In this document: piece after piece, positions 1 to 64,000 of the stretch
Numbering within the stretch: the stretch's first letter is position 1
Layout: each line of letters begins with the position of its first letter
From: Saururus chinensis
Lineage: Eukaryota > Streptophyta > Magnoliopsida > Piperales > Saururaceae
Reading direction: 5' to 3'
Length of the DNA stretch: 64,000 nucleotides
NCBI GenBank assembly: GCA_035235625.1
Contig: CP141140.1
Location: forward strand, 25,130,685 to 25,194,684
Translations under genes and position numbers: made by a program
Notes under the pieces: model-generated
Databases searched by the model: none
What the model saw: the letters and a program-made list of their open reading frames with translations, nothing else
Told to the model about the DNA's origin: nothing

Positions 1-62
1 CCATTTGATTAGTTCATTTTGAAAAATCAGATAAAGTTATTAATTTAAGACAAATGAAGTAT
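1..62. repeat. Stowaway-like MITE, one end only (cut by window edge)
   Basis: The window opens inside a repeat that ends in AAGACAAATGAAGTA. The same terminal sequence closes the complete Stowaway-like element at 30180-30287. Only one end is present here, so the assignment rests on that similarity. Confidence 0.4.
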
Positions 63-1166
63 ATAAAATAACATATAATTACATATATGTACCAATACCA
101 TATATCATATATGATACATAAAACCTGTTTATATTAGCTAAGGCTCACTCACGACTGCGTGAGCCCCAATGTTGTGCACCCTCATATTTCAATCCAACAA
201 CGCACATAACTTAAGAAACAAATTGGTTTACGTCTACTTGCGCTCTCGGATCTCAATATAATTGGCCTATGATGCATAAGCCCGAACTCCTATAAATTTT
301 TTTCATGATATATATTCTCATTAAATTGTAATAGATATATAATTTCTATGTATAATTTTTATTTTTTAAAAATAAAAACATTAGAGACACAAACACTAAT
401 ATACTCCCTCTGTTCTAAATTCATAGCTCTATTTGGTTTTTCAAGATGAACTAAAATTAGTTCAATTAAAAAATTAAAATATATAGTATAGGGTCAACAT
501 GATATCACACTAATGTACCTAAATTTTTATCTAAAAGACGCATGACACTAGGGTAACCAACTTTAGTTTTACAAAAGAATGATTAGAAATTCCTTTCAAA
601 AGTTAAAGCATGATACATAGACTATTCTCAACTTATAAAATATTTGTCTTTTTATATGTACTTATGAATTTTTTTAGAGACATACTAAGGCTAAATAATA
701 GTTTTTTTATGAGTAATTTATTTGTAAGTAAAGAAAATGATAGTGATATCGCCATAATAAAATACCCCCAAAAACTCACACAAGGGTTTTGATTGGACTT
801 CACAAGTGGGCCATATACAAAGTTCACATGGGCTCACTTATCTAGACCAATTAAAACTTATGTGTGAGTTTTTTTATGTAAAAATATTATTTTCTTAAAG
901 AAAAGATGATACGAAAAAATAAATAGTAATGCTGCTTAAGTGAGTTTTTATTTTCTGTATCTCTTTTAATGATTATAGGCGAGAGAGAAATACTACTATT
1001 GTGTTTTTCAAGCATATGTAACTAAAACTCATTCGTCATAATTTTCTTCTTTTTTAGTGACTATAGCAAGATGTTTACGGTGTAGTCGTAATACTTGTTA
1101 AAGTATATTTATTAATATTTAATATTTAAAATATATTAATATATATGATTACTTCATGTACTTTAG

Positions 1167-1169
<3 letters not shown>
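63..1169. other. Intergenic AT-rich DNA with a second MITE end
   Basis: No coding region is supported. At about 402-500 a stretch beginning TACTCCCTCTGTTCTAAATT resembles the left end of the Stowaway-like element at 30180, but no matching right end was found. The remainder is low-complexity AT-rich sequence with only short unsupported ORFs. Confidence 0.6.

Positions 1170-1243
<74 letters not shown>
1170..1243. repeat. (AT)n microsatellite
   Basis: About 74 bp of near-perfect alternating AT lies upstream of the UBAC2-like gene. Length polymorphism is likely. Confidence 0.95.
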
Positions 1244-1248
<5 letters not shown>

Positions 1249-1379
1249 TTTAGATTGAGGCTATATTCACTCCAATATTCTCCTTACTACTCTATTTTAC
1301 TCATAAATTCATGAGGGGGTTTATAAGGCTATTGGGCTGTTGAAAAGATTATTAGGGTACATATAGCCTAATTTTTTTA

Positions 1380-1552
1380 TTTATTTAAGCCTAATTCAAA
1401 CCCAAACTCATAATTTACTTATTGCAATTCGAGTTTAAGCCAAACTTTAAATTTTCAATTCAAGTCGAACACGAGTTAAAAATTTTAATCTTATTCTTAC
1501 TTGGACCCGAGCTCAAGCCAAGCCTAATACCGGACTCGCTAACACCCCTACA
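1380..1552. repeat. hAT-like element end (partial)
   Basis: The stretch carries repeated GAGCTC/AAGCC-type motifs and closes with CTAACACCCCTA, the inverse of the TAGGGGTG terminus of plant hAT elements. It resembles the hAT element at 29667-35427. I found no left end and no 8-bp target duplication, so it may be a relic. Confidence 0.3.
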
Positions 1553-1816
1553 GTCCAACGGCGGTAAAAATTGTTATAAAACACGGTAAATTACCTCGTT
1601 CAGTCGTTCTATTGTCAATTTTTTAGAACCTGGTCGACTCCTGAACCGGATAGAAGTCCATGACCAACCGGCTCGAAGGGAAGAAAGACCGAACCGAGCT
1701 ATTTCCGCTTCAGCCAGCCAAAGCTTCTCTCTGAAGCAGACTGAAGAGAGAGAACAGCGAATCCGAAAGTCGTCGTCGTCGGAAGTGTTGGTCGTGGCTG
1801 GCTCCGGGGAAGGAAA

Positions 1817-4800
1817 ATGAACGGTGGACCTTCTGGTTTTCGTAAGGATTCCAGAACTTTATTTTTTTCTTCTTCTGATTTTCCCTTTTTTTCGTATTTT
1901 TTGGATGAAATTTTGATGTTTGGCTGATCATTGTGGGCGATTTGGTAGACAATGCTCCAGTGACGAGAGTATTTGTGTTTGCTTCGGCGATTCTCACCGT
2001 CCTTGCCGGAATTCGGGGACGCGCCGCGTCTCTTGGCTTGTCGTATCAGGTAGGCATTGTCTCTTGTTCTCTTCCTCCGGCACCTTCGCCTGATTTTTTA
2101 GGGTTAGGGTTTTGGGTCTTTGAGGAGCTCCCATTTTTTTTTTCCAATTTGGACGTTGTTTGGTGTTTGAATTTGGATTTGGTACGTGTTCGGATGCTGA
2201 TGCTTCGAAATAGGCTTTGTACATGGATATAGGAGCAGCGCGTTTCTAGACTGGATTTCAGTTAACTTTTGCGGTGATCCAGAGTCATCTTATTCTTTTG
2301 TTGTCATTCCGTGGTCTAAAATTCTGCATTTCTAACGATGATTGCAATGCAAATTATAGTAGCGCATTCATTTGGCAGTTGAATGTGGTGCTTTTAAATG
2401 TCCTTGAATTCTTTGAGTTTTTTTGGGCCGATCGAATTTGTTGTGTTTAGTTGCATGTTCTTCTACTCTGCTGCTGCATGGCTGTTGCTGAAGTCGTTGC
2501 AACTACGACCTAAGTGTCTTCAGTTTGTTTCTCCTATTGGTTCAATTTTAAAATTTGCAACTACGTTCTTTAATTTTTCCCACCAACGCTTTTATTTTAT
2601 TATATTTTTAAAACGAAAGAAACACCATAGATATCGTCTCGCTTTTTGTGTGCCTAGTTAATGTGCCCATGTCTAGTGACAATGATAGGACGCACAAATG
2701 GTTCTATTTATGGTTTATGGTAGTTAAGAGATCCCTGTAAATGTCCACTACGATTTCCGGTTAACTCCTATTGACTCCTTTCCCCTCCAACAACCAGCAT
2801 AGGGCATCTGCTGAGATACTGTCCTGTTCATTCGACAAATTAATGGGAAACTTTAAGGTTCTCTTCTTGCTTTAAATTGTTGCATATAACATCATATTCG
2901 TTCTTCCATGCATAAATTTAATTGTTTATTCAAACTCTAGTTGCACGTAATAAGACTAGTCCATGTAATAGTGACTATCCTTAAATATACATGCGGGCCC
3001 TAAAATGAAAACTTGTAGAAGTCTTACTTTAATTTAATCTGTTTCATGTAGCTTATAGTTGGCCTCTGTGTACAAGCCAAATTGATTTCTGAAGCTTTAG
3101 TTGTCTGTGGCAGTCTTTTCTGTTAACTCTCATTAAAGTGGTATCGTGATTATTCTGCAATTTTAGATTAATGGATTTAACTCTTATATTGTGCACAACA
3201 TTGAGACACTTCTGCTACTTATTTAGCATCTGTTGTTTTAATGTGAAATCACTTAAATCGAAAATAGTTGAATGGAGATAGTAGCTAAACCTCAATCTTT
3301 TCTTTTTGGATTATTATGTCTTTTTTTTACTATACTATTTTTCTGGGTTTGTTGTTACTCTTATCCCTTCGATTGCTTCCTGGCTCTATGATTTGTTAAT
3401 CTACGCAAATTGTGAAGGAAAAATTATGTACACTCAGTCACAAGAACTCGGGCACAAACTCAGGCCTCATCATAAATCCATTTGGAGGAATGCTGATTGA
3501 CAATTCGGCAGAGGCTTGATTTTTGGTTTTTCTTTTAGGGATTTTAGTTTTTATTCGAAATGGAAAAACATTTCTTTTTTCTGTTATCAATTTCAGTAAA
3601 GCTTTTAAGGTCCTTTCGATAAGCATATCCTGAAGAAATTAAAAGATGATTTTGTAGAACGTCAATGAGACCTGCAATGTTAATCTGGTATATAGTATTG
3701 GGCAACAAAAAAAGCATATAGATAAGATGAATGGGAAGACTATAAAGGATTTTGGTAGAAATGATAATATTAGGTAGAAGTTAGGAGTCACTCTACCTAG
3801 TCATAATTTGAGATAAAGCTGATTGAGATGGCTTGGCTATGGTTAAAGGGGACTGTAAATGGTGCCTTTTGTTTTCTTTAACAGGGGGTTAATGGTGAGT
3901 GATTTGAGATGTGAGGATTTAATCCCCAGGGTATGATGACTTTCATTGGATTTTAATTGATTTCTGTTAGATTCTCATGATTTGAAATTCTATTTTTCCA
4001 CTTAAATATCCGGATTGTAGACTTCATATTTGTGTAAGTTTAAAATTTATTTTCTTTTATGTTCAATCTTTTCATTAAATGGTAGAGTACTATTTATCAA
4101 TTTAATTTAATGTTATGCTACAGAAACATCAAAATTTCTATGGAATGAACTTACGGGCTTATCTAAAATTGTTCATTTGTAGAGCCGGCATTTTAAAAAA
4201 CTTTCGTGGTTATGTTTACTGATAGCTCGTGGGTTATCTTGCACAAAACAACCCATAGGCTTACCATTTTTCTTAAATTAATACATCAAATTGAATATAT
4301 ATAGGTAAGTGAAAAGGTAACCTCAACTCATATTGAGAAAAGAGTTTCACGTGTTTATATTGAAAATGTGGGCCCTGCCAATATTTGTAGAGGGTGGGAC
4401 AAAGGGAATCAAAAGACCATCATAAAAAATGTGGGCCCATAAATGTTTGGACCAATTTAGATGTGGCCGCCTTCATCGTGGGACTTCAATCCCAGTTCAA
4501 ATCAACAATCAAGATTATATTTTCTAATTTGGGTCCCTACACGTGTAAGATAGGTATGAGAGAAATTAGGATTTAAAGATTCCCTTTGGTGATGGGATCT
4601 ATCAATTTCGGATCATTCCAGTATGTGGGGCCCATCCATTTAACCTCATAAAATTTTTACCATTGATTCGGGGTTGAAACTTGGATTGACCTTGATGAGG
4701 GGGACCATCGGTCTCATAGTCGCTTTTGATGGTGGTCCCATAAAAGTGGGCCTCTAAGAAGTCAACCTAAGAAACTCTTTGACAAGTTGATTTGAGAGTA

Positions 4801-7800
4801 CTGCCTCTCTAATATTATGGATAATAAAAGGAGTGTTATAGAATATTTAATTTGAGGCCAAGGTTAGCAATCTTGCAAAATTTTGCCAGGATCACAGCGG
4901 GATTTTGCATCTTTGGCATATATCTGAGAGTTGGAACAACAGATGCATGTTTTTTACCTCGATGATCTTGGCGTGATTTTCTTGGGATCTTGATCTTCCC
5001 AAGATCAACTTTATGCAATATAGATTTTCCTTGTCTGATCTTGCCAAGATCACCAAGTTCTTTTCCTCCCCATCATGATTTTATGATTGTTTTGTTTAAT
5101 GTTGGTGTTATTTAGTTGGTAAAGGATACATGCATTTTCTAAGTACATGTGAAAGTCCTTTTTTTTTTTTAAATCATGAGTTCTTTTCCTTGATCTCTTT
5201 GAGATCTCTCTAATTTCTCATCCCTTTGGCTGATTAGACAAGATAGAGATCCAAGATTGCTAGCCTTGTTTGATCCAAGACAAGGTGGGATCTCAAAATT
5301 TGCTCCACTCTTATGTATTGATTTGCATAATATTTACAAGATATGTGTATACGTAAAAAGTAGCAAAAGAATGACATGCATTTGTGCATAGACACAATTG
5401 TGATAAACAACAACACATCCTTCTTTTCAGAAAAAAGAGGTGTTTATACCGTTTGAAAAATCATAAAAGCATGCCACCATCATTTTGTTCTTTGCGACTA
5501 TGGCCGGGATTGGCCGCTATTGCCGAAGTCGACCTATCATGATTCCTACAGACTGCCTCTATGACATATTCGAATAATCGACCATGGAAGTTCCGTTGTC
5601 TACCTTGGCTGCTTTAGTCCATTTACATTTACAGGTTTGATCAGTCTGCCATGATGGACTGGTAAGTGTAGGTGTTTTATGTTAATGGCCATTGGTTGCA
5701 TCTGTCCCACAGTTTCTTATCAAAATGGTGTGTAACAGTGGCCATTAGCAGGGAAGACCTGGCCTTTCTAACCCCTCCTTTGTGAGGCAAAATTTTCTTC
5801 CTGGAGAGGAGGGAGGGAGGTTGAAGGAATAGCAACTGGAATTTAGATTACTACCTAGAGAGATTGTAGTCTAAAATCCAAAAAAGGGTCCTATCTATTT
5901 GTTTTACCCTGGTCATTTTGGATTTTAAATCATCCATGACTAACTCATGCTTTGAACCTGTAAAATCATATTCTTGAGTTGCCTATGGCTAAGTTCCTGT
6001 GAATAGAAATTTCTCAAAATGCTTCTTTTTGGTGGCAGGATATATTTAGAAAGCTGCAGCCATGGAGGTTGATTATGTCTTCATTTGCCTTCTCATCTAC
6101 ACCAGAAATGATGTTTGGCCTCTATCTTCTATATTACTTCAGAGTATTTGAGAGACAGATAGGCTCCAATAAGTACTCGGTAGTTACACATATTCCCAAC
6201 ATACTCAAATTAGCATAAATAAATAATTCATTGTTTGATGTGCTTGTCATCATGTGTTTGAGAAAGCCATTGAGTTTAGCATAATTTTCATTGATTCTAG
6301 AGTTAAGATAGTTTTGTTTCTCTGATAATACTGTATTATAATTATGATCTGGAAACATTTTAATGAATTGATTACTCATTGAGCTGACTTATTTGCTGCA
6401 TTTTGGGTATAATTCGGATTTTGATGACTGTGATATTGTTGATATTCAGGTTTTTATATTGTTCTCGATGGTAACTACGACTTTGCTTGAAGTTTTTGCT
6501 TTGGCACAACTTAGAGGTAATTTACGATTCAGTTAAACAGGCTAGTTGTTCACTTAAAAAAAAAAAGCCTGTCGCCATCACAAACAAATAAATATAAGTT
6601 TTTATGTTGCAAAAAAAAAAAACTTTTTAACAATCTATCCTCTGAATTATTTTTTTGGTCTTTGGGTAGGAATATAGGGGGCTGGATAATAATTTGTGAT
6701 TGTTGTTATCACTCATTCATTATGTTTTGCTTAGAAAATTTAAATTTGAGTTATGTATTATGTGGATATTTGTTTTCATACCAGGAAATGATTCAGTTTT
6801 GCTAATAAACATTAGTGAATGCATAGTGGTAGCATCCCAGAACTCAAATCAGTGCATGGCAATGTGGTGCCAATCAAACAGCGAGACCACACTTGACATG
6901 TAAATTATAACTGTAGTAAAACCAAAACTATTAGTAGATGGTAGCTTCTGTTATGATATTGAAGTTGTAACAGTCCAGAAAGTACACAGTTTTGTAGAAA
7001 TTCACCTTGCAACTTCACAAAAAATGTATCCAGCACAAAACAGTCGAATGTAGGTTGTACAAACCTTTTTGAGTAGTGAATATTTTTTGCGTTTAACTCA
7101 GTCCTGAACTACAACCCAATGCTATGCCTATGCTCTTGTTTAACATGGTGTTGAGCAACAGTTCAATTATAGACAACATAGTAAGTTGACATTCTATAAT
7201 TATTAACAAATTATAAAAGCCAAAGTTAATTGAATTTTTGCATCATGCATGATTAATCCTCTTCATTAACATGTAATTCTAAATCTAAACTAGGAATTTG
7301 TTCTAAATTTTTTGTGACCCTGATGAAGTTTTTGAGTTTTTGTAAATAGCATGTGGAACTTACATGTAAATTAAGATGATTGTTTTATGCAGAAAGAATC
7401 TTAGGTGACTTTATTGATACCTGAACCAATATATGTTATGCATGTGGTTCCAGGTTAATCTTGTACCATGTTGTGCAGTCAATGGCTGTTGGAACTTAAT
7501 TCTGTGTGGAGATTTTACTTAGATAATGATATGTTGAGGTTGACTAATAGCAAGTACACACAAAGGATGATGAAAGGCATTGTGATGATTTCACGACTGT
7601 GGAATGTATTTTAAAAAAAAAAATCATTTGTATGCATTTTGTCTCGTCTGTAACAGTGAATATTATTTGTTGATAAACAATAGGAATTTAGTATATGCAT
7701 GCAACATCTATCGTTTGGATTTATCATAATCCAAGTTTATAATATATTTATGAGATGTCGTCTTGTTTCTTGTCACAGACTCCTCAAATATGGTTGCATC

Positions 7801-9342
7801 AGGACCCTATGGACTCATCTTTGCTTCGTTTGTGCCCTTTTTCTTTGATATCCCTGTTTCAACACGCTTCCATATATTCAGTTTTCATCTCTCTGACAAA
7901 TCCTTCATTTATTTAGCTGGACTTCAGGTAAAAGAATTATTTGACAAGCTTCTTGCTGACATATTAACAGAAATTTCAGTGTGTACTAATGTCATCTAAA
8001 ATGAGCTGTCTTTCTGGTGCAGCTTCTACTGTCATCCTGGAAGAGATCTCTCCTTCCTGGGGTATGTGGTATTGTTGCTGGCTTTCTGTATCGTTTGAAT
8101 GTGTTCTACATTCGCCAGCTAAAGGTAAATTATTATAGGTTTTATTTTAGTTTTTTTTGTTTTAAAAAGTATTGCTGCCTCTGACACAAGGCAGTTTGGT
8201 TTTGGGCCTATGTTGTTCCTTTATGATGTAATGTAACTTGGAAAGTAGTTTTATTTTAGTTTGTTGTGCCTATGTCTGAAGTTTTGATGTTTTTGCAGTT
8301 ACCAGAATTTATAGCGTCCTTCTTCTCAAGGTTGTCTTGGCCATCATCTGGAGGTTCTCCGTCTACCACTCCTAACAGAAATTTTGTGGGAAACTCGCGT
8401 ACATATGCAGGACGCCAGCTAGAGGCAAGTTTTTTTTTTGTCAGAATATGAACCATTTTCCTAGTATAAAATCCAAATTGTAAACACCTTTTGTAACATA
8501 TATGATTGAGGAAGGAAAACTATTTAAAATTTATGGTTGAGCAAGAAAATCGTAATAAGCATCAAATAGGTGTTGTGATTGACAGTTGGGGGTCTGCAGT
8601 AGATGGAAAGTTGACTTACGTAATATTTGAAGATGCAATTTTTAATTTGGAAAAGGCTTGTCACAGTGCAGGATGGTGGTTGGCTAGTGAAATCCACACT
8701 GCTAACCATGAAGATTTGGAATGTGAAACAAATGCATCTTCAAAGGCCTTTCTAATTATCTTTTTAGAGGTTGCATCTAGAATTTTCTGCTCCAATATAC
8801 ATAGACAACTGCATTCACCAGAAATTCCTCTATTTTTTCTTTTGTTAAGGATCATTTGATTCAATAAATAGTAAAACATTAGTTATCACTGTGATAAGGA
8901 TAGTACACCTGTTATTACCATGAAAAGCTTTGAGATAGTCCTTAAAGTAGTTCACTTTTTGTCTTTTTCAATGTTCTGTTGCAATTTTTTTTTATAGTGG
9001 TAGGGTTGTCTTCTCTGCTGCAGCAGGTGTTATGATATTTCTCTGGTGTGGTGAAAACGCTTTGCTGTCCTCTTCTATATAATAAATCATGTGATTTTAC
9101 ATGAGCTTCTAACTACTACCCTCCTTTTTGTACAAACCCAGTCACAGTTACAGATTCTCATTTTGATTCAGGTTCCACGGAATTATCCTACTGCTCCTCT
9201 TGTATCTGAACCACCAGAGGACTCCATTTCTATGCTAGTTTCAATGGGTTTTGACAGAAACTCAGCGAGGCAAGCGCTTATGCAGGCTAGGAACGACATC
9301 AATGCCGCTACAAACATACTTCTTGAAAGACAGTCTCATTAG
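1817..9342 (+). CDS. UBAC2-like protein: rhomboid-like membrane domain plus UBA domain
   Basis: Eight coding exons join in frame: 1817-1841, 1949-2049, 6039-6179, 6450-6516, 7779-7927, 8023-8124, 8299-8424 and 9172-9342, giving 293 aa. The protein starts [15 protein letters not shown], and I recognise this N terminus from plant UBA-domain proteins such as Arabidopsis At2g41160. Residues about 10-195 form a multi-helix rhomboid/derlin-like membrane domain (for example [16 protein letters not shown]). Residues about 253-291 form a UBA domain with the diagnostic M-G-F loop at 262-264 and a second helix ending ATNILLERQ. In animals UBAC2 is an ER membrane pseudoprotease that binds ubiquitin and acts in ER-associated degradation and in positioning UBXD8; the plant role is inferred from that. 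All introns are GT-AG except intron 7, which is GC-AG. Intron 2 is about 4 kb. Length matches the family, and no stop or frameshift is seen. Confidence 0.95.
4840..5290. repeat. Foldback or MITE-like repeat in UBAC2-like intron 2
   Basis: A segment near 4855-4880 (GTTAGCAATCTTG) recurs inverted near 5250-5275 (CAAGATTGCTAGC). Between them are several short GATCTTGG/CCAAGATC palindromes. This is consistent with a decayed foldback MITE of roughly 0.45 kb. Ends and target duplication were not resolved. Confidence 0.3.
8425..9171 (+). other. GC-AG intron (intron 7 of the UBAC2-like gene)
   Basis: Exon 7 ends CAGCTAGAG and is followed by GCAAGT. Exon 8 starts after TTGATTCAG with GTTCCACGG. Phase is 0 on both sides and the join QLE-VPRNYP keeps the UBA frame. 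AG|GCAAGT is the classic consensus for U2-type GC donors. The nearest GT (the AAGT at 8429) would break the frame. Confidence 0.85.
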
Positions 9343-12300
9343 TTTGAAGGAATCATGGATGTTTCAAAAAGAGAGATGGGATCCTCAGGAGTACTAAAGG
9401 AACCAACCGTTGACAAACAACTGCCATTCCATCACCCTGCTATGCTTCAAATTTAAATGGAGGAGGTCTCACCAGCTTTAGTTTTGATGATCCTTCTTGT
9501 AGAAATTTTTAATTATGACGTCACATACAATTGAACCCTAGATAAGTTCTCATCATGTAAAATACCTGTTTTTGTAGTATACAGAGCAGAAGCAGTGTAG
9601 GTCTCCCAGGTATGGACCCTTGATGAAGCTTGGACCAGGCTAGCCATTTGGTAACGTAAAATTTTCCCCTTTTTTTATGGATAATACTTTTTTCTTTTCT
9701 AATATTAATAGGCAACACTTTCCGATTGCTGCCTGTGGAAAATTTGGAGGACAAGTTGAAGCATGGTATTACTTTTTTTTTCCAAGAAGCAAATCAGACA
9801 ATTGTTTTTAACATTATATGTTTGGCATTGTTGCACTAAATTTTTTTTATAAAAAAAAGGTTGTTTTACTCTTAAATGTTTTGTGCTGTAATCGAGGTTG
9901 AAAGTGTACTTCCCTAAACGATTGCAAATATACAATATTGGTGAATAAGCAGAAAAGATGCCAAACGTTTGGAAAACTACAAAATTGCACAAAACCGAAA
10001 GCCCCTATTCAGGAATGCGACTAAAATGCCCTTACATTATTGCCTAGTGCTTAGACGATACTTCCCTTGCCCCATATTTATTACCTGGTTTAGAAAACTA
10101 TTAAATGTCTAGATTAGAAATTTACCATACAATTAATTTAGAGCATAAAATAAGAAATATTGCATGTTGTGTAAATAGTTTTATTAGTTATATTAAGAAT
10201 GTACATGTATTAAGTGTGTAAATGCAGATAAGATAAAGTTAAATTAATTAGAAATAAAACTTGTATGCATGCTATAGTTAGAATACATGGCTTGAGGATC
10301 ACAATAATCTTGAGTTATACACTCAGGCTCTATGTTAACTCGTATACACTCGTAGTTGGCAAGCGTAAATTCAAATTTTATAAGCTAAATATTATGTTAT
10401 AGGTAGGTGAAGATAATAATATTGAAGGACTTTATGATGTAGAGCACATTATTCATACTTAGTATAATTTGGCGGCGAGTTTTATTTGATAATGCTCTTA
10501 GGGCTTTCTTATGATGTTAAAGATATGTAAATTTGAATATTTATAATATATACAAAAAATATAAAAAAATATTACTAAGAAGTGTCTATATATGTGGAGT
10601 TCACAAAAAAGTTAAAAAAAAACATAGTCATGTTAATCTCATTTGATAGAGCTTGTTGAGAGTTTTTTAACGATACTAAGAAAGTACAAATTTGAGTTCG
10701 GGAGTGTAAGATATAATATTATGGTTAAAATTAATGTAACTTAAAAATAAGGGATTTTGATTCTAATACCTTTGGCTTTTTTAGGAATTTGGATAAATCA
10801 AATAGGGGTAAAATAAGAATTAATAGTACAAAACGTGGGTTAAAAAGTCCAAATTTAAAAGTTCTATAATGCACCAAATTACTTTGTATTATAGTATGAT
10901 ATAAACGAAGTCTACTTAGCGAAATATTTTATAAATAAATATACTGAGATGTCCAAACCAACATACATCATATTTTAATAACATTGAATAGGCTAAACAC
11001 ATCTAGATCATGCATATATTTTTACACAATTGCTCTAGCATGTTTATAAAGGGTTGTTTAACATTTACAAAAAGTTTAGTTAAATACATTGTTCTAACAA
11101 ATCATTGTATTTTGTTCTATTTCAAAATTCTATTCAAGGCAACAATGTTAACATATATTATAATTGAATTTTTTGTGTTGGTAAAATATTTTTTAAATCA
11201 TGTTGATAAATACTGCATTCAATTTTGGTGAAATATTCAAAGTATTTTTTTCCTTTTTAGGTGATGAGTAAAGTCTTGTTTTGTTTTTTTTAATCTTTTT
11301 TAATGTGAAATGTAAAATTTTACAAAGATTAGGAAGGGGGATGAACTAGAACTGAACCGGGGAAAATAATGCGACTCCTCTTTCAAGTCTACGAGACCCT
11401 TAGTCTTTTTTACTTGCTAGTAGGAAAAGTCAACTAGTTTGATAAAAAATTCATTCTTTATGCCTCGAAATCTATAAAAGCCATGCATTTCCATTAGTTG
11501 AGAAATCTTTACAATTAATGGGGATTCATGGCTTTTAGATTTGTCATATAACTATGCATATTATCTCATTGAAGAATTTAGATTTGTCAAAGGTTTATAT
11601 TGCCAAACATGAAAATAAAAAATCAAATCATGCCCATTTTGGGGGAAATGTATCTATTTATGGGGAAATCAATCTTGCACATTATGGTGCATCCCAATCA
11701 GGAAATGAGAAATTCGTTGCCAAAGCCTTAAATCTCTTTTGAGTGTAGTCTACTTGGAGTCTTTATGGATGTAAAACTGCATCATATATAAATTAGTAAT
11801 ATACTACAAAAATATTTTTTATGGTTAGAACTAATAATTAAATAGATAAATAGTTATTAAGTAAAAAAATCTCAACATTATGCAGCTGCCCACTTTTTTC
11901 AATATAAAAATGTATATAACACATTAAACCTCAATATACTCAATAGAAGGTAAGATTAAAATCAAAATTGAACATTTTATGAGATTATATCGAATGAATT
12001 TGAAAGAAGGTATTTTAGATTGCATGGTGTCACTTCAACTAATGTTGTTTCATAACTTTAAGAATTTGACTTGGGCAAATTAATAGAATTAATAATAGAC
12101 TTTTATTTGTGACCTAACAAATAGAGTCATCTTGGTATAACTTTAGTAAAATGAAACTTAATATAAAAAAGGCTTCATTAACTAGAAGTGCCAATCACTT
12201 AAAGCATATACAATGTGCTTATATATGATATGCACCGGTAAATCAAAGGTGGCCAATGGAGTGGGGATTTGGACCTTTCAGTTCTAGAAGTGTGGTCCTT

Positions 12301-13976
12301 GTCATCCAACCAATACCTTGTTGGTTAATATCTACCATTTTGGAAGATTTAACAACTTTGGTTATATAATGATAAAAAATATGTTATTTGCTAAACCACC
12401 AATTTTGGTTACAATCTCTACCATCATCATCATATTAATCATCATCCATGCCTTATTCAAACTATTAGGGTTAGTGACATAAATCCTATATTATGATTTA
12501 ACTTGTGTGGCAACAAAATGTTATGAAAGAACATTATGGTAAAAAAAATTTGCTTGATTCCCTCTCTTGTCATAAACCTTTAAAGAGGGAATTATAAGAC
12601 AAAGGTGGAATGTTACATCTTGCCTTACATATTTGCTATCATCTTTATGAGATGATAGTTAAAGGAGAAACATTGATATTGTTATTTTCACTCTAGCGGG
12701 TAAAACCAAAACCAACATACTTTTTTTGGGCACTAAATTGGAGTTTACTCATATAGGAAGCATAAGAAGCCGCCACCAACTATTTTCTATAAAAGAAAAA
12801 AAAACTAAAAGATAAATAAACCAAGTTTTACAAACTACCATATGTGATACTAAAAACAAGTATACTTTATCATATGTTGTAGTATTAAAAAAATAAGAGA
12901 TATATAAAATTATAAATCCGACCAAATCGATCTAGTGTTTCTACAAAATTCATGGTGGAGAATTTTGTAGTGTAAAGGGTGATAGGTGAAAATATAGGTC
13001 TCCTAAGGCCCAAAATTCAATTAAGGACTATGAGATGTATGCTCAGTGTTACAAATCATCAAAGCTTCTACCTTTGCATGTATGAAAAATCTCTAATTAT
13101 CTAACCAATAAACAAAAGAAAGTATCTAAATCATAAGACAAGAGATTTTTACATAGAAAACTAACTAGGAAGAACCATGGAACACTTCGTACAAATTAAA
13201 TAATGCACTAAGTAAACAAGTACAAAATTATTGATCAATGACAAAAGACACTTCTATTCATCTTCACTTCAGTTGTTCTCTACACCACTAACTTTGTTAA
13301 CTTTTGCAGCACCTTTCACAATTGTTTACTTCTCTAACATGTAATTTAATCTTTTCTACTCAGCTTTGAACGATCCTTCTTGATCTTCTCAGTAACACAA
13401 TAAGACATGGAATAGAGTTTCAATCTCAAATCTCTTTCTCTCTTCACCAACTTTGACTCTAAAGTGTTTGTGTGGAGAATTTTAATGAACAAACGATGAA
13501 GCTAAGGCATAAACACAAAGTTTTGTTGGAATCAATGGCTAAAAATATCTTCCCTCAAAGCAAAATGGTTTCCACTTATGTCTACCACAACCAAATACCC
13601 TTTATAGTATCTAAGTTGGTTCAAGAGTTATGACTTTTAATAAGAAATAAATTCCTCTCGAAATATCCTATTTACAGTAAAATTGCTTACTATTGATCAA
13701 TCCCCACTCTAATACTTTGTTGATAGTGTGATTGTTTGTCATAGACTATCCAAGTCTATTACTAAAACATTGAGAATAATTAATCAGAATTAGAAAAAAA
13801 TGTGTAATGTCACTAAAATGTTCATAATTTATAGATTTATCATTATCTCATAGAAAATATCTCTTGGCTTGTTGATCAAAATTGTAAATATGTGGCCATC
13901 GTATAGGTTTGAGATATATTCCATAAGTTTACCTAATAATTGATGTAGTATTTAGAAATGACACTCATTTATAATT
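9343..13976. other. 3' UTR of the UBAC2-like gene, then about 4.5 kb without a recognisable gene
   Basis: The first few hundred bases after the stop codon are presumably 3' UTR. The rest is AT-rich, with only short ORFs that lack domains or homology I recognise. About 13000-13700 has the texture of degraded LTR sequence, but no ends or coding domains support that. Confidence 0.5.
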
Positions 13977-14070
13977 GGGGAAAATTTGCCAAATTAGGCA
14001 ACTATGTGTGAATTAATCCCAAATCAGGCCATAGGTGCCATTGGGAAAATTCATTTTGATATGGCACCCA
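13977..14070. repeat. MULE-terminus-like sequence
   Basis: GGGGAAAATTTGCCAAATTA begins a stretch resembling MULE terminal inverted repeats, with a second GGGAAAATT 67 bp later. It could be the left end of MULE A. No inverted partner was found to the right, so this is weak. Confidence 0.25.
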
Positions 14071-14737
14071 CCCACTTTAGACCACACATGAGAAAATATC
14101 ACGTGCTCTTCTTATTTCACCCTATGGAGGGAAATTGGCACCAAAGCACTCTTTGTCCTATCGCAAGGTGAACATTGCACTCACACCCTAATAGTAAGAA
14201 GAAGAAAGGAAGAGGGTGACAACAGGAAGAGGAAAAATAAAGAGGAAGAGACAGACCTTTGCCCCCAAATAGAAGAGGAAGACACATTTCAGAAGGGAAG
14301 AGACACAACTATTGAAGACACTCTAGACTTGTTTCAAAAGGGAAGAGATGCACCAGTTGCAACCCATTCTCCTTCCACTTTCCTTCTTCAACAATTACCA
14401 ACAGTTGAAGACAATCCCATTCCAGGCGGAGAAAAAGAAAATACACCCTTCTGCAATCTCTTTGTGACTAGGTGGAGGAAAGGAAAATTTGCCTCTTGGC
14501 TAAGTCGGCCAGATGTTAGGCAACCATTTGTGATTCTACATAGTTTTGTGAGGGAGCAAGGGAGACACATTCAGAAGTTCAACAGGGGAGACCTCATCTC
14601 ACGTTAAAAAAAATCAGGAGTTAGTAAAGTAAGACCACAAAACCTTTTCATATGTTTTTACAATTTAGTATGTTATCATTTTGTGGTATGCAATATTTTT
14701 ACAATTATGTATGTTATAAATATAGTGTTAGAAGTGT

Positions 14738-14930
14738 TTGCAATCATGGGTGTGTACTTGTAATAGGTTGCGACGATGGGCTTGTTTTGGCATTGAAATG
14801 GGCATTGCAATTAATTGCATGGGCCATCTCTATTGCGATGGCCAACACAATTACACTACATTTGCATCGCAACTGCAATTCAATGTGCATCATAATGTGC
14901 ATTGCAACGACATATTGGAAAGTAGATTGC
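14738..14930. repeat. MULE A left dispersed-motif region
   Basis: This stretch contains TTGCGATGG at 14833-14841 and TTGCATCGCAACT near 14868. The latter 13-mer recurs near 26155 on the far side of MULE A. The region is rich in short ATTGCAAT/CGATGG-type direct and inverted repeats. Confidence 0.55.
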
Positions 14931-14939
14931 CGATACACA

Positions 14940-15340
14940 ACATCCAAGTTGAAAGACTTGAATACATTTTTGATTGGGGATGTGAGGGATATGTTTAAAA
15001 GGACAATATTTAAACACATGATTGATTTTCTAAAAAACGGTGATGTCCCACAAATTGATTGCCAGCATGTTGTCAGTCAAACAATCTTGCCTAACATTTT
15101 CATTTTGTGGTAAGTTGGCCACCTAAGGCTAGTGGATGTGTCTTATATTGGGATTTTCACTAGTATCTTAAGGGCAGGAGGATATACCTAAACAACCACA
15201 AGCAAGTTCAAGGCCAAGATGTATCCTAATGGTTAAGGAGTCCACGATGTGGAGATATTGAATGCCATGGTCCTCAAGAAAACAAAGCCAGAAGATAAAC
15301 TCAAGCTCACATTAATGTTTGTGCTTGTTATGTTCCTAAT
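14940..15340 (+). pseudogene. DUF1985-like accessory protein remnant of MULE A
   Basis: The + strand reads KLKDLNTFLIGDVRDMFKRT followed by IFKHMIDFL and CQHVVSQTIL up to about 15113. After a frame break, KPEDKLKLTLMFVLVMFLM lies near 15290. The spacing and pattern (F..S.F.H.+D, then +H.++...L, later a K..DKLK hydrophobic segment) fit the DUF1985 domain of MULE-encoded proteins, which includes the VANC anti-silencing factors. Downstream + strand reading at 15636-16164 (Ser/Pro-rich, then ETQIGAKEAIPPRKVLS) may be the linker before the Ulp1-like part at 20001-20282. It carries several stops and frameshifts. The identification is by eye and could be wrong. Confidence 0.4.
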
Positions 15341-16114
15341 GTCATGGCTAGAGGTATAGTGGAGAATAAGTACCTACTGCTAAGAGGTAGTGCATGAGGA
15401 AGTCCAACAGTTAGGGGGAGACCTCCCAAGCCCCCTCCTAATCTGATAAGTCTAATATTAGGAGGAGTACTAGGCCTAATGAGAGCACTAGGCAAGATGA
15501 GAGAGATGAGCTCATGAAGAAAATATGTGAGAATTTTCAGCACATGTACAACATCAACATGAAACTTATAAAGTAGAACAATGCTATGAAGTATAGGATA
15601 CAAAGAGAAATGCATCTCTCAGTTAGAGGTGCAGGGTGACTGAGAAGAGAGTTGGACTTTCAGAATATGGTGCATTAAGCATACCTTTACTACCATCTCC
15701 ACCTCCAGCTCTATCTCCTCGCCCTACCCAAGAGAAAGAACTGTTCTCCTCTAACCTTTCCAAGACAAGATTTAAGACAAAAATGTCCACATCAATAAGG
15801 GGAAGAAAGTTGATTGATAGCTTGGATGAGAGTGTCTCATCTCACATGATGAAGCATCTCCCTTTGTGGAGCATGGCCATGCATATATGAAAGAACATGA
15901 TGCATCCCCCAACAACATGATCCATCACAGTTTAGACATAGTATGTGGGAAAGACAAACATCATCTCTAGGAGAAGGAGGTATAAGCAGTGCCATGGGCT
16001 CTCTAGATCAGCTCATTAAGGTCATTGAAACCCAAATTGGGGCTAAAGAAGCTATCCCACCGAGAAAAGTATTATCTGCCACCATCCCTACCATCATCCA
16101 TACTGCCATAAGTT

Positions 16115-16308
16115 TTGTGATGGGTTACTCGATTGGTTATTCGATGTATTATTTTAGGTTGTGATGGTTGTTCCTAGTGTTCACAATAATTGTTGTGATG
16201 GTTTAATTGCATCTAGCAAATATTTTTGTGATGGTTTGCAATGGTTGTTGCGATGGTTTATATTAGGTTACGATGATGTATATTAGGTTGTGATGATTAT
16301 TGCGATGG
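16115..16308 (+). repeat. Cluster of TTGYGATGG motifs
   Basis: Six exact TTGTGATGG or TTGCGATGG copies start at 16115, 16159, 16193, 16226, 16248 and 16300, all in the same orientation, with looser TTACGATGATG variants between. Others lie at 14833 and 26221. The cluster follows a coding-like segment of the accessory gene, so it may be intronic or spacer DNA. Confidence 0.8.
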
Positions 16309-16569
16309 GTCTTGCAATGGTTGTTCGATTGTATGCAATGGGAGTTACGATGATACATATTTTTATTCAATTGCTTGGATCACATATTGTGCCTTGTTAT
16401 TCTATCAAGAGGACAATAGTATTGGTGGGGTCAAGGTGCAATCTACACACACATATACAAGAGAAGTAATTCCTGGACTTAGCTACAAGTCTCCTTTCTA
16501 ATGTCCCCATGCCATTAGGAGAAATATAATAGATGGATACCTAGATGACATCCTCCTAGAGGCCAAGGA

Positions 16570-19500
16570 TGTAAGATAGCTGATCTTGAACAGGTTTAAA
16601 TTTATTTTGTTTAATTGCTTTTATGTGGTTTAAGCTGTTTCCTAATCAAGTTTGATGATTTTTAAAAATAAAGGTGATTTCTAAGGGTTTTAAACAAATA
16701 TAATTTCACATTTATGAGTTTTAAGTGATTCCAAACCATTTATGAATTTTTAGAATTTTTTGGATATTTTTTAAAAATTAACATTTGGCGGGACCCCAGG
16801 TGGGCCCTACAGTTGAATTTGAGGTTTTTGGTCTAAAATGTCTCATACATAAAAAGAAGTCATTATAAAAAAATTTTAAATTTTTTTGGTCTTAATTTTA
16901 GGTTAAATTCCCAAAATTTCTAATTCTAATTGAAAACTCTGTTTTTATCCCAAATTTCAATTAGGTATAGCCCAACCCTTCTTATAAAAGGAAAGAGGTT
17001 GAGCCATTTCTAAATTGGGAATAGGGTGTGCCAGGAGATTTGGAGTTTAATCCCCAATTATGCCAAAAAAAGAAATGATTAGAGGTGAGTTTTGCTTAAT
17101 CATTGCTTAATCTCTAGGGTTTTTCTTAAAATCATCTTAATCTTATTTTCCCCCATGGATTCAATCCATTTTGAAAGTATTAAATCACTGTTTTACTCCT
17201 CTATTACAAACCCTAACCTTTAAAAATTTGTTTTTGTGTCTCCTAAGCTCTAGATCAAGGTTTGCTTTATGATTTTCAAGGTTAAATCAAGTTTTGATGT
17301 GTATTAATATAAAATCATGTTTTTGAAAGGTTTCGGAGGTGATTGTAGGATTAATCCGAGCTAAATTAAGTAGAGAGGTAATGGGTTTTCAAATCTCAGC
17401 CTTTTTGTGGTAAAAATCTCAATTTTTATGGTTTTACTTGAATGAGTTTGCTTAATTAGGGCTTTAATAGTAGGTTTACAAAATATTAATTTTTTGTCTT
17501 AATTTCTTAGGGTTTTACCTTGAAATGGGTTAACTTAGCTTTTTGAAATGTTTGATTAAGTTTTGATGGTGTGTGAGGTTTGAGAGGAAGGTTTTAAGGT
17601 TCTTCAATGGTATTTCAGTTTTGGAATTTCAAAAGGAAGAAGAAGGTTCGAACTGTTCATTGGTGATCGATCGGGCCATTCAAATGGCCTACCAGGCCAA
17701 TTAATCGGCTATACGATAGTTCTGCCATTTTGATTTTTATGCTCATTTCGGTGTTTTTATTTAAATTGATGATTCTAATAATTATAAGAAGTGTTTTATG
17801 TTGGAATTAAGCTATTGAAATGGTGTGGAATTGATGATGGAGATGTATGAAGTATGCTTAAGTATTTGTTATGTTGTATAATATATTGATAGTTATACAT
17901 GTTAACATTTCATTACATTGAATCTATGAATAATGAAATTCTCATGATTGGAGCATGTATCGAACAGAGATAATACATGGTAAATGATAAGATATATCAG
18001 CATATAATGAGAATGGATTGTAGCTGAATGATGTTATTATGTTGTAGCTTCATATGTAGACTAATCATGCTTGTAGGAAATAAGCATTTAATTTCACATA
18101 AACGGATTTATGGTTTATGATAGATCTCACCCTAGATTTCAGTTAATAATTATGGTTTGAATGTGTTTAAGCATACGTGTTTCGCCTTATAAAATTATAT
18201 CTAAGCATTGGTAATGTGCATAGGAAATGGATAAACATACATGCATGGGAATTTACTATAAAACCATGGTTATGTATTATTTTCATTATGATGCATACGG
18301 GGGACTGATGGAATCACAATCCATGTGTTGGAACTCACATAGATCTTGCTCACAGATGTATTATAATTTCATGCATCATGAGATGAACTTCATGAATGAG
18401 ATTTTACCGACGCTTAGTTGTGATTGATCGATTGTATGTGCAATGATGTGAGATTTTGTGCTAGATTAATCAATTGGAACTTGGCTGGTCCGAAAGGACA
18501 TGATTTCGATTTGAGTTCCTATGTAGAACATGTATACTCCCCGGGTTGAATCGAGTTATGTGGGGATGAGTTGTGTACTTGTCTTGCGGATGAGATTAGT
18601 TATTGAGATTATCTAGACCCAGAGATTCCAGCTAGTTTGTCCGAGTGCACTAGCTTACTAGGTATTGTTGCTTAGGACTTCGGTCTTGACAAGCAAGGTT
18701 GCTTGGGAGTTTAGGCTTGATGGGCAGAGGTTGCTCGAAGGCTTTGACTTTGAGAAGTAGGGGTTGGTTAAAGGCGTTGGCCTTGAGAAGCATGCCTATT
18801 TGATATGGGTTTGCTCAAGGGCTTCGGACTTGAAGAGTAAGTTTATTTTCTCTGTGTATGGATTGCATGTTAAACTAGTGTGTGTGATACACTTATACAT
18901 GTATGATGAATGAGAATGTTGATGCATGATGTAAATGTATGTTAGAGATACATCTTATGCAGGTTTATGTAATGTTATGCATGATCTGAATGTATGTTAG
19001 AGATACATATCATGCAAGTTTATGTAGTATTATACATGATCTAAATGTGTGGTAGAGACACTTCTCATGTAGTTTATGAGATATTTTGAATGATTTGAAT
19101 TGTGTGATAGAGATACTACTATGCATGTTTATGAGATATGATTGTATGATCTGAATGGTGTGATTGAGGCACTATTATGTAGGTTTATGTGATATAGTTG
19201 CATGATCAGAAAGTGTGTGAAAGACATTTCTTATGCGGTTTATGTGTGATACTATGTTTAACTTAATTAGATGTGAACTATTACCTATACATGATGGATG
19301 TTAGGTTATAACTTGATCATTTATGCATTGACCTTGATAGGTATGTCATATGCATGCTAACTCTTATGTTTTTTGGATAAATAGGGGTTTAACAAGGGAA
19401 TGATCAGAAACATGTATACTATGTCAATTATTGATCTTAATTGCTATATTGCCATGTTATGATAGTTTTTTTTATTATTATCGCCGTATTACAAACTTTA

Positions 19501-20000
19501 CTGAGTTTTACTCACCCTACTTTCCTTATTTTATTTTAGGGCTGCATAGTTCGACATGCAGTCGGGCAGGATCCTTTGTATGAGGAGCGGTTGGAGAGAG
19601 CATGGGAGTAGGTGTGGATGCCTCTAGACATTATTATATTTTTCTGATTTACTTTGTTATGAGTATAGAACATCGTGTATGTTGGTCCTTGTTTCAAACT
19701 CGTGAACACCTTATGCTCTTAGATCTATTTTAGACTATGATTTGAGCACTGTGTGTTGGCTCAGGATTTGATGTATGTGGATAAGACTCGTGGACTAATT
19801 CTGAATTAAAGTCTTCTTTTGTTCTACTTATTTACTCTTGCTCAAAGGTTATGTGGTGCGTAACTCCTCTAGTTAATTTGCATGAATAAGGGGCTAAGTC
19901 TTCCACTATCCTCTAAGATCTTTTAATTCCGTCACCCTCACTCGCTTAATCGGCCCTTGGACTGGGTTCGGCTTGGGTTGGGTAGTGCCAAGGCCTGATA
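16570..20000 (-). mobile_element. LTR element (solo LTR or LARD) inserted in MULE A
   Basis: It begins TGTAAGATAGCTG and ends GGCCTGATA, a decayed form of the GGCGTGACA terminus. It is flanked by the 5-bp repeat AAGGA at 16565-16569 and 20001-20005. Read on the - strand the terminus resembles LTRs starting TGTCACGCC, so the likely orientation is -. No gag-pol domains are visible. Internal sequence (for example GAGGAGCGG near the right end) resembles the element at 35778-38236. Removing it joins 16569 to 20006 within the accessory gene of MULE A. Confidence 0.7.
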
Positions 20001-20282
20001 AAGGATGAACTTTTTAGTTGATAGGTTGTGGAGAATCTTGTATGAGATATGCAACCGGTTAGTTGGAATTGTTGTGGGAAGCATGTGGATAACATCCACA
20101 GCATTCTCTAGGATGAATATGATGGGGTTGAACAAAGGAATGACCCCTTCTGGTTTGATAATTTCATTGTCAAGACATTCATCTCTCTCCTCAATAAACA
20201 TAGTTTGGATACAGAGAGGGAAGACGATGGGATGCAGAGCGTTCATATTTTTTACCCTCAATTTATAGTAAGTGACTAATTC
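20001..20282 (+). pseudogene. Ulp1-like (C48 peptidase) remnant of MULE A
   Basis: From the ATG at 20049 the + strand reads MQPVSWNCCGKHVDNIHSIL, then after one in-frame stop DEYDGVEQRNDPFWFDNFIV and finally SVHIFYPQFIVSD before a stop at 20280-20282. The KHVD motif and the closing hydrophobic I.YPQ segment, which in Ulp1 proteases immediately precedes the catalytic His-Trp, suggest the N-terminal half of a C48 domain. No catalytic residues are retained. It abuts the convergent transposase remnant at 20290. Confidence 0.35.
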
Positions 20283-20289
20283 GTACGCA

Positions 20290-20515
20290 ATATACTTTAG
20301 TTCTGGTATTTTGGCAGTTGATGATTATATAATAAGTGCCCATACCTTTCACCTTGAAAGAGTGTGTTACACCAATGATCAAGCTCATTTATTAGAACCC
20401 AATTATATGCATCCTCTAATGCTTGCCGGATCTTAAGAAATGTTTTCTCATACTCATACATATCTGCTACATTTGCAATTATGTAGATCATCTTTGTCAC
20501 ATATGCTTTACTCCC
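20290..20515 (-). pseudogene. mudrA-like: MULE A transposase, C-terminal part of the split gene
   Basis: The - strand reads GSKAYVTKMIYIIANVADMY, EYEKTFLKIRQALEDAYNWV and LINELDHWCNTLFQGERYGH. This is the MURA segment after the DDE domain (A..AY....EFE.....I.......W+.......W......G.RYGH). The protein then degenerates before the expected TSN-ES-N motif, so the SWIM finger and C terminus are missing. Its upstream half lies at 24576-25953, and the frame is continuous once the LTR element 20516-24575 and one CTCCC copy are removed (V-V-G-S then K-A-Y). Confidence 0.75.
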
Positions 20516-23500
20516 TATCACGGTCCAGATTTTTAAAAGCCTTTTTGAAACACATGAACGTAAGTCACAAGATTTTTTTTCTTAAATACAAAATAAGTCA
20601 TTCGATTAAATATCTAGGTCATGATAACTGAGGTTCACAAATATGAATATCAAATCATATGATATTATTACATATCTAAAAAATTCATGAAAAATAGCAT
20701 ATCCATCTAAGTACAAGTCTGTCATTAGTTTAATAATAAATAACTAAGTTAACTCTCACACCAAATATACACGTACTTAATTTACAGAAATGAGGAACTA
20801 CATCTCATGCTTGCCTTTCCTAGTCTTACTAGTCCTCACCCGAAGAACCTACAACAAACTAAACCAAACAACAATAGAACCTCTCCACCCTTAAGAGAAG
20901 AATTTCCAAAAGAACAAAAAGATTTATTAATATTTTTTGGATTGGGCCAACATCACTTGCTGTTAGTTGCCTACGTACTCATCAAACAACATCTCTAATA
21001 TTTTTAACAAGATTAGATTCAGACGTAGTTCTGCCTAAAAACTACAATATTTCAAGAAGCATAACATCAAACACGCAATGTTTAAGTATTTTCAATCAAC
21101 CTATACTTTATGAAAGTCCTTTAATTGTTCCACTTGTGCTAATTAGCAATCGATAATAATAAATATTACTAATTATTGCACAACCCTTTTTCAATAATTA
21201 ATACCCTACTTAATCCCTTGGACAGACACACAAATCATATGTCAACTAGAATGACACATGATTCTAACTATCCTTCATTGTTCTGACCTAACTCTAGGTT
21301 TGACATAATATAACTTACAATAAAGGTCAATACATTATAATCACAGTGTAAGGAAATATGAAGATAATATAAATATGTGTTCACTTAAAGATAACTCAAC
21401 TCTCAAAGAAATCCCGAAATACCTAACTCAAACTTTGGAGTAGACTACTTAACAACAGTTTGACCCAAATCCCCTGGGCTCTCAATAGCCTGCCACAAAT
21501 TTGGCGGAGCGGGTCACATCTATGCTTATGGACACAAATTAGCGAGAAACACAAGTCTTCCATAATGCTCATACAACTCTACTTTTTGTACACACTATAT
21601 GGTCTTATGAAGACATGCGAGAATCCCTCGGTAAAGACCTCACTGGCTAATACCCAAACCGTCGTGGCTGTGAAGAAAGTGTACAAATATTACAATCTTC
21701 ACCCACTCAACTTTGAGAGAAATGTCTTCAAAGACATAATAATGTAACCCATAGAAGCCTAAGGTCTTTATGACCACTCATTCTCCCAAACATTGAAACT
21801 CAGACTTGATTATTTTTATCCAATCAAGTATTTGTCTAATCAATTGGGTCCTCTTCACATTATAAATTAGCCAAATAAATAACTCATCCACTAAACAATG
21901 ACTAATAAAATATCCCAAACCCTATTAGTCTTTATAAGACTAGGGTAAACTCCCATAACTACCCTTGGTTTACTAACCAGGGTAAGTTTCCATGTTAGAG
22001 CCTTTGTTCACTCAATGAACCAATTTTAGACCCCATTGAAGAAATTTTAGTCTTTATCTTGATTAGGTGTTCTTCCCCCAATCAAATGACAACTGATATA
22101 TCTTAATTAACTTTCATTAATCTCAAGTTACCATTATCAATTAATGCATCAATAATAAAAACATGCATCAGAGTAAGCAACATAAATAACATGAAGTTAT
22201 ACAAGTCGATTAATAATAAACGGAGGCCCATTGCACTCATTTGCAGGGCTAGGGCTAAACAAATTCAAGCCCTAAAATGTAAATAACTCCTATGCATCAT
22301 GCGAGTTACGTATATACTACCCTAGTAGATTGATGTATTGCATTCTAGACATGTGTAATACGCTGTCTTAAACCCTGAGAATTAGGATTCTTCCCCTTGG
22401 TTTCTATGACACTGTGACCTGTACAGGTTTTCTTGTCACCTACTGGTCACACCCCTTCCATTTGAAGTCATTTTTATACATAGGGTGCCCTGACTCTCCT
22501 TTGGCTAGGGTATCCATTTCAGTGAAAATAGGATAGATTGCCCCTAAGTGTGTTGGGGTAATTATACCACTTAGGGTATGGTACTCTCCCTTAGGTCAAT
22601 CTAGTCATCTCATTGTCATTTCATTGATTTTAAGTCGTTGACCTCTCTAGAGGCTCTACTCTCAAATTCTCTCACACTTCCATTCCCACAAATATCGGCA
22701 ACCTACTCAAAAGGGTTTTTTTTATAATCATTTTGTCTATGGCTTGCCTGAACTCTAATGGGTTCGTAATTGAGCTCAAGGGTACTTTTTAATGTCATGG
22801 ACCTAGGTAATTTTCCTAGCATTTGACAGGGTTGTGAACCCCTTGAACCAACCTTTAAGCTTTACCCTGAACCCTAGAGGCAAAATGGTCACTTATCCAC
22901 TTATTCACATTTTTTCTCACTACGTATTTTGGTCTATATTTTAGATACACATTAAACTCTCATTGGAAGTTTTCCTAATTTTTAAATCTACTCATAGGCC
23001 CTTGAACTGGATCCTCTAAGTCTAATAATTGAATGCCATACTATGATTCAACTACAAGGGTAAATTGGTCATTTCTTAGCCTCTGGGATTTTCCCCGTGG
23101 CCGAAACTAGGTCAAGATACTCTAACTCTCAAATTCATTCGTAACTTTTTTTTTCTAATTTTTCTGAATTTTATCCCACTAACCAAACTTTGTTCAAGTT
23201 ATTTTTTTTGTATCGAACCCGAGAAAGGTCTTGAACCACATGGTTTGGGTCCCCTGACCCAAACCTTTTCCTAAGGACCCACAATGCGAGTCATCTACCC
23301 AGTATCCGGCGAGAGGCCAGGGAGCCTCTGGCGGCGCTGCCCCTGGTGGCTGCAGCAGTTTGAGGGTTGGGCCTCATCGGATCGACGCTTGGAGGCAATT
23401 CCGATGGACCTGGCCTCGCTGCCACTTTGGACAATAGACTCCCCTGCTGCCCGCCAGAGGCTTAGCCTCTGGTGGTGCTATCTCTATTCGTGACGGAACG

Positions 23501-24575
23501 GTGAGGTCTTGTCCTCATCGAAACTCTGCCTGGCAGGAATTCCGATGGACCTAGCCTCGATGCCGCCTGGTGCTCGGCTGGGGCTGAAAACTTTGCACTT
23601 TTTTTTTGTTCACTGTCTGGCCACTGCCAGTGCTACAGTTAGCCGCCATGGCCAGGGAACAGGCTAGGCCTAACCAAATCATCATCATCTGGTAATTTCG
23701 GTGGTCTTGGTCTTGTCTTTGGCTGATGGCTGCCCTTTCGCTGCACAACCCCAATTCTTTTCCTTCTTGATCCTCTCATTGTCATGGGAGGAAGAAGAAG
23801 ACAATGGCTGCGGTTAATTTTTCCCCAACCTCCCTCAGCTTGCCTGGTACCTAGGGCTTTGGCAGCGTGTCGACTAGTGGCCGGCTAGCCCTGTAGATAT
23901 ATCCTGCTGTTGGCAGCTCAACCTCTTCTCTTTCCAAATAAATAATAATTGAATGGAGGATTTTCTACCCTAAATCTACAATTAAGCATTGATGACCAAT
24001 TATTAACCATAAACATCTACAAATTAATGGTAATAAGCGATCATACCTTGTCAAGACTTTAGTCTTCATGGTCACTCCTCTCTAACTTTGTCACTGGCCT
24101 CCTTTGCCAAAAAAGTTCTAGGCGGCTTCTTCTCTCTCCTCCCCCCATGGCTAAAAACTATCCCTGGAAGCCCTAATTAGCCCTTTATATAATAAGGGGA
24201 TTAGGGTTCCTAATCCTCCAAGAGGTTTGGGCCAACTAAACCTCTCTTAGGCAACCTAATTGGGCATCTTAAACTAATTTCCATCACTTTAATTAACCGG
24301 GTCCATAAAGTGACAAATGGTCAACTTGCACATCCAATTCGGGTAAATAGGCCCTGCACACTATGTTCAACTTTAAATAGTCGTATCTCCCTCATCTGAA
24401 CTCCGATTCATGCATTTTTGTTGATGTTTCGAAGCTCTTTCTATCTACTTTCTATTCATATAGGTCAGCTCTAAATTCTATCTATTGAATAAGTTATTCT
24501 CATAAGAAGGTTAAGGTGTCAAATACCCTATTTTTCATGTGGTCAACTTCAAAATCTAAATTCCCAAACGTTACA
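20516..24575 (-). mobile_element. LTR element (solo LTR or LARD) inserted in MULE A transposase
   Basis: It begins TATCACGGTCC (decayed TGTCAC) and ends AAACGTTACA. It is flanked by the 5-bp repeat CTCCC at 20511-20515 and 24576-24580. On the - strand it starts TGTAACGTTTGGG, a common plant gypsy LTR start. It contains a GC-rich block at about 23281-23900 and no recognisable gag-pol. At 4,060 bp it is either a long solo LTR or a large non-autonomous derivative. Its exact removal restores the MULE transposase frame. Confidence 0.8.
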
Positions 24576-25953
24576 CTCCCCACCACTATCTTCTTTTTCA
24601 ATCTCCTGTCCTTCAGGTTGTTCTCTAAGTGGCACACACAATGCCCATAAAATGGATCAGGAAATATTAAGATAATACTATTGACCAATCCATTCTCCCT
24701 ATCAGATACAAATGTAATCTACCTCTCATGACCTACAACAACTCTCAATGGATGAAGGAACCACTTCCAATTGTCTTCATTCTCATTGTCTACAACACAA
24801 TAAGCCATTGGAAAGATATGATCTCCACCATAAATTGCACTTACTACTAAGAGAGTTCCTTTTGCCTTCTCATTTAGGTGTGTTCCATCCAAAAATAGTA
24901 AGGGTTGACAATATCTAAACCCAATAATAGATTCATTCAATAATATGAAGCAATGCAAGAATCTTCTATCTTGGCTTACCTCATAATGTGCAAAGCTTCC
25001 GGGGTTCATCGTCGTGAGTTTGTTACAATACAATAGTAGATCATTCTAGGAATCCATAAGTCCTGTATATGTAGGTGACTGCTACCTCCTTCATGCGCCA
25101 TGCCTTTTGATAAGTAATAGTTAGACCGTATTCTTTCCGCATGTCCTTTAACTATATCAGTCGATGAATATGTAGGTCTCTCTCGCACAGTCTCCACTAC
25201 CAACTAAGACAAGAGGACCTATGATGCATGAGAATGATACTTTCTCCATATTCCCCCTGCACAAGTATGAAGATGAACATGCTGCTTCAATTGAAAATAA
25301 CATGTCTTTTAGTTCAATATGACATGTAGTTTCCAACTACGACAGGGACTCCCACAAACTGCCATCACTCTTTATTTTCCACTCCTTTCAAATTTATACT
25401 TGAAGTTGTGAGCAATATAATATTATTTTAATGTCTTCCTTACTTCATATTGATCCTTAAATTGTTGTCCAACTCCTATGAAATTATTTTCCCAAATACT
25501 CGATCATATTACAATCGCTTGAATACTTTCACCTTTGGTCCTTTCCTTCATCTCTAAGTTATTGTCATACACACTAGCTTGTATTGGCAATGTCCTCTGC
25601 TATGGCTCCTCTATTGCCAATATCTTACAACATTCTTCAATATGGTTAAACAAATTTAACATCTCCATTAACCCCATATCATTAGCCACAACAACCTCCT
25701 TGTCCAAGTTGGGGCATATGTATTTCAAATTGACATCCTTGTGAAATTTTTTGAATGATTCCACTATCTATTGTACAAATGAACTGATATTATCCTCCTT
25801 TCCTACATAGTGTAAATGATTGACACCTCCTACTATCTTCGATTTGCAATTTGGGTTGCACTCAATAGTTTCCCCATAGCACGCTATTACTCTTATCTTT
25901 GATAGTGGACTCTGCACATGGATACAACAATAGTACTTACTCATGTAACACAA
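24576..25953 (-). pseudogene. mudrA-like: MULE A transposase (MURA), N-terminal part with PB1-like and DDE domains
   Basis: Read from 25953 downward, a PB1-like region comes first (IRVIACYGETIECNPNCKSK, then LKYICPNLDKEVVVANDMGL). The N-terminal MuDR region follows (GQQFKDQYEVRKTLK, FKYKFERSGK, VMAVCGSPCRSWKLH). Then comes VVETVRERPTYSSTDIVKGH and the MULE DDE domain (SFAHYEVSQDRRFLHCFILL, CQPLLFLDGTHLNEKAKGTL, MAYCVVDNENEDNWKWFL, ITFVSDRENGLVNSI, FYGHCVCHLENNLKD). LDGTH holds the first catalytic Asp and VSDR the second. At least five in-frame stops or frameshifts make it non-functional. It continues at 20515 after the nested LTR element. Confidence 0.88.
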
Positions 25954-26039
25954 ATTTGTCTCCTATTCAACTATCAAACTATCTTGCATTCCCCTACATC
26001 CCCTATACTGTCAATAGAATTTGTGATGCACCAGATTAT

Positions 26040-26330
26040 GTTGTGAAGGACTTGCAATGCAAAGCACCATTGTTACAATGACATTTCAATGTATTTGCAT
26101 AGTAGTTGCAAGCCACTTCTGATGACAGTTATTGGCCATCCCAATTATGATGATCTTGCATCGCAACTACGTTTCAAATCATTTCATCCAAACATCCCCT
26201 ATATGGCCAAGTTAATTGTGTTGTGATGGGTCCGCGATGTAGTTGAGATGTCATTTACTCGACATCCCAATTAGAATGATCTTCCATCGTAACTTGTCGA
26301 AATGACATCGCAATTCACGTGCAATTACTT
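26040..26330. repeat. MULE A right dispersed-motif region
   Basis: It contains TTGTGATGGG at 26221, TTGCATCGCAACTACG near 26155, CATCGTAAC near 26290 and CATCGCAATT near 26311. These mirror the motifs at 14738-14930 and 16115-16308 on the other side of MULE A. Confidence 0.6.
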
Positions 26331-26340
26331 CCCTTCCCAA

Positions 26341-26970
26341 CATTTTCTAATATGATTCTATCATGCTACTATTGGCAGAATATCTTTGAATCCTAAATCA
26401 CAATTCCATCATAGATGTGTACTTGCATTGTTCGATGCTTTAACTTTAAGCTTATGGGCAACCCTTCAACCTCTTTTCCTCTACTGGCCACTCTTTTGGT
26501 AGAGCTTTTGGGCCATCTTCTACCGGAGCATCTGGCCAAACTTTTGGGTAATCTTTCGACAAGGAGAAGGCAAATAGAATAGAGAGAGCATGGAGTAGGA
26601 AGGCAATGCAGTTTTTGTGGGTGCTTTTGGCGGAGCTTTTAGGCGATCTTCTAGCAGTGCGAAGTTGATGATGTAGCAACGAAATGTGAAAGGGGAGCTT
26701 TTGGGTGAGCTTCAGGCTTCGCATAGTTGAAGATGCAATAGAACTTCTAGTTGACCTCCACCAATGCCTGTAGATGAAAAGGCAAAGCAACCACCAATGA
26801 CTGGCAATGAGGAAGACAAGAAGGTGTAGCCAGAGCTCTGACCGGTGATGAAGAAGACGAATGCGCATGCAGCGGAGGGCACACAAGATGAAGGTTACAA
26901 CCTCATTGCTTGTGACTAAAGGTGGGAAGGGCAGCAATGTCTTTTGAAACCATACCCAACTTCACTCTAT
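26341..26970. other. Spacer between MULE A and MULE B, no supported gene
   Basis: A 161-codon ORF on the - strand (26937-26452) has no domain I recognise and is rich in Ser, His and Leu with a low-complexity tail. It may be captured or UTR-like MULE sequence. Nothing else is apparent before the 9-bp duplication at 26971. Confidence 0.4.
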
Positions 26971-26979
26971 TTACAATTT

Positions 26980-27083
26980 GGGAAAATTATATTAATATTA
27001 AAAAATATTTATCAAAATAGTGGAGAGATAAAAATAATTACCAAAATGGTGTTCATTTTTGCCACGTAGGTGTCATCCAAGTG
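26980..27083 (+). repeat. MULE B left terminal inverted repeat
   Basis: It matches the inverse of 49361-49469 along its length, with scattered substitutions and short indels. Shared blocks include GGGAAAATTATAT, AAAAAATATTTAT, AAAATAATTACCAAAA and CCAAGTG. Confidence 0.92.
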
Positions 27084-27478
27084 ATGGTGCCTACATGGCT
27101 TTTTTTGAAGTTCTTTTATGAATTTGTCATTCAGAAGAACAAAATCCCCTTTAAAGTAGATTTAGTCCTTCCTAAGTCTAAAATCCCCTCCCTTTACTTT
27201 TTTTGGCTAAAGCTGTAGTTTATACTAATTTTGTCCTTTTAAATGATGAAATAAAATTATTTTTTTAAAGATTCATATAACCCTGAAACAACCCCCCTAT
27301 AAAACCTACATATATAACACATGAATATCCACACAACCAACATATAGAACACATGAATATCCACACATCAAGTGATTCAAAAGTCTATGAAATATATAAA
27401 TTAGATAAAATGTTCCCAAAATGTTTGGTTTCCAAAATAATATTACACTTTATACCTTTAAAATAATAGATAACAACT
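27084..27478. other. MULE B 3' non-coding region
   Basis: AT-rich sequence lies between the left terminal repeat and the end of the PMD-like coding remnant, with no ORF of note. A repeat (TATAGAACACATGAATATCC and a variant) is duplicated near 27318 and 27343. Confidence 0.5.
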
Positions 27479-28960
27479 CTAATGAGCTCTACCTCTCCTA
27501 CCCCTACGACCTCGACCCGACTCGACTCCAGCCATGCCCATGGCCATGAAGCTCTCTACTGGGTCCTCTTGATCCTTCTGGTCTACATAAATAATAGATG
27601 GCTCACCCAAACACACCTCTGAAGATAATGGGATTAGATTCACACGAGCTGCCTGCTGTCGTTTAGTATATACAATCAAAATAATCATTATCTCAACTGG
27701 TTGGGGATGGGCTAGATCTAGAGCAACAGGAGATGATGAACATGGACTATCATGCAAAGCTAATGCTCATGAAAATAAAGGAGGGGAGCCAGGTGTTGTA
27801 GATGAAGATGGAATATTCGTGTCTGAAGCATGCCTTAACAAATGTTTGAGTTGCCTCGTATGTGGGATAATGTCCATAATAACTGACTGAAGCAGTGGCA
27901 AGCTATGAAGGTCATCCTCTTGGTGCCTAGTGATCGACTGACATGATACTAATAATACCTCACCCAAAATATAGGTGTTAATTGCGTGAGTCATATGTGT
28001 ATATGTTCATTGCGCTAAACCAAGCTATAAAAAACATAAAAGTCATATAAATAATAAAAGAAAAATAAAAAATTATTATGATATAATTAATATGTACTTA
28101 CCAAAGCTGCCTCTAATGTGCCCCTTGGCATAGGTCATCTCCTTTGAATCATCATGTGGTAAAATATATCTTCGTGTAATAGTCAAATACCACCACATAT
28201 ATGGGCTACGATCATCACACAATGTTGTAGAAATCTCACCTCAGATAATAGTTACCATCCTGTTATCCCATTGAATGATATAGGCTACATGATGTGCAAC
28301 CTCGTCAATAATGTGGCAGCCTTGTCAAGTGATCTGATGGATAAATTCTACTGTATGAGGAGGAATATCTTGCTTCAAGTTAAATTGAAGCATCACACGA
28401 TTAGGCACACACATCTATACAATCTCAAAACATATAAGTGACATTCTAGATAGCCACACATCCCTCCCCTCTATACATAGTGGAGGTTACTCAGCCAACG
28501 TCTCAGTCGAGAAAGATTGCCAAATGACTTGCACAATTTTTAAGCGTAATTAGTTTTTACTAACATTGCCTAGCTTATATTCATTATATTACATGTGACA
28601 TAATGAAATGTAATTACCTGATAAGGGCGCTGGTGGTCTAACTCTCATCTAGACAATCACAGGATTCCTTGTGGATTTTCGAACTTTCTCCTCCAAACAT
28701 TCCACCTTAAGGAGTCAAATTGAAAATATGGCAGAATTCGCTCATCCATCTCCCACTATCAAAAGTATCTAAAATGTTGCGTTCACTCAAGGTACCCTGG
28801 GTACTAAAATAAGTTAAAATATTATAAACCAATGAACCATTTTATAAAAATTAAATCAAATACATGTTAAGTGGGAATACCTCTCCTCGACAAATAGAAG
28901 TTGACCTATGAGACTCCTGCTACACAAGGACAAACTCATCAATGGGGCCTAACCCATAAA
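27479..28960 (-). pseudogene. Plant mobile domain (PMD, MAIN-like) remnant of MULE B
   Basis: Read downward from about 28960, the - strand gives GLGPIDEFVLV, QESHRST, then WLSRMSLICFEIV, MCVPNRVMLQFNLKQDIPPH, HHVAYIIQWDNRM and YMWWYLTITRRYILP. It ends in an RG-rich tail (RGRRGRRGRAH, near 27480). These are the hallmarks of the plant mobile domain (GPID..VL..Q..HRS; W.R+PLICF.IVE.H.P.RV+.QF...Q.IP; H..YI..W..R; Y+.WY...TR). PMD proteins include host MAIN/MAIL1 and many MULE- and gypsy-encoded proteins. It follows the zinc knuckle at 29072-29263 in the same direction. Whether it was fused to the transposase or a second gene cannot be told; several stops interrupt it. Confidence 0.65.
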
Positions 28961-29071
28961 AAAGCTAGATGTGATCCATATGATTTGCGAGGAAATAAGA
29001 ACTTTAGAAACATATAGTCATATCTAAAATGGATAGTAAATAAAATGTTACACAATTTAATTGTATATTTA

Positions 29072-29658
29072 CTAATCAACAAGAGGGTTAGTGCATCTTT
29101 TACTGTTATGCCCAGATTGTTTGCATCTCCCACATTTATAACCTACTCTACCATCTCTCTCCATGGTCACATAGACCATTATTTTCCTAATGGGACATAT
29201 CGTAGGTGACCAAGTTGTCTTGTTATTGTGGGTAATAACACATAAGGAATATCTCTTTCCCAAAACTCCTGACCATGAGGAGAGTAGAATTGTGCAGAGT
29301 ACACATTTCTATAAGCGGTATTTGTATAACATACCCCTGCCTGTATAGGCTACCGCTGCTTTCCCCACACAGCAAGAAGATGAGATGAAGGATATTGGTA
29401 GACTTGAGGGTAATTACACGTACAAGTTCGATAAACTTCATTCACCACTATCTTCCTTCTACTCATAGTCATCACATCATAATCAGTGAGGTTGATCTTG
29501 TGAACTATATACTCCCCAATTTCATTGTTTGTTCCTTTATTATTCCTTCCACTTGAGGAGTATATGGGGTGACCACGACCTCCGAATTCAAGATTGTTTT
29601 ACAAAGAATTTTACTACCCGGTAAAAAATAGCTGATACTAAGGCCTGTATGGATAATC
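29072..29658 (-). pseudogene. mudrA-like: MULE B transposase C terminus with SWIM-like and CCHC zinc-knuckle motifs
   Basis: From 29658 downward the frame reads LSIQALVSAIFYRVVKFF, continuing the fragment at 35436-35772. After frame changes it gives RRKIVVNEVYRTCNYPQVYQ, YPSSHLLAVWGKQR and YSAQFYSPHGQEFWERDIPY, which matches the SWIM region and following segment of MURA proteins (R.C.C..FQ...PCSH.+A). The normal SWIM cysteines are partly lost. The end, YKCGRCKQSGHNSKRCTNPL at 29072-29263, is a CX2CX4HX4C zinc knuckle typical of MURA C termini. Confidence 0.75.
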
Positions 29659-30179
29659 TCTATGCCTAGGGGTGCTAACAAGCGTAGCTGAGTCATGTTT
29701 TGGGATAGCTTAGCTCAAACTCAAAGTTTTGGGTATTGGCTTGAGCTCGGCTCAAACTTGATCGAGTTGCCAATAATCCAGCTCGAGCTCGGCTCAAGAA
29801 GGAAACCAGAAGCTAGAGCTCGTGCTTGAGCTCGAATCAGTATATAGTGACCACATAACTTAGCTCGAACTTGGCTCGGTTGTGATGTTGCCTAGAAGAA
29901 CAATCTCCTTAACTACTACACCTACAACACCTTTTGTGTTAAGCATTCCATCAAATAAATATTATGTTCTCATCATTTAAATATACTTTTTTATCAAATA
30001 TAATTTTATCACTCTGTCATCAAAGTTGTATGCTTGGCCCATGTTATTTTAAATAATATTTGTACTTCTTTATATTGATAATATATTTTAATGCATGAAA
30101 ATAAGTGCAAAAACTTAATTAATATTACCTCATTATACTAATATATATTAATTGCTTGGTAAAAATTAGTATTATCAAA

Positions 30180-30287
30180 TACTCCCTCCATCTTAAATTA
30201 ATAGCTCCATTTGATTTTTTAAAATAAATTAATTTTAATTGATTTTTAAAAACTAAATGGAGCTATAAATGTAAGACAAATGAAGTA
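30180..30287. mobile_element. Stowaway-like MITE
   Basis: A complete about 108-bp element starts TACTCCCTCCATCTTAAATT and ends AAGACAAATGAAGTA. Long imperfect inverted repeats include ATAGCTCCATTT and its inverse AAATGGAGCTAT. TA dinucleotides sit at both ends. Confidence 0.75.
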
Positions 30288-30543
30288 TTTATAGATACAA
30301 TATTGTACAAAGTTGCCATCATTTACTAAAAGCTCATAAATTTGTAACTAGACAATTGAAGCATAAATAATTTTATTTACTTATTTATTAGCTTTCTTTT
30401 CTAATTTTTTTATTTGTTGTTATGCTATATCTTGTGTTTTTATATTTCACCATATATGCATTTTTTAGTAGTATTCTATGAACATGTCACTATTATTAGC
30501 ATAGATGTACTCCCTCCATACAATTAAAGTATTCGTATATTTG

Positions 30544-30549
<6 letters not shown>

Positions 30550-30607
<58 letters not shown>
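30550..30607. repeat. (TA)n microsatellite
   Basis: Perfect TA dinucleotide run inside the hAT-like element. ORFs encoding alternating Tyr-Ile on both strands here are artefacts of the repeat. Confidence 0.95.
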
Positions 30608-30610
<3 letters not shown>

Positions 30611-32149
30611 TAGTTTTATATAAACATGTCATTATTATTAGCACATATATACTATATGTATATGTGGCACTACAACGTCTTCTACATACTCCAACCTTCT
30701 TTTGGTTGTATGAAATATATTTATTATTTGATAACATAAATTTTCTAAATGTCTACATTAAATTCTTACTTCAAGTGTCATCTTATAACCACCAAAAATA
30801 AAAAAAATAGTGCCTTTGTGGTTAACTACATTTGTGTATATGAGATATTATATATGAATGTATATTATTTATTTCTATTTAACAAAAATATAAATTTTAA
30901 TAAATATCTCATATATAATATATGTATATTATGTCTCTTTAAAATATTTACTTCCAAATAATTTATATGTGTAATGTGTAGGGGTGCTAAGGAGCTAGGT
31001 CTAGTCGAGTTTTAGTATGTGGGAACATGAAACTTGATGCCTTGTTGTCTTCGACCCATCCCAAATAAATATATATTACCCTAATTTTATAAAGAATAAA
31101 AGAGACTCCATGACTCAATGCTAAAAAATATTTATTAAGTTATTGTAAAATTCGAATTTCTAAGGATTCCAATAGTAGACTTCATAGAAGATTTGAAAGA
31201 ATATATCATAAATTGTTTGACATGTAAAGATAGTAAATAACATTATCATAGCATATTGTCTAATGATTGACATATTGTTTGATATGTAGTACAATATATC
31301 CCATTTTTTTACTTAGTTGTATATGTATGTATATTATTAAATATTATTTCTATGATATATCTGAATTTCAATACATATCACATGTGGACATATGTGTATA
31401 ATGTGTCTTTAAATGTTTACTTCTCAAAAATATATATCATGTGTGATATAAGCCAACACTACAACAAAATGTAGTATTAGCGACGCAAAGTTAAGCGTTG
31501 CTAAAAACAACAATTTGCGACGAATGAAAAAGCGTCGCAAAAAAAAGAACTATTAGCGACACATTTTCTTATACGTCACTAATGGTCGTATATTAGTGAC
31601 GTGGAGTTTAAAGTGTTGATAATACTAATCATATTAGCGACGATTTATTATAATCGTCGCTAATCGTTCCTCTATTAGCAATGCTTTATAAAACCGTCGC
31701 TAAAAAATATATTTTAAATAAAAAAGAAAAAAAATAACTATTAGCGACACTTTTCTTAAGCATCGCTAATAGCTTTCACAATAGTGACGCTTAGTCAAAA
31801 GTGTCGCTAATAGTGCTGCTATTAGCGACGCTTGCAAAAGTGTCACTATTAGTGGCGCTTTAAAATAAAAAATTTAAATTATTAGTGGCGCTTTAAAATA
31901 AAATAAGCGTCGCAAATACCATCTCTAATAGCAACACTTGTTAATTTTATTTAATACATAAATATTAAAAAAATTATAATAAACTTCCAAAATATAATAT
32001 ATTTTATTCAATAGTTACTATTTTATAAACAATAAATAAATATTTAATTTTTAATAAAAATAAGTGTTAATAATAGATTAAACTTTCATTATATATATAT
32101 ATATATATTTTAAATTTTATTATTAATTTTAAAATATAATTTATAATAA

Positions 32150-33565
32150 ATGAGAGAGTGAAGAGAGTGAATGGAGAGAGAGAGTGAGAGTGAGGAGAGA
32201 GTGAAGGTGAGGAGAGAGAGGGATTGAAGAGAGAGAGAGAGTGAGGTGAGAGAGGGATCAAAGAGAGAGAGAGGGTGGAGAGAGAGAGTGGGAGCCCGAT
32301 AGCAGCCCATTTGTAATTAGTTATACGGGCTTGGGCCAGGCCGGTCAGACTAGCTCAAGGCCCGTTTGCCAACCCTAGTGGGAGGAGAGAGAGGGAGGGA
32401 GAGAGGCTAGAGAGAGAAGAGGGTGGAGAGAGGGAGGAAAGCGAGAGGAGAGAGAGAAGAGGGAGAAGAAAGGAAGAATAGAGAGAGAGAGAGAAGAGAG
32501 AGAGGGTTGAGAAAGAGGAGTGAGGAGAGAGGGAGAGAGAATAATTTTTTTTAAATTTTTTTAATATTTTTTATTTAAAAATTAATTAAAAAATAAAAAA
32601 TAAAAATATATTAGTGATGTATATAAATATACATCGCTAATACCTCAGAGTATTAGCGACATATATGTTTATACGTGTCTAATACCTCTAAGTACTAGCG
32701 ACGTATAGGTATATATGTCGCTAATACCAATATTAGCGACGTATAACCCTATGCATTGCTAATATATTTTTATTTATTTTTCAAATTAATTTTTAAATAA
32801 AAAATATAAAATAGAGAGGATATAGAGAGAGGGAGGAGAGAGAGAGGAGGGAAGAGAGAGGAATTTTTTTATTTTTTTATTTATTTTTTATTTATAAATT
32901 AAAAAATAAAACTTTATTTGCGACGGATAGGCATATACGTTACCTTTGAGTATTAACGACGTATAGGCATATACGTCGCTAATACCCTTATTATTAGTGA
33001 CATATAACCCTATGTGTCGCTAATATATTTTTATTTATTTATTTTTACTTAATTTTTAAATAAAAAATATAAAATAGAGAGAGGAGAGAGAGAGTGAGGA
33101 GAGAGAGAAGAGAGAGGGAGGGAGGAGAGAGGGCGGGAGAGAGAAGAGGAGAGAGAGGGGGAGAGAGAGGGCAGAGAGAGAGAGAGGAGGGAGGAGAGAT
33201 GGAGAGAGAGGAGAGAGGGGGAGAGAGAGAGGAAAGAGGGAGGAAAAAGTGAGATGAATTTTTTTAATTTTTTATTTAAAAATTAATTAAAAAAATTTAA
33301 AAATAAAAATGTATTAGCGACGTATAGGCATATACATCGGTAATACCCCTTCGAGTATTAGCGACGAATAGGCATATACGTCGCTAATACCTTTATTATT
33401 AGCGACATATATCCCTATGCATCGCTAATACATTTTTATTTATTTATTTTTAATTAATTTTTAAATAAAAATATAAAATAGAGAGAGGGGGAGAGAGGGA
33501 AGAGAGAGAGGAGAGAGGGTAGAGAGAGAAGAGAGAGGGAGGGGAGAGAGAAGAGTGGAGAGATG
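32150..33565. repeat. Composite tandem array inside the CACTA element
   Basis: Blocks of GA-rich sequence (about 32150-32300, 32380-32540, 32815-32865, 33075-33250, 33478-33565) alternate with blocks of the form TTTTATTTAAAAATTAATTA followed by a pair of GCGACGTATA...CGTCGCTAAT motifs. The spacing of a few hundred bp suggests tandem amplification of one composite unit. Confidence 0.75.
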
Positions 33566-33769
33566 AATATTTTAATTTAAAAATAATAATATGATGTCGT
33601 TTAGTATTAAGCATCGCAAATACTATATCCTTTGCGACACTTACAACTAAATGTCGTAAATAATATATACGATTGGAATGTTTATTGTTAAACATCGCAA
33701 TAAATTTTATTTTAGCTAAAGGTTATCCGCACGGGAAAATTTCCCTTCCGAACGCAGAATATTTTTTTC

Positions 33770-34545
33770 GTGTGTGTGGTATTTATTCCACTCCCCCCTA
33801 ACGACCCCTGCTCCACCCTACCTCCACCCCGCATGAGAAATTTTTACAGCCACCGCACCTCCACCCTGCCTCTGATGGGCCGGCCGCCGCCGCCCAGCTT
33901 CGTCTTTGCACCTGCTCCACCTGCTCCCTCCCCCTCCGCCGTCCGTTCTCGGCACCGCCGTCTTCCATTCTTGGCCACCGCCACTCCGGCTCTGCCCTCC
34001 TCCCTTACCCTCCCCCTTGCCCCCCCTCATGCCCGGTCCCCCTTCCCTTCCCCTCCCCCGCCCTCCTCCCTTCCCCTTGCCCTACCCCCGTCGCCGCCGG
34101 CAGAACTCAGCCACCCCCGCGCCAGCTCCGCCTCCTCCCTTCCCTTCCCCTCCCCTCGCCCCCTCTCCCCGGTCCCTCTTCCCCCTCTGCCTGTCCTCTT
34201 CCCTTCCACTCCCCTCTGCCCGCCTCCCTTCCCCTTGCCCTACCACTGCTGTCCCGGCCTCCCTCCTCCTCCCCCCTCTCTCCCTGGGTGCTTTTCCCAT
34301 CCCCTTCTCTGTTTTAGAGGAGGGGGTTGGTTCCGGCAGAGATGGGGCAGCGGGAGGGAGGCTGGGACTGTGGGGGGCTGGATTCTGTCGGGGACCCAGA
34401 ATCTGGCCCTCTCTCTCCGGCCTCCCTCTTGCTATCTCCTCTCTCCCCCGGGTCTGCCCACCTCCTTCCCCTCCTCTAGTTTCCAGAGGAGGGGAAGGAG
34501 GGAGCCGGACTAGGGGAGAGTTAGGGGGTGGCCCACCACCCCCTC
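33770..34545. other. GC-rich, pyrimidine-biased block inside the CACTA element
   Basis: Base composition jumps from very AT-rich to strongly C- and T-rich on the + strand. Near-repeats such as CCTCCCTTCCCCTTGCCCTA occur near 34065 and 34220. Two overlapping + strand ORFs of 234 and 247 codons exist, but both are Pro/Ser/Leu low complexity with no domain. A captured host promoter/UTR or exon fragment is possible. Confidence 0.55.
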
Positions 34546-35435
34546 TCTCTAAGGTTTTTAGCGATGCTTATAAAAGCATTGCTAAAGGCTTTTTTTATTT
34601 TTCATTTTAAATTTTAGAAGTATTAGCGACCTTCACAAAGTGTCGCTAATACACAAAAATCTTTTTTTTTAAATATGTTTTTTGATTAACGACATTTTAA
34701 ATTATTTATTTATTTTTTTGTTATTAGCGGCATATAAAAAGCGTCGTTAATAATCAATTATTAGCAACGCTTTTAGCTATGCGTCGCTAATAAGTTGTTA
34801 TTTATTTTTTTTAAAATAATTTTTAATATTAGCAACATATAGTAAAGTGTCGCTAATAATCAAGTATTAGCGACACTTTATTATTATACGTAGTTAATTA
34901 TCTACTATTAGCGAAGTTTTATTGTGCATCACTAAACTAAAATTATTAGTGGCATACGTATAAATATCGCTAATGTGCACTATTAGTGACACTTTCCCTA
35001 CGTGTCACTAATGAGCAATAGCGACTCGTGTTTTAGCGATGTATGTAGCGACACTTATACTATTATTAACGACATTTAGAAGCGTCGCTAATAGTTTTTT
35101 TTGTTGTAGTGCAATACTCAATACATAGACATTATATATTTATTAATATCATACAAATTTGTAATATATATGTATATGTTATAAATGTAAATTGGGATTG
35201 ATAATTGTGTACATGTATGCATAAGTGTCAATACGTATTTATGTATATTATGAAATATATTTGCGAATTTCATTCGAGTTCAAGTTTTATTGGAGCCGAG
35301 TCAAGTTGAGCTAGGATATGCTCGAACTCAACTAAAAAATATTCGAATTCAAGTTGAGCTTGAGCTGAGCTACTTTGAGTCAAGGCACCTTTGCTCGATG
35401 AGCTGGCTCAACTCATTAGCACCCCTACCTGTGCC

Positions 35436-35772
35436 CCCTTCAAGATACTATTTAAACTTTTGGCGATATTTGTAGTTGTCATACCAAATCTTCTAAAGCC
35501 ATCATGAGCAAGAGACCACTGTTCAGGATGTAATCTTTCTCTTGTGAGGAGTTCTTTTGTCCTTTGACTTTCCTTACCAGTTAAGTCCATTTTAACATCA
35601 ATTTGTTCGACTGTCAATGCACATGCAGCTGCCCCAATCAAATTTGTTAGTGTATCATTTTTAAACTTCTTAAAATTTGCCTTTATATAACAAATGCAAT
35701 ATTGATGGTAGAAGAATGGAGGGGGAAAATTTCCAGTCATGGCCTTTTGAAGCCCCTTATGTTGATCTAAGA
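35436..35772 (-). pseudogene. mudrA-like: MULE B transposase, mid segment after the DDE domain
   Basis: The - strand reads DQHKGLQKAM, FFYHQYCICYIKANFKKFKN, LTNLIGAAACALTVEQ, HPEQWSLAHDGFRRFGMTTT and NIAKSLNSILKGAQ. This is the MURA pattern SD..KG+..A+...FP...H.YC.RHI..NFK, then W..A.DGG.R+G+MTTN+AES.N..LKGAR. At 35436 the frame is cut by the hAT-like element and resumes at 29658 as LSIQALVSAIFYR, in phase. The segment upstream of the DQH motif is lost, at a junction with an LTR-like element. Confidence 0.85.
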
Positions 35773-35777
35773 ATGCT

Positions 35778-38236
35778 TCAAGTGGGTTATTCTCATGTTT
35801 GTGCTTTAATGGTGGGTTAAATAAAACATGCTCTTTTTAGTTATTTTCTTTTGATTTAGCTTGGAAATGACTAGATCTATCATGCCTTCAACTTGTATTT
35901 CAACATTATGAGGTTTGGAAGTAATATTAGGGTTTTCTTGTCAATTTTGTGTATTTTAGTTTAGGGTTGCAACGTTGAAGACGAACTAGTTTTTTAACTA
36001 TCTAGGGCATTTGAATAGCCATATAAGCATTCGAATGGCTGTCTACCTGATCGAATAACCAGGCGTTCGAACGGCCATTTGGCCATTTGAACTACCAAAG
36101 GACATATTTGCCTTCTCAAGTACTTTGTCCATTTCTTGTTCCCCTTTTCATACCTCTCATTGCTTATGCTTATAATGAGTTACTTTTACTTATAATGTTA
36201 CTATGAATGCATAAATACTAACTTGAAAGCTATGATGTAGTTCAAGCATAAATTAGGTTTATATTGTTCGATTTTAATATGATGTTCCCCTTATCCTAAA
36301 TTCATGTTGGATGATTCTCCATGTTTTATTTATGATTCCAATAAGTTTAATTATGAGGATGGGTATGCATGCTTACACATGTTGTGCTAATTATTGGTGA
36401 ATTATATTTCTATATCTAGCTTAAGTGTAGTGATGACTATGTTTACATAAGTCTAGCATGAAGTTGCAATTGGCTTGGACTTGTGTTCTTCGAGATTTTC
36501 ACCATATTTTATTCATGATTTCAGTAAGAAGGAGCCATGATAAAAATCATAAAGGTATGTGTGTAGTATGATGATGGTTTGTTCATGTTGCATATGTCTT
36601 TGCTTAGATTTGAACACTATTATTATGTACACATTTGTGAAGTTAATTGTGGTGATTATTTGCACAAATGAATTAAGAATGATGCACATATTGACTTATT
36701 GGAGCATATCTCATGTATTAGGATTCATGAAATGTTGCTCACGTATGTACCATGTTGCATGCATCATGAAAATAATTTATGAATGAGATTTGTCGTGATT
36801 AGCCATAATTGATTGATTGAATGACATTGCTTGTTGCATTAATCAATCAGAGGCTTATCAATTCGGTTTTACATCCAAAAGGATTAGGTTTTAGGTCTAA
36901 GGACGGGGTTTTACGTCCCTTTGAGGACGGGTTTTGTCCTCCCTTGGTTGAGAAGAGCGGCAATGCTATAACGAGTTAAATTGTTGAGTTTATTTGGACC
37001 TTGAGAATCCAGGATGGTTTGTTCGAGCGCACTAGCTTACCAAGGGCACTTTCCCCACTAGGGATCTTACCCAAACTGTCCGTCTCCTTTTAGGACTTCA
37101 GACTTTCTTGTTGGGGATTGCTAGGAGTGCAGGTTTGCTTATACTTTGGCCGATTAAGCAGGGTTATTTTCTCTATGCATGAGACATCCAATAGTTTTTG
37201 TTGTTGGATGTGTATGTGATATTATGCTCAATTACACGGTGGATGTGTAGGGATGAGGGAGCTTTTGTTACACATATTTGTATTGATTAACTTGCATGTT
37301 GTGTAGGATAGTGTGTTTGAGACACTTGTTGTGCAGGGTGAATGTTTGCATTGAGAATAGATGTGTATGATATGTTATGTTTTATAGTCACTCATGCATG
37401 TTGTGCTTATGTTACACATGAGGTGTATGATGAATGTGAAGTTATGTTGAATCCATTATGCACAGGAGGTATATAACATTTATGATGAGATGTGATGGGT
37501 GATAACATGTTATGCAGATGAACTTGAATGATGTGATGTTATGATATGTTATATGGTATGGTATGCAGGTGATATGATAATGTTATCATGAGTAGATGCT
37601 TATAGAGGGTAACTCATGGTATAAATGCATAAGCTATTTATATATCACATGATGAATGGGTATGATGATGTGATGAACCTTATGTGATTTACCCATGATA
37701 ACTTTTTGATTTTCCTTTTGTAAATTAAAAACCATGCTGAGTTTATTTCTCACCCCTCTTTCTTGTGTTTTTGTTTGAAGGCTACATGCCGTGACATGTA
37801 GGTAGTCAGAATTCACTTTATGAGGAGCGGGTGGGTGATGATCTAGCATAGGAAGGGCTATTCAGAGATCTTGTGCTCCATGATCATTTACATTGCTTGT
37901 TATATTGAGTTTTATGTCTATTTGGTTATGCTTTATACTCGACTTGTAGAGTTCTACTTAGACTATTATTAGCCTATAAGGGCTTAGACTCAATTACTTA
38001 AGCCATGAGAGGGTTATGTGCACTAAGTGTGTGGGCATTACGTGGACTAATACTTAGATTGTGATCTTTATTTTTTCTCATTCTCTCTTATACAAAGCTT
38101 ATGTACGCTACTCCGTTATGAATTACCCATTTTAGGGGTTATGTTTTTCGCATTGAACACTACTTCGTTGTGTCGTGCACACGGACCTTCCCTTGGATCG
38201 GGTCCAGCTCAAGTTGGTGGGTGCTGGGGCGTGACA
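35778..38236 (-). mobile_element. LTR-like element next to the MULE B mid segment
   Basis: The right end GCTGGGGCGTGACA is, on the - strand, the common plant LTR start TGTCACGCCCCAGCACCC. The 5-mer ATGCT lies just outside both proposed ends (35773-35777 and 38237-38241). The left end reads TCAAGTGGG rather than TG, so that boundary is uncertain. Internal stretches such as the GAGGAGCGG segment near 37830 resemble the LTR element 16570-20000. No protein domains are seen. Confidence 0.5.
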
Positions 38237-38508
38237 ATGCTCAACTCATAAAATCGAAGCTGAGCTAGATCTGAAACCCTAGTTCATTTGCAAAGCAGAC
38301 TTCACTAAACCCATCCATTTCATGATCATAACTCACCATACATCAAATCCTTACGTATTCATGCAATCTCCACCATCCACCTTATAGCCAAAACATCTTA
38401 CTCGGAAGTCATCAACTTGCGTTCCTTAAAGCCAACCCCAGTTATCACCCTCTTACTTATACCTCACTTATTTTCTTACTTTTCACTTCATAATCTGTAC
38501 GTTATGCT

Positions 38509-40168
38509 TGTACAGTTATGCAACACTCTTACTGTCTAACTATGACAACCTTGATTTCGGTCTGTTCTTTTAAACCAACAACAAAATTATAATATATTTT
38601 ATTGATAGACTATTATTTTGGAATTAGTACCCAAAGAGTTGTGGTAGAACCCCAAAAGACGATCATAACGGCTTTTGAATCGTTTAAATTGGACATTGGA
38701 TCGTGGGAAGTGTGCTTTATAGGCAAGACCCATGATAAAACTGTAGTAAAACAAATCCTTGAGTTGTCTTGTTTTGAACGGCTCGTCGATACGAGTCCAT
38801 CGACACCAAGACCACATAATTTCAATTTATGGTTAAAAAGTTATGATATTTTGGAGAAAAATAAAAAATAAAATATTATAATATGAAAAGCTGAAGAAAA
38901 AATTGCATCAGTTGACCCGTCAGCGCGGACCACGCAGCATCGCACAGTTCAACAACACAACACATGGCGGCCCACGCCGTACGGATCACAAGCGCACGAC
39001 ATGGGGGACCCACCGGGTTGCGCACCAATGTGCAACATGCATGGTTTGATGCATCAAAACCGCACTTGGTGTAGCGCGATGGCACAACACACAACACACA
39101 CGTGATTCCCTTTTCTTATAAAAATTCCCCGTTTTTCTTCTCTAATTCCATTCTACCATGTGTTAAACTTATCTTCCTCTGATCTGAGTAATTTTAAGTC
39201 CAAATCAAGCCGTTCAAAAGTAATTTCTACTAAATTGACTATGTCGGACGCCGTGTGGGGTCAGATTTTTAGTTTGAACTCTCTATTACCATGAAATTTC
39301 TACCCAACCTTAAGGTAGGGGGTCTTAAACTATAGCTTATGCTATGCTTGTATGATTGACTTTTTATGTACTATTTTCATTCCATTATGCTTATTTGCTT
39401 GAGTTTTCAGAAGAAATGCTATACGTGTGCCATGTTTTACCTACATGGAATTATGCTACAGTACATGTATTTTCTGGATAGCTTGGGGATTAAACCTAGA
39501 ATTATATTTGTATCTGGATACCTACTAAGGAAATAATAGGTATCTGGCGTGTGCACATGGGTGTGGAGTGTCATTGGAATACTCCTACCTTTTGAGCTAC
39601 TTGTTGCCCCATGAGCATAAGGAGGAATGCTGTTCGGTATCGGATGAACCAGTGTTTTTTTCTTGAATTAATTTTGAATTTATTTTTGTAATAAATTATG
39701 TTGAGCAAAAATTATTACTGTCATGGGTATTTCTACTTACCATTAAATTATATTTTAATTACACCTACTGTGTATAAAAATATTCACCCACTTCTAGACT
39801 TATAGTTAGTGAAACCAAACTAGAGGTGACGACTGAGGAATTTTTTGCATAATTTTCTTGAATGTTTTAGTTAAATTTTGTTGTAAAAATATGACTTTTA
39901 TGTAAAGGCTTGTTATGCCTATATCTTTAAAATCTAACTTCTCTACAAATGGTGTACCTGGACTATGTTCTAATCTATTGCTGTGTTGTTAAATCATGTA
40001 TGTTATATATATAAAATTTTAGTTGTGCATTAACTCCAGTTTTCATAAATTGTTATATTTTATGTGTTGTTATTTTATGCATTAACATCAGTTTCACATG
40101 TGATGTAACATGTGCCGAGTGGTAAAATGAATATCATGTCATATATTTTTTAATGACGGGTCACCACA
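38509..40168. mobile_element. Solo LTR with 5-bp target duplication
   Basis: It starts TGTACAGTTATGC and ends GGGTCACCACA, and is flanked by ATGCT at 38504-38508 and 40169-40173. About 1.66 kb, no coding domains. It appears to sit within older LTR-derived sequence: the right flank runs to another LTR-like terminus, CTCGGGCATTACA, at 40506. Confidence 0.65.
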
Positions 40169-40173
40169 ATGCT

Positions 40174-42574
40174 TTCTGGATTTGTTAATTTGGATTAGAC
40201 TATGGACTGTTATGGGACTTAGACTCAGGGTTATCTTGGAGAGATTTGTATTTAAAGTATATGATCATAGCAATTTATTTGTACGTTTGCTTTCGAGTAG
40301 CGCCTGAGGATGTTTGATTTGGTTGAATGATGTTTGATCGAATGAGAAAATTTTGTATGGGAAAAACTAATGTGTTATGTTTTAAATTATAAAACTATTT
40401 TTACATGTTTTGTATTTGTTATTTTTCCCGATTTATAGTTGTTATATTGCAAAAAAAATTTCATGGATTTTAAGAAAATGTGAGAAAAAAATTCTCGGGC
40501 ATTACAATGGGCCTCAACATGCCACAAAAACTTTTGTCGCGAAAATGGGAGAGAAAAGAAAGAAACATGATGGAGAAAAGATAGGGAAGAAAAAAATTTA
40601 ATAAAATCGAATGTGCCCGATTGTGGGCGGAACAGACGGGGAAACTGCCCCTTCCTTCTGTGAAGCTAGAGGCGACACCACCGCCGGCCACTGGCTTCCA
40701 CCTGACTAGCCTTGGCTTGGTGTCGCCATTGCCGCCACTGTTGTCCGTCCCCCTTTTCCCCCTTCGTTCCCGTTTCAGCCCGGTGAGCCCTCCATCAGTT
40801 TTTCCCCCGATCCACTACCGCCACTAGCTGGTTGGCCTCCAACCCATCGCCTAGTTTCGCCCAGACCAGGACAATGTCCAAACACCACCATCTTGGCCTC
40901 CCCACTCGCCATCGTGAGGTAAAGATCTTTTCGTGTGTGTGTTTTGTGCATTGCGACCGGCGGCAGCACTGTTGATCGCCGGCTACAACTCAACTAGATG
41001 GCCTTTGTCCGTACCCCGGCTCGGTGATGGCAAGGCCACTGCCCCGACCAAATTTCCGCTTCCCTCAGTCCCCTCAGCTAACCTATTTTAATTAGGACCA
41101 AAAATTTCCCCTTTACCCTTGATTTCTTTGTGGTTTGTGTTCACTATGGGCCACCAACTGTTGATCAGCCTCCGGGTTGCCGCCTCAAGCCAGAAATGGT
41201 GAGGTGCTGAGGTCAGGCCTCCGTGGCCCCAATTGGTTCCAACTCGTTCGATTGGCCGACCATGGCAAGAGTAAAGTCTGTCCTTTTTCTCCATTGACGT
41301 CGATTCTCTACCGCTAGATGTCGGACAACATCAAGCTGACGTCCATTCGACTTGTTGATATCTGGCGACTGCTGAGGTTGCCATTGTCTTCTAGGTCTAA
41401 CACTCAGCTCCATCCGGCCATTCGTGGCCCGGCGACAGCGTGTCTGCTGCCCCAACTCAGCACATTGTCAAGTCCCTTCTTTTCTATGACTGGTGGTTCT
41501 GCTGCCATTAGCGTCGGCCAGTGGACAGCTGCAAATGCTGGCTTGACCCAACAACAACAAGGGGTTGCCATTCCCGACCTCCTCTGCTCCTCTCCTCTTC
41601 TTGCACGTCTTTTGCCCAAAGTAGATTCCCCCAAACTTCAGGGTACGTCTTTAACCATCGCCTAGGCCCCACCCTAGCCTAGGGCAACCTGTCAAGCTTG
41701 ACATTGTGCGGACTTGGGTTGCATGTCCAACTGACATGGGCTCTACCCTGACCCAGTGACGGCAAGGGCTAGCACTTCTAACCCAATTCCACCTCAACAA
41801 TCCGCTTTCCCTTACGCATGACCCAGAACCTGTGGGAAAGAGTCCCCGAATCCTAGTCCTTCCAAGGGGAAGTAGCATTGTCAACCACTGGCCTCGAGCA
41901 GCAAATACGACTTATATGTATGCGCATCTTAATTAGTAATATTAATGTACTAGTTAAGATATATGAATTACTATGATATGATGGATTCTGATATGTTCTA
42001 ATTTGATCTTCTTTGATATGCTTTGTTTTGATCTGATCTTCTCTCAAATGCTCGGTTTTGATTTGATATGCTCTGATCTGATCTGATATGGTTTGTTATG
42101 GTCGAATGAAATCTAATATGATCTGATGGGATCTGTTATGATATAATTTGCTCTGTTGTGTTCTGCTCCGCTTTGTGATTGAGTGGGATGTGTAATTCTG
42201 CTAGTGTTCTGCTCACCTCTGTGAGATGTATCATTTTGCTAATTTGTTAGTTTCCATTTCACTTTGATGATTTTCGTTTGACTCCGTTTAAATATTCAGA
42301 TATACATAGTTTGACGCATGTGTTTTTGTATTTCCTGATGCATGTAATAGCCGTTAGGCAGAATTATGATCGGATACGCTCGTATTTGAATAATCTCATT
42401 GATGTTATCTAGGATGTACGTAGGCAACCAACGGTAAGGCAGTGTTTGCCTAATCAAAATTAGGTTTGTTTTGGCCTACGCGCAATGGAGCGCTAAAGAT
42501 CTGTAGTGTGTAGAGGAATGTTACGATTATTGTACACAAAGTCTGTCACTCCTGGTTGGTGTCGGGGTGTTACA
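40174..42574 (-). mobile_element. LTR-derived sequence, at least two LTR-like termini
   Basis: Two termini typical of - strand plant LTR starts are visible: GGGCATTACA at 40506 (inverse TGTAATGCCC) and GGTGTCGGGGTGTTACA at 42574 (inverse TGTAACACCCCGACACC). A GC-rich block fills about 40620-41850, with several short ORFs on both strands and no domains. Full boundaries and duplications were not resolved. Confidence 0.5.
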
Positions 42575-42902
42575 ACTCCCCTACACAAAAATAGCACACA
42601 TGTATTGAATTTGATATTACCTAATCACTTGTTTAATAAATAAAATTGTTAGATTCATTTATAAATATATATTTCACCTTGGATTGGATGGTCCAACATC
42701 AGTAAAGCCAACACCTGTGCAATCCCATCAAGCTTTGAGTTCCAAACCATGCACCCCTTTGTGACATTCCAAGGCTAAATGTCTCAAGTACATGAAATGT
42801 GTACCTTATGTATTACACACAAAATTCATAATTCAATCTCATGACTTTCATTAACAATTAAAAGATTCACACAGAAACATATTAAGAAACCTTACCTCCA
42901 AC
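42575..42902. other. MULE B interior fragment, unassigned
   Basis: About 330 bp lie between the LTR-derived block and the gypsy element. No domain is recognisable. By position it should belong to MULE B or to an older insertion. Confidence 0.4.
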
Positions 42903-43304
42903 TGTTGTGTACACCAGCTCAGGGTCGGGCTTGTCCCTTCTTGCATTACTTTCCATTCTTAGGATTCACTATGTTAGGACTTCGCTTTATAATATTTTCC
43001 TTTTATGATTCAATAAGATCTAATTAAGGAGGGAGATTGGATTCGATTGTAATGGATTGGTAGTGGCCCCACCCAGTCGGTGCACGTCCCATAGCTAGCA
43101 CAGCCTCCTTGGGAGGCATGCCCTCCCTTATATGGGAGTCTTCTTCCTTCATTTTTCTTTTTGCAAAAAGAGATTAAACTTCTTTCCCTCTCCCTATGTA
43201 AACTTCTCCCCTTTCCCTCACTTGAAGCTAGGTATATGTAAACTTCTCCCCTTTCCCCCACTTGAAGCTAGGTACTACTTGTGTTCCAATATGGGAACAC
43301 AACA
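42903..43304 (+). repeat. Left LTR of the gypsy element
   Basis: 402 bp, 40 bp longer than the right LTR because a segment containing AAACTTCTCCCCTTTCC and CACTTGAAGCTAGGTA is tandemly duplicated at about 43196-43275. Confidence 0.92.
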
Positions 43305-43320
43305 TTGGTATCAAAACCTC
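43305..43320 (+). other. Primer-binding site (initiator tRNA-Met type)
   Basis: TTGGTATCAAAACC directly follows the left LTR. It resembles the TGGTATCAGAGC site used by most plant LTR retrotransposons, with two substitutions. Confidence 0.75.
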
Positions 43321-43779
43321 AACGATCAGCCATGGTGCAAGGCAAGCAGCTGGCGACAGCCCAAGAAAGAGAAGGAGAACATGGAGGACAACCCAAAACC
43401 AGTGGCAATCTTGGACAACGCCATTGTGTTCTCCATGTTTGAAACCATGACTACCCAAATTCAGCAATTAACGAAGGTTGTCGCTTAGCTTTAGGCAGTT
43501 CCTGCAGCACCCTTATTGCTCAAGTCGTAGGCAGCCAGTGTGGAGATGGGCGAGCCCTCCCAACCCCTTGGATCTCATGCACCCAGCCTTCAGGCGACAT
43601 TTGAGAGATATGTACACCCTCCTCCCCATGTTGTACACTTTGGCACTTTCAATCTACTCAAGGAAGAGGGACATGCAGGACTGGGCACACGAGGCCCCCC
43701 AGGTGTTCGGGGAAATGCCTCAATGATGCCAAACCACAAATATTTGTCCCATGAGTTCGAGGAAGACTGAGAGGAGTAC

Positions 43780-44256
43780 TCTGAGTCTCATGGAGGGCCC
43801 AGGGGTGGGGCTGAACCCCATCTGGCCTGACTTCAATTTCCTCACTATAACGGGGATGAAGGCCCAATGGAATGGCTTGATAAGGCAGACAAGTTCTTCG
43901 CCTACAGAGTAACACATTCTGTGGCTGAACGTCTATGCATAGCAGCGTTTACTTAGATGGTGATGCTTCAATATGGTTCCAAAGCTTTGGAAAGGAGGCC
44001 CGCTTCCCGACTTGACCCTCTTTTGCCCAAACTCTGTGTTCATTTTGGTTCCGACGAGTTTCAAAATTTTAACGAGATGCTCTCCACTAAGCACCAGACC
44101 ACCATAGTGCATGTTTACTATTATGAATTCATGAAGATCGCCAACCGCCTTCCAGATTGGCTGATGGCGGCCTTAGTGAGGACCTTCAAGAGGGGGCTCA
44201 AACTGAAATTTCAGATAAGATGTGCCACTTCCATTTCACATCAATATGAGAAGTAG
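43780..44256 (+). pseudogene. Gypsy gag remnant
   Basis: The reading contains WLDKADKFFAY-like residues near 43875 and, at 43957-44256, a segment matching the retrotransposon gag (capsid) region, including EFMKIANRLPDWLMAALVRT. It is broken by stops and a frame change. Sequence to 44450 still carries gag-like residues in shifted frames. Confidence 0.65.
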
Positions 44257-44859
44257 TGCGTCATGCACATATTGAGGAGGAGAAGCTTGCCCGACAGCGG
44301 CGAGGAGGCTGGCCTGGTTCCCTTCCACTGCCTACACCTGAACAAGAGCCAACTCCACTCACAGTGCCCAGCCTCTCTAACAGTCGGACCAGCCAGCCCC
44401 CTCACCCTTGCTGCCCCCCCAGTTTGTTGCTTCACTCCTGCCTAAATGGATGAGAGACGTTCTAAAGGCTTGTGCTTTAAATGCGATGAGAAGTCGTGCC
44501 TGGCCACCGTTTCTTCGTCAAGGGTAGCTTGTTTGTCGAGGAGGCCAACGAGGAGGGTCTTTCCCTTTCTTGGATGCACTGCCTTCTTCTGATACCATGT
44601 TGCTAGAGATCTCTATGCACCGTCACCATTGACCTTTAGAGCACCGGTGTGTACGCACATGCTTCTCTCTCTAGTTAGGACCATACATTTATAATTGACC
44701 TATTCTTACTACTCACGAAGTGGGCAGATGTCGTGTTGGGTGTCCAATGGCTATAGGAGCTTGGGGATGTCGTGTAGAAGTTTTGCAACATGATTATAGA
44801 CTTTGAGGTGCGGGGACAACAAGAACGCATCCAGGGCTCTCAGTTGGGCTCCTTGCAAT

Positions 44860-45450
44860 CAGCCCAAAGCACTAAATGCCATTACCGTCAAGGATAAGTA
44901 TCTTATTCCAGCGATTGAGGAGTTGCTTGATGAGTTTGCTGGTGCTACAGTCTTTAGTAAACTTGATCTTCATTTAGGTTTTCATCAAATCTGAATGCAG
45001 CCCATCGATGTCAGTAAGATGGCCTTTTGAACTCATGATGGTCATTTTGAGTTCTTTGTCATGTTGTTTGGGTTGACCAATGCACCTGCCACCTTTTAAA
45101 GCCTCATGAATGATCTGTTCCCCCTTTCCTACGCAGATTTATCTTAGTCTTCTTTGATGATATATTGATCTACAACACATCATGGGTGGACCACTCGGAG
45201 CACTTCATGTATGTTTTCTCTATTTTATGAGCTAATTCCTTGTTTCTTAAGTGCTCAAAGTGCTCCTTTGGCAGTGAACAGTGGAGTACCTTGGCCACAA
45301 TATCTCTAACAAAGGGGTCGCTACTGACCCTTTGAAGGTGGCTGCTATACTCTCTTGGCCGAATCCCACTTATGTACGAGCACTCTATAGATTTGTCAGA
45401 CTCACAAGATATTATCGGTGCTTTATCAGTTAGTATGGCTCCATTGCTAG
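44860..45450 (+). pseudogene. Gypsy reverse transcriptase remnant
   Basis: TVKDKYLIPAIEELLDEFAG and VFSKLDLHLGFHQI begin the RT domain. LFGLTNAPATF and the FFDDIL active-site region follow near 45150-45170. Internal stops (for example directly after FHQI and after APATF) disable it. Confidence 0.85.
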
Positions 45451-45496
45451 CCCCTTAACTGCTCTACTAAAAAAGGGGGCATTTATATGAACAAAG

Positions 45497-45930
45497 GTGG
45501 CCGAAGAAGCCTTCGAGAGGCTGAAATGGGCCATGGCTACTGCCCCAGTGTTGGTTCTCCCATATTTGGGTCTTTACTTTGTCGTTGAGATGGATGCCTC
45601 GAATGCCAGTCTTGGTGTAGTCCTACTTCAGAATGAGCGGCCTATCGCTTTCTTTAGAAAAACATTCTCTAGCCACTCCATGTCCCTGCCAGCCTATGAG
45701 AAAGAGATGCTCACCATAGTGCATGTCGTCACCAAATGGCGCCCTTACTTGCTCGGCTGCCTCTTTCTCATCCACATAGACCATAAGCCCTTAAAGTATT
45801 TCCTCGAGCAGCGGATGTCCACTCCGACTCAACAACACTGGGTTAACAAACTATTGGGTTATGATTATGAGGTGGTGTAAAAGAAGGGGGCGAACACTGT
45901 GGCGGATGCACTCTCTTGTCGTCCTTTCGA
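45497..45930 (+). pseudogene. Gypsy RNase H remnant
   Basis: A 127-codon open stretch reads from AEEAFERLKWAMATAPVL through DASNASLGVVLLQ, SLPAYEKEMLTIVHVVTKWR and HIDHKPLKYFLEQR. These are the RNase H-like motifs of gypsy pol. After a stop it continues with KKGANTVADALS. Confidence 0.88.
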
Positions 45931-46079
45931 TGGTTCATGCCTAACGCTCTCTATGCCTTCTTGTCCGTTTATTCCAAATATGCAGCAAGCTTATTTGGAG
46001 GATTCATCCACTCGTGACTTGGTTGCTCATATTCACTTGGACACTACTGTTTCATCTTCTTTGTGTTGAAAGATGACCT

Positions 46080-46800
46080 CCTCTTATGGAAAGAGCGACT
46101 TTGGGTACCAGATGCCTTAGACCTCTAACGACATATTCTTTCTCATCCATGATACACTATTTGTGGGCCACGAGGGTTCCTTTTGGACATACAAGCCAGT
46201 CAGATAGAGCTTCTTTTGGCAGGGTCTCTAGCGGGAAGTTTAAGACTATGTTGCTGCTTGTAATGTTTGTCAGCATGCTAAAGCTACTACCACATCACCG
46301 ACTAGTTTATTTCAACCCCTTCATATTCCTGATAAGGTTTGGGAGGATGTGTCTATAGATTTTGTGAAGGTCTTGCTAGTGGTACAAATATGCACATTTC
46401 TGTGTTTTGGGTGTTCACTACCAAAACTGTGGCCAAGCTCTATGTTCGCGAGATCGCCAAGTAGCATGGTATGCCTCACACCATTGTGTCAAATAGAGAT
46501 CAGATCTTCTTCAGTTCTGGGGGGAGTTCTTTGCACTCCAGGGCACTGAGCTTCATATGAGCACTGCTTATCACCCATAGACACATGGTCAGACTGAGGT
46601 GGTTAACTGTTGCTTGGAGCAGTACTTATGGTGCTTTGTAGGGGATCAGATCCTAAGGTGGCTCCAACTCCTTCCTTGGGCATCATATAACATGACATAT
46701 CATACACAGGCTGGGTTCACTCCATTTGAGGTGGTATATGGCCATCTTCCCCCTATTGTTTTGTCATATGTGCCCCACACATTAGTCTATGGCCGAGTTT
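46080..46800 (+). pseudogene. Gypsy integrase remnant
   Basis: Pieces in changing frames include CNVCQHAKATTTSPTSLFQP and VWEDVSIDFVK (zinc-binding end and first catalytic Asp) and EVVNCCLEQYLWCF, with TQAGFTPFEVVYGHLPP near 46600-46760. Multiple frameshifts and stops. Confidence 0.82.
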
Positions 46801-46829
46801 GACTACATGCTCTAGGCTCGGGATGAGGT

Positions 46830-47340
46830 TGTCTGGAAGCTCAAACTCAATTTGGCTTCAGCTCAGAATTGCATGAAACAAGTGTATGACAAGAAGCATT
46901 CTCACCAGGAGTTTCAAGTGGGTGACCTTGTTTATGTTTCGGTGCTTCCTCAGTGCCAAACTAGTTTGTTGGCTAAGAATACTAAGTTGGCTCCACGCTA
47001 TCATGGTCCCTATCCCATTGTGGAGCGCATCGGCCCGGTTGATTATTGTTTGGCCTTGCCCGATGGATCCTTAGTGCACCCAACATTTCATGTCTCTAAC
47101 CTCTGCCACTTCCTTGGGGATCTGACTCATGTCTCCAGTGCTCCTCCTCTCCCACCATTGATGGGCCCTCTAGTGTTAGATGTTCCCACACCTGCCTCTG
47201 TGATTGATAAGCTGTGGGTGCATCGGTCCAGCCGCATTGTCCCTAAGATACTTGTGACTTGGTAGGGCCAGCCTCTTAAGGATGCATCCTGGATGCTTGA
47301 AGATGACTTTCTAAACCACTTTCCTACTTGGTCGCCTTGA
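46830..47340 (+). pseudogene. Gypsy integrase C terminus and chromodomain-like tail
   Basis: The stretch contains KHSHQEFQVGDLVYVSVLPQ, YHGPYPIVERIGPVDYCLAL and PTFHVSNLCHFLGD, the GPY/F module of gypsy integrases. The tail (ILVTW, then ASWMLEDDFLNHFP) has the W....A.WE.E pattern of a degenerate chromodomain end. A stop follows ILVTW. Confidence 0.8.
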
Positions 47341-47369
47341 GGACAAGGTGAAAGTGGAGCATGGTGGAG

Positions 47370-47731
47370 TATTGTGTATGCTAGCTCAGGGCCAGGCCTG
47401 TCCCTTCTTGCATTACTTTCCATTCTTAGGATTCACTATGTTAGGACTTTGCTTTATTGTATTTTCCTTTTATGATTCAATAAACTATAATTAAGGAGGG
47501 AGATTGGATTCAATTGTAACGGACTAGCTATGGGCCCGCCTAGTTGGCGCACATCCCACAACTTGCACGGCCTCCTAGAGAGCCATGCCATAACTTATAT
47601 GGAAGTCATCTTCCTTCATTGTTCTTTATGCAAAAAGAAATTAAACTTCTTTCCCTCTCCCTTCATCAACTTCTCTCTTTTCCCCCACTTGAAGCTAGGT
47701 ACTGCTTGTGTTCTAATCCGGGAACACAACA
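47370..47731 (+). repeat. Right LTR of the gypsy element
   Basis: 362 bp from TATTGTGTATGC to GGGAACACAACA. A purine-rich stretch (GTGAAAGTGGAGCATGGTGG) precedes it and may be the polypurine tract. Confidence 0.92.
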
Positions 47732-47739
47732 ACTAGGTC

Positions 47740-48092
47740 CACTTCCATTGTCAATAGGTGCATACGACCTATGATGTTCATTTGACACTACTATCATCAA
47801 TAAATTATTTTTTGCATTGTCATCCACTAGTATTTGCATGTCTTCCACTACTTACATTTTTATGAGAACTCTTGTGAGAGCTCCTACTTACACTATGCCA
47901 TTCACTAGGCACTCGAGCCTTCTTTTCAAGAAATAGCTTGAACATGCATACGTGATATGAATGGTGAAACATTTGTCTAAATGAAGCCTCATCCTCTGCA
48001 TGTAGTAGATTTGATCTCCATCCAAATATCAGAAGGTGACACTTTATAATAATTTTCCATCTCCTTCGATCCCACGGAAATTTGATAACCAC
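47740..48092 (-). pseudogene. mudrA-like: Possible MULE B transposase N terminus (PB1-like)
   Basis: The - strand reads RWKIIIKCHLLIFGWRSNLL, then HAEDEASFRQMFHHSYHVCM and FKLFLEKKA. The pattern (KC...., then a D/E pair, F..MF, ..+LF+E) fits the PB1-like module at the start of MURA proteins, and its place at the 5' end of MULE B agrees. Evidence is weak without alignment. Confidence 0.4.
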
Positions 48093-49360
48093 TTACATCT
48101 CAAGTTCATCATAATTAGAAGGTTTCTTGATGAATAATCCTCTAATACTCATTCATTGTGAAGCATAAAACTAAACATTTCTCCCGCCATCTCTATTCAC
48201 TTAATTTATAATAAATAAATAAATCTTAGATATATCACTAAATACATCTCTATTTAACATGGAATACTTTTGTACTGCTTGTCAATAATGTTAAAACAAA
48301 TAAATAACAAAAATAGTAGATTAAACAATTAATCAAAATAACTATTTTACTTATATTGGTACATATAAAATGAAAGATGCCCTAGACATGAATAATCTTT
48401 ACATGAGCACTTTCTCATATAACTGTACAAAAAAAATTAAGGATGGCTCCTCGATAACTTGGAACATTGAGAGCACATAAAAAGAGATGGTAAGATCACC
48501 CATACAGATCATAGAAACAGTAACTTGACTAAAAAACTTCATCACTCTTAGCTGAATACAGACAATTAAAAAAAAGCATTAGAACCAACAAACACAGTAG
48601 TAAGCAAAAGAAAAATTCTAAAAAAGTTTCCTATAATAGTACAAACAACATCCAAAAACCAAAACCCCAAGGGCCTGAAAAAGAACATGGGACAAAACCT
48701 GAGGACTCCTGACAACTTAGTTTCTGCAAAAAATAAGAGCTGAAGATAGTGAAATTAACTAAAAAAACAAAATCATCTAGCATCACAAGAAAAGCCACAC
48801 CTTTGTACCTTAGTTCCACCGGCAAAATACTCCCGAATTTATAAAATGACAACTAACCCTCCAATCATAGTTCGTCTTGGAAGACCAAAAGCGCAAAAAT
48901 CACAGCAAGGCCTCGAATCGCACAGCACTAGATAGACAAGATCAAAAGGCTCAACGACCTAATTAACCACATCCTACCACACAAAAACCTAAAGACCAAT
49001 GGGGCATGCCAACTTACACGATCAGACGAGCTATATAATAAGCAAAGCCCAAGGGAAAGACAAAATGAGAACAATAATTTGAGCAAGGGAAGAGAAGGGA
49101 CAAGGAAACTTCCCTTTGCTTTCAGCCCTACAACAAATGAGGGAAACCAAGTGTGACAGAGAGGGAATTGTCAAGCACGTAAGTAGAGCGAGCATTCGGT
49201 TTTGTATATGAAGGTAGATTTTGTCCTTCAAACTGACAAAATCGACTTTTAAATCGATTTACGGAATCTATGTTTAAGGGACCTTTAGAAGGACGACATT
49301 GGCTTAAAGCAAATTTTGTCTCTCATAAGTTTTTTTTAAAAAAAGTTGTACAAGCGTTAG
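48093..49360. other. MULE B 5' non-coding region
   Basis: Sequence between the presumed transposase start and the right terminal repeat. No gene is supported. ORFs at 48631-48852 and 49031-49231 have no recognisable domains. Confidence 0.5.
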
Positions 49361-49469
49361 CACTTGGCTAGTACCTACATAGCAAAAACAAACACTATTT
49401 TTTGGTAATTATTTTGATCTCTATACTATTTTAATAAATATTTTTTAAAATTATTTATATAATTTTCCC
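49361..49469 (-). repeat. MULE B right terminal inverted repeat
   Basis: Inverse of 26980-27083 with scattered mismatches. It ends TATATAATTTTCCC and is followed at once by the duplication TTACAATTT. Confidence 0.92.
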
Positions 49470-49661
49470 TTACAATTTAGGCACTAGCCTATTTTAATCA
49501 TAATTTCCTTCCTCTATTACATTTCATTATTCTTTGTTTATAATTTCATAGGATTAAAGGGTTATAAATAGTAGTGATAATTTTTATTTTAATTTTTTGG
49601 CTAGGAAGAGGCTGCAGGAGTTGGGACAAGAATTTATTTTAAAGCTAATTAGTAAAAACTA

Positions 49662-49818
49662 TACTCTCTTTATCCCATATTAATAATTCTCTTTGAAAAA
49701 TATTTTTTTTTTAAAAAAAGGACCCACAGCTAAGATCATGGAAAATAATGTCTAAACCGCTTAAGCACATTTTATTAATATGGGACAAGCTTTTTTGCCA
49801 TATGACACGGAGGGAGTA
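49662..49818. mobile_element. Stowaway-like MITE
   Basis: It runs from TACTCTCTTTATCCCATATT to ACGGAGGGAGTA, with the internal inverted pair CCCATATTAATAA / TTATTAATATGGG. Both ends are of the ACTCCCTCCGT class and close in TA. Confidence 0.65.
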
Positions 49819-50456
49819 CATGCAAAGGTCAATTCTAAGAAACATACTTACAAAGATCCTTTCTAATAAACATATAGGCATTTTGCCTTTTGCCACATCT
49901 GAAAAAGGATTTACCAATGATCTTAACGGAATCTTGCATGCAAACTTAAAGAAATGGAGTACAGTGAAAAAAAAATGCTATGACTACTCGCCAAATCCTC
50001 TTAAGAGTGTTACATGTTACAAATGAAGGTCAAACTCTCTTGCGTCTCTAAAGCTTTGCCAATTTACAAAGTAAATTCAGATATTCCATGTCGTGGGAAT
50101 CCATTATATTGGCTCACTATTTACATGCACCACTTTTAAATGAAATATCTACTACTCCAAGAACCAGCAAGCATTTGTATACTTTATATATATGGTAAAG
50201 CTGATGAGCCGCTCCATACATTGCAAGGTCAAAACAAAGGAAAATGTTGTCATAGAAAAAGGATTTCTGTAATATACTGTAAGATAGTTGATATCTGAGT
50301 AGGCATATTCCAGAATTATTATTCTTCATATTGTAAGGCCAGCATAAACCCCTAGAATGTCCCAACTAAGAGATGACCTGACGAAGCCTAGACTGGGTCG
50401 ATTATAAACTTCAGTTAGGCAATTGAAGCTTTACTTCCCCCCACAAGATGCATGGT
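49819..50456. other. Region downstream of the YVH1-like gene, no gene
   Basis: The part nearest 50456 is presumably 3' UTR of the - strand gene. No other feature is supported. Confidence 0.5.
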
Positions 50457-53400
50457 TTATAATGTGCTTAAATCAATCCGACCTTTTTGGAGCTGAAACG
50501 CTGGAGTTATCCAGCTGCCGCAGCTGCATTGAATCCCTGACCAATTAAAATAACCCAGCCGAGCTTCACAATGAGCACAAGACAGCTTCCCCTCCAATGC
50601 ACCTTCTTCAACTGTTAGCAAGGGAACAAATGTTTAATAAAAGATTTAACTTATCCAAGATAAGAATAGAGTAAAACAACATTCTCTTGTCCTTTCACCA
50701 CAAATTTTTTTCCTATTATTTGCATAAAAAAGTACACTTAAATATGTTACAAAGTCACCATAATTATAAAATGCTATTCACTCAATGCTTGGGAATTTGA
50801 ACATGACAAAAGAAACATCTCACAAGGCTATGCCATCCTGCCCCATCCCTTTCCTTCCTCCACCCAGACCCTGGAGGGAAAAGGAAAAAAAAATGGAACA
50901 AATGTTTTATGAACCAAATGACATTGATTACCCAGCACAGTATAACCCACTGGAGGTTTTTCATTTAAGGCGGAGCTCAAACCAGCAGCAATGGACGACT
51001 GTCACTGTTTACTGAATCCATGTCCAACTTTGTGCTGATCAAGTAATTTGAACACAAATGCGAATGAAATTTGATCACGTCCGTTTGTTCACAGGCAAGT
51101 CATAATTATATTCTAATATGTTCTTTTATTTGAATATTTCCTCCAGAACTCAATTATTGAAGGGTCATTAACGGTATTAGTTATTTGGCATTTTTTACTG
51201 TTCATGTAAAGTGTCTTTATATCATTAATGTCCTTACGTATGTAGCTTATAAGCCCCTGCAGTTATCACTAATTGAAAAAAAAATTATTAGGTAAGATAA
51301 TCTAATTTTAGAATATGCTAACATAGTTATTTGTTAAAAAATCAGTTAATTCTGATCGTGCTCACGTGTCTATTCAACAGTTAAACATGCAGTCATGTCT
51401 TTCCTGAGCATATACGGATGCAAACAGAGCTTATCTGACATGTCCATCCAACTTCTACTCCTATTAGCAGGCCATATTTGCCAGCAGGTCCATCCCTACT
51501 AGAAGCATTGCAAAGTTAAGTGACATTCACCCTTGTGTTATCCTACACCAATGTTTTTCAATGTTAAAGGCAAGATACGAGCTCTTTCCTCCTAAATCCT
51601 TTCCTTAATAAACCATAAAGAACGAAAAAGGTATAGCAGATGTTATAGCCCACATAAACATTCTAAAATTGGTATTCGGCTATCATGCATTCCTCTGTTT
51701 CAATCCAAGTAACTATAATCAGTACTTGAAAACTGGCTGCCTACCTGGAGGCATCTGATCCACATTTAGAATATATAAAACATGTTACCTATAAACAAAG
51801 CCCAAATCCGAATTCATCTGTAACATAAAGCAAACTTAATTTCCAGAACGGTAGCTACTACTATATCTACATCTTTGGACCACACGTTAGTATACTGAGC
51901 AGGTTCCTCCCAAACAAGGGTCACTACTGAAATTCCAAATTACACATCCCTGATCCCCAGTACGTCCCATAAATTGAGAGGAGCCTACACGGTATGAGTT
52001 CTTTGTTTACATAGGGCATGCATGTCTTTTACATTGAAGGAAAGGAAAATATAATCTGAATACTCCTCTTCAAGTTAGTTACTAATTCTGTAAACTAACA
52101 CAATTTAAAACATATATTAGATTGCATCTATATTGATGACACCCTTTTTAAAAGGCTGCTGATATTCCTACACCACTTTCCGTCCAACAAAACTTTACAC
52201 CAGGTTTTTTATTGGACATGGAGGAGTGGGTCTCACCTGAAAATAGTGGGAACCACTTTTCTCAGTCCCAACCAAAATCTCGTGTACGGTTTTGTTGGAC
52301 AGAAAGTGGAGTAGGAAAATCATTATCCTTTTAAAAGCTTGGCAATTTTGGATACGCAGACATCTGGGTAAAGTGTTTAAATATCTTGTCCACAAAACAT
52401 TTTCTTTTGCGACGGTACAATGAACCCTCCCAGACTGACTTCTCTTCCATTGCATTGAAGATGAAAGTAACCATCAAAAAGATAAAAAATTTATTGGTTC
52501 CTATCTTAAGAGAGGGGAGAGTTCACCAAAGAAAAGAGCATCATTCCAATATATATCTTTTTTGCTTAACTCCTGCCAAAAGCAGCCTTCACTTGAGCCC
52601 AGCAGCATGGGTCTCTTTCAATTCTTTATGGTGCAAGTATTATGATTTTGGGGCTATAAGTTGGCGATATGGGTTTCGTCCCCTTTCATTGGGAAATGTC
52701 ATACATAGAATCTGTGCCAAAGTGCATGCATGTAATCCTCGATTGTAAATGAAACCACATACCTGCAGTCATCCATTTAAGAGGCTCTACAAATATGGAT
52801 GTACACTCTAATTCATCAGACCGCTTATATGGGTTGCCAGATCTCCTCTTCTGCCACTCAAAGCAAGTCTCGCCTTCACCTGGAATATGGTCTACCACAT
52901 GCTCTTGCAGTGAAACTACCCTCCTACATTTCTTGCAGCGATAAGCAACTGTCGGTTTCGACGGATCAGAGGTGAGCTCAGATGATACGGCACCAGGGTC
53001 CACACCAAATATGGAAGGGTCAATCTTTTCCCCTAATCTATAGTAATTTTCACCTGAAAATATTAATGCAGCTGTATTATAAAATGACATCTTTCAAAAC
53101 AAAGAAGCAGCCAACCTTACATCATAAACATGATCGTTAGCATGGATAATGTGAGCTGTAAATGGGTTCTAATCGCATGTTAGTATACATGTATGTGCAT
53201 GGGTGTGCTTGAGAAAATTAAGAATTAAAAATGTCATTCTCTTTTGGGAAGCAAACATTCGCCAAGAGCAAAAGCCAAAATTGCCATTTAGTGTCATTCA
53301 CAGGGAACAGGAAATAAATTTTGGCAAGTGAAAACAAGTTAAGGGTAAAATGGTAAACCTAAAATCCAAGTTGAGGTTTTTTTGGTAACATCTCAATGTT

Positions 53401-56400
53401 TATTCTGTTCCTACATCTGCAACTACATACTCAAAAAATTATCTCATATAGGATAGTGTAATTTACCAAGGTCCAATCGTTAACAAATCACCTGAGTCAA
53501 GTCAAGAAATCACCAGTGATGAGTCAAAAGTCACGTGCCTAGCAAATGAACATGACACGATTGAAAGCAACATCCACTGAGCCTTGCCACATAATGCCAA
53601 CGAGACAGAGCTTCCCCCACAAGTAAAGTAAGTGTGGAATATTTTGGGAAGAAAATTCTCAGATCCTTGTTCGCCTTTCTACTACCATTTTAATTTTTTA
53701 ATTTAACTTTCTAATTATTTTATCACCATGGACATCTTGTGAAGGCTGCCACCCATCAGGACAATTATGAAATGCAAAAGCCTTCAGATTTGTGGGGTGA
53801 TTTACTTTTCGTTACTGAAAATGAAAATACTTTCACACATCCTGGAAAATGAATGACAGTCTTGCAAAAATAGGGGGCCCATGAAAAACGTGTTAGAAGG
53901 TCTTAACATGCCTTCACTGGCAAATTGTCTTGATCCAATCAGATTCTTTACCTTGGCTGAGTAGAGTGAAATCTTGGGACTTCTAACATTGACAAAACTC
54001 CTTTTATCCATCTGCCCAATTCCCCCTTCCCACGTTTCCACAGGACACACATAATTGGGAAAACATTGATATTAATAAATTCTACACAAAAATAACATTT
54101 TCCATTTCCACTGCCCTTTTCATATTCCATTTTCATTCCCCATAACCACGCAGAATGCATTCAGAATACCTACATCGGTAGCTTTAAACAGACAAAAAAA
54201 ATATTATTTGTCACAGATGAAATTTTAAACGGGAACCATTCTCTGTGTGGTCTAGTCTATGGCTACCTATTACAACTTTAACTCCCATGCTGTTCTCGAG
54301 CAAGCATATCTAAATGCCTTCTTAAAATAGAAAATAACAGCATCTACAAATTTATATAGATTGCCTTTGTTGGGAAAATAAGATTGCATTTAGCCTATTA
54401 TAAAGAATGCATATATAGTATAATCTTAGATTTTCTTGGCAGGTGTTTTAAGCATTCACCTTAGAAAGAGAAGATTAATTTGAGAGAAAAAGATCAACAC
54501 GTACCACATTGATCCACGGATTAATCATGCTGACGTATATTGTAAGTATAAGATAAGATTCTTTATAATAACTGCCTCCAGGGAAGTAAAAAAGGATTAT
54601 CCTTATATTTATAGTCCATTTATCATTCTTGAAGTTGTGAATTTAGATTACATTTTGGAAAATTTTAAGAGCAACTTGGTGATTTAAAGAGTAATCAATT
54701 GTTGAAGAATTCATGGGGCAATCACTCCCAACACAGGCCCAAGGGCACTAGTTACTGAAAACATTACAAAAAAAGGACAAAGAAGCATATTTCATAGGCT
54801 ACCAAACGAAAAATTAAGTCTTACCTATTTGTTTCAAGCGAAAGCGCTTGTATATGGGACTTGTAGTATCCACTTTAAACCCCATTTCTTCGAACATTTT
54901 TAACTGCATCATAAAGAACCAACTGGATGAATTGATTGCCAGTTTGGAGCGGGCTACTATATACTTAAAAATTTGCAAAAGCATTCTGACATAAAGTGAC
55001 AATAAATGTATTATCTTACCTGCTCAAGAAAGCCATCATTAGGACAAACATAATCACAACATTCCCTTAATGATTGTAAAGCATCTGCATCAAGTCAATC
55101 ATTAAGAGAAAGAACAACAAACATCAGGGGCAAAATATTACCAACCTATTTCAGAAACAAAAAAAAAGATACTTATAAGCTGCAAAATGTTAACAAAATA
55201 AAGCTTAAAATATTCAAATAATTAACTGAGACCTTCTTGGGAGAGTTGCTCAGTTCTCATCAGGTATGCTGTGATAACAGCTGCACTGCAACCACACAGA
55301 TGGAAAGACGAATATTTAGCCTGTAAGTGAAAAGGCGTACATATACAAGTTTTCAATCCTTAAACATTTATTATTCAGGCCTCATCAGGCATCATAAAAT
55401 ATGATATTGAAAATATTTAAAATGTTTGTGTGACAAAGGGCATTTACATAAGTTTTTGATCCTTGACCAGCGCTAAAAGATTACAAAAACAAACATTTCA
55501 TAAGCTCAAAACTGAAGTCAAAACCGATACCACCTTTATGGCATATTATTTGTCCTTTCTCTTATGGAAAAAATTGGGTGATTGCCAACTGACATCCTTT
55601 GTGACATTAATGTAGGACGCCCACTACTCGCCACACTGGGTTAAATACAGGTTCCAGATTCTAGAAAGCCAAGAACACCCTTGACAGTTCCTTGCTACCA
55701 AGGACAATGATTGTCCACCCAAAAAAAGCTTGAGTTAGAGCCCTACAATTTCCAATATTAATTTTCTTAACCAACGGCAAGGTGAAAATTTATGCAATAA
55801 TCCATTTTTTTTCCAATACAGTTTTTCATTCTCATAACTGGATAAACATTATTACATTAGTAGCATATCACCCACTGTGGACTCGTAAATCATATCAACT
55901 CCTTCAATGTGTCAACGGCCAATGGCTTCATTTTAGTTTGCCCCAAATCTGTGTCTTTTATATGTCTTAAATTTATAACAATTCTCTAAAATGATGCAAG
56001 CTAATGATATTATAGCCACTTGCAATTTTACTAAAATGTAATGTTAAAAAAGTAATAGAATGTCCAATCCACTTTCTTGGTACTTCTGCACACATTTGAA
56101 CAGGAAGCAAATGTGAAATCAATAAGTTAGCCCCAAAAACGAAATTAAATGAAGTCTTTCATATGTCTTAGATTTTAATCGCCCCTCTACAAGATGCAAG
56201 TCAAGGATACTAAAAAACCACTTTCTTTCTTACTAAAACGTAGTGGAAGAAAATGATTAATCCAAAATTTTCTTTTATCAAACCACCTTCTTGGTACTTC
56301 TGCACAAGTATGAGCAGGAAAACAAGTATGAAGTCGATAAACTAGCCAAGATTTAACAGTAATATTTGACCTCGCTTTGTCTAGTCAAACTTTATAACAT

Positions 56401-57775
56401 CATTTTTATTGATCATTTTTTTGTGTTGACCAAATTTTCACATTGAATGCACTATAACAACATAAATATCGTTTAAAAATTTGATTCTTAATAGCCATCA
56501 ACTTATGTGTGTGCATCCATGCAAAGAAAAGATGTGTAGATTGTTCACACTTTTTCTGATCTCCAAATCTTACCATAAACTCTACAGAGAAAATTTTGTT
56601 TTTGTATATATATAATTTAGCAACATTGTCAATTGTTACTAGCCGTATCAAATGCAAAATTATGAGCACAAGAATTACAGCTGCTTTATAAGAGCTACTT
56701 CCAAATTGTTTGCAGCTACTTTGCAACATTAATTGCCAGATTACAATTTAAGCATTCAATAGCTGGTCTCAACCATGAAATTTCTCAGCCAAAATGAGCA
56801 GTTCGCATCAAGAACCATACTTTCAAGGGAATACATATCTTCAAGAATCCAATAAGATCCAACCATATCTGCCATTCCCAGTAACTACATTACTAATTCC
56901 TCAAACCCTAGCAATACTGACAAAATGCTTTAAGATTCAGAACCTCCATCTTTTTCGAGATTAACACCCAGGCTAAGGTGGTATTCAGTAACATACTGCC
57001 CTCATCATCCCAAGCATCATTAATTCAATTTAAACAGAGTTCGATATTCTGATATTCTGATATTCAATTTCAATTTTTTCTTTTTAATTAAAAAAAAACA
57101 AGATATACAAATGTGAACAGCGACGCGACGATGAGACAAATCAAAAAGATCGCCTATGGGATAAACGAACCACCAACTACAATCATCTCAGTGACGAGCA
57201 TCGACAACAATCTATTGTTAGAAATAATATATTGAATATGGCTAAGAGAAATCAACCTTTCTTTATTTGATTTGAAAAGTTAATCAAAACAACGCAAACA
57301 AATAAATTTTTTGACGCATAATTTTTTTAAAAGTACATGTTTATTTACGTAAGGCATTTATGCCGACATACCTTCTGGAGACTCCCGCAAAGCAGTGCAC
57401 CAGCACCGCTCCCTCTTTCCGGCTTTCGTCGATGAAGTCGAGACAGACGTCCAAGTAGTCCAGCAGGTTCTCCGTCTCCATGTCCCTCAGCGGCACGGCC
57501 ATCCTCACCAGCTTCAGCTCCGGCCCCGCCTGCTCCACCACGCACAACAGCTTCCCGGAACCACCACCATCACCACCCCCGACGCCACCGGCGTAGGCTC
57601 GGCGAATTTCCTTGGTGGGGATGGACAGGCCGGCCCTCCAGTCGGAGAAGAAAGAGATGGAGGCGGAGCTCAGGAGGGAGAGGACATGCGTCACCCCACC
57701 ATCCCCCTCCTGCAGGACCTTCGCCGCGCCGCCTATGTCGCCGATGAAGAGCCGCTCCCGCACCAGCGTCGGCAT
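50457..57775 (-). CDS. YVH1/DUSP12-like dual-specificity phosphatase with C-terminal zinc-binding domain
   Basis: Six exons on the - strand join in phase: 57775-57372, 55285-55233, 55084-55020, 54903-54825, 53053-52763 and 50611-50457, giving 348 aa. All introns are GT-AG. The start MPTLVRERLFIGDIGG matches the family; an in-frame ATG 14 codons upstream (57817) is an alternative. The phosphatase domain spans about residues 1-190, with the P-loop HCFAGVSRS (His127, Cys128, Arg134) split across exons 1 and 2 and Asp98 as likely general acid. A Gly-rich insert lies at residues 63-74. The C terminus has the YVH1 zinc-binding domain: Cys240, Cys243, Cys284, Cys309, Cys312, Cys326, Cys328, with GYFNWSGIQCSCGSWITPAF. 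Yeast YVH1 and human DUSP12 act in late 60S ribosome assembly through this domain; the plant role is inferred. A MITE sits in intron 5. No defects are seen. Confidence 0.96.
52140..52345. mobile_element. MITE with about 40-bp inverted repeats in intron 5 of the YVH1-like gene
   Basis: CCTACACCACTTTCCGTCCA (52167 onward) and its near-perfect inverse (TGGACAGAAAGTGGAGTAGG, ending near 52316) form terminal repeats that continue into GTTTTG/CAAAAC. CCTTTTTAAAAGG and CCTTTTAAAAG outside the repeats suggest a 9-10 bp duplication, which would fit a Mutator-type MITE. Confidence 0.6.
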
Positions 57776-58020
57776 TTCCCAGAATCTTGATTCCCACGGA
57801 AAGTTCTTTCCACCCAAAGAATATCAGTGACTGCAGCGCGCATTTGACAGTTTCCCGAATTTCGAAGATTCAGAGCCGACTTACCGCGGATTTGACGCCC
57901 CGATGAAAATGGCGGAAAGTTCGGTTCTTTCCGCTTGGCGGTTGGCGCCCACTCCCCTCCCCCGCTAGCGCTTTTATCGTCACGGGGCCGCGGCCACACG
58001 CGTGTCTCACACATGTGAGT
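57776..58020 (-). promoter_or_regulatory. GC-rich 5' region of the YVH1-like gene
   Basis: The first exon and the sequence just upstream are markedly GC- and CpG-rich compared with the surrounding AT-rich DNA, as often seen at plant gene starts. No TATA box or specific site could be assigned with confidence. Confidence 0.4.
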
Positions 58021-60130
58021 CGTGACATGGCGGCCGTAGGCCCGGCTGAGAAGGGTGTGCTGTAATTTCTACGCGCTTTATTTCACAACATTTTCAAGTC
58101 GCATACGATATCGTCCAGATCCAAATCGACGGTTGAGGTAAATTTGCGGGATAAATGCGTGAGATCAGCTGCGTAAAGATAATCATTGTGCATTTCGAGA
58201 TTTTTTTGTACGTGAAGGAAAAGGAGAGGAAGATTCGTTAATGATAGCTGTGGGTGGGTCCCGTTTATTCGGCGGCTAATGCCACGTAGCAATGCAGATG
58301 TGGGCCCCGCTCCATGCCCTTTCGTCACCGTCTTTTGTGGTTTTGCATGAAAATCCCTCGCCCTAACGTTCCTTATCCTAAACTCCCTTTATTTTCTTTT
58401 TACTTGGTAAACTTTATTTTTTGAGAAAATTGTTTGTCTTCCCCGTGGGGTCCTCTAACTAATCCTCTACCAAGAGTTTCCATATTACAGGAGTCGTCTA
58501 GTATTAGAAGTGCTTTTCATAATCTTCACTAATGTGAGCTAGGGTGCGTACTATTAATTTTAAATATAATTGGTTACTATACATAACTTAAGTAAGTTTA
58601 TTGTTAATGAAAAACATAAAAAATACTTTCTTATATGCATATTGGTTGTTACTTGGCCCTAATACATATGTTATTAACATATGCGCTATATTAACATATG
58701 TGCTATCGATCTTATGATCAACAATTTTCCTCAAAGTGGAGGATTTTGTAAAAGACAATGGGGTGGATCCAAATTTTTATTTCTTTTGTCACAATTTTTG
58801 CAGGGCTTTTTTCTCTTTAGGTAAAGCTAATCACAATCGTGAATTGGAAGACATGATCCCAATATAGTAATAACATGACTCACGGTGCCAATTACCCTTA
58901 AGACTAAAAAAAATATAATGTCTCGTGGCAGTAATTAAGACCTAGTTTTCAAATTTTAAAACCCACATTCTATTGGTTGTACATAAGCATATGGGTTTTT
59001 CTTGTAGATTTAATAATAATATTTTACTAATAATTTTTTATTAATATTTTTTTGTGTTAAATTAATAGTTATATTTTATTAAATTTAAGTGATTAGGTGC
59101 TTAAAAAAGAGTATAATAAGTTTATTTTTTCTCTATTTAATAAAAATTATTATTATTTTAAATATAATTATTAATATAAAATAAAAGAAATATGTAAGTT
59201 ATGCCTTGTCGTAGGTACTGAATTTCATCACTTTTTAAGTTCAAATATACGATAGAACTCATGCCTAGACTGCCTAGTGGAGGCAAAATTTTATAGCTAC
59301 TTTGGGTTTTCTAAGGAAAGCAGGTTTCTCAATGGAAGTAGGAGAGCTGACTTTGTAAACCAGTAAAAAACTTGATGTGATGTTTTTGACTGGTAAAAAA
59401 CTCTAAAGCGAAACATTTTATCCTCTAAAATGGGGGCCAAACAAAATTTTAATTTGTGTAACATATATAAAGGCAGTGTTGGAATGGGAAAAAAAAAGGC
59501 TTAAAGTGACTTTAAAACGTTATCTTCTCTCGAGGAATTTTGAAGCTGCTTCGCTTTAGACTTTAAATCGCATCCAAACGGTGTCTGGGTGCTGTTAAAA
59601 TAATTGAGTTGAGTAAAGAGGTTATTACCTCAAGCATCTATTGAACATGCCAGCAACTTGTAATAAACAAAAGAGTTTTTTCAATATTGCTAGGATGAAG
59701 AACACACTATTTTATATATTCTAGATTTTAAATATAAATATTATATAATCTATTTATAGATGAAACTGTCCTTATATTTTAAATAAACTCATTATCTTGC
59801 ATGATATAATAAATGAACACAGGAACACTGTTGCGCCATTTTGGTGTTCTAGGATTTATTAGCGGACAACGAAAGTCACTGGCCTGAGGTGACCGGCAGT
59901 GACTCCCCAGCGAGATTTGTTATTCATTAAAAGATAATTTTTTGACACGCCAAAAGTTGTTTAAGTGCTTAAAAGGTTGCATTTCACAAATTTGATCACC
60001 TATTTACACTAATTATGGATAAGATCAACATTTGCATACATTACACCGAAGAGGTAGGCAATAATGACATGCATATAGTAGAAATGCATGTTTGATAAAC
60101 ATTGATATGTCTGTGAGGTTTGGGGAGCTA
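58021..60130. other. Intergenic, no recognisable gene
   Basis: AT-rich sequence with short ORFs only. Tracts such as TATTAATATTTTTTTGTG near 59040 are low complexity. A fragment near 59500-59600 has TE-like texture, but no ends were found. Confidence 0.5.
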
Positions 60131-60179
60131 CTGCTTCAAGTGAAAACATGACTTGCTGTTAATGGTATTGTCACTTTGA

Positions 60180-63100
60180 AGTATTTAATTTCATCTTTTC
60201 AATCATCTATGATATATGAATTACAAGACGGTGAGAACCTATAATCAGTGTTCTCCATTCATAAAAAGGGAAATAAAGAGGTGTTATCATTATATGCTAA
60301 GATGAAAAAGCCCAACAACGGTGACAAATCACCATATGTAGAAAGGAACCAAACAGTTAATAGAGCTAAATCACCTGTCGTAATGGCACAGCCCAGCAAT
60401 AATGTTGGATTTCAAACCGGAGTCAATGAAACATAGTTCACTTTTGAAACTGTCAGGTAACAATAAATTTTTAGATTACACAAGATTGTACTTTATCGTG
60501 TACTTGAGAACACGATATCGAACATATCGTGTTAAGCTCGAAGCATATCGTGTGAAGCAAAAACATGATTTATAATCTATCACATAAGTAATGATACGAC
60601 ATACACATGCGATATATTAATAATATTTTTAGTGTAGATGCAATAACACGACATGTATGCATATCGTGTTATTGATAACATGATATAAAGTGTTAGCGTA
60701 TAACCAAATACACAATGTCGAATTATATCGCATTTTTATTAATACGTTAATATACAATGCAAATTGGGAGAACTAAAAAACTTGCCCTCAACAAATCCAT
60801 GTCATTCTTTTTTCACCAATCCAATGACTACAGAACCTGGGATAGATTTCAATTAGAATGGATTAGAAGAATTGTTGCCAACAATGGGCACGACAAGGAC
60901 TTTGTTTGGTAATCATCTCCAAACAACCCTTTTAATTACACTAGTGAAGAATTTCAAGAAATGTGGGGTGACGATCAGTGGAACAATAATGATATAATTG
61001 ATATGGAAAGTATGTCTCACCACTAAGAATTCAGAAACAACGAGGTCCCTAATAACTTTGAAGTTGAGGCGGATGCAAAGTGGGAGACAGTAGATGGTCT
61101 AAACCTGTTGGAACCGGATATTAGTGAATGCCAGCTAATGACTTGCAGTTTGCAAGCAAAGGATTACCAGAAGCTCCTCGAATTGGGCACACGTTTCGTA
61201 AGCCATTTTCATTTCAAGAGGGTCTTGATCGACTTAGTAATAAAGGTGAATTTCACTTACCATGTTGTGGATGAAAACATGAATATGTACACTACAAAGT
61301 TGTCCAATCATTCTTGTAACTGATACATAAGGGCTTCAAATATAGGAGAGCATGTGACTGTCACAAGGTTAGTGTTGAACCATTCCTATGGAACCGAAAG
61401 GAAGTCAACTGAACATCCCCTAGCGTGTCACACTTTTGGATTGCGAGAAAATGTTATGGGTTGTTTAAAGACTCAGTAGACATTACACTTAAGAGCATAG
61501 CAAGTTATATTTTGAAGCACTAGGGCATAACTATGAACTATAAGAAATACTGCCATGCAAGTAATATAAACTTAGGAGACTCCTTGAAGCATGTGTTCTG
61601 TAACACGACATTTAATATGGCGTGTTATCAAGCACACAATAAGAATACCATCACATTTTCTTATCACACAACTTAATTACATATCGTGTTAACATGAACA
61701 TATGATTTATTTGTTATGGTTTACAATCTCATGACTACAAACAATATCGTGTGATCGGGAACACATTTCATGCACTTGTCATATAATGTTTATTAAATTG
61801 TATTCGTTCGTGCATGTAAAGCACTGACTGATTTAATAGATGGGGAACTAGACAAATCCTATCGAATACTTCCTGCTTATGGAGTTTAGATAGAACATAT
61901 AAATCTAGGAAGTGTAGTTGTTCCAATAAGATCATGTGATATTCCTAGACCTATAGTGGAGTATGACTTTAAAAGAGTATTTTGGATGTTTGGTCCTGTG
62001 GCCAAAGATTTTAGAACAACTTTGAGGTAGTTGCTAATTGTAGATGCAACTTTCTTAAAGGGAAAGTATCCTAGACAGCTCTTGATAGCGACTGCACTGG
62101 ATGGGAAGAATAATATGTTGTGTGTTGCATTTGCAGTGGTTGAGAACAAGTGTGAGAAAATATTGTGCTAGTTTCTTGACAGCCAAGTTGGATACAATTG
62201 TTTTTGATAGAATGAAGCACTTGAAAAATGCTGTTAAGGAGTTTTTTCCATCTACACACCATGGATATTGCATCTGTCACATGACAGCAAATATGCTTGA
62301 TAGATTTAAGGACAACTGCCTAAAGAACCAGCTCCATGTTACAACCGAAACTTTCAAACAGAATGTGTATGAAGAAACAATGAACAACACTAAAGAACAC
62401 AATCCCAAAGCATATGCTTGGATAAATAAGATAGGTTCATAGCATTGGATCAATGTCGCATGTCCAAGAAAAGGATATGGAACCCTCAGCTCAAACAGGT
62501 CTAAAAGTGCTAATGTAATATTCAAAAAAGTCGGATTGATTTCTATAACTCAGTTAATTGAGCATACAAGGGAGCACATGACCGCATTATTTGATAAACG
62601 TCGGAGAGATGGCCAGAATATGATAGAAGATTTAACCCCATTGCTCTCAAACACATCAAAAATAGGTGTGAAGAAGCAAGGAATGTGCATGTATTGCATG
62701 TGTAAATGTAGGAATTCTAGGTTAACTCGCTATATCACCAGGTATATTACGTTTATACATTGTTGTCCATATCGTGTGTATGTTTACACGTTAATTGTCC
62801 ATATCGTGTAAGTCTGTATGTTTTACTTACACGTGGTATGTTAGTCTTACGGGTTGTGTGACCAATGACACGACTCGTCCATTTACCGTGTAAGTGTCTC
62901 TATTTTACTTGGTATGGTTAGCCTTACTAGTCGTGTAATTGATGACATGACATTGTCCATTTATCGTCATCTCATTCACATGATATGTAGTGAACGGGAT
63001 GTTGTGAATCTCATTGAACGTAGCTACATATGTGGAAAGTTTTAGCATTTGGGGCTACCGTGTAAACATGCAATTGCAACAATTGATCACAAACACTTCT

Positions 63101-63432
63101 ATGTGTTTGACTACTATGAAAAATAGTAATCTACAGAAACATATAGATTGACCTCTAGAGAGTTAGTACACCCAACAAAAGATAGGCACCAGTGGGCATT
63201 GACTGGAGTTCTGCCTACATTCAGCCCACCTATCCCACAAAGGTAGCGCGGGCATCCACAAAAAAATCAGATAGAGTTACAACCAAATGTCAAAGCCCCA
63301 CGAAAATGTGGAGCATGCGAGCAGTTGGGTCACAACCGCAAACGATGTACCAGCGCACAAGGTGAACCTCCCAATGTGACAGATGTTCCAACTATAAGCC
63401 GAAGGAGGGCGAATAAACAAGTAGGAAAATGA
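60180..63432 (+). pseudogene. mudrA-like: MULE C transposase (MURA): PB1-like, DDE, SWIM and zinc-knuckle parts
   Basis: Coding-like blocks are: about 60180-60470 (PB1-like, ending in EVLSLYAKMKKP); 60840-61590 (YQKLLELGTRFVSHFHFKRV, VNFTYHVVDENMNMYTTKL); 61816-62700, the DDE part (FKRVFWMFGPVAKDFRTTLR, LLIVDATFLKGKY, LCVAFAVVENKCEKI, HHGYCICHMTANMLDRFKDN); about 62990-63125 (YICGKF, then HLGLPCKHAIATIDHKHFYV, a SWIM finger); and 63280-63432 (KCGACEQLGHNRKRCTS, a CCHC knuckle, ending at a stop near 63432). VDAT carries the first catalytic Asp. The gaps between blocks behave like introns and hold the ATCGTGT repeats. In-frame stops (for example after KTTLR-type and GKF segments) and frameshifts show it is dead. 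Confidence 0.83.
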
Positions 63433-63672
63433 CGTAAGGAAAGGAAGCATCAATCAGGGCTCCCTTTTCTAGCCCCATTCTTTAGCTGATGGATGGAACA
63501 CGATGTCATGAACATTTTTGTATATGCATCGTGACATCGACAACATGCACTAGTTAATCAATGTGTTGTCGAGAACACGATATTTTGATGTTTTTTTGCA
63601 TATAGTGTACACTATATATATCGTGTAATCGGTAACACGTCCAAAGGTTTTACATGTTACCAATTACACGAT
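60495..63672. repeat. Dispersed ATCGTGT/ACACGAT motif, 12 exact copies
   Basis: Exact copies start at 60495, 60510, 60526, 60547, 60663, 61683, 61746, 62771, 62803, 63575, 63620 and 63666, in both orientations. Near-variants (ACACGACAT, GTCGTGTAA, CCGTGTAAG) lie among them. All fall between the coding blocks or after the gene. Only isolated copies were noticed elsewhere, at 19672 and 53555. Confidence 0.9.
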
Positions 63673-63796
63673 AAGAAACGACTATAGTGAAGATTATACT
63701 ATTGCTAGACATGTCACCAATTACACAATATTGGTCATGTCATGTGATCATAAACAAGACAATTTCTTGAATTTAGCCACCTAATTCCGAAGGGTA

Positions 63797-64000
63797 ACTC
63801 TCATTTACAACATCAACATTTCTCGAAGAGTCGCCACAATTTCCAGCGTATCAATTAAATTTGAATCACCAATTTCCAATGTTTCAAATTCGGGCCGAAG
63901 ACGACAATATGGTAACTTGGACCAACAAGAAATATATGGAAAGAATTCATTACCCAATCCTACATGATATATGGGAAATTTTCCATAACCTTCTAGATCG
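63797..64000 (+). CDS. Open frame running off the window end, unidentified
   Basis: After a TAA at 63794-63796 one + strand frame stays open to the last base (68 codons). It reads SFTTSTFLEESPQFPAYQLN, then HQFPMFQIRAEDDNMVTWTN and ends YPILHDIWEIFHNLLD. Composition is protein-like and has no low-complexity bias. It directly follows MULE C, so it could be an exon of a second MULE gene. I do not recognise a domain. No start codon can be assigned. Confidence 0.3.

Follow-up and report, generated by a model that had tools for sequence, protein, structure and literature searches.

Why should the non-coding parts of a decayed Mutator-like element (MULE) be filled with copies of one heptamer that its coding parts lack? 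This question is raised by MULE C, an element in a 64-kb stretch of DNA from Saururus chinensis that was analysed as a whole and is called the window here. In Arabidopsis, where sequence-specific anti-silencing is known in detail, VANDAL MULEs carry short non-coding motifs that are bound by their own VANC proteins, which relieves silencing. The original prediction for the window held that the heptamers are an array of sites bound by a factor that the element encodes, and perhaps that the two form a new motif/factor pair. This proposal gains support from a predicted DUF1985 gene in longer relatives and from the geometry of the arrays, and we consider an anti-silencing system of VANC type that uses a motif of its own to be the best reading of the locus, with binding and demethylation as putative steps drawn from analogy.

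A decayed element with motif-filled introns

The window contains 17 exact copies of ATCGTGT or its complement ACACGAT, where 3.38 are expected from dinucleotide shuffles (the largest count among 100 shuffles was 9), and 13 of them lie inside 60495-63672. The enrichment claimed for these 3.2 kb is therefore real, although the count of 12 has to be raised by the heptamer at 63498, located between the MULE C stop codon and the 3' flank that had been named. A similar pattern is evident for the 8-mer TATCGTGT, with 12 occurrences in 60461-63760 versus none in the preceding 60,460 bases. The parts of the window copy are given below, where position p of L009 corresponds to window position p + 58815.

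59673..64000, + strand: MULE C, a Mutator-like element copy that is truncated and dead, delimited by alignment with 19 other genomic copies
59673..59696, + strand: end of the 5' terminal inverted repeat (TIR), GAGTTTTTTCAATATTGC..., matching the 3' ends of L015 and L010 in inverted form
60456..60789, + strand: non-coding block or intron 1, five heptamers, some in palindromes, one of them perfect (60495-60516) and another of 13/14 (60663-60684); intron-like ends by eye, limits approximate
60790..61594, + strand: coding block A, N-terminal part of the transposase (DBD_Tnp_Mut-like, Pfam PF03108), with stops, heptamer-free
61595..61818, + strand: intron 2, two exact heptamers (61683, and 61746 within a 12/14 palindrome)
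61819..62741, + strand: coding block B, MULE transposase catalytic region (Pfam PF10551), with frame changes and stops, heptamer-free
62742..62990, + strand: intron 3, two exact heptamers (62771 within a palindrome of 13/14; 62803 lacking any recognisable second arm)
62991..63431, + strand: coding block C, SWIM zinc finger (Pfam PF04434) and CCHC-like zinc knuckle (by eye), heptamer-free
63432..64000, + strand: 3' non-coding region, four exact heptamers (63498, 63575, 63620, 63666), plus palindromes of 12/14 starting at 63560 and 63620
Heptamer starts within 60495..63672: 60495, 60510, 60526, 60547, 60663, 61683, 61746, 62771, 62803, 63498, 63575, 63620, 63666

Judged from its MULE transposase domain, MULE C belongs to the Mutator-like elements: block B matches PF10551 in two pieces, the first at 25.9 bits (below the cut-off of 27.6) and the second above it (30.4 bits, E 5.4e-7). 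The flanking coding blocks give matches under their cut-offs, block A to PF03108 (E 0.0037, 17.3 bits, cut-off 25) and block C, by a slight margin, to PF04434 (E 0.0012, 18.8 bits, cut-off 19.6). Family homology extends past the window end to about 64745, and the 5' TIR end is recovered at no more than six mismatches in 12 of 20 copies. No target site duplication (TSD) was found for the truncated window copy, which also carries no accessory gene, and this latter point counts against the VANC-type reading. The full-length copy L015 spans 11.9 kb; its TIRs measure 80 bp (85% identity), and its perfect TSD (CTTACCAAA) has 9 bp, within the 8-11 bp that is a feature of MULEs; L025 has a TSD matching at 8 of 9 positions.

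Distribution of the motif among genomic copies

The three coding blocks of the window have zero exact heptamers, as the original prediction stated, and heptamer densities per block were taken in 20 genomic copies. A copy was dropped from any block whose ends were unmappable or held an insertion. Introns carry 6-9 heptamers per kb and coding blocks 0-0.5, so equal frequency in coding blocks is not what the family displays. Specifically, the densities are 6.0 per kb in intron 1 (14 of 20 copies with at least one), 9.0 in intron 2 (19 of 20), 8.5 in intron 3 (16 of 18) and 3.2 in the 3' block (13 of 18), versus 0.5 in block A (8 matches in 2 of 20 copies), 0.2 in block B (4 matches in 4 of 20) and 0 in block C (0 of 17). 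The heptamer is the most frequent 7-mer in the three intron blocks, while a 750-bp block on the 5' side has 0.07 per kb, or one heptamer in 15,000 bp (1 of 20 copies). Intron 2 aligns in 20 copies with its sites at identical columns, which rules out both independent nested insertions and a simple nested-repeat origin of the motif blocks.

One could instead regard the arrays as transposase-binding sites that serve synapsis and not anti-silencing. The subterminal repeats of CACTA elements are of this type, since those elements as a rule have short, repeated sites to which a protein of the element binds. A CACTA element with 30 copies of TCGCTAA (within 31477-35085) resides in the same window, and the MULE C motif is present in the 3' half of its element. 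However, the sites are mostly internal, as the nearly empty 5' block illustrates, and many are located in introns distant from the ends, including those of the accessory gene described below. We therefore regard a role in synapsis as improbable compared with anti-silencing. Separately, a second candidate motif/factor pair in the window (TCGCTAATA, 31-35 kb) turned out to be the repeats of the CACTA element.

The motif had been thought to be confined to MULE C, and this view must be abandoned. A non-coding element of 1.9 kb, with related TIRs and an 8-of-9 TSD, is also filled with it, in dense 31-32-bp arrays of a 22-bp palindrome unit, and some unassigned places in the genome carry it as well. 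The 3' part of this non-coding element has 39 other long scored matches that are 91-94% identical, which suggests fairly recent activity of these relatives. Among eight sampled genomic palindromes, four are in family sequence, two correspond to the non-coding element or to arrays from it, and two could be assigned to neither. Apart from these two sites, the array in the non-coding parts is family-specific. Of 50 divergent pairs listed, 11 have a listed transposase or DUF1985 match no more than 12 kb away, more than the 0.5 expected. For spacer-8 palindromes on C1, among the matches listed, 1 of 50 (the window's own) lies within that distance of a listed match (0.16 expected), a figure that carries little information at this scope.

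A palindromic unit on a 31-32-bp lattice

Beyond what had been predicted, the unit of the motif is a 22-bp palindrome, ATCGTGT-N8-ACACGAT (in degenerate form RTCGTGT-N8-ACACGAY), arranged on a 31-32-bp lattice and common to the family and the non-coding element. Genome-wide, a spacer of 8 is found at 801 sites (6 for the reversed control), a spacer of 7 at 6 sites (control 4), and the divergent N10 arrangement at 224 sites (control 0). When the 10-kb loci of the same 20 copies were searched with one mismatch allowed per half-site, convergent pairs were offset by 15 bp in 123 cases, versus 2 at 14 bp and 5 at 16 bp; divergent pairs at 16-17 bp numbered 97, and same-strand pairs at 31-32 bp numbered 162. 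Minor peaks that the lattice leaves unexplained (18 convergent pairs at 17 bp and another 18 at 26 bp; 21 same-strand pairs at 52 bp) count against the VANC-type reading. The 20-copy consensus of intron 2 holds three 14/14 palindromes (outer base R/Y) exactly 64 bp apart and an in-register half-site, and one partial site at its end is out of register. This geometry is that expected for protein sites, and we consider the palindromes to be putative binding sites. The preference for spacer 8 over 7 (801 to 6) also offers a strong and cheap prediction of how such factors read DNA.

Tandem growth alone can yield a lattice, and the arrays might accordingly be a neutral, satellite-like slippage expansion with no bound factor, in which the spacing is a record of a 32-bp ancestral unit. 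Tandem units of 31-32 bp do occur in the non-coding element and in L046, and motif conservation in intron 2 is modest. When CpG columns are kept, this conservation is weak and is equalled by 21 of 219 circular shifts, yet the non-CpG columns of the motif are better conserved (92% versus 84% elsewhere; equalled by 5 of 219 shifts). Furthermore, the sole tandem unit that TRF found in the window copy is one of 21 bp, present twice, with no array of 32 bp, and the blocks share only short stretches (the longest inter-block direct repeat is 40 nt at 70%), even though their spacing is kept across copies. We consider slippage without a factor to be an unlikely source of the arrays.

Each unit could also fold into a stem of 7-8 bp closed by a loop of 8 bases, and the palindromes might then act as RNA or DNA hairpins (a cruciform, intron RNA structure or a source of small RNAs). 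Among 474 sites, chosen without the 11/14-match rule that works against joint changes, joint changes of the two arms at the same base exceed independence at position 1 (36 versus 22.4) and position 7 (9 versus 1.6). However, positions 2-6 have no excess (for example, 29 versus 28.9 at position 4), related copies can hold joint changes in common by descent, and the spacing is near whole turns of the DNA helix. Hairpins are consequently disfavoured and seem to us very improbable. Recognition of the double helix by a protein remains the preferred reading, and a candidate for this protein is encoded by the family.

An accessory gene with DUF1985 and Ulp1 domains

Longer copies of the family carry, on the opposite strand and tail to tail with the transposase gene, a predicted gene with DUF1985 and Ulp1 regions and, by eye, tandem peptide repeats. 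The DUF1985 match in L034 covers 125 of 141 profile positions (1.9e-6) and at 28.3 bits is below the cut-off of 35.1, whereas at least 10 further family loci gave matches above the Pfam cut-off (overlap with the family counted by hand; one passes only with its neighbours in frame). A first look at the genome yielded 957 candidate DUF1985 loci in total. The Ulp1 match (Peptidase_C48, PF02902) exceeds its cut-off of 20.7 (39.8 bits, 5.8e-10) and spans profile positions 83-190 of 217, and thus represents a partial domain. From pieces selected for being open, dN/dS is 0.16-0.42 for six DUF1985 pairs and 0.18-0.22 for three Ulp1 pairs. Two observations weigh on the other side: in both of the accessory loci read closely, L034 and L035, a stop interrupts the Ulp1 exon or lies where it begins, and the AlphaFold model of the DUF1985 exon (mean pLDDT 33.2) supports no DNA-binding fold. 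From exon order and strand, we infer that both domains belong to one gene and transcript, in which case the architecture would be that of VANC/KIU genes, with the DUF1985 protein that a VANC-type system calls for. The motif is present in the introns of the accessory gene and upstream of it at both loci examined, as well as between the transposase and accessory genes in longer copies.

Transposable elements often hold sites for host factors, and a host transcription factor might bind the motif and drive the element. Nevertheless, the element encodes a putative VANC-type gene of its own, and six of the eight sampled palindromes are in repeats of the family or the non-coding element. We give the host factor little credence, and favour the element's own protein.

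A proposed anti-silencing system

We think it fairly likely that MULE C represents, in decayed form, a TIR-type family of Mutator-like elements with a sequence-specific anti-silencing factor of their own, much as VANDAL elements have VANC, with factor and sites linked by their co-occurrence and by analogy. The DUF1985, peptide-repeat and Ulp1 exons would form one protein that binds the palindromes as a dimer, and adjacent dimers, lying on one helix face three turns apart, would bind together. The bound protein would remove or block DNA methylation, and with methylation lifted, the element and its non-coding dependants could be expressed and become mobile. The motif/factor pair would restrict the action of the system to its own family. 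Exons would lack the site because it is hard to accommodate within codons.

A bolder proposal, which we regard as possible but doubtful, is that VANC-type self-recognition is not a eudicot invention, and that a magnoliid TIR-MULE family reads its sites in another way, through a dimer of a DUF1985-Ulp1 factor that would bind 22-bp palindromes spaced by three turns of the helix. Each half-site contains a CpG, and for this reason methylation of the site may decide factor binding, and the element could then behave as a two-state switch. The fairly recent activity that the non-coding relatives suggest would be accessible to bench work.

Comparison with known systems

CACTA elements, with their subterminal repeats, resemble the MULE C family in having many copies of a short element-specific word, but CACTA words act at the element ends, whereas those of the MULE C family are mostly internal and intronic. 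A comparative study in the EMBO Journal in 2022 reportedly names eudicots in its title, and DUF1985, DUF287, Ulp1 and helical periodicity in its abstract.

The closest parallels are with VANC/VANDAL, for which the available text names DUF1985 as a domain of Arabidopsis VANC proteins and gives YAGTATTAY as the VANC21 motif and AGTTGTCC or AGTTGTAC as that of VANC6 (PMC5735166). In both cases a MULE is accompanied by a separate (here predicted) DUF1985 protein with peptide repeats, and a short family-specific motif occupies introns and other non-coding parts in tandem arrays. The MULE C family differs in that its motif is another one and contains CpG, its TIRs are clear, its host is a magnoliid and its anti-silencing activity is putative. 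VANC21 motifs are described in that text as having a single orientation (PMC5735166), whereas the sites of the MULE C family alternate, as 22-bp palindromes with a spacer of 8 on the 31-32-bp lattice; a single orientation is perhaps not a defining trait. The absent or short degenerate TIRs typical of the VANDAL clade do not describe L015, with its 80 bp at 85%, and the accessible part of one source lists some clade members with TIRs of 46-174 bp (PMC6446971).

ULP-carrying MULEs are reported from grapevine, melon and rice (PMC2528002, in the text available). There too an Ulp1 region is downstream of the transposase, in TIR elements as well and in both orientations, and the same text does not mention a motif lattice such as that of the MULE C family (PMC2528002).

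KAONASHI (KI/KIU) MULEs carry VANC genes with an Ulp1 domain (PMC13317346, PMC2528002), and the available portion of one of these sources dates Ulp1 capture to the separation of monocots and eudicots (PMC13317346). The presence of the same parts in S. chinensis, a magnoliid, would be consistent with an origin at or before that point, with convergence or transfer as the alternative. As in KAONASHI elements, so far as the accessible descriptions go, DUF1985 is followed by Ulp1 exons on one strand, opposite to the transposase; unlike the KI-MULEs, which those descriptions present as non-TIR elements, the MULE C family includes one full-length copy with 80-bp TIRs at 85% identity and a 9-bp TSD.

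Distribution of the heptamer

The window contains 17 exact ATCGTGT/ACACGAT heptamers, whereas 3.38 are expected (100 shuffles, maximum 9), and 13 of these lie within 60495-63672, one more than the 12 counted there in the original prediction. This interval belongs to MULE C, a decayed Mutator-like element copy, whose three coding blocks in the window are free of the heptamer as had been claimed. Plotting the heptamer against exons and introns in genomic copies, as had also been proposed, gives an intron-rich, coding-poor pattern across 20 copies.

Heptamer density in blocks of MULE C family copies
Block; heptamers per kb; usable copies
Intron 1; 6.0; 20
Intron 2; 9.0; 20
Intron 3; 8.5; 18
Coding A; 0.5 (8 matches, in 2 copies); 20
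Coding B; 0.2 (4 matches, in 4 copies); 20
Coding C; 0 (none in any usable copy); 17
3' block; 3.2; 18

Counted over whole 10-kb loci, flanks included, the family loci hold 4 to 19 heptamers, and locus L010 holds 23.

The MULE C family

The coding blocks of the window represent a broken MULE transposase. One part of its catalytic domain exceeds the Pfam cut-off; the second part of that domain scores below, as do the SWIM finger and the DNA-binding domain. A search of the genome with this transposase DNA gave 42 matches (40 of 1034 first-look candidates scored), and, leaving aside the query and two short pieces, these are 77-84% identical. Our family sample comprises the 20 best transposase places, including that of the window, cut as 10-kb loci. 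The element end GAGTTTTTTCCATATTGCC is present in 12 of the 20 (six mismatches or fewer). One locus, L015, spans 11.9 kb between this end and its inverted copy, with terminal inverted repeats (TIRs) of 80 bp at 85% and a perfect flanking 9-bp duplication, CTTACCAAA. A shorter copy, L025, spans 6.06 kb with a duplication of 8/9. In the window copy a 3' end was looked for and not found, and the accessory gene carried by longer copies is absent.

59673 to about 64745 (past the window end): MULE C copy, to the point where homology stops

Other features of the window are as follows.

31457-35111: CACTA element, ends CACTACAACAAAA...TTTTGTTGTAGTG
35408-35836, minus strand: open frame immediately outside the CACTA element, by eye resembling a MULE transposase fragment
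57341-57823, minus strand: dual-specificity phosphatase gene (DSPc 3e-8), one GC-rich exon; the 5' end of MULE C is about 1.9 kb away

The CACTA element holds long GA-rich stretches and 30 copies of TCGCTAA, mostly as GTCGCTAATA, close to both ends and in the middle.

Geometry and variation of the sites

With one mismatch per half-site tolerated, the offsets between convergent half-sites over the family loci peak at 15 bp, with 123 pairs against 2 at 14 bp and 5 at 16 bp. The corresponding peaks lie at 16-17 bp for divergent pairs (97) and at 31-32 bp for pairs on one strand (162). These offsets define the unit as ATCGTGT-N8-ACACGAT with a period of 31-32 bp, or approximately three turns of B-DNA. 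Minor peaks outside this lattice occur among convergent pairs at 17 bp and at 26 bp (18 pairs at either offset) and among same-strand pairs at 52 bp (21). Across the whole genome the unit is found at 801 sites versus 6 for a reversed control, its divergent N10 form at 224 versus 0, and the form with a spacer of 7 at 6 versus 4. The intron 2 consensus (20 copies) contains three 14/14 palindromes exactly 64 bp apart, with R/Y permitted at the outer base, as well as an additional half-site in palindrome register and one partial match off register at the consensus end. The heptamer observation stands: it holds throughout the family, and its geometry is exact.

Several variants are also enriched: GTCGTGT (52 observed, 4.3 expected), AGCGTGT (15, 1.8), the last-base forms ATCGTGA (21, 6.4) and ATCGTGC (8, 2.7), and the CpG-decay forms ATTGTGT (61, 15.5) and ATCATGT (76, 17.0), the last two being consistent with the site's CpG having once been methylated. 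When CpG columns are left out of intron 2, motif columns are 92% identical and others 84%; of 219 circular shifts, 5 produce a difference as large. If these columns are included the difference is small, and 21 of 219 shifts equal it.

Paired arms might reflect base-paired stems or the half-sites of a protein. We picked 474 sites arm by arm from the 20 copies and two accessory-gene loci; a joint threshold on both arms would bias against joint changes. For positions 2-6, the number of same-base joint changes is that predicted by independence; positions 1 (36 versus 22.4) and 7 (9 versus 1.6) show an excess, which possibly comes from shared descent because the copies are kin. The pattern leans towards protein half-sites, base-paired stems being the less likely reading.

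A candidate factor

On the strand opposite to the transposase, and 3' of it in a tail-to-tail arrangement, longer copies carry pieces of DUF1985 and Ulp1 protease domains. Locus L034 offers the best view of this accessory gene, with a DUF1985 exon, middle exons, a peptide-repeat exon and a Ulp1 exon.

L034 DUF1985 exon: 1.9e-6, 28.3 bits (below cut-off, which is 35.1), covering 15-139 of 141 profile positions
L034 Ulp1 exon: 5.8e-10 (above cut-off), profile positions 83-190 of 217

Because stops were seen by eye at the start of the Ulp1 exon in L034 and inside it in a second locus, L035, we do not claim that either is functional. In both, the heptamer occurs 5' of the gene and inside its introns, as inferred from the gaps separating open frames. 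Accessory family matches besides the query are 73-84% identical (150 of 1622 candidates scored), and by hand count about 100 of the 150 are stop-free across the matched stretch. The dN/dS ratios are 0.16-0.42 for DUF1985 (6 pairs), 0.18-0.22 for Ulp1 (3 pairs) and 0.34-0.66 for the transposase (3 pairs), values biased low because the compared pieces were open ones. A genome search with Pfam DUF1985 gave 146 loci above cut-off among 150 of 957 candidates scored, at least 10 of which coincide with MULE C accessory-gene family members (both hand counts). Many DUF1985 loci outside the listed MULE C accessory matches score higher (e.g. C8:15327708 and C8:21062971), and these possibly represent further MULE subfamilies with motifs of their own.

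Non-coding relatives

A 1947-bp element adjoins L025 on contig C8 (L025 9227 to L051), with MULE C-like ends (75% to L015 across 100 bp), a target site duplication of 8/9 and palindrome arrays at 31-32 bp. It has no stop-free frame longer than 86 aa and no match to the transposase blocks, and its accessory-gene matches are confined to motif-bearing introns. Its 3' part has 57 matches in the genome (40 of 1683 candidates scored), and the 39 long scored matches besides the element itself are 91-94% identical over this part, which alone was compared. That they are closer to one another than the coding copies are suggests that the non-coding relatives may have been active later.

Eight palindromes were drawn as a sample from the first 50 in the list for contig C1; four lie in family sequence and two match the 1947-bp element or its arrays (L046 and L047, the former aligning over array and 3' flank for 736 bp at 73%). 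The remaining two, L044 and L050, matched neither the family nor this element. The L044 palindrome (C1:11620550-11621349) may mark another repeat family, because its spacer, AATCCATT, recurs identically at C1:9038576 and C1:26084801.

Relation to known anti-silencing systems

A 2022 study of such anti-silencing systems reportedly names eudicots in its title; Saururus chinensis (Piperales) would count as a magnoliid host. Among the top-ranked papers listed by searches of the open-licence literature, none describes one in Saururus or any other magnoliid. The parts match those of VANC systems, namely an own DUF1985-Ulp1 gene, an own word, filled introns, spared exons and non-coding relatives, and on this ground we propose that the DUF1985-Ulp1 protein probably binds the palindromes and relieves silencing. 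From the spacing, binding would be by dimers, co-operatively along a three-turn lattice. With the accessory gene, the anti-silencing explanation of the arrays gains an actual candidate factor.

In the sections of the Arabidopsis reports considered here (PMC5735166, PMC10398659), VANC proteins contain DUF1985. They bind short words, specific to each family, that lie in introns and other non-coding parts, and strip methylation from their own family; VANC genes bearing an Ulp1 domain are termed KIU in a review (PMC13317346). ATCGTGT differs from the VANC words described in those sections (PMC5735166, PMC10398659), and VANC21 words appear there in a single orientation (PMC5735166), whereas the Saururus sites alternate. 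Arabidopsis VANDALs are described without TIRs or with short degenerate ones, unlike full-length L015 with its clear TIRs, although this difference is weak because some members of the VANDAL clade carry TIRs of 46-174 bp (PMC6446971). ULP-bearing MULEs are likewise recorded in grapevine and melon, including ones with TIRs, and in rice (PMC2528002). The review that uses the name KIU dates Ulp1 capture to the monocot/eudicot separation (PMC13317346), which would make a magnoliid case less surprising than it would be under a within-eudicot origin.
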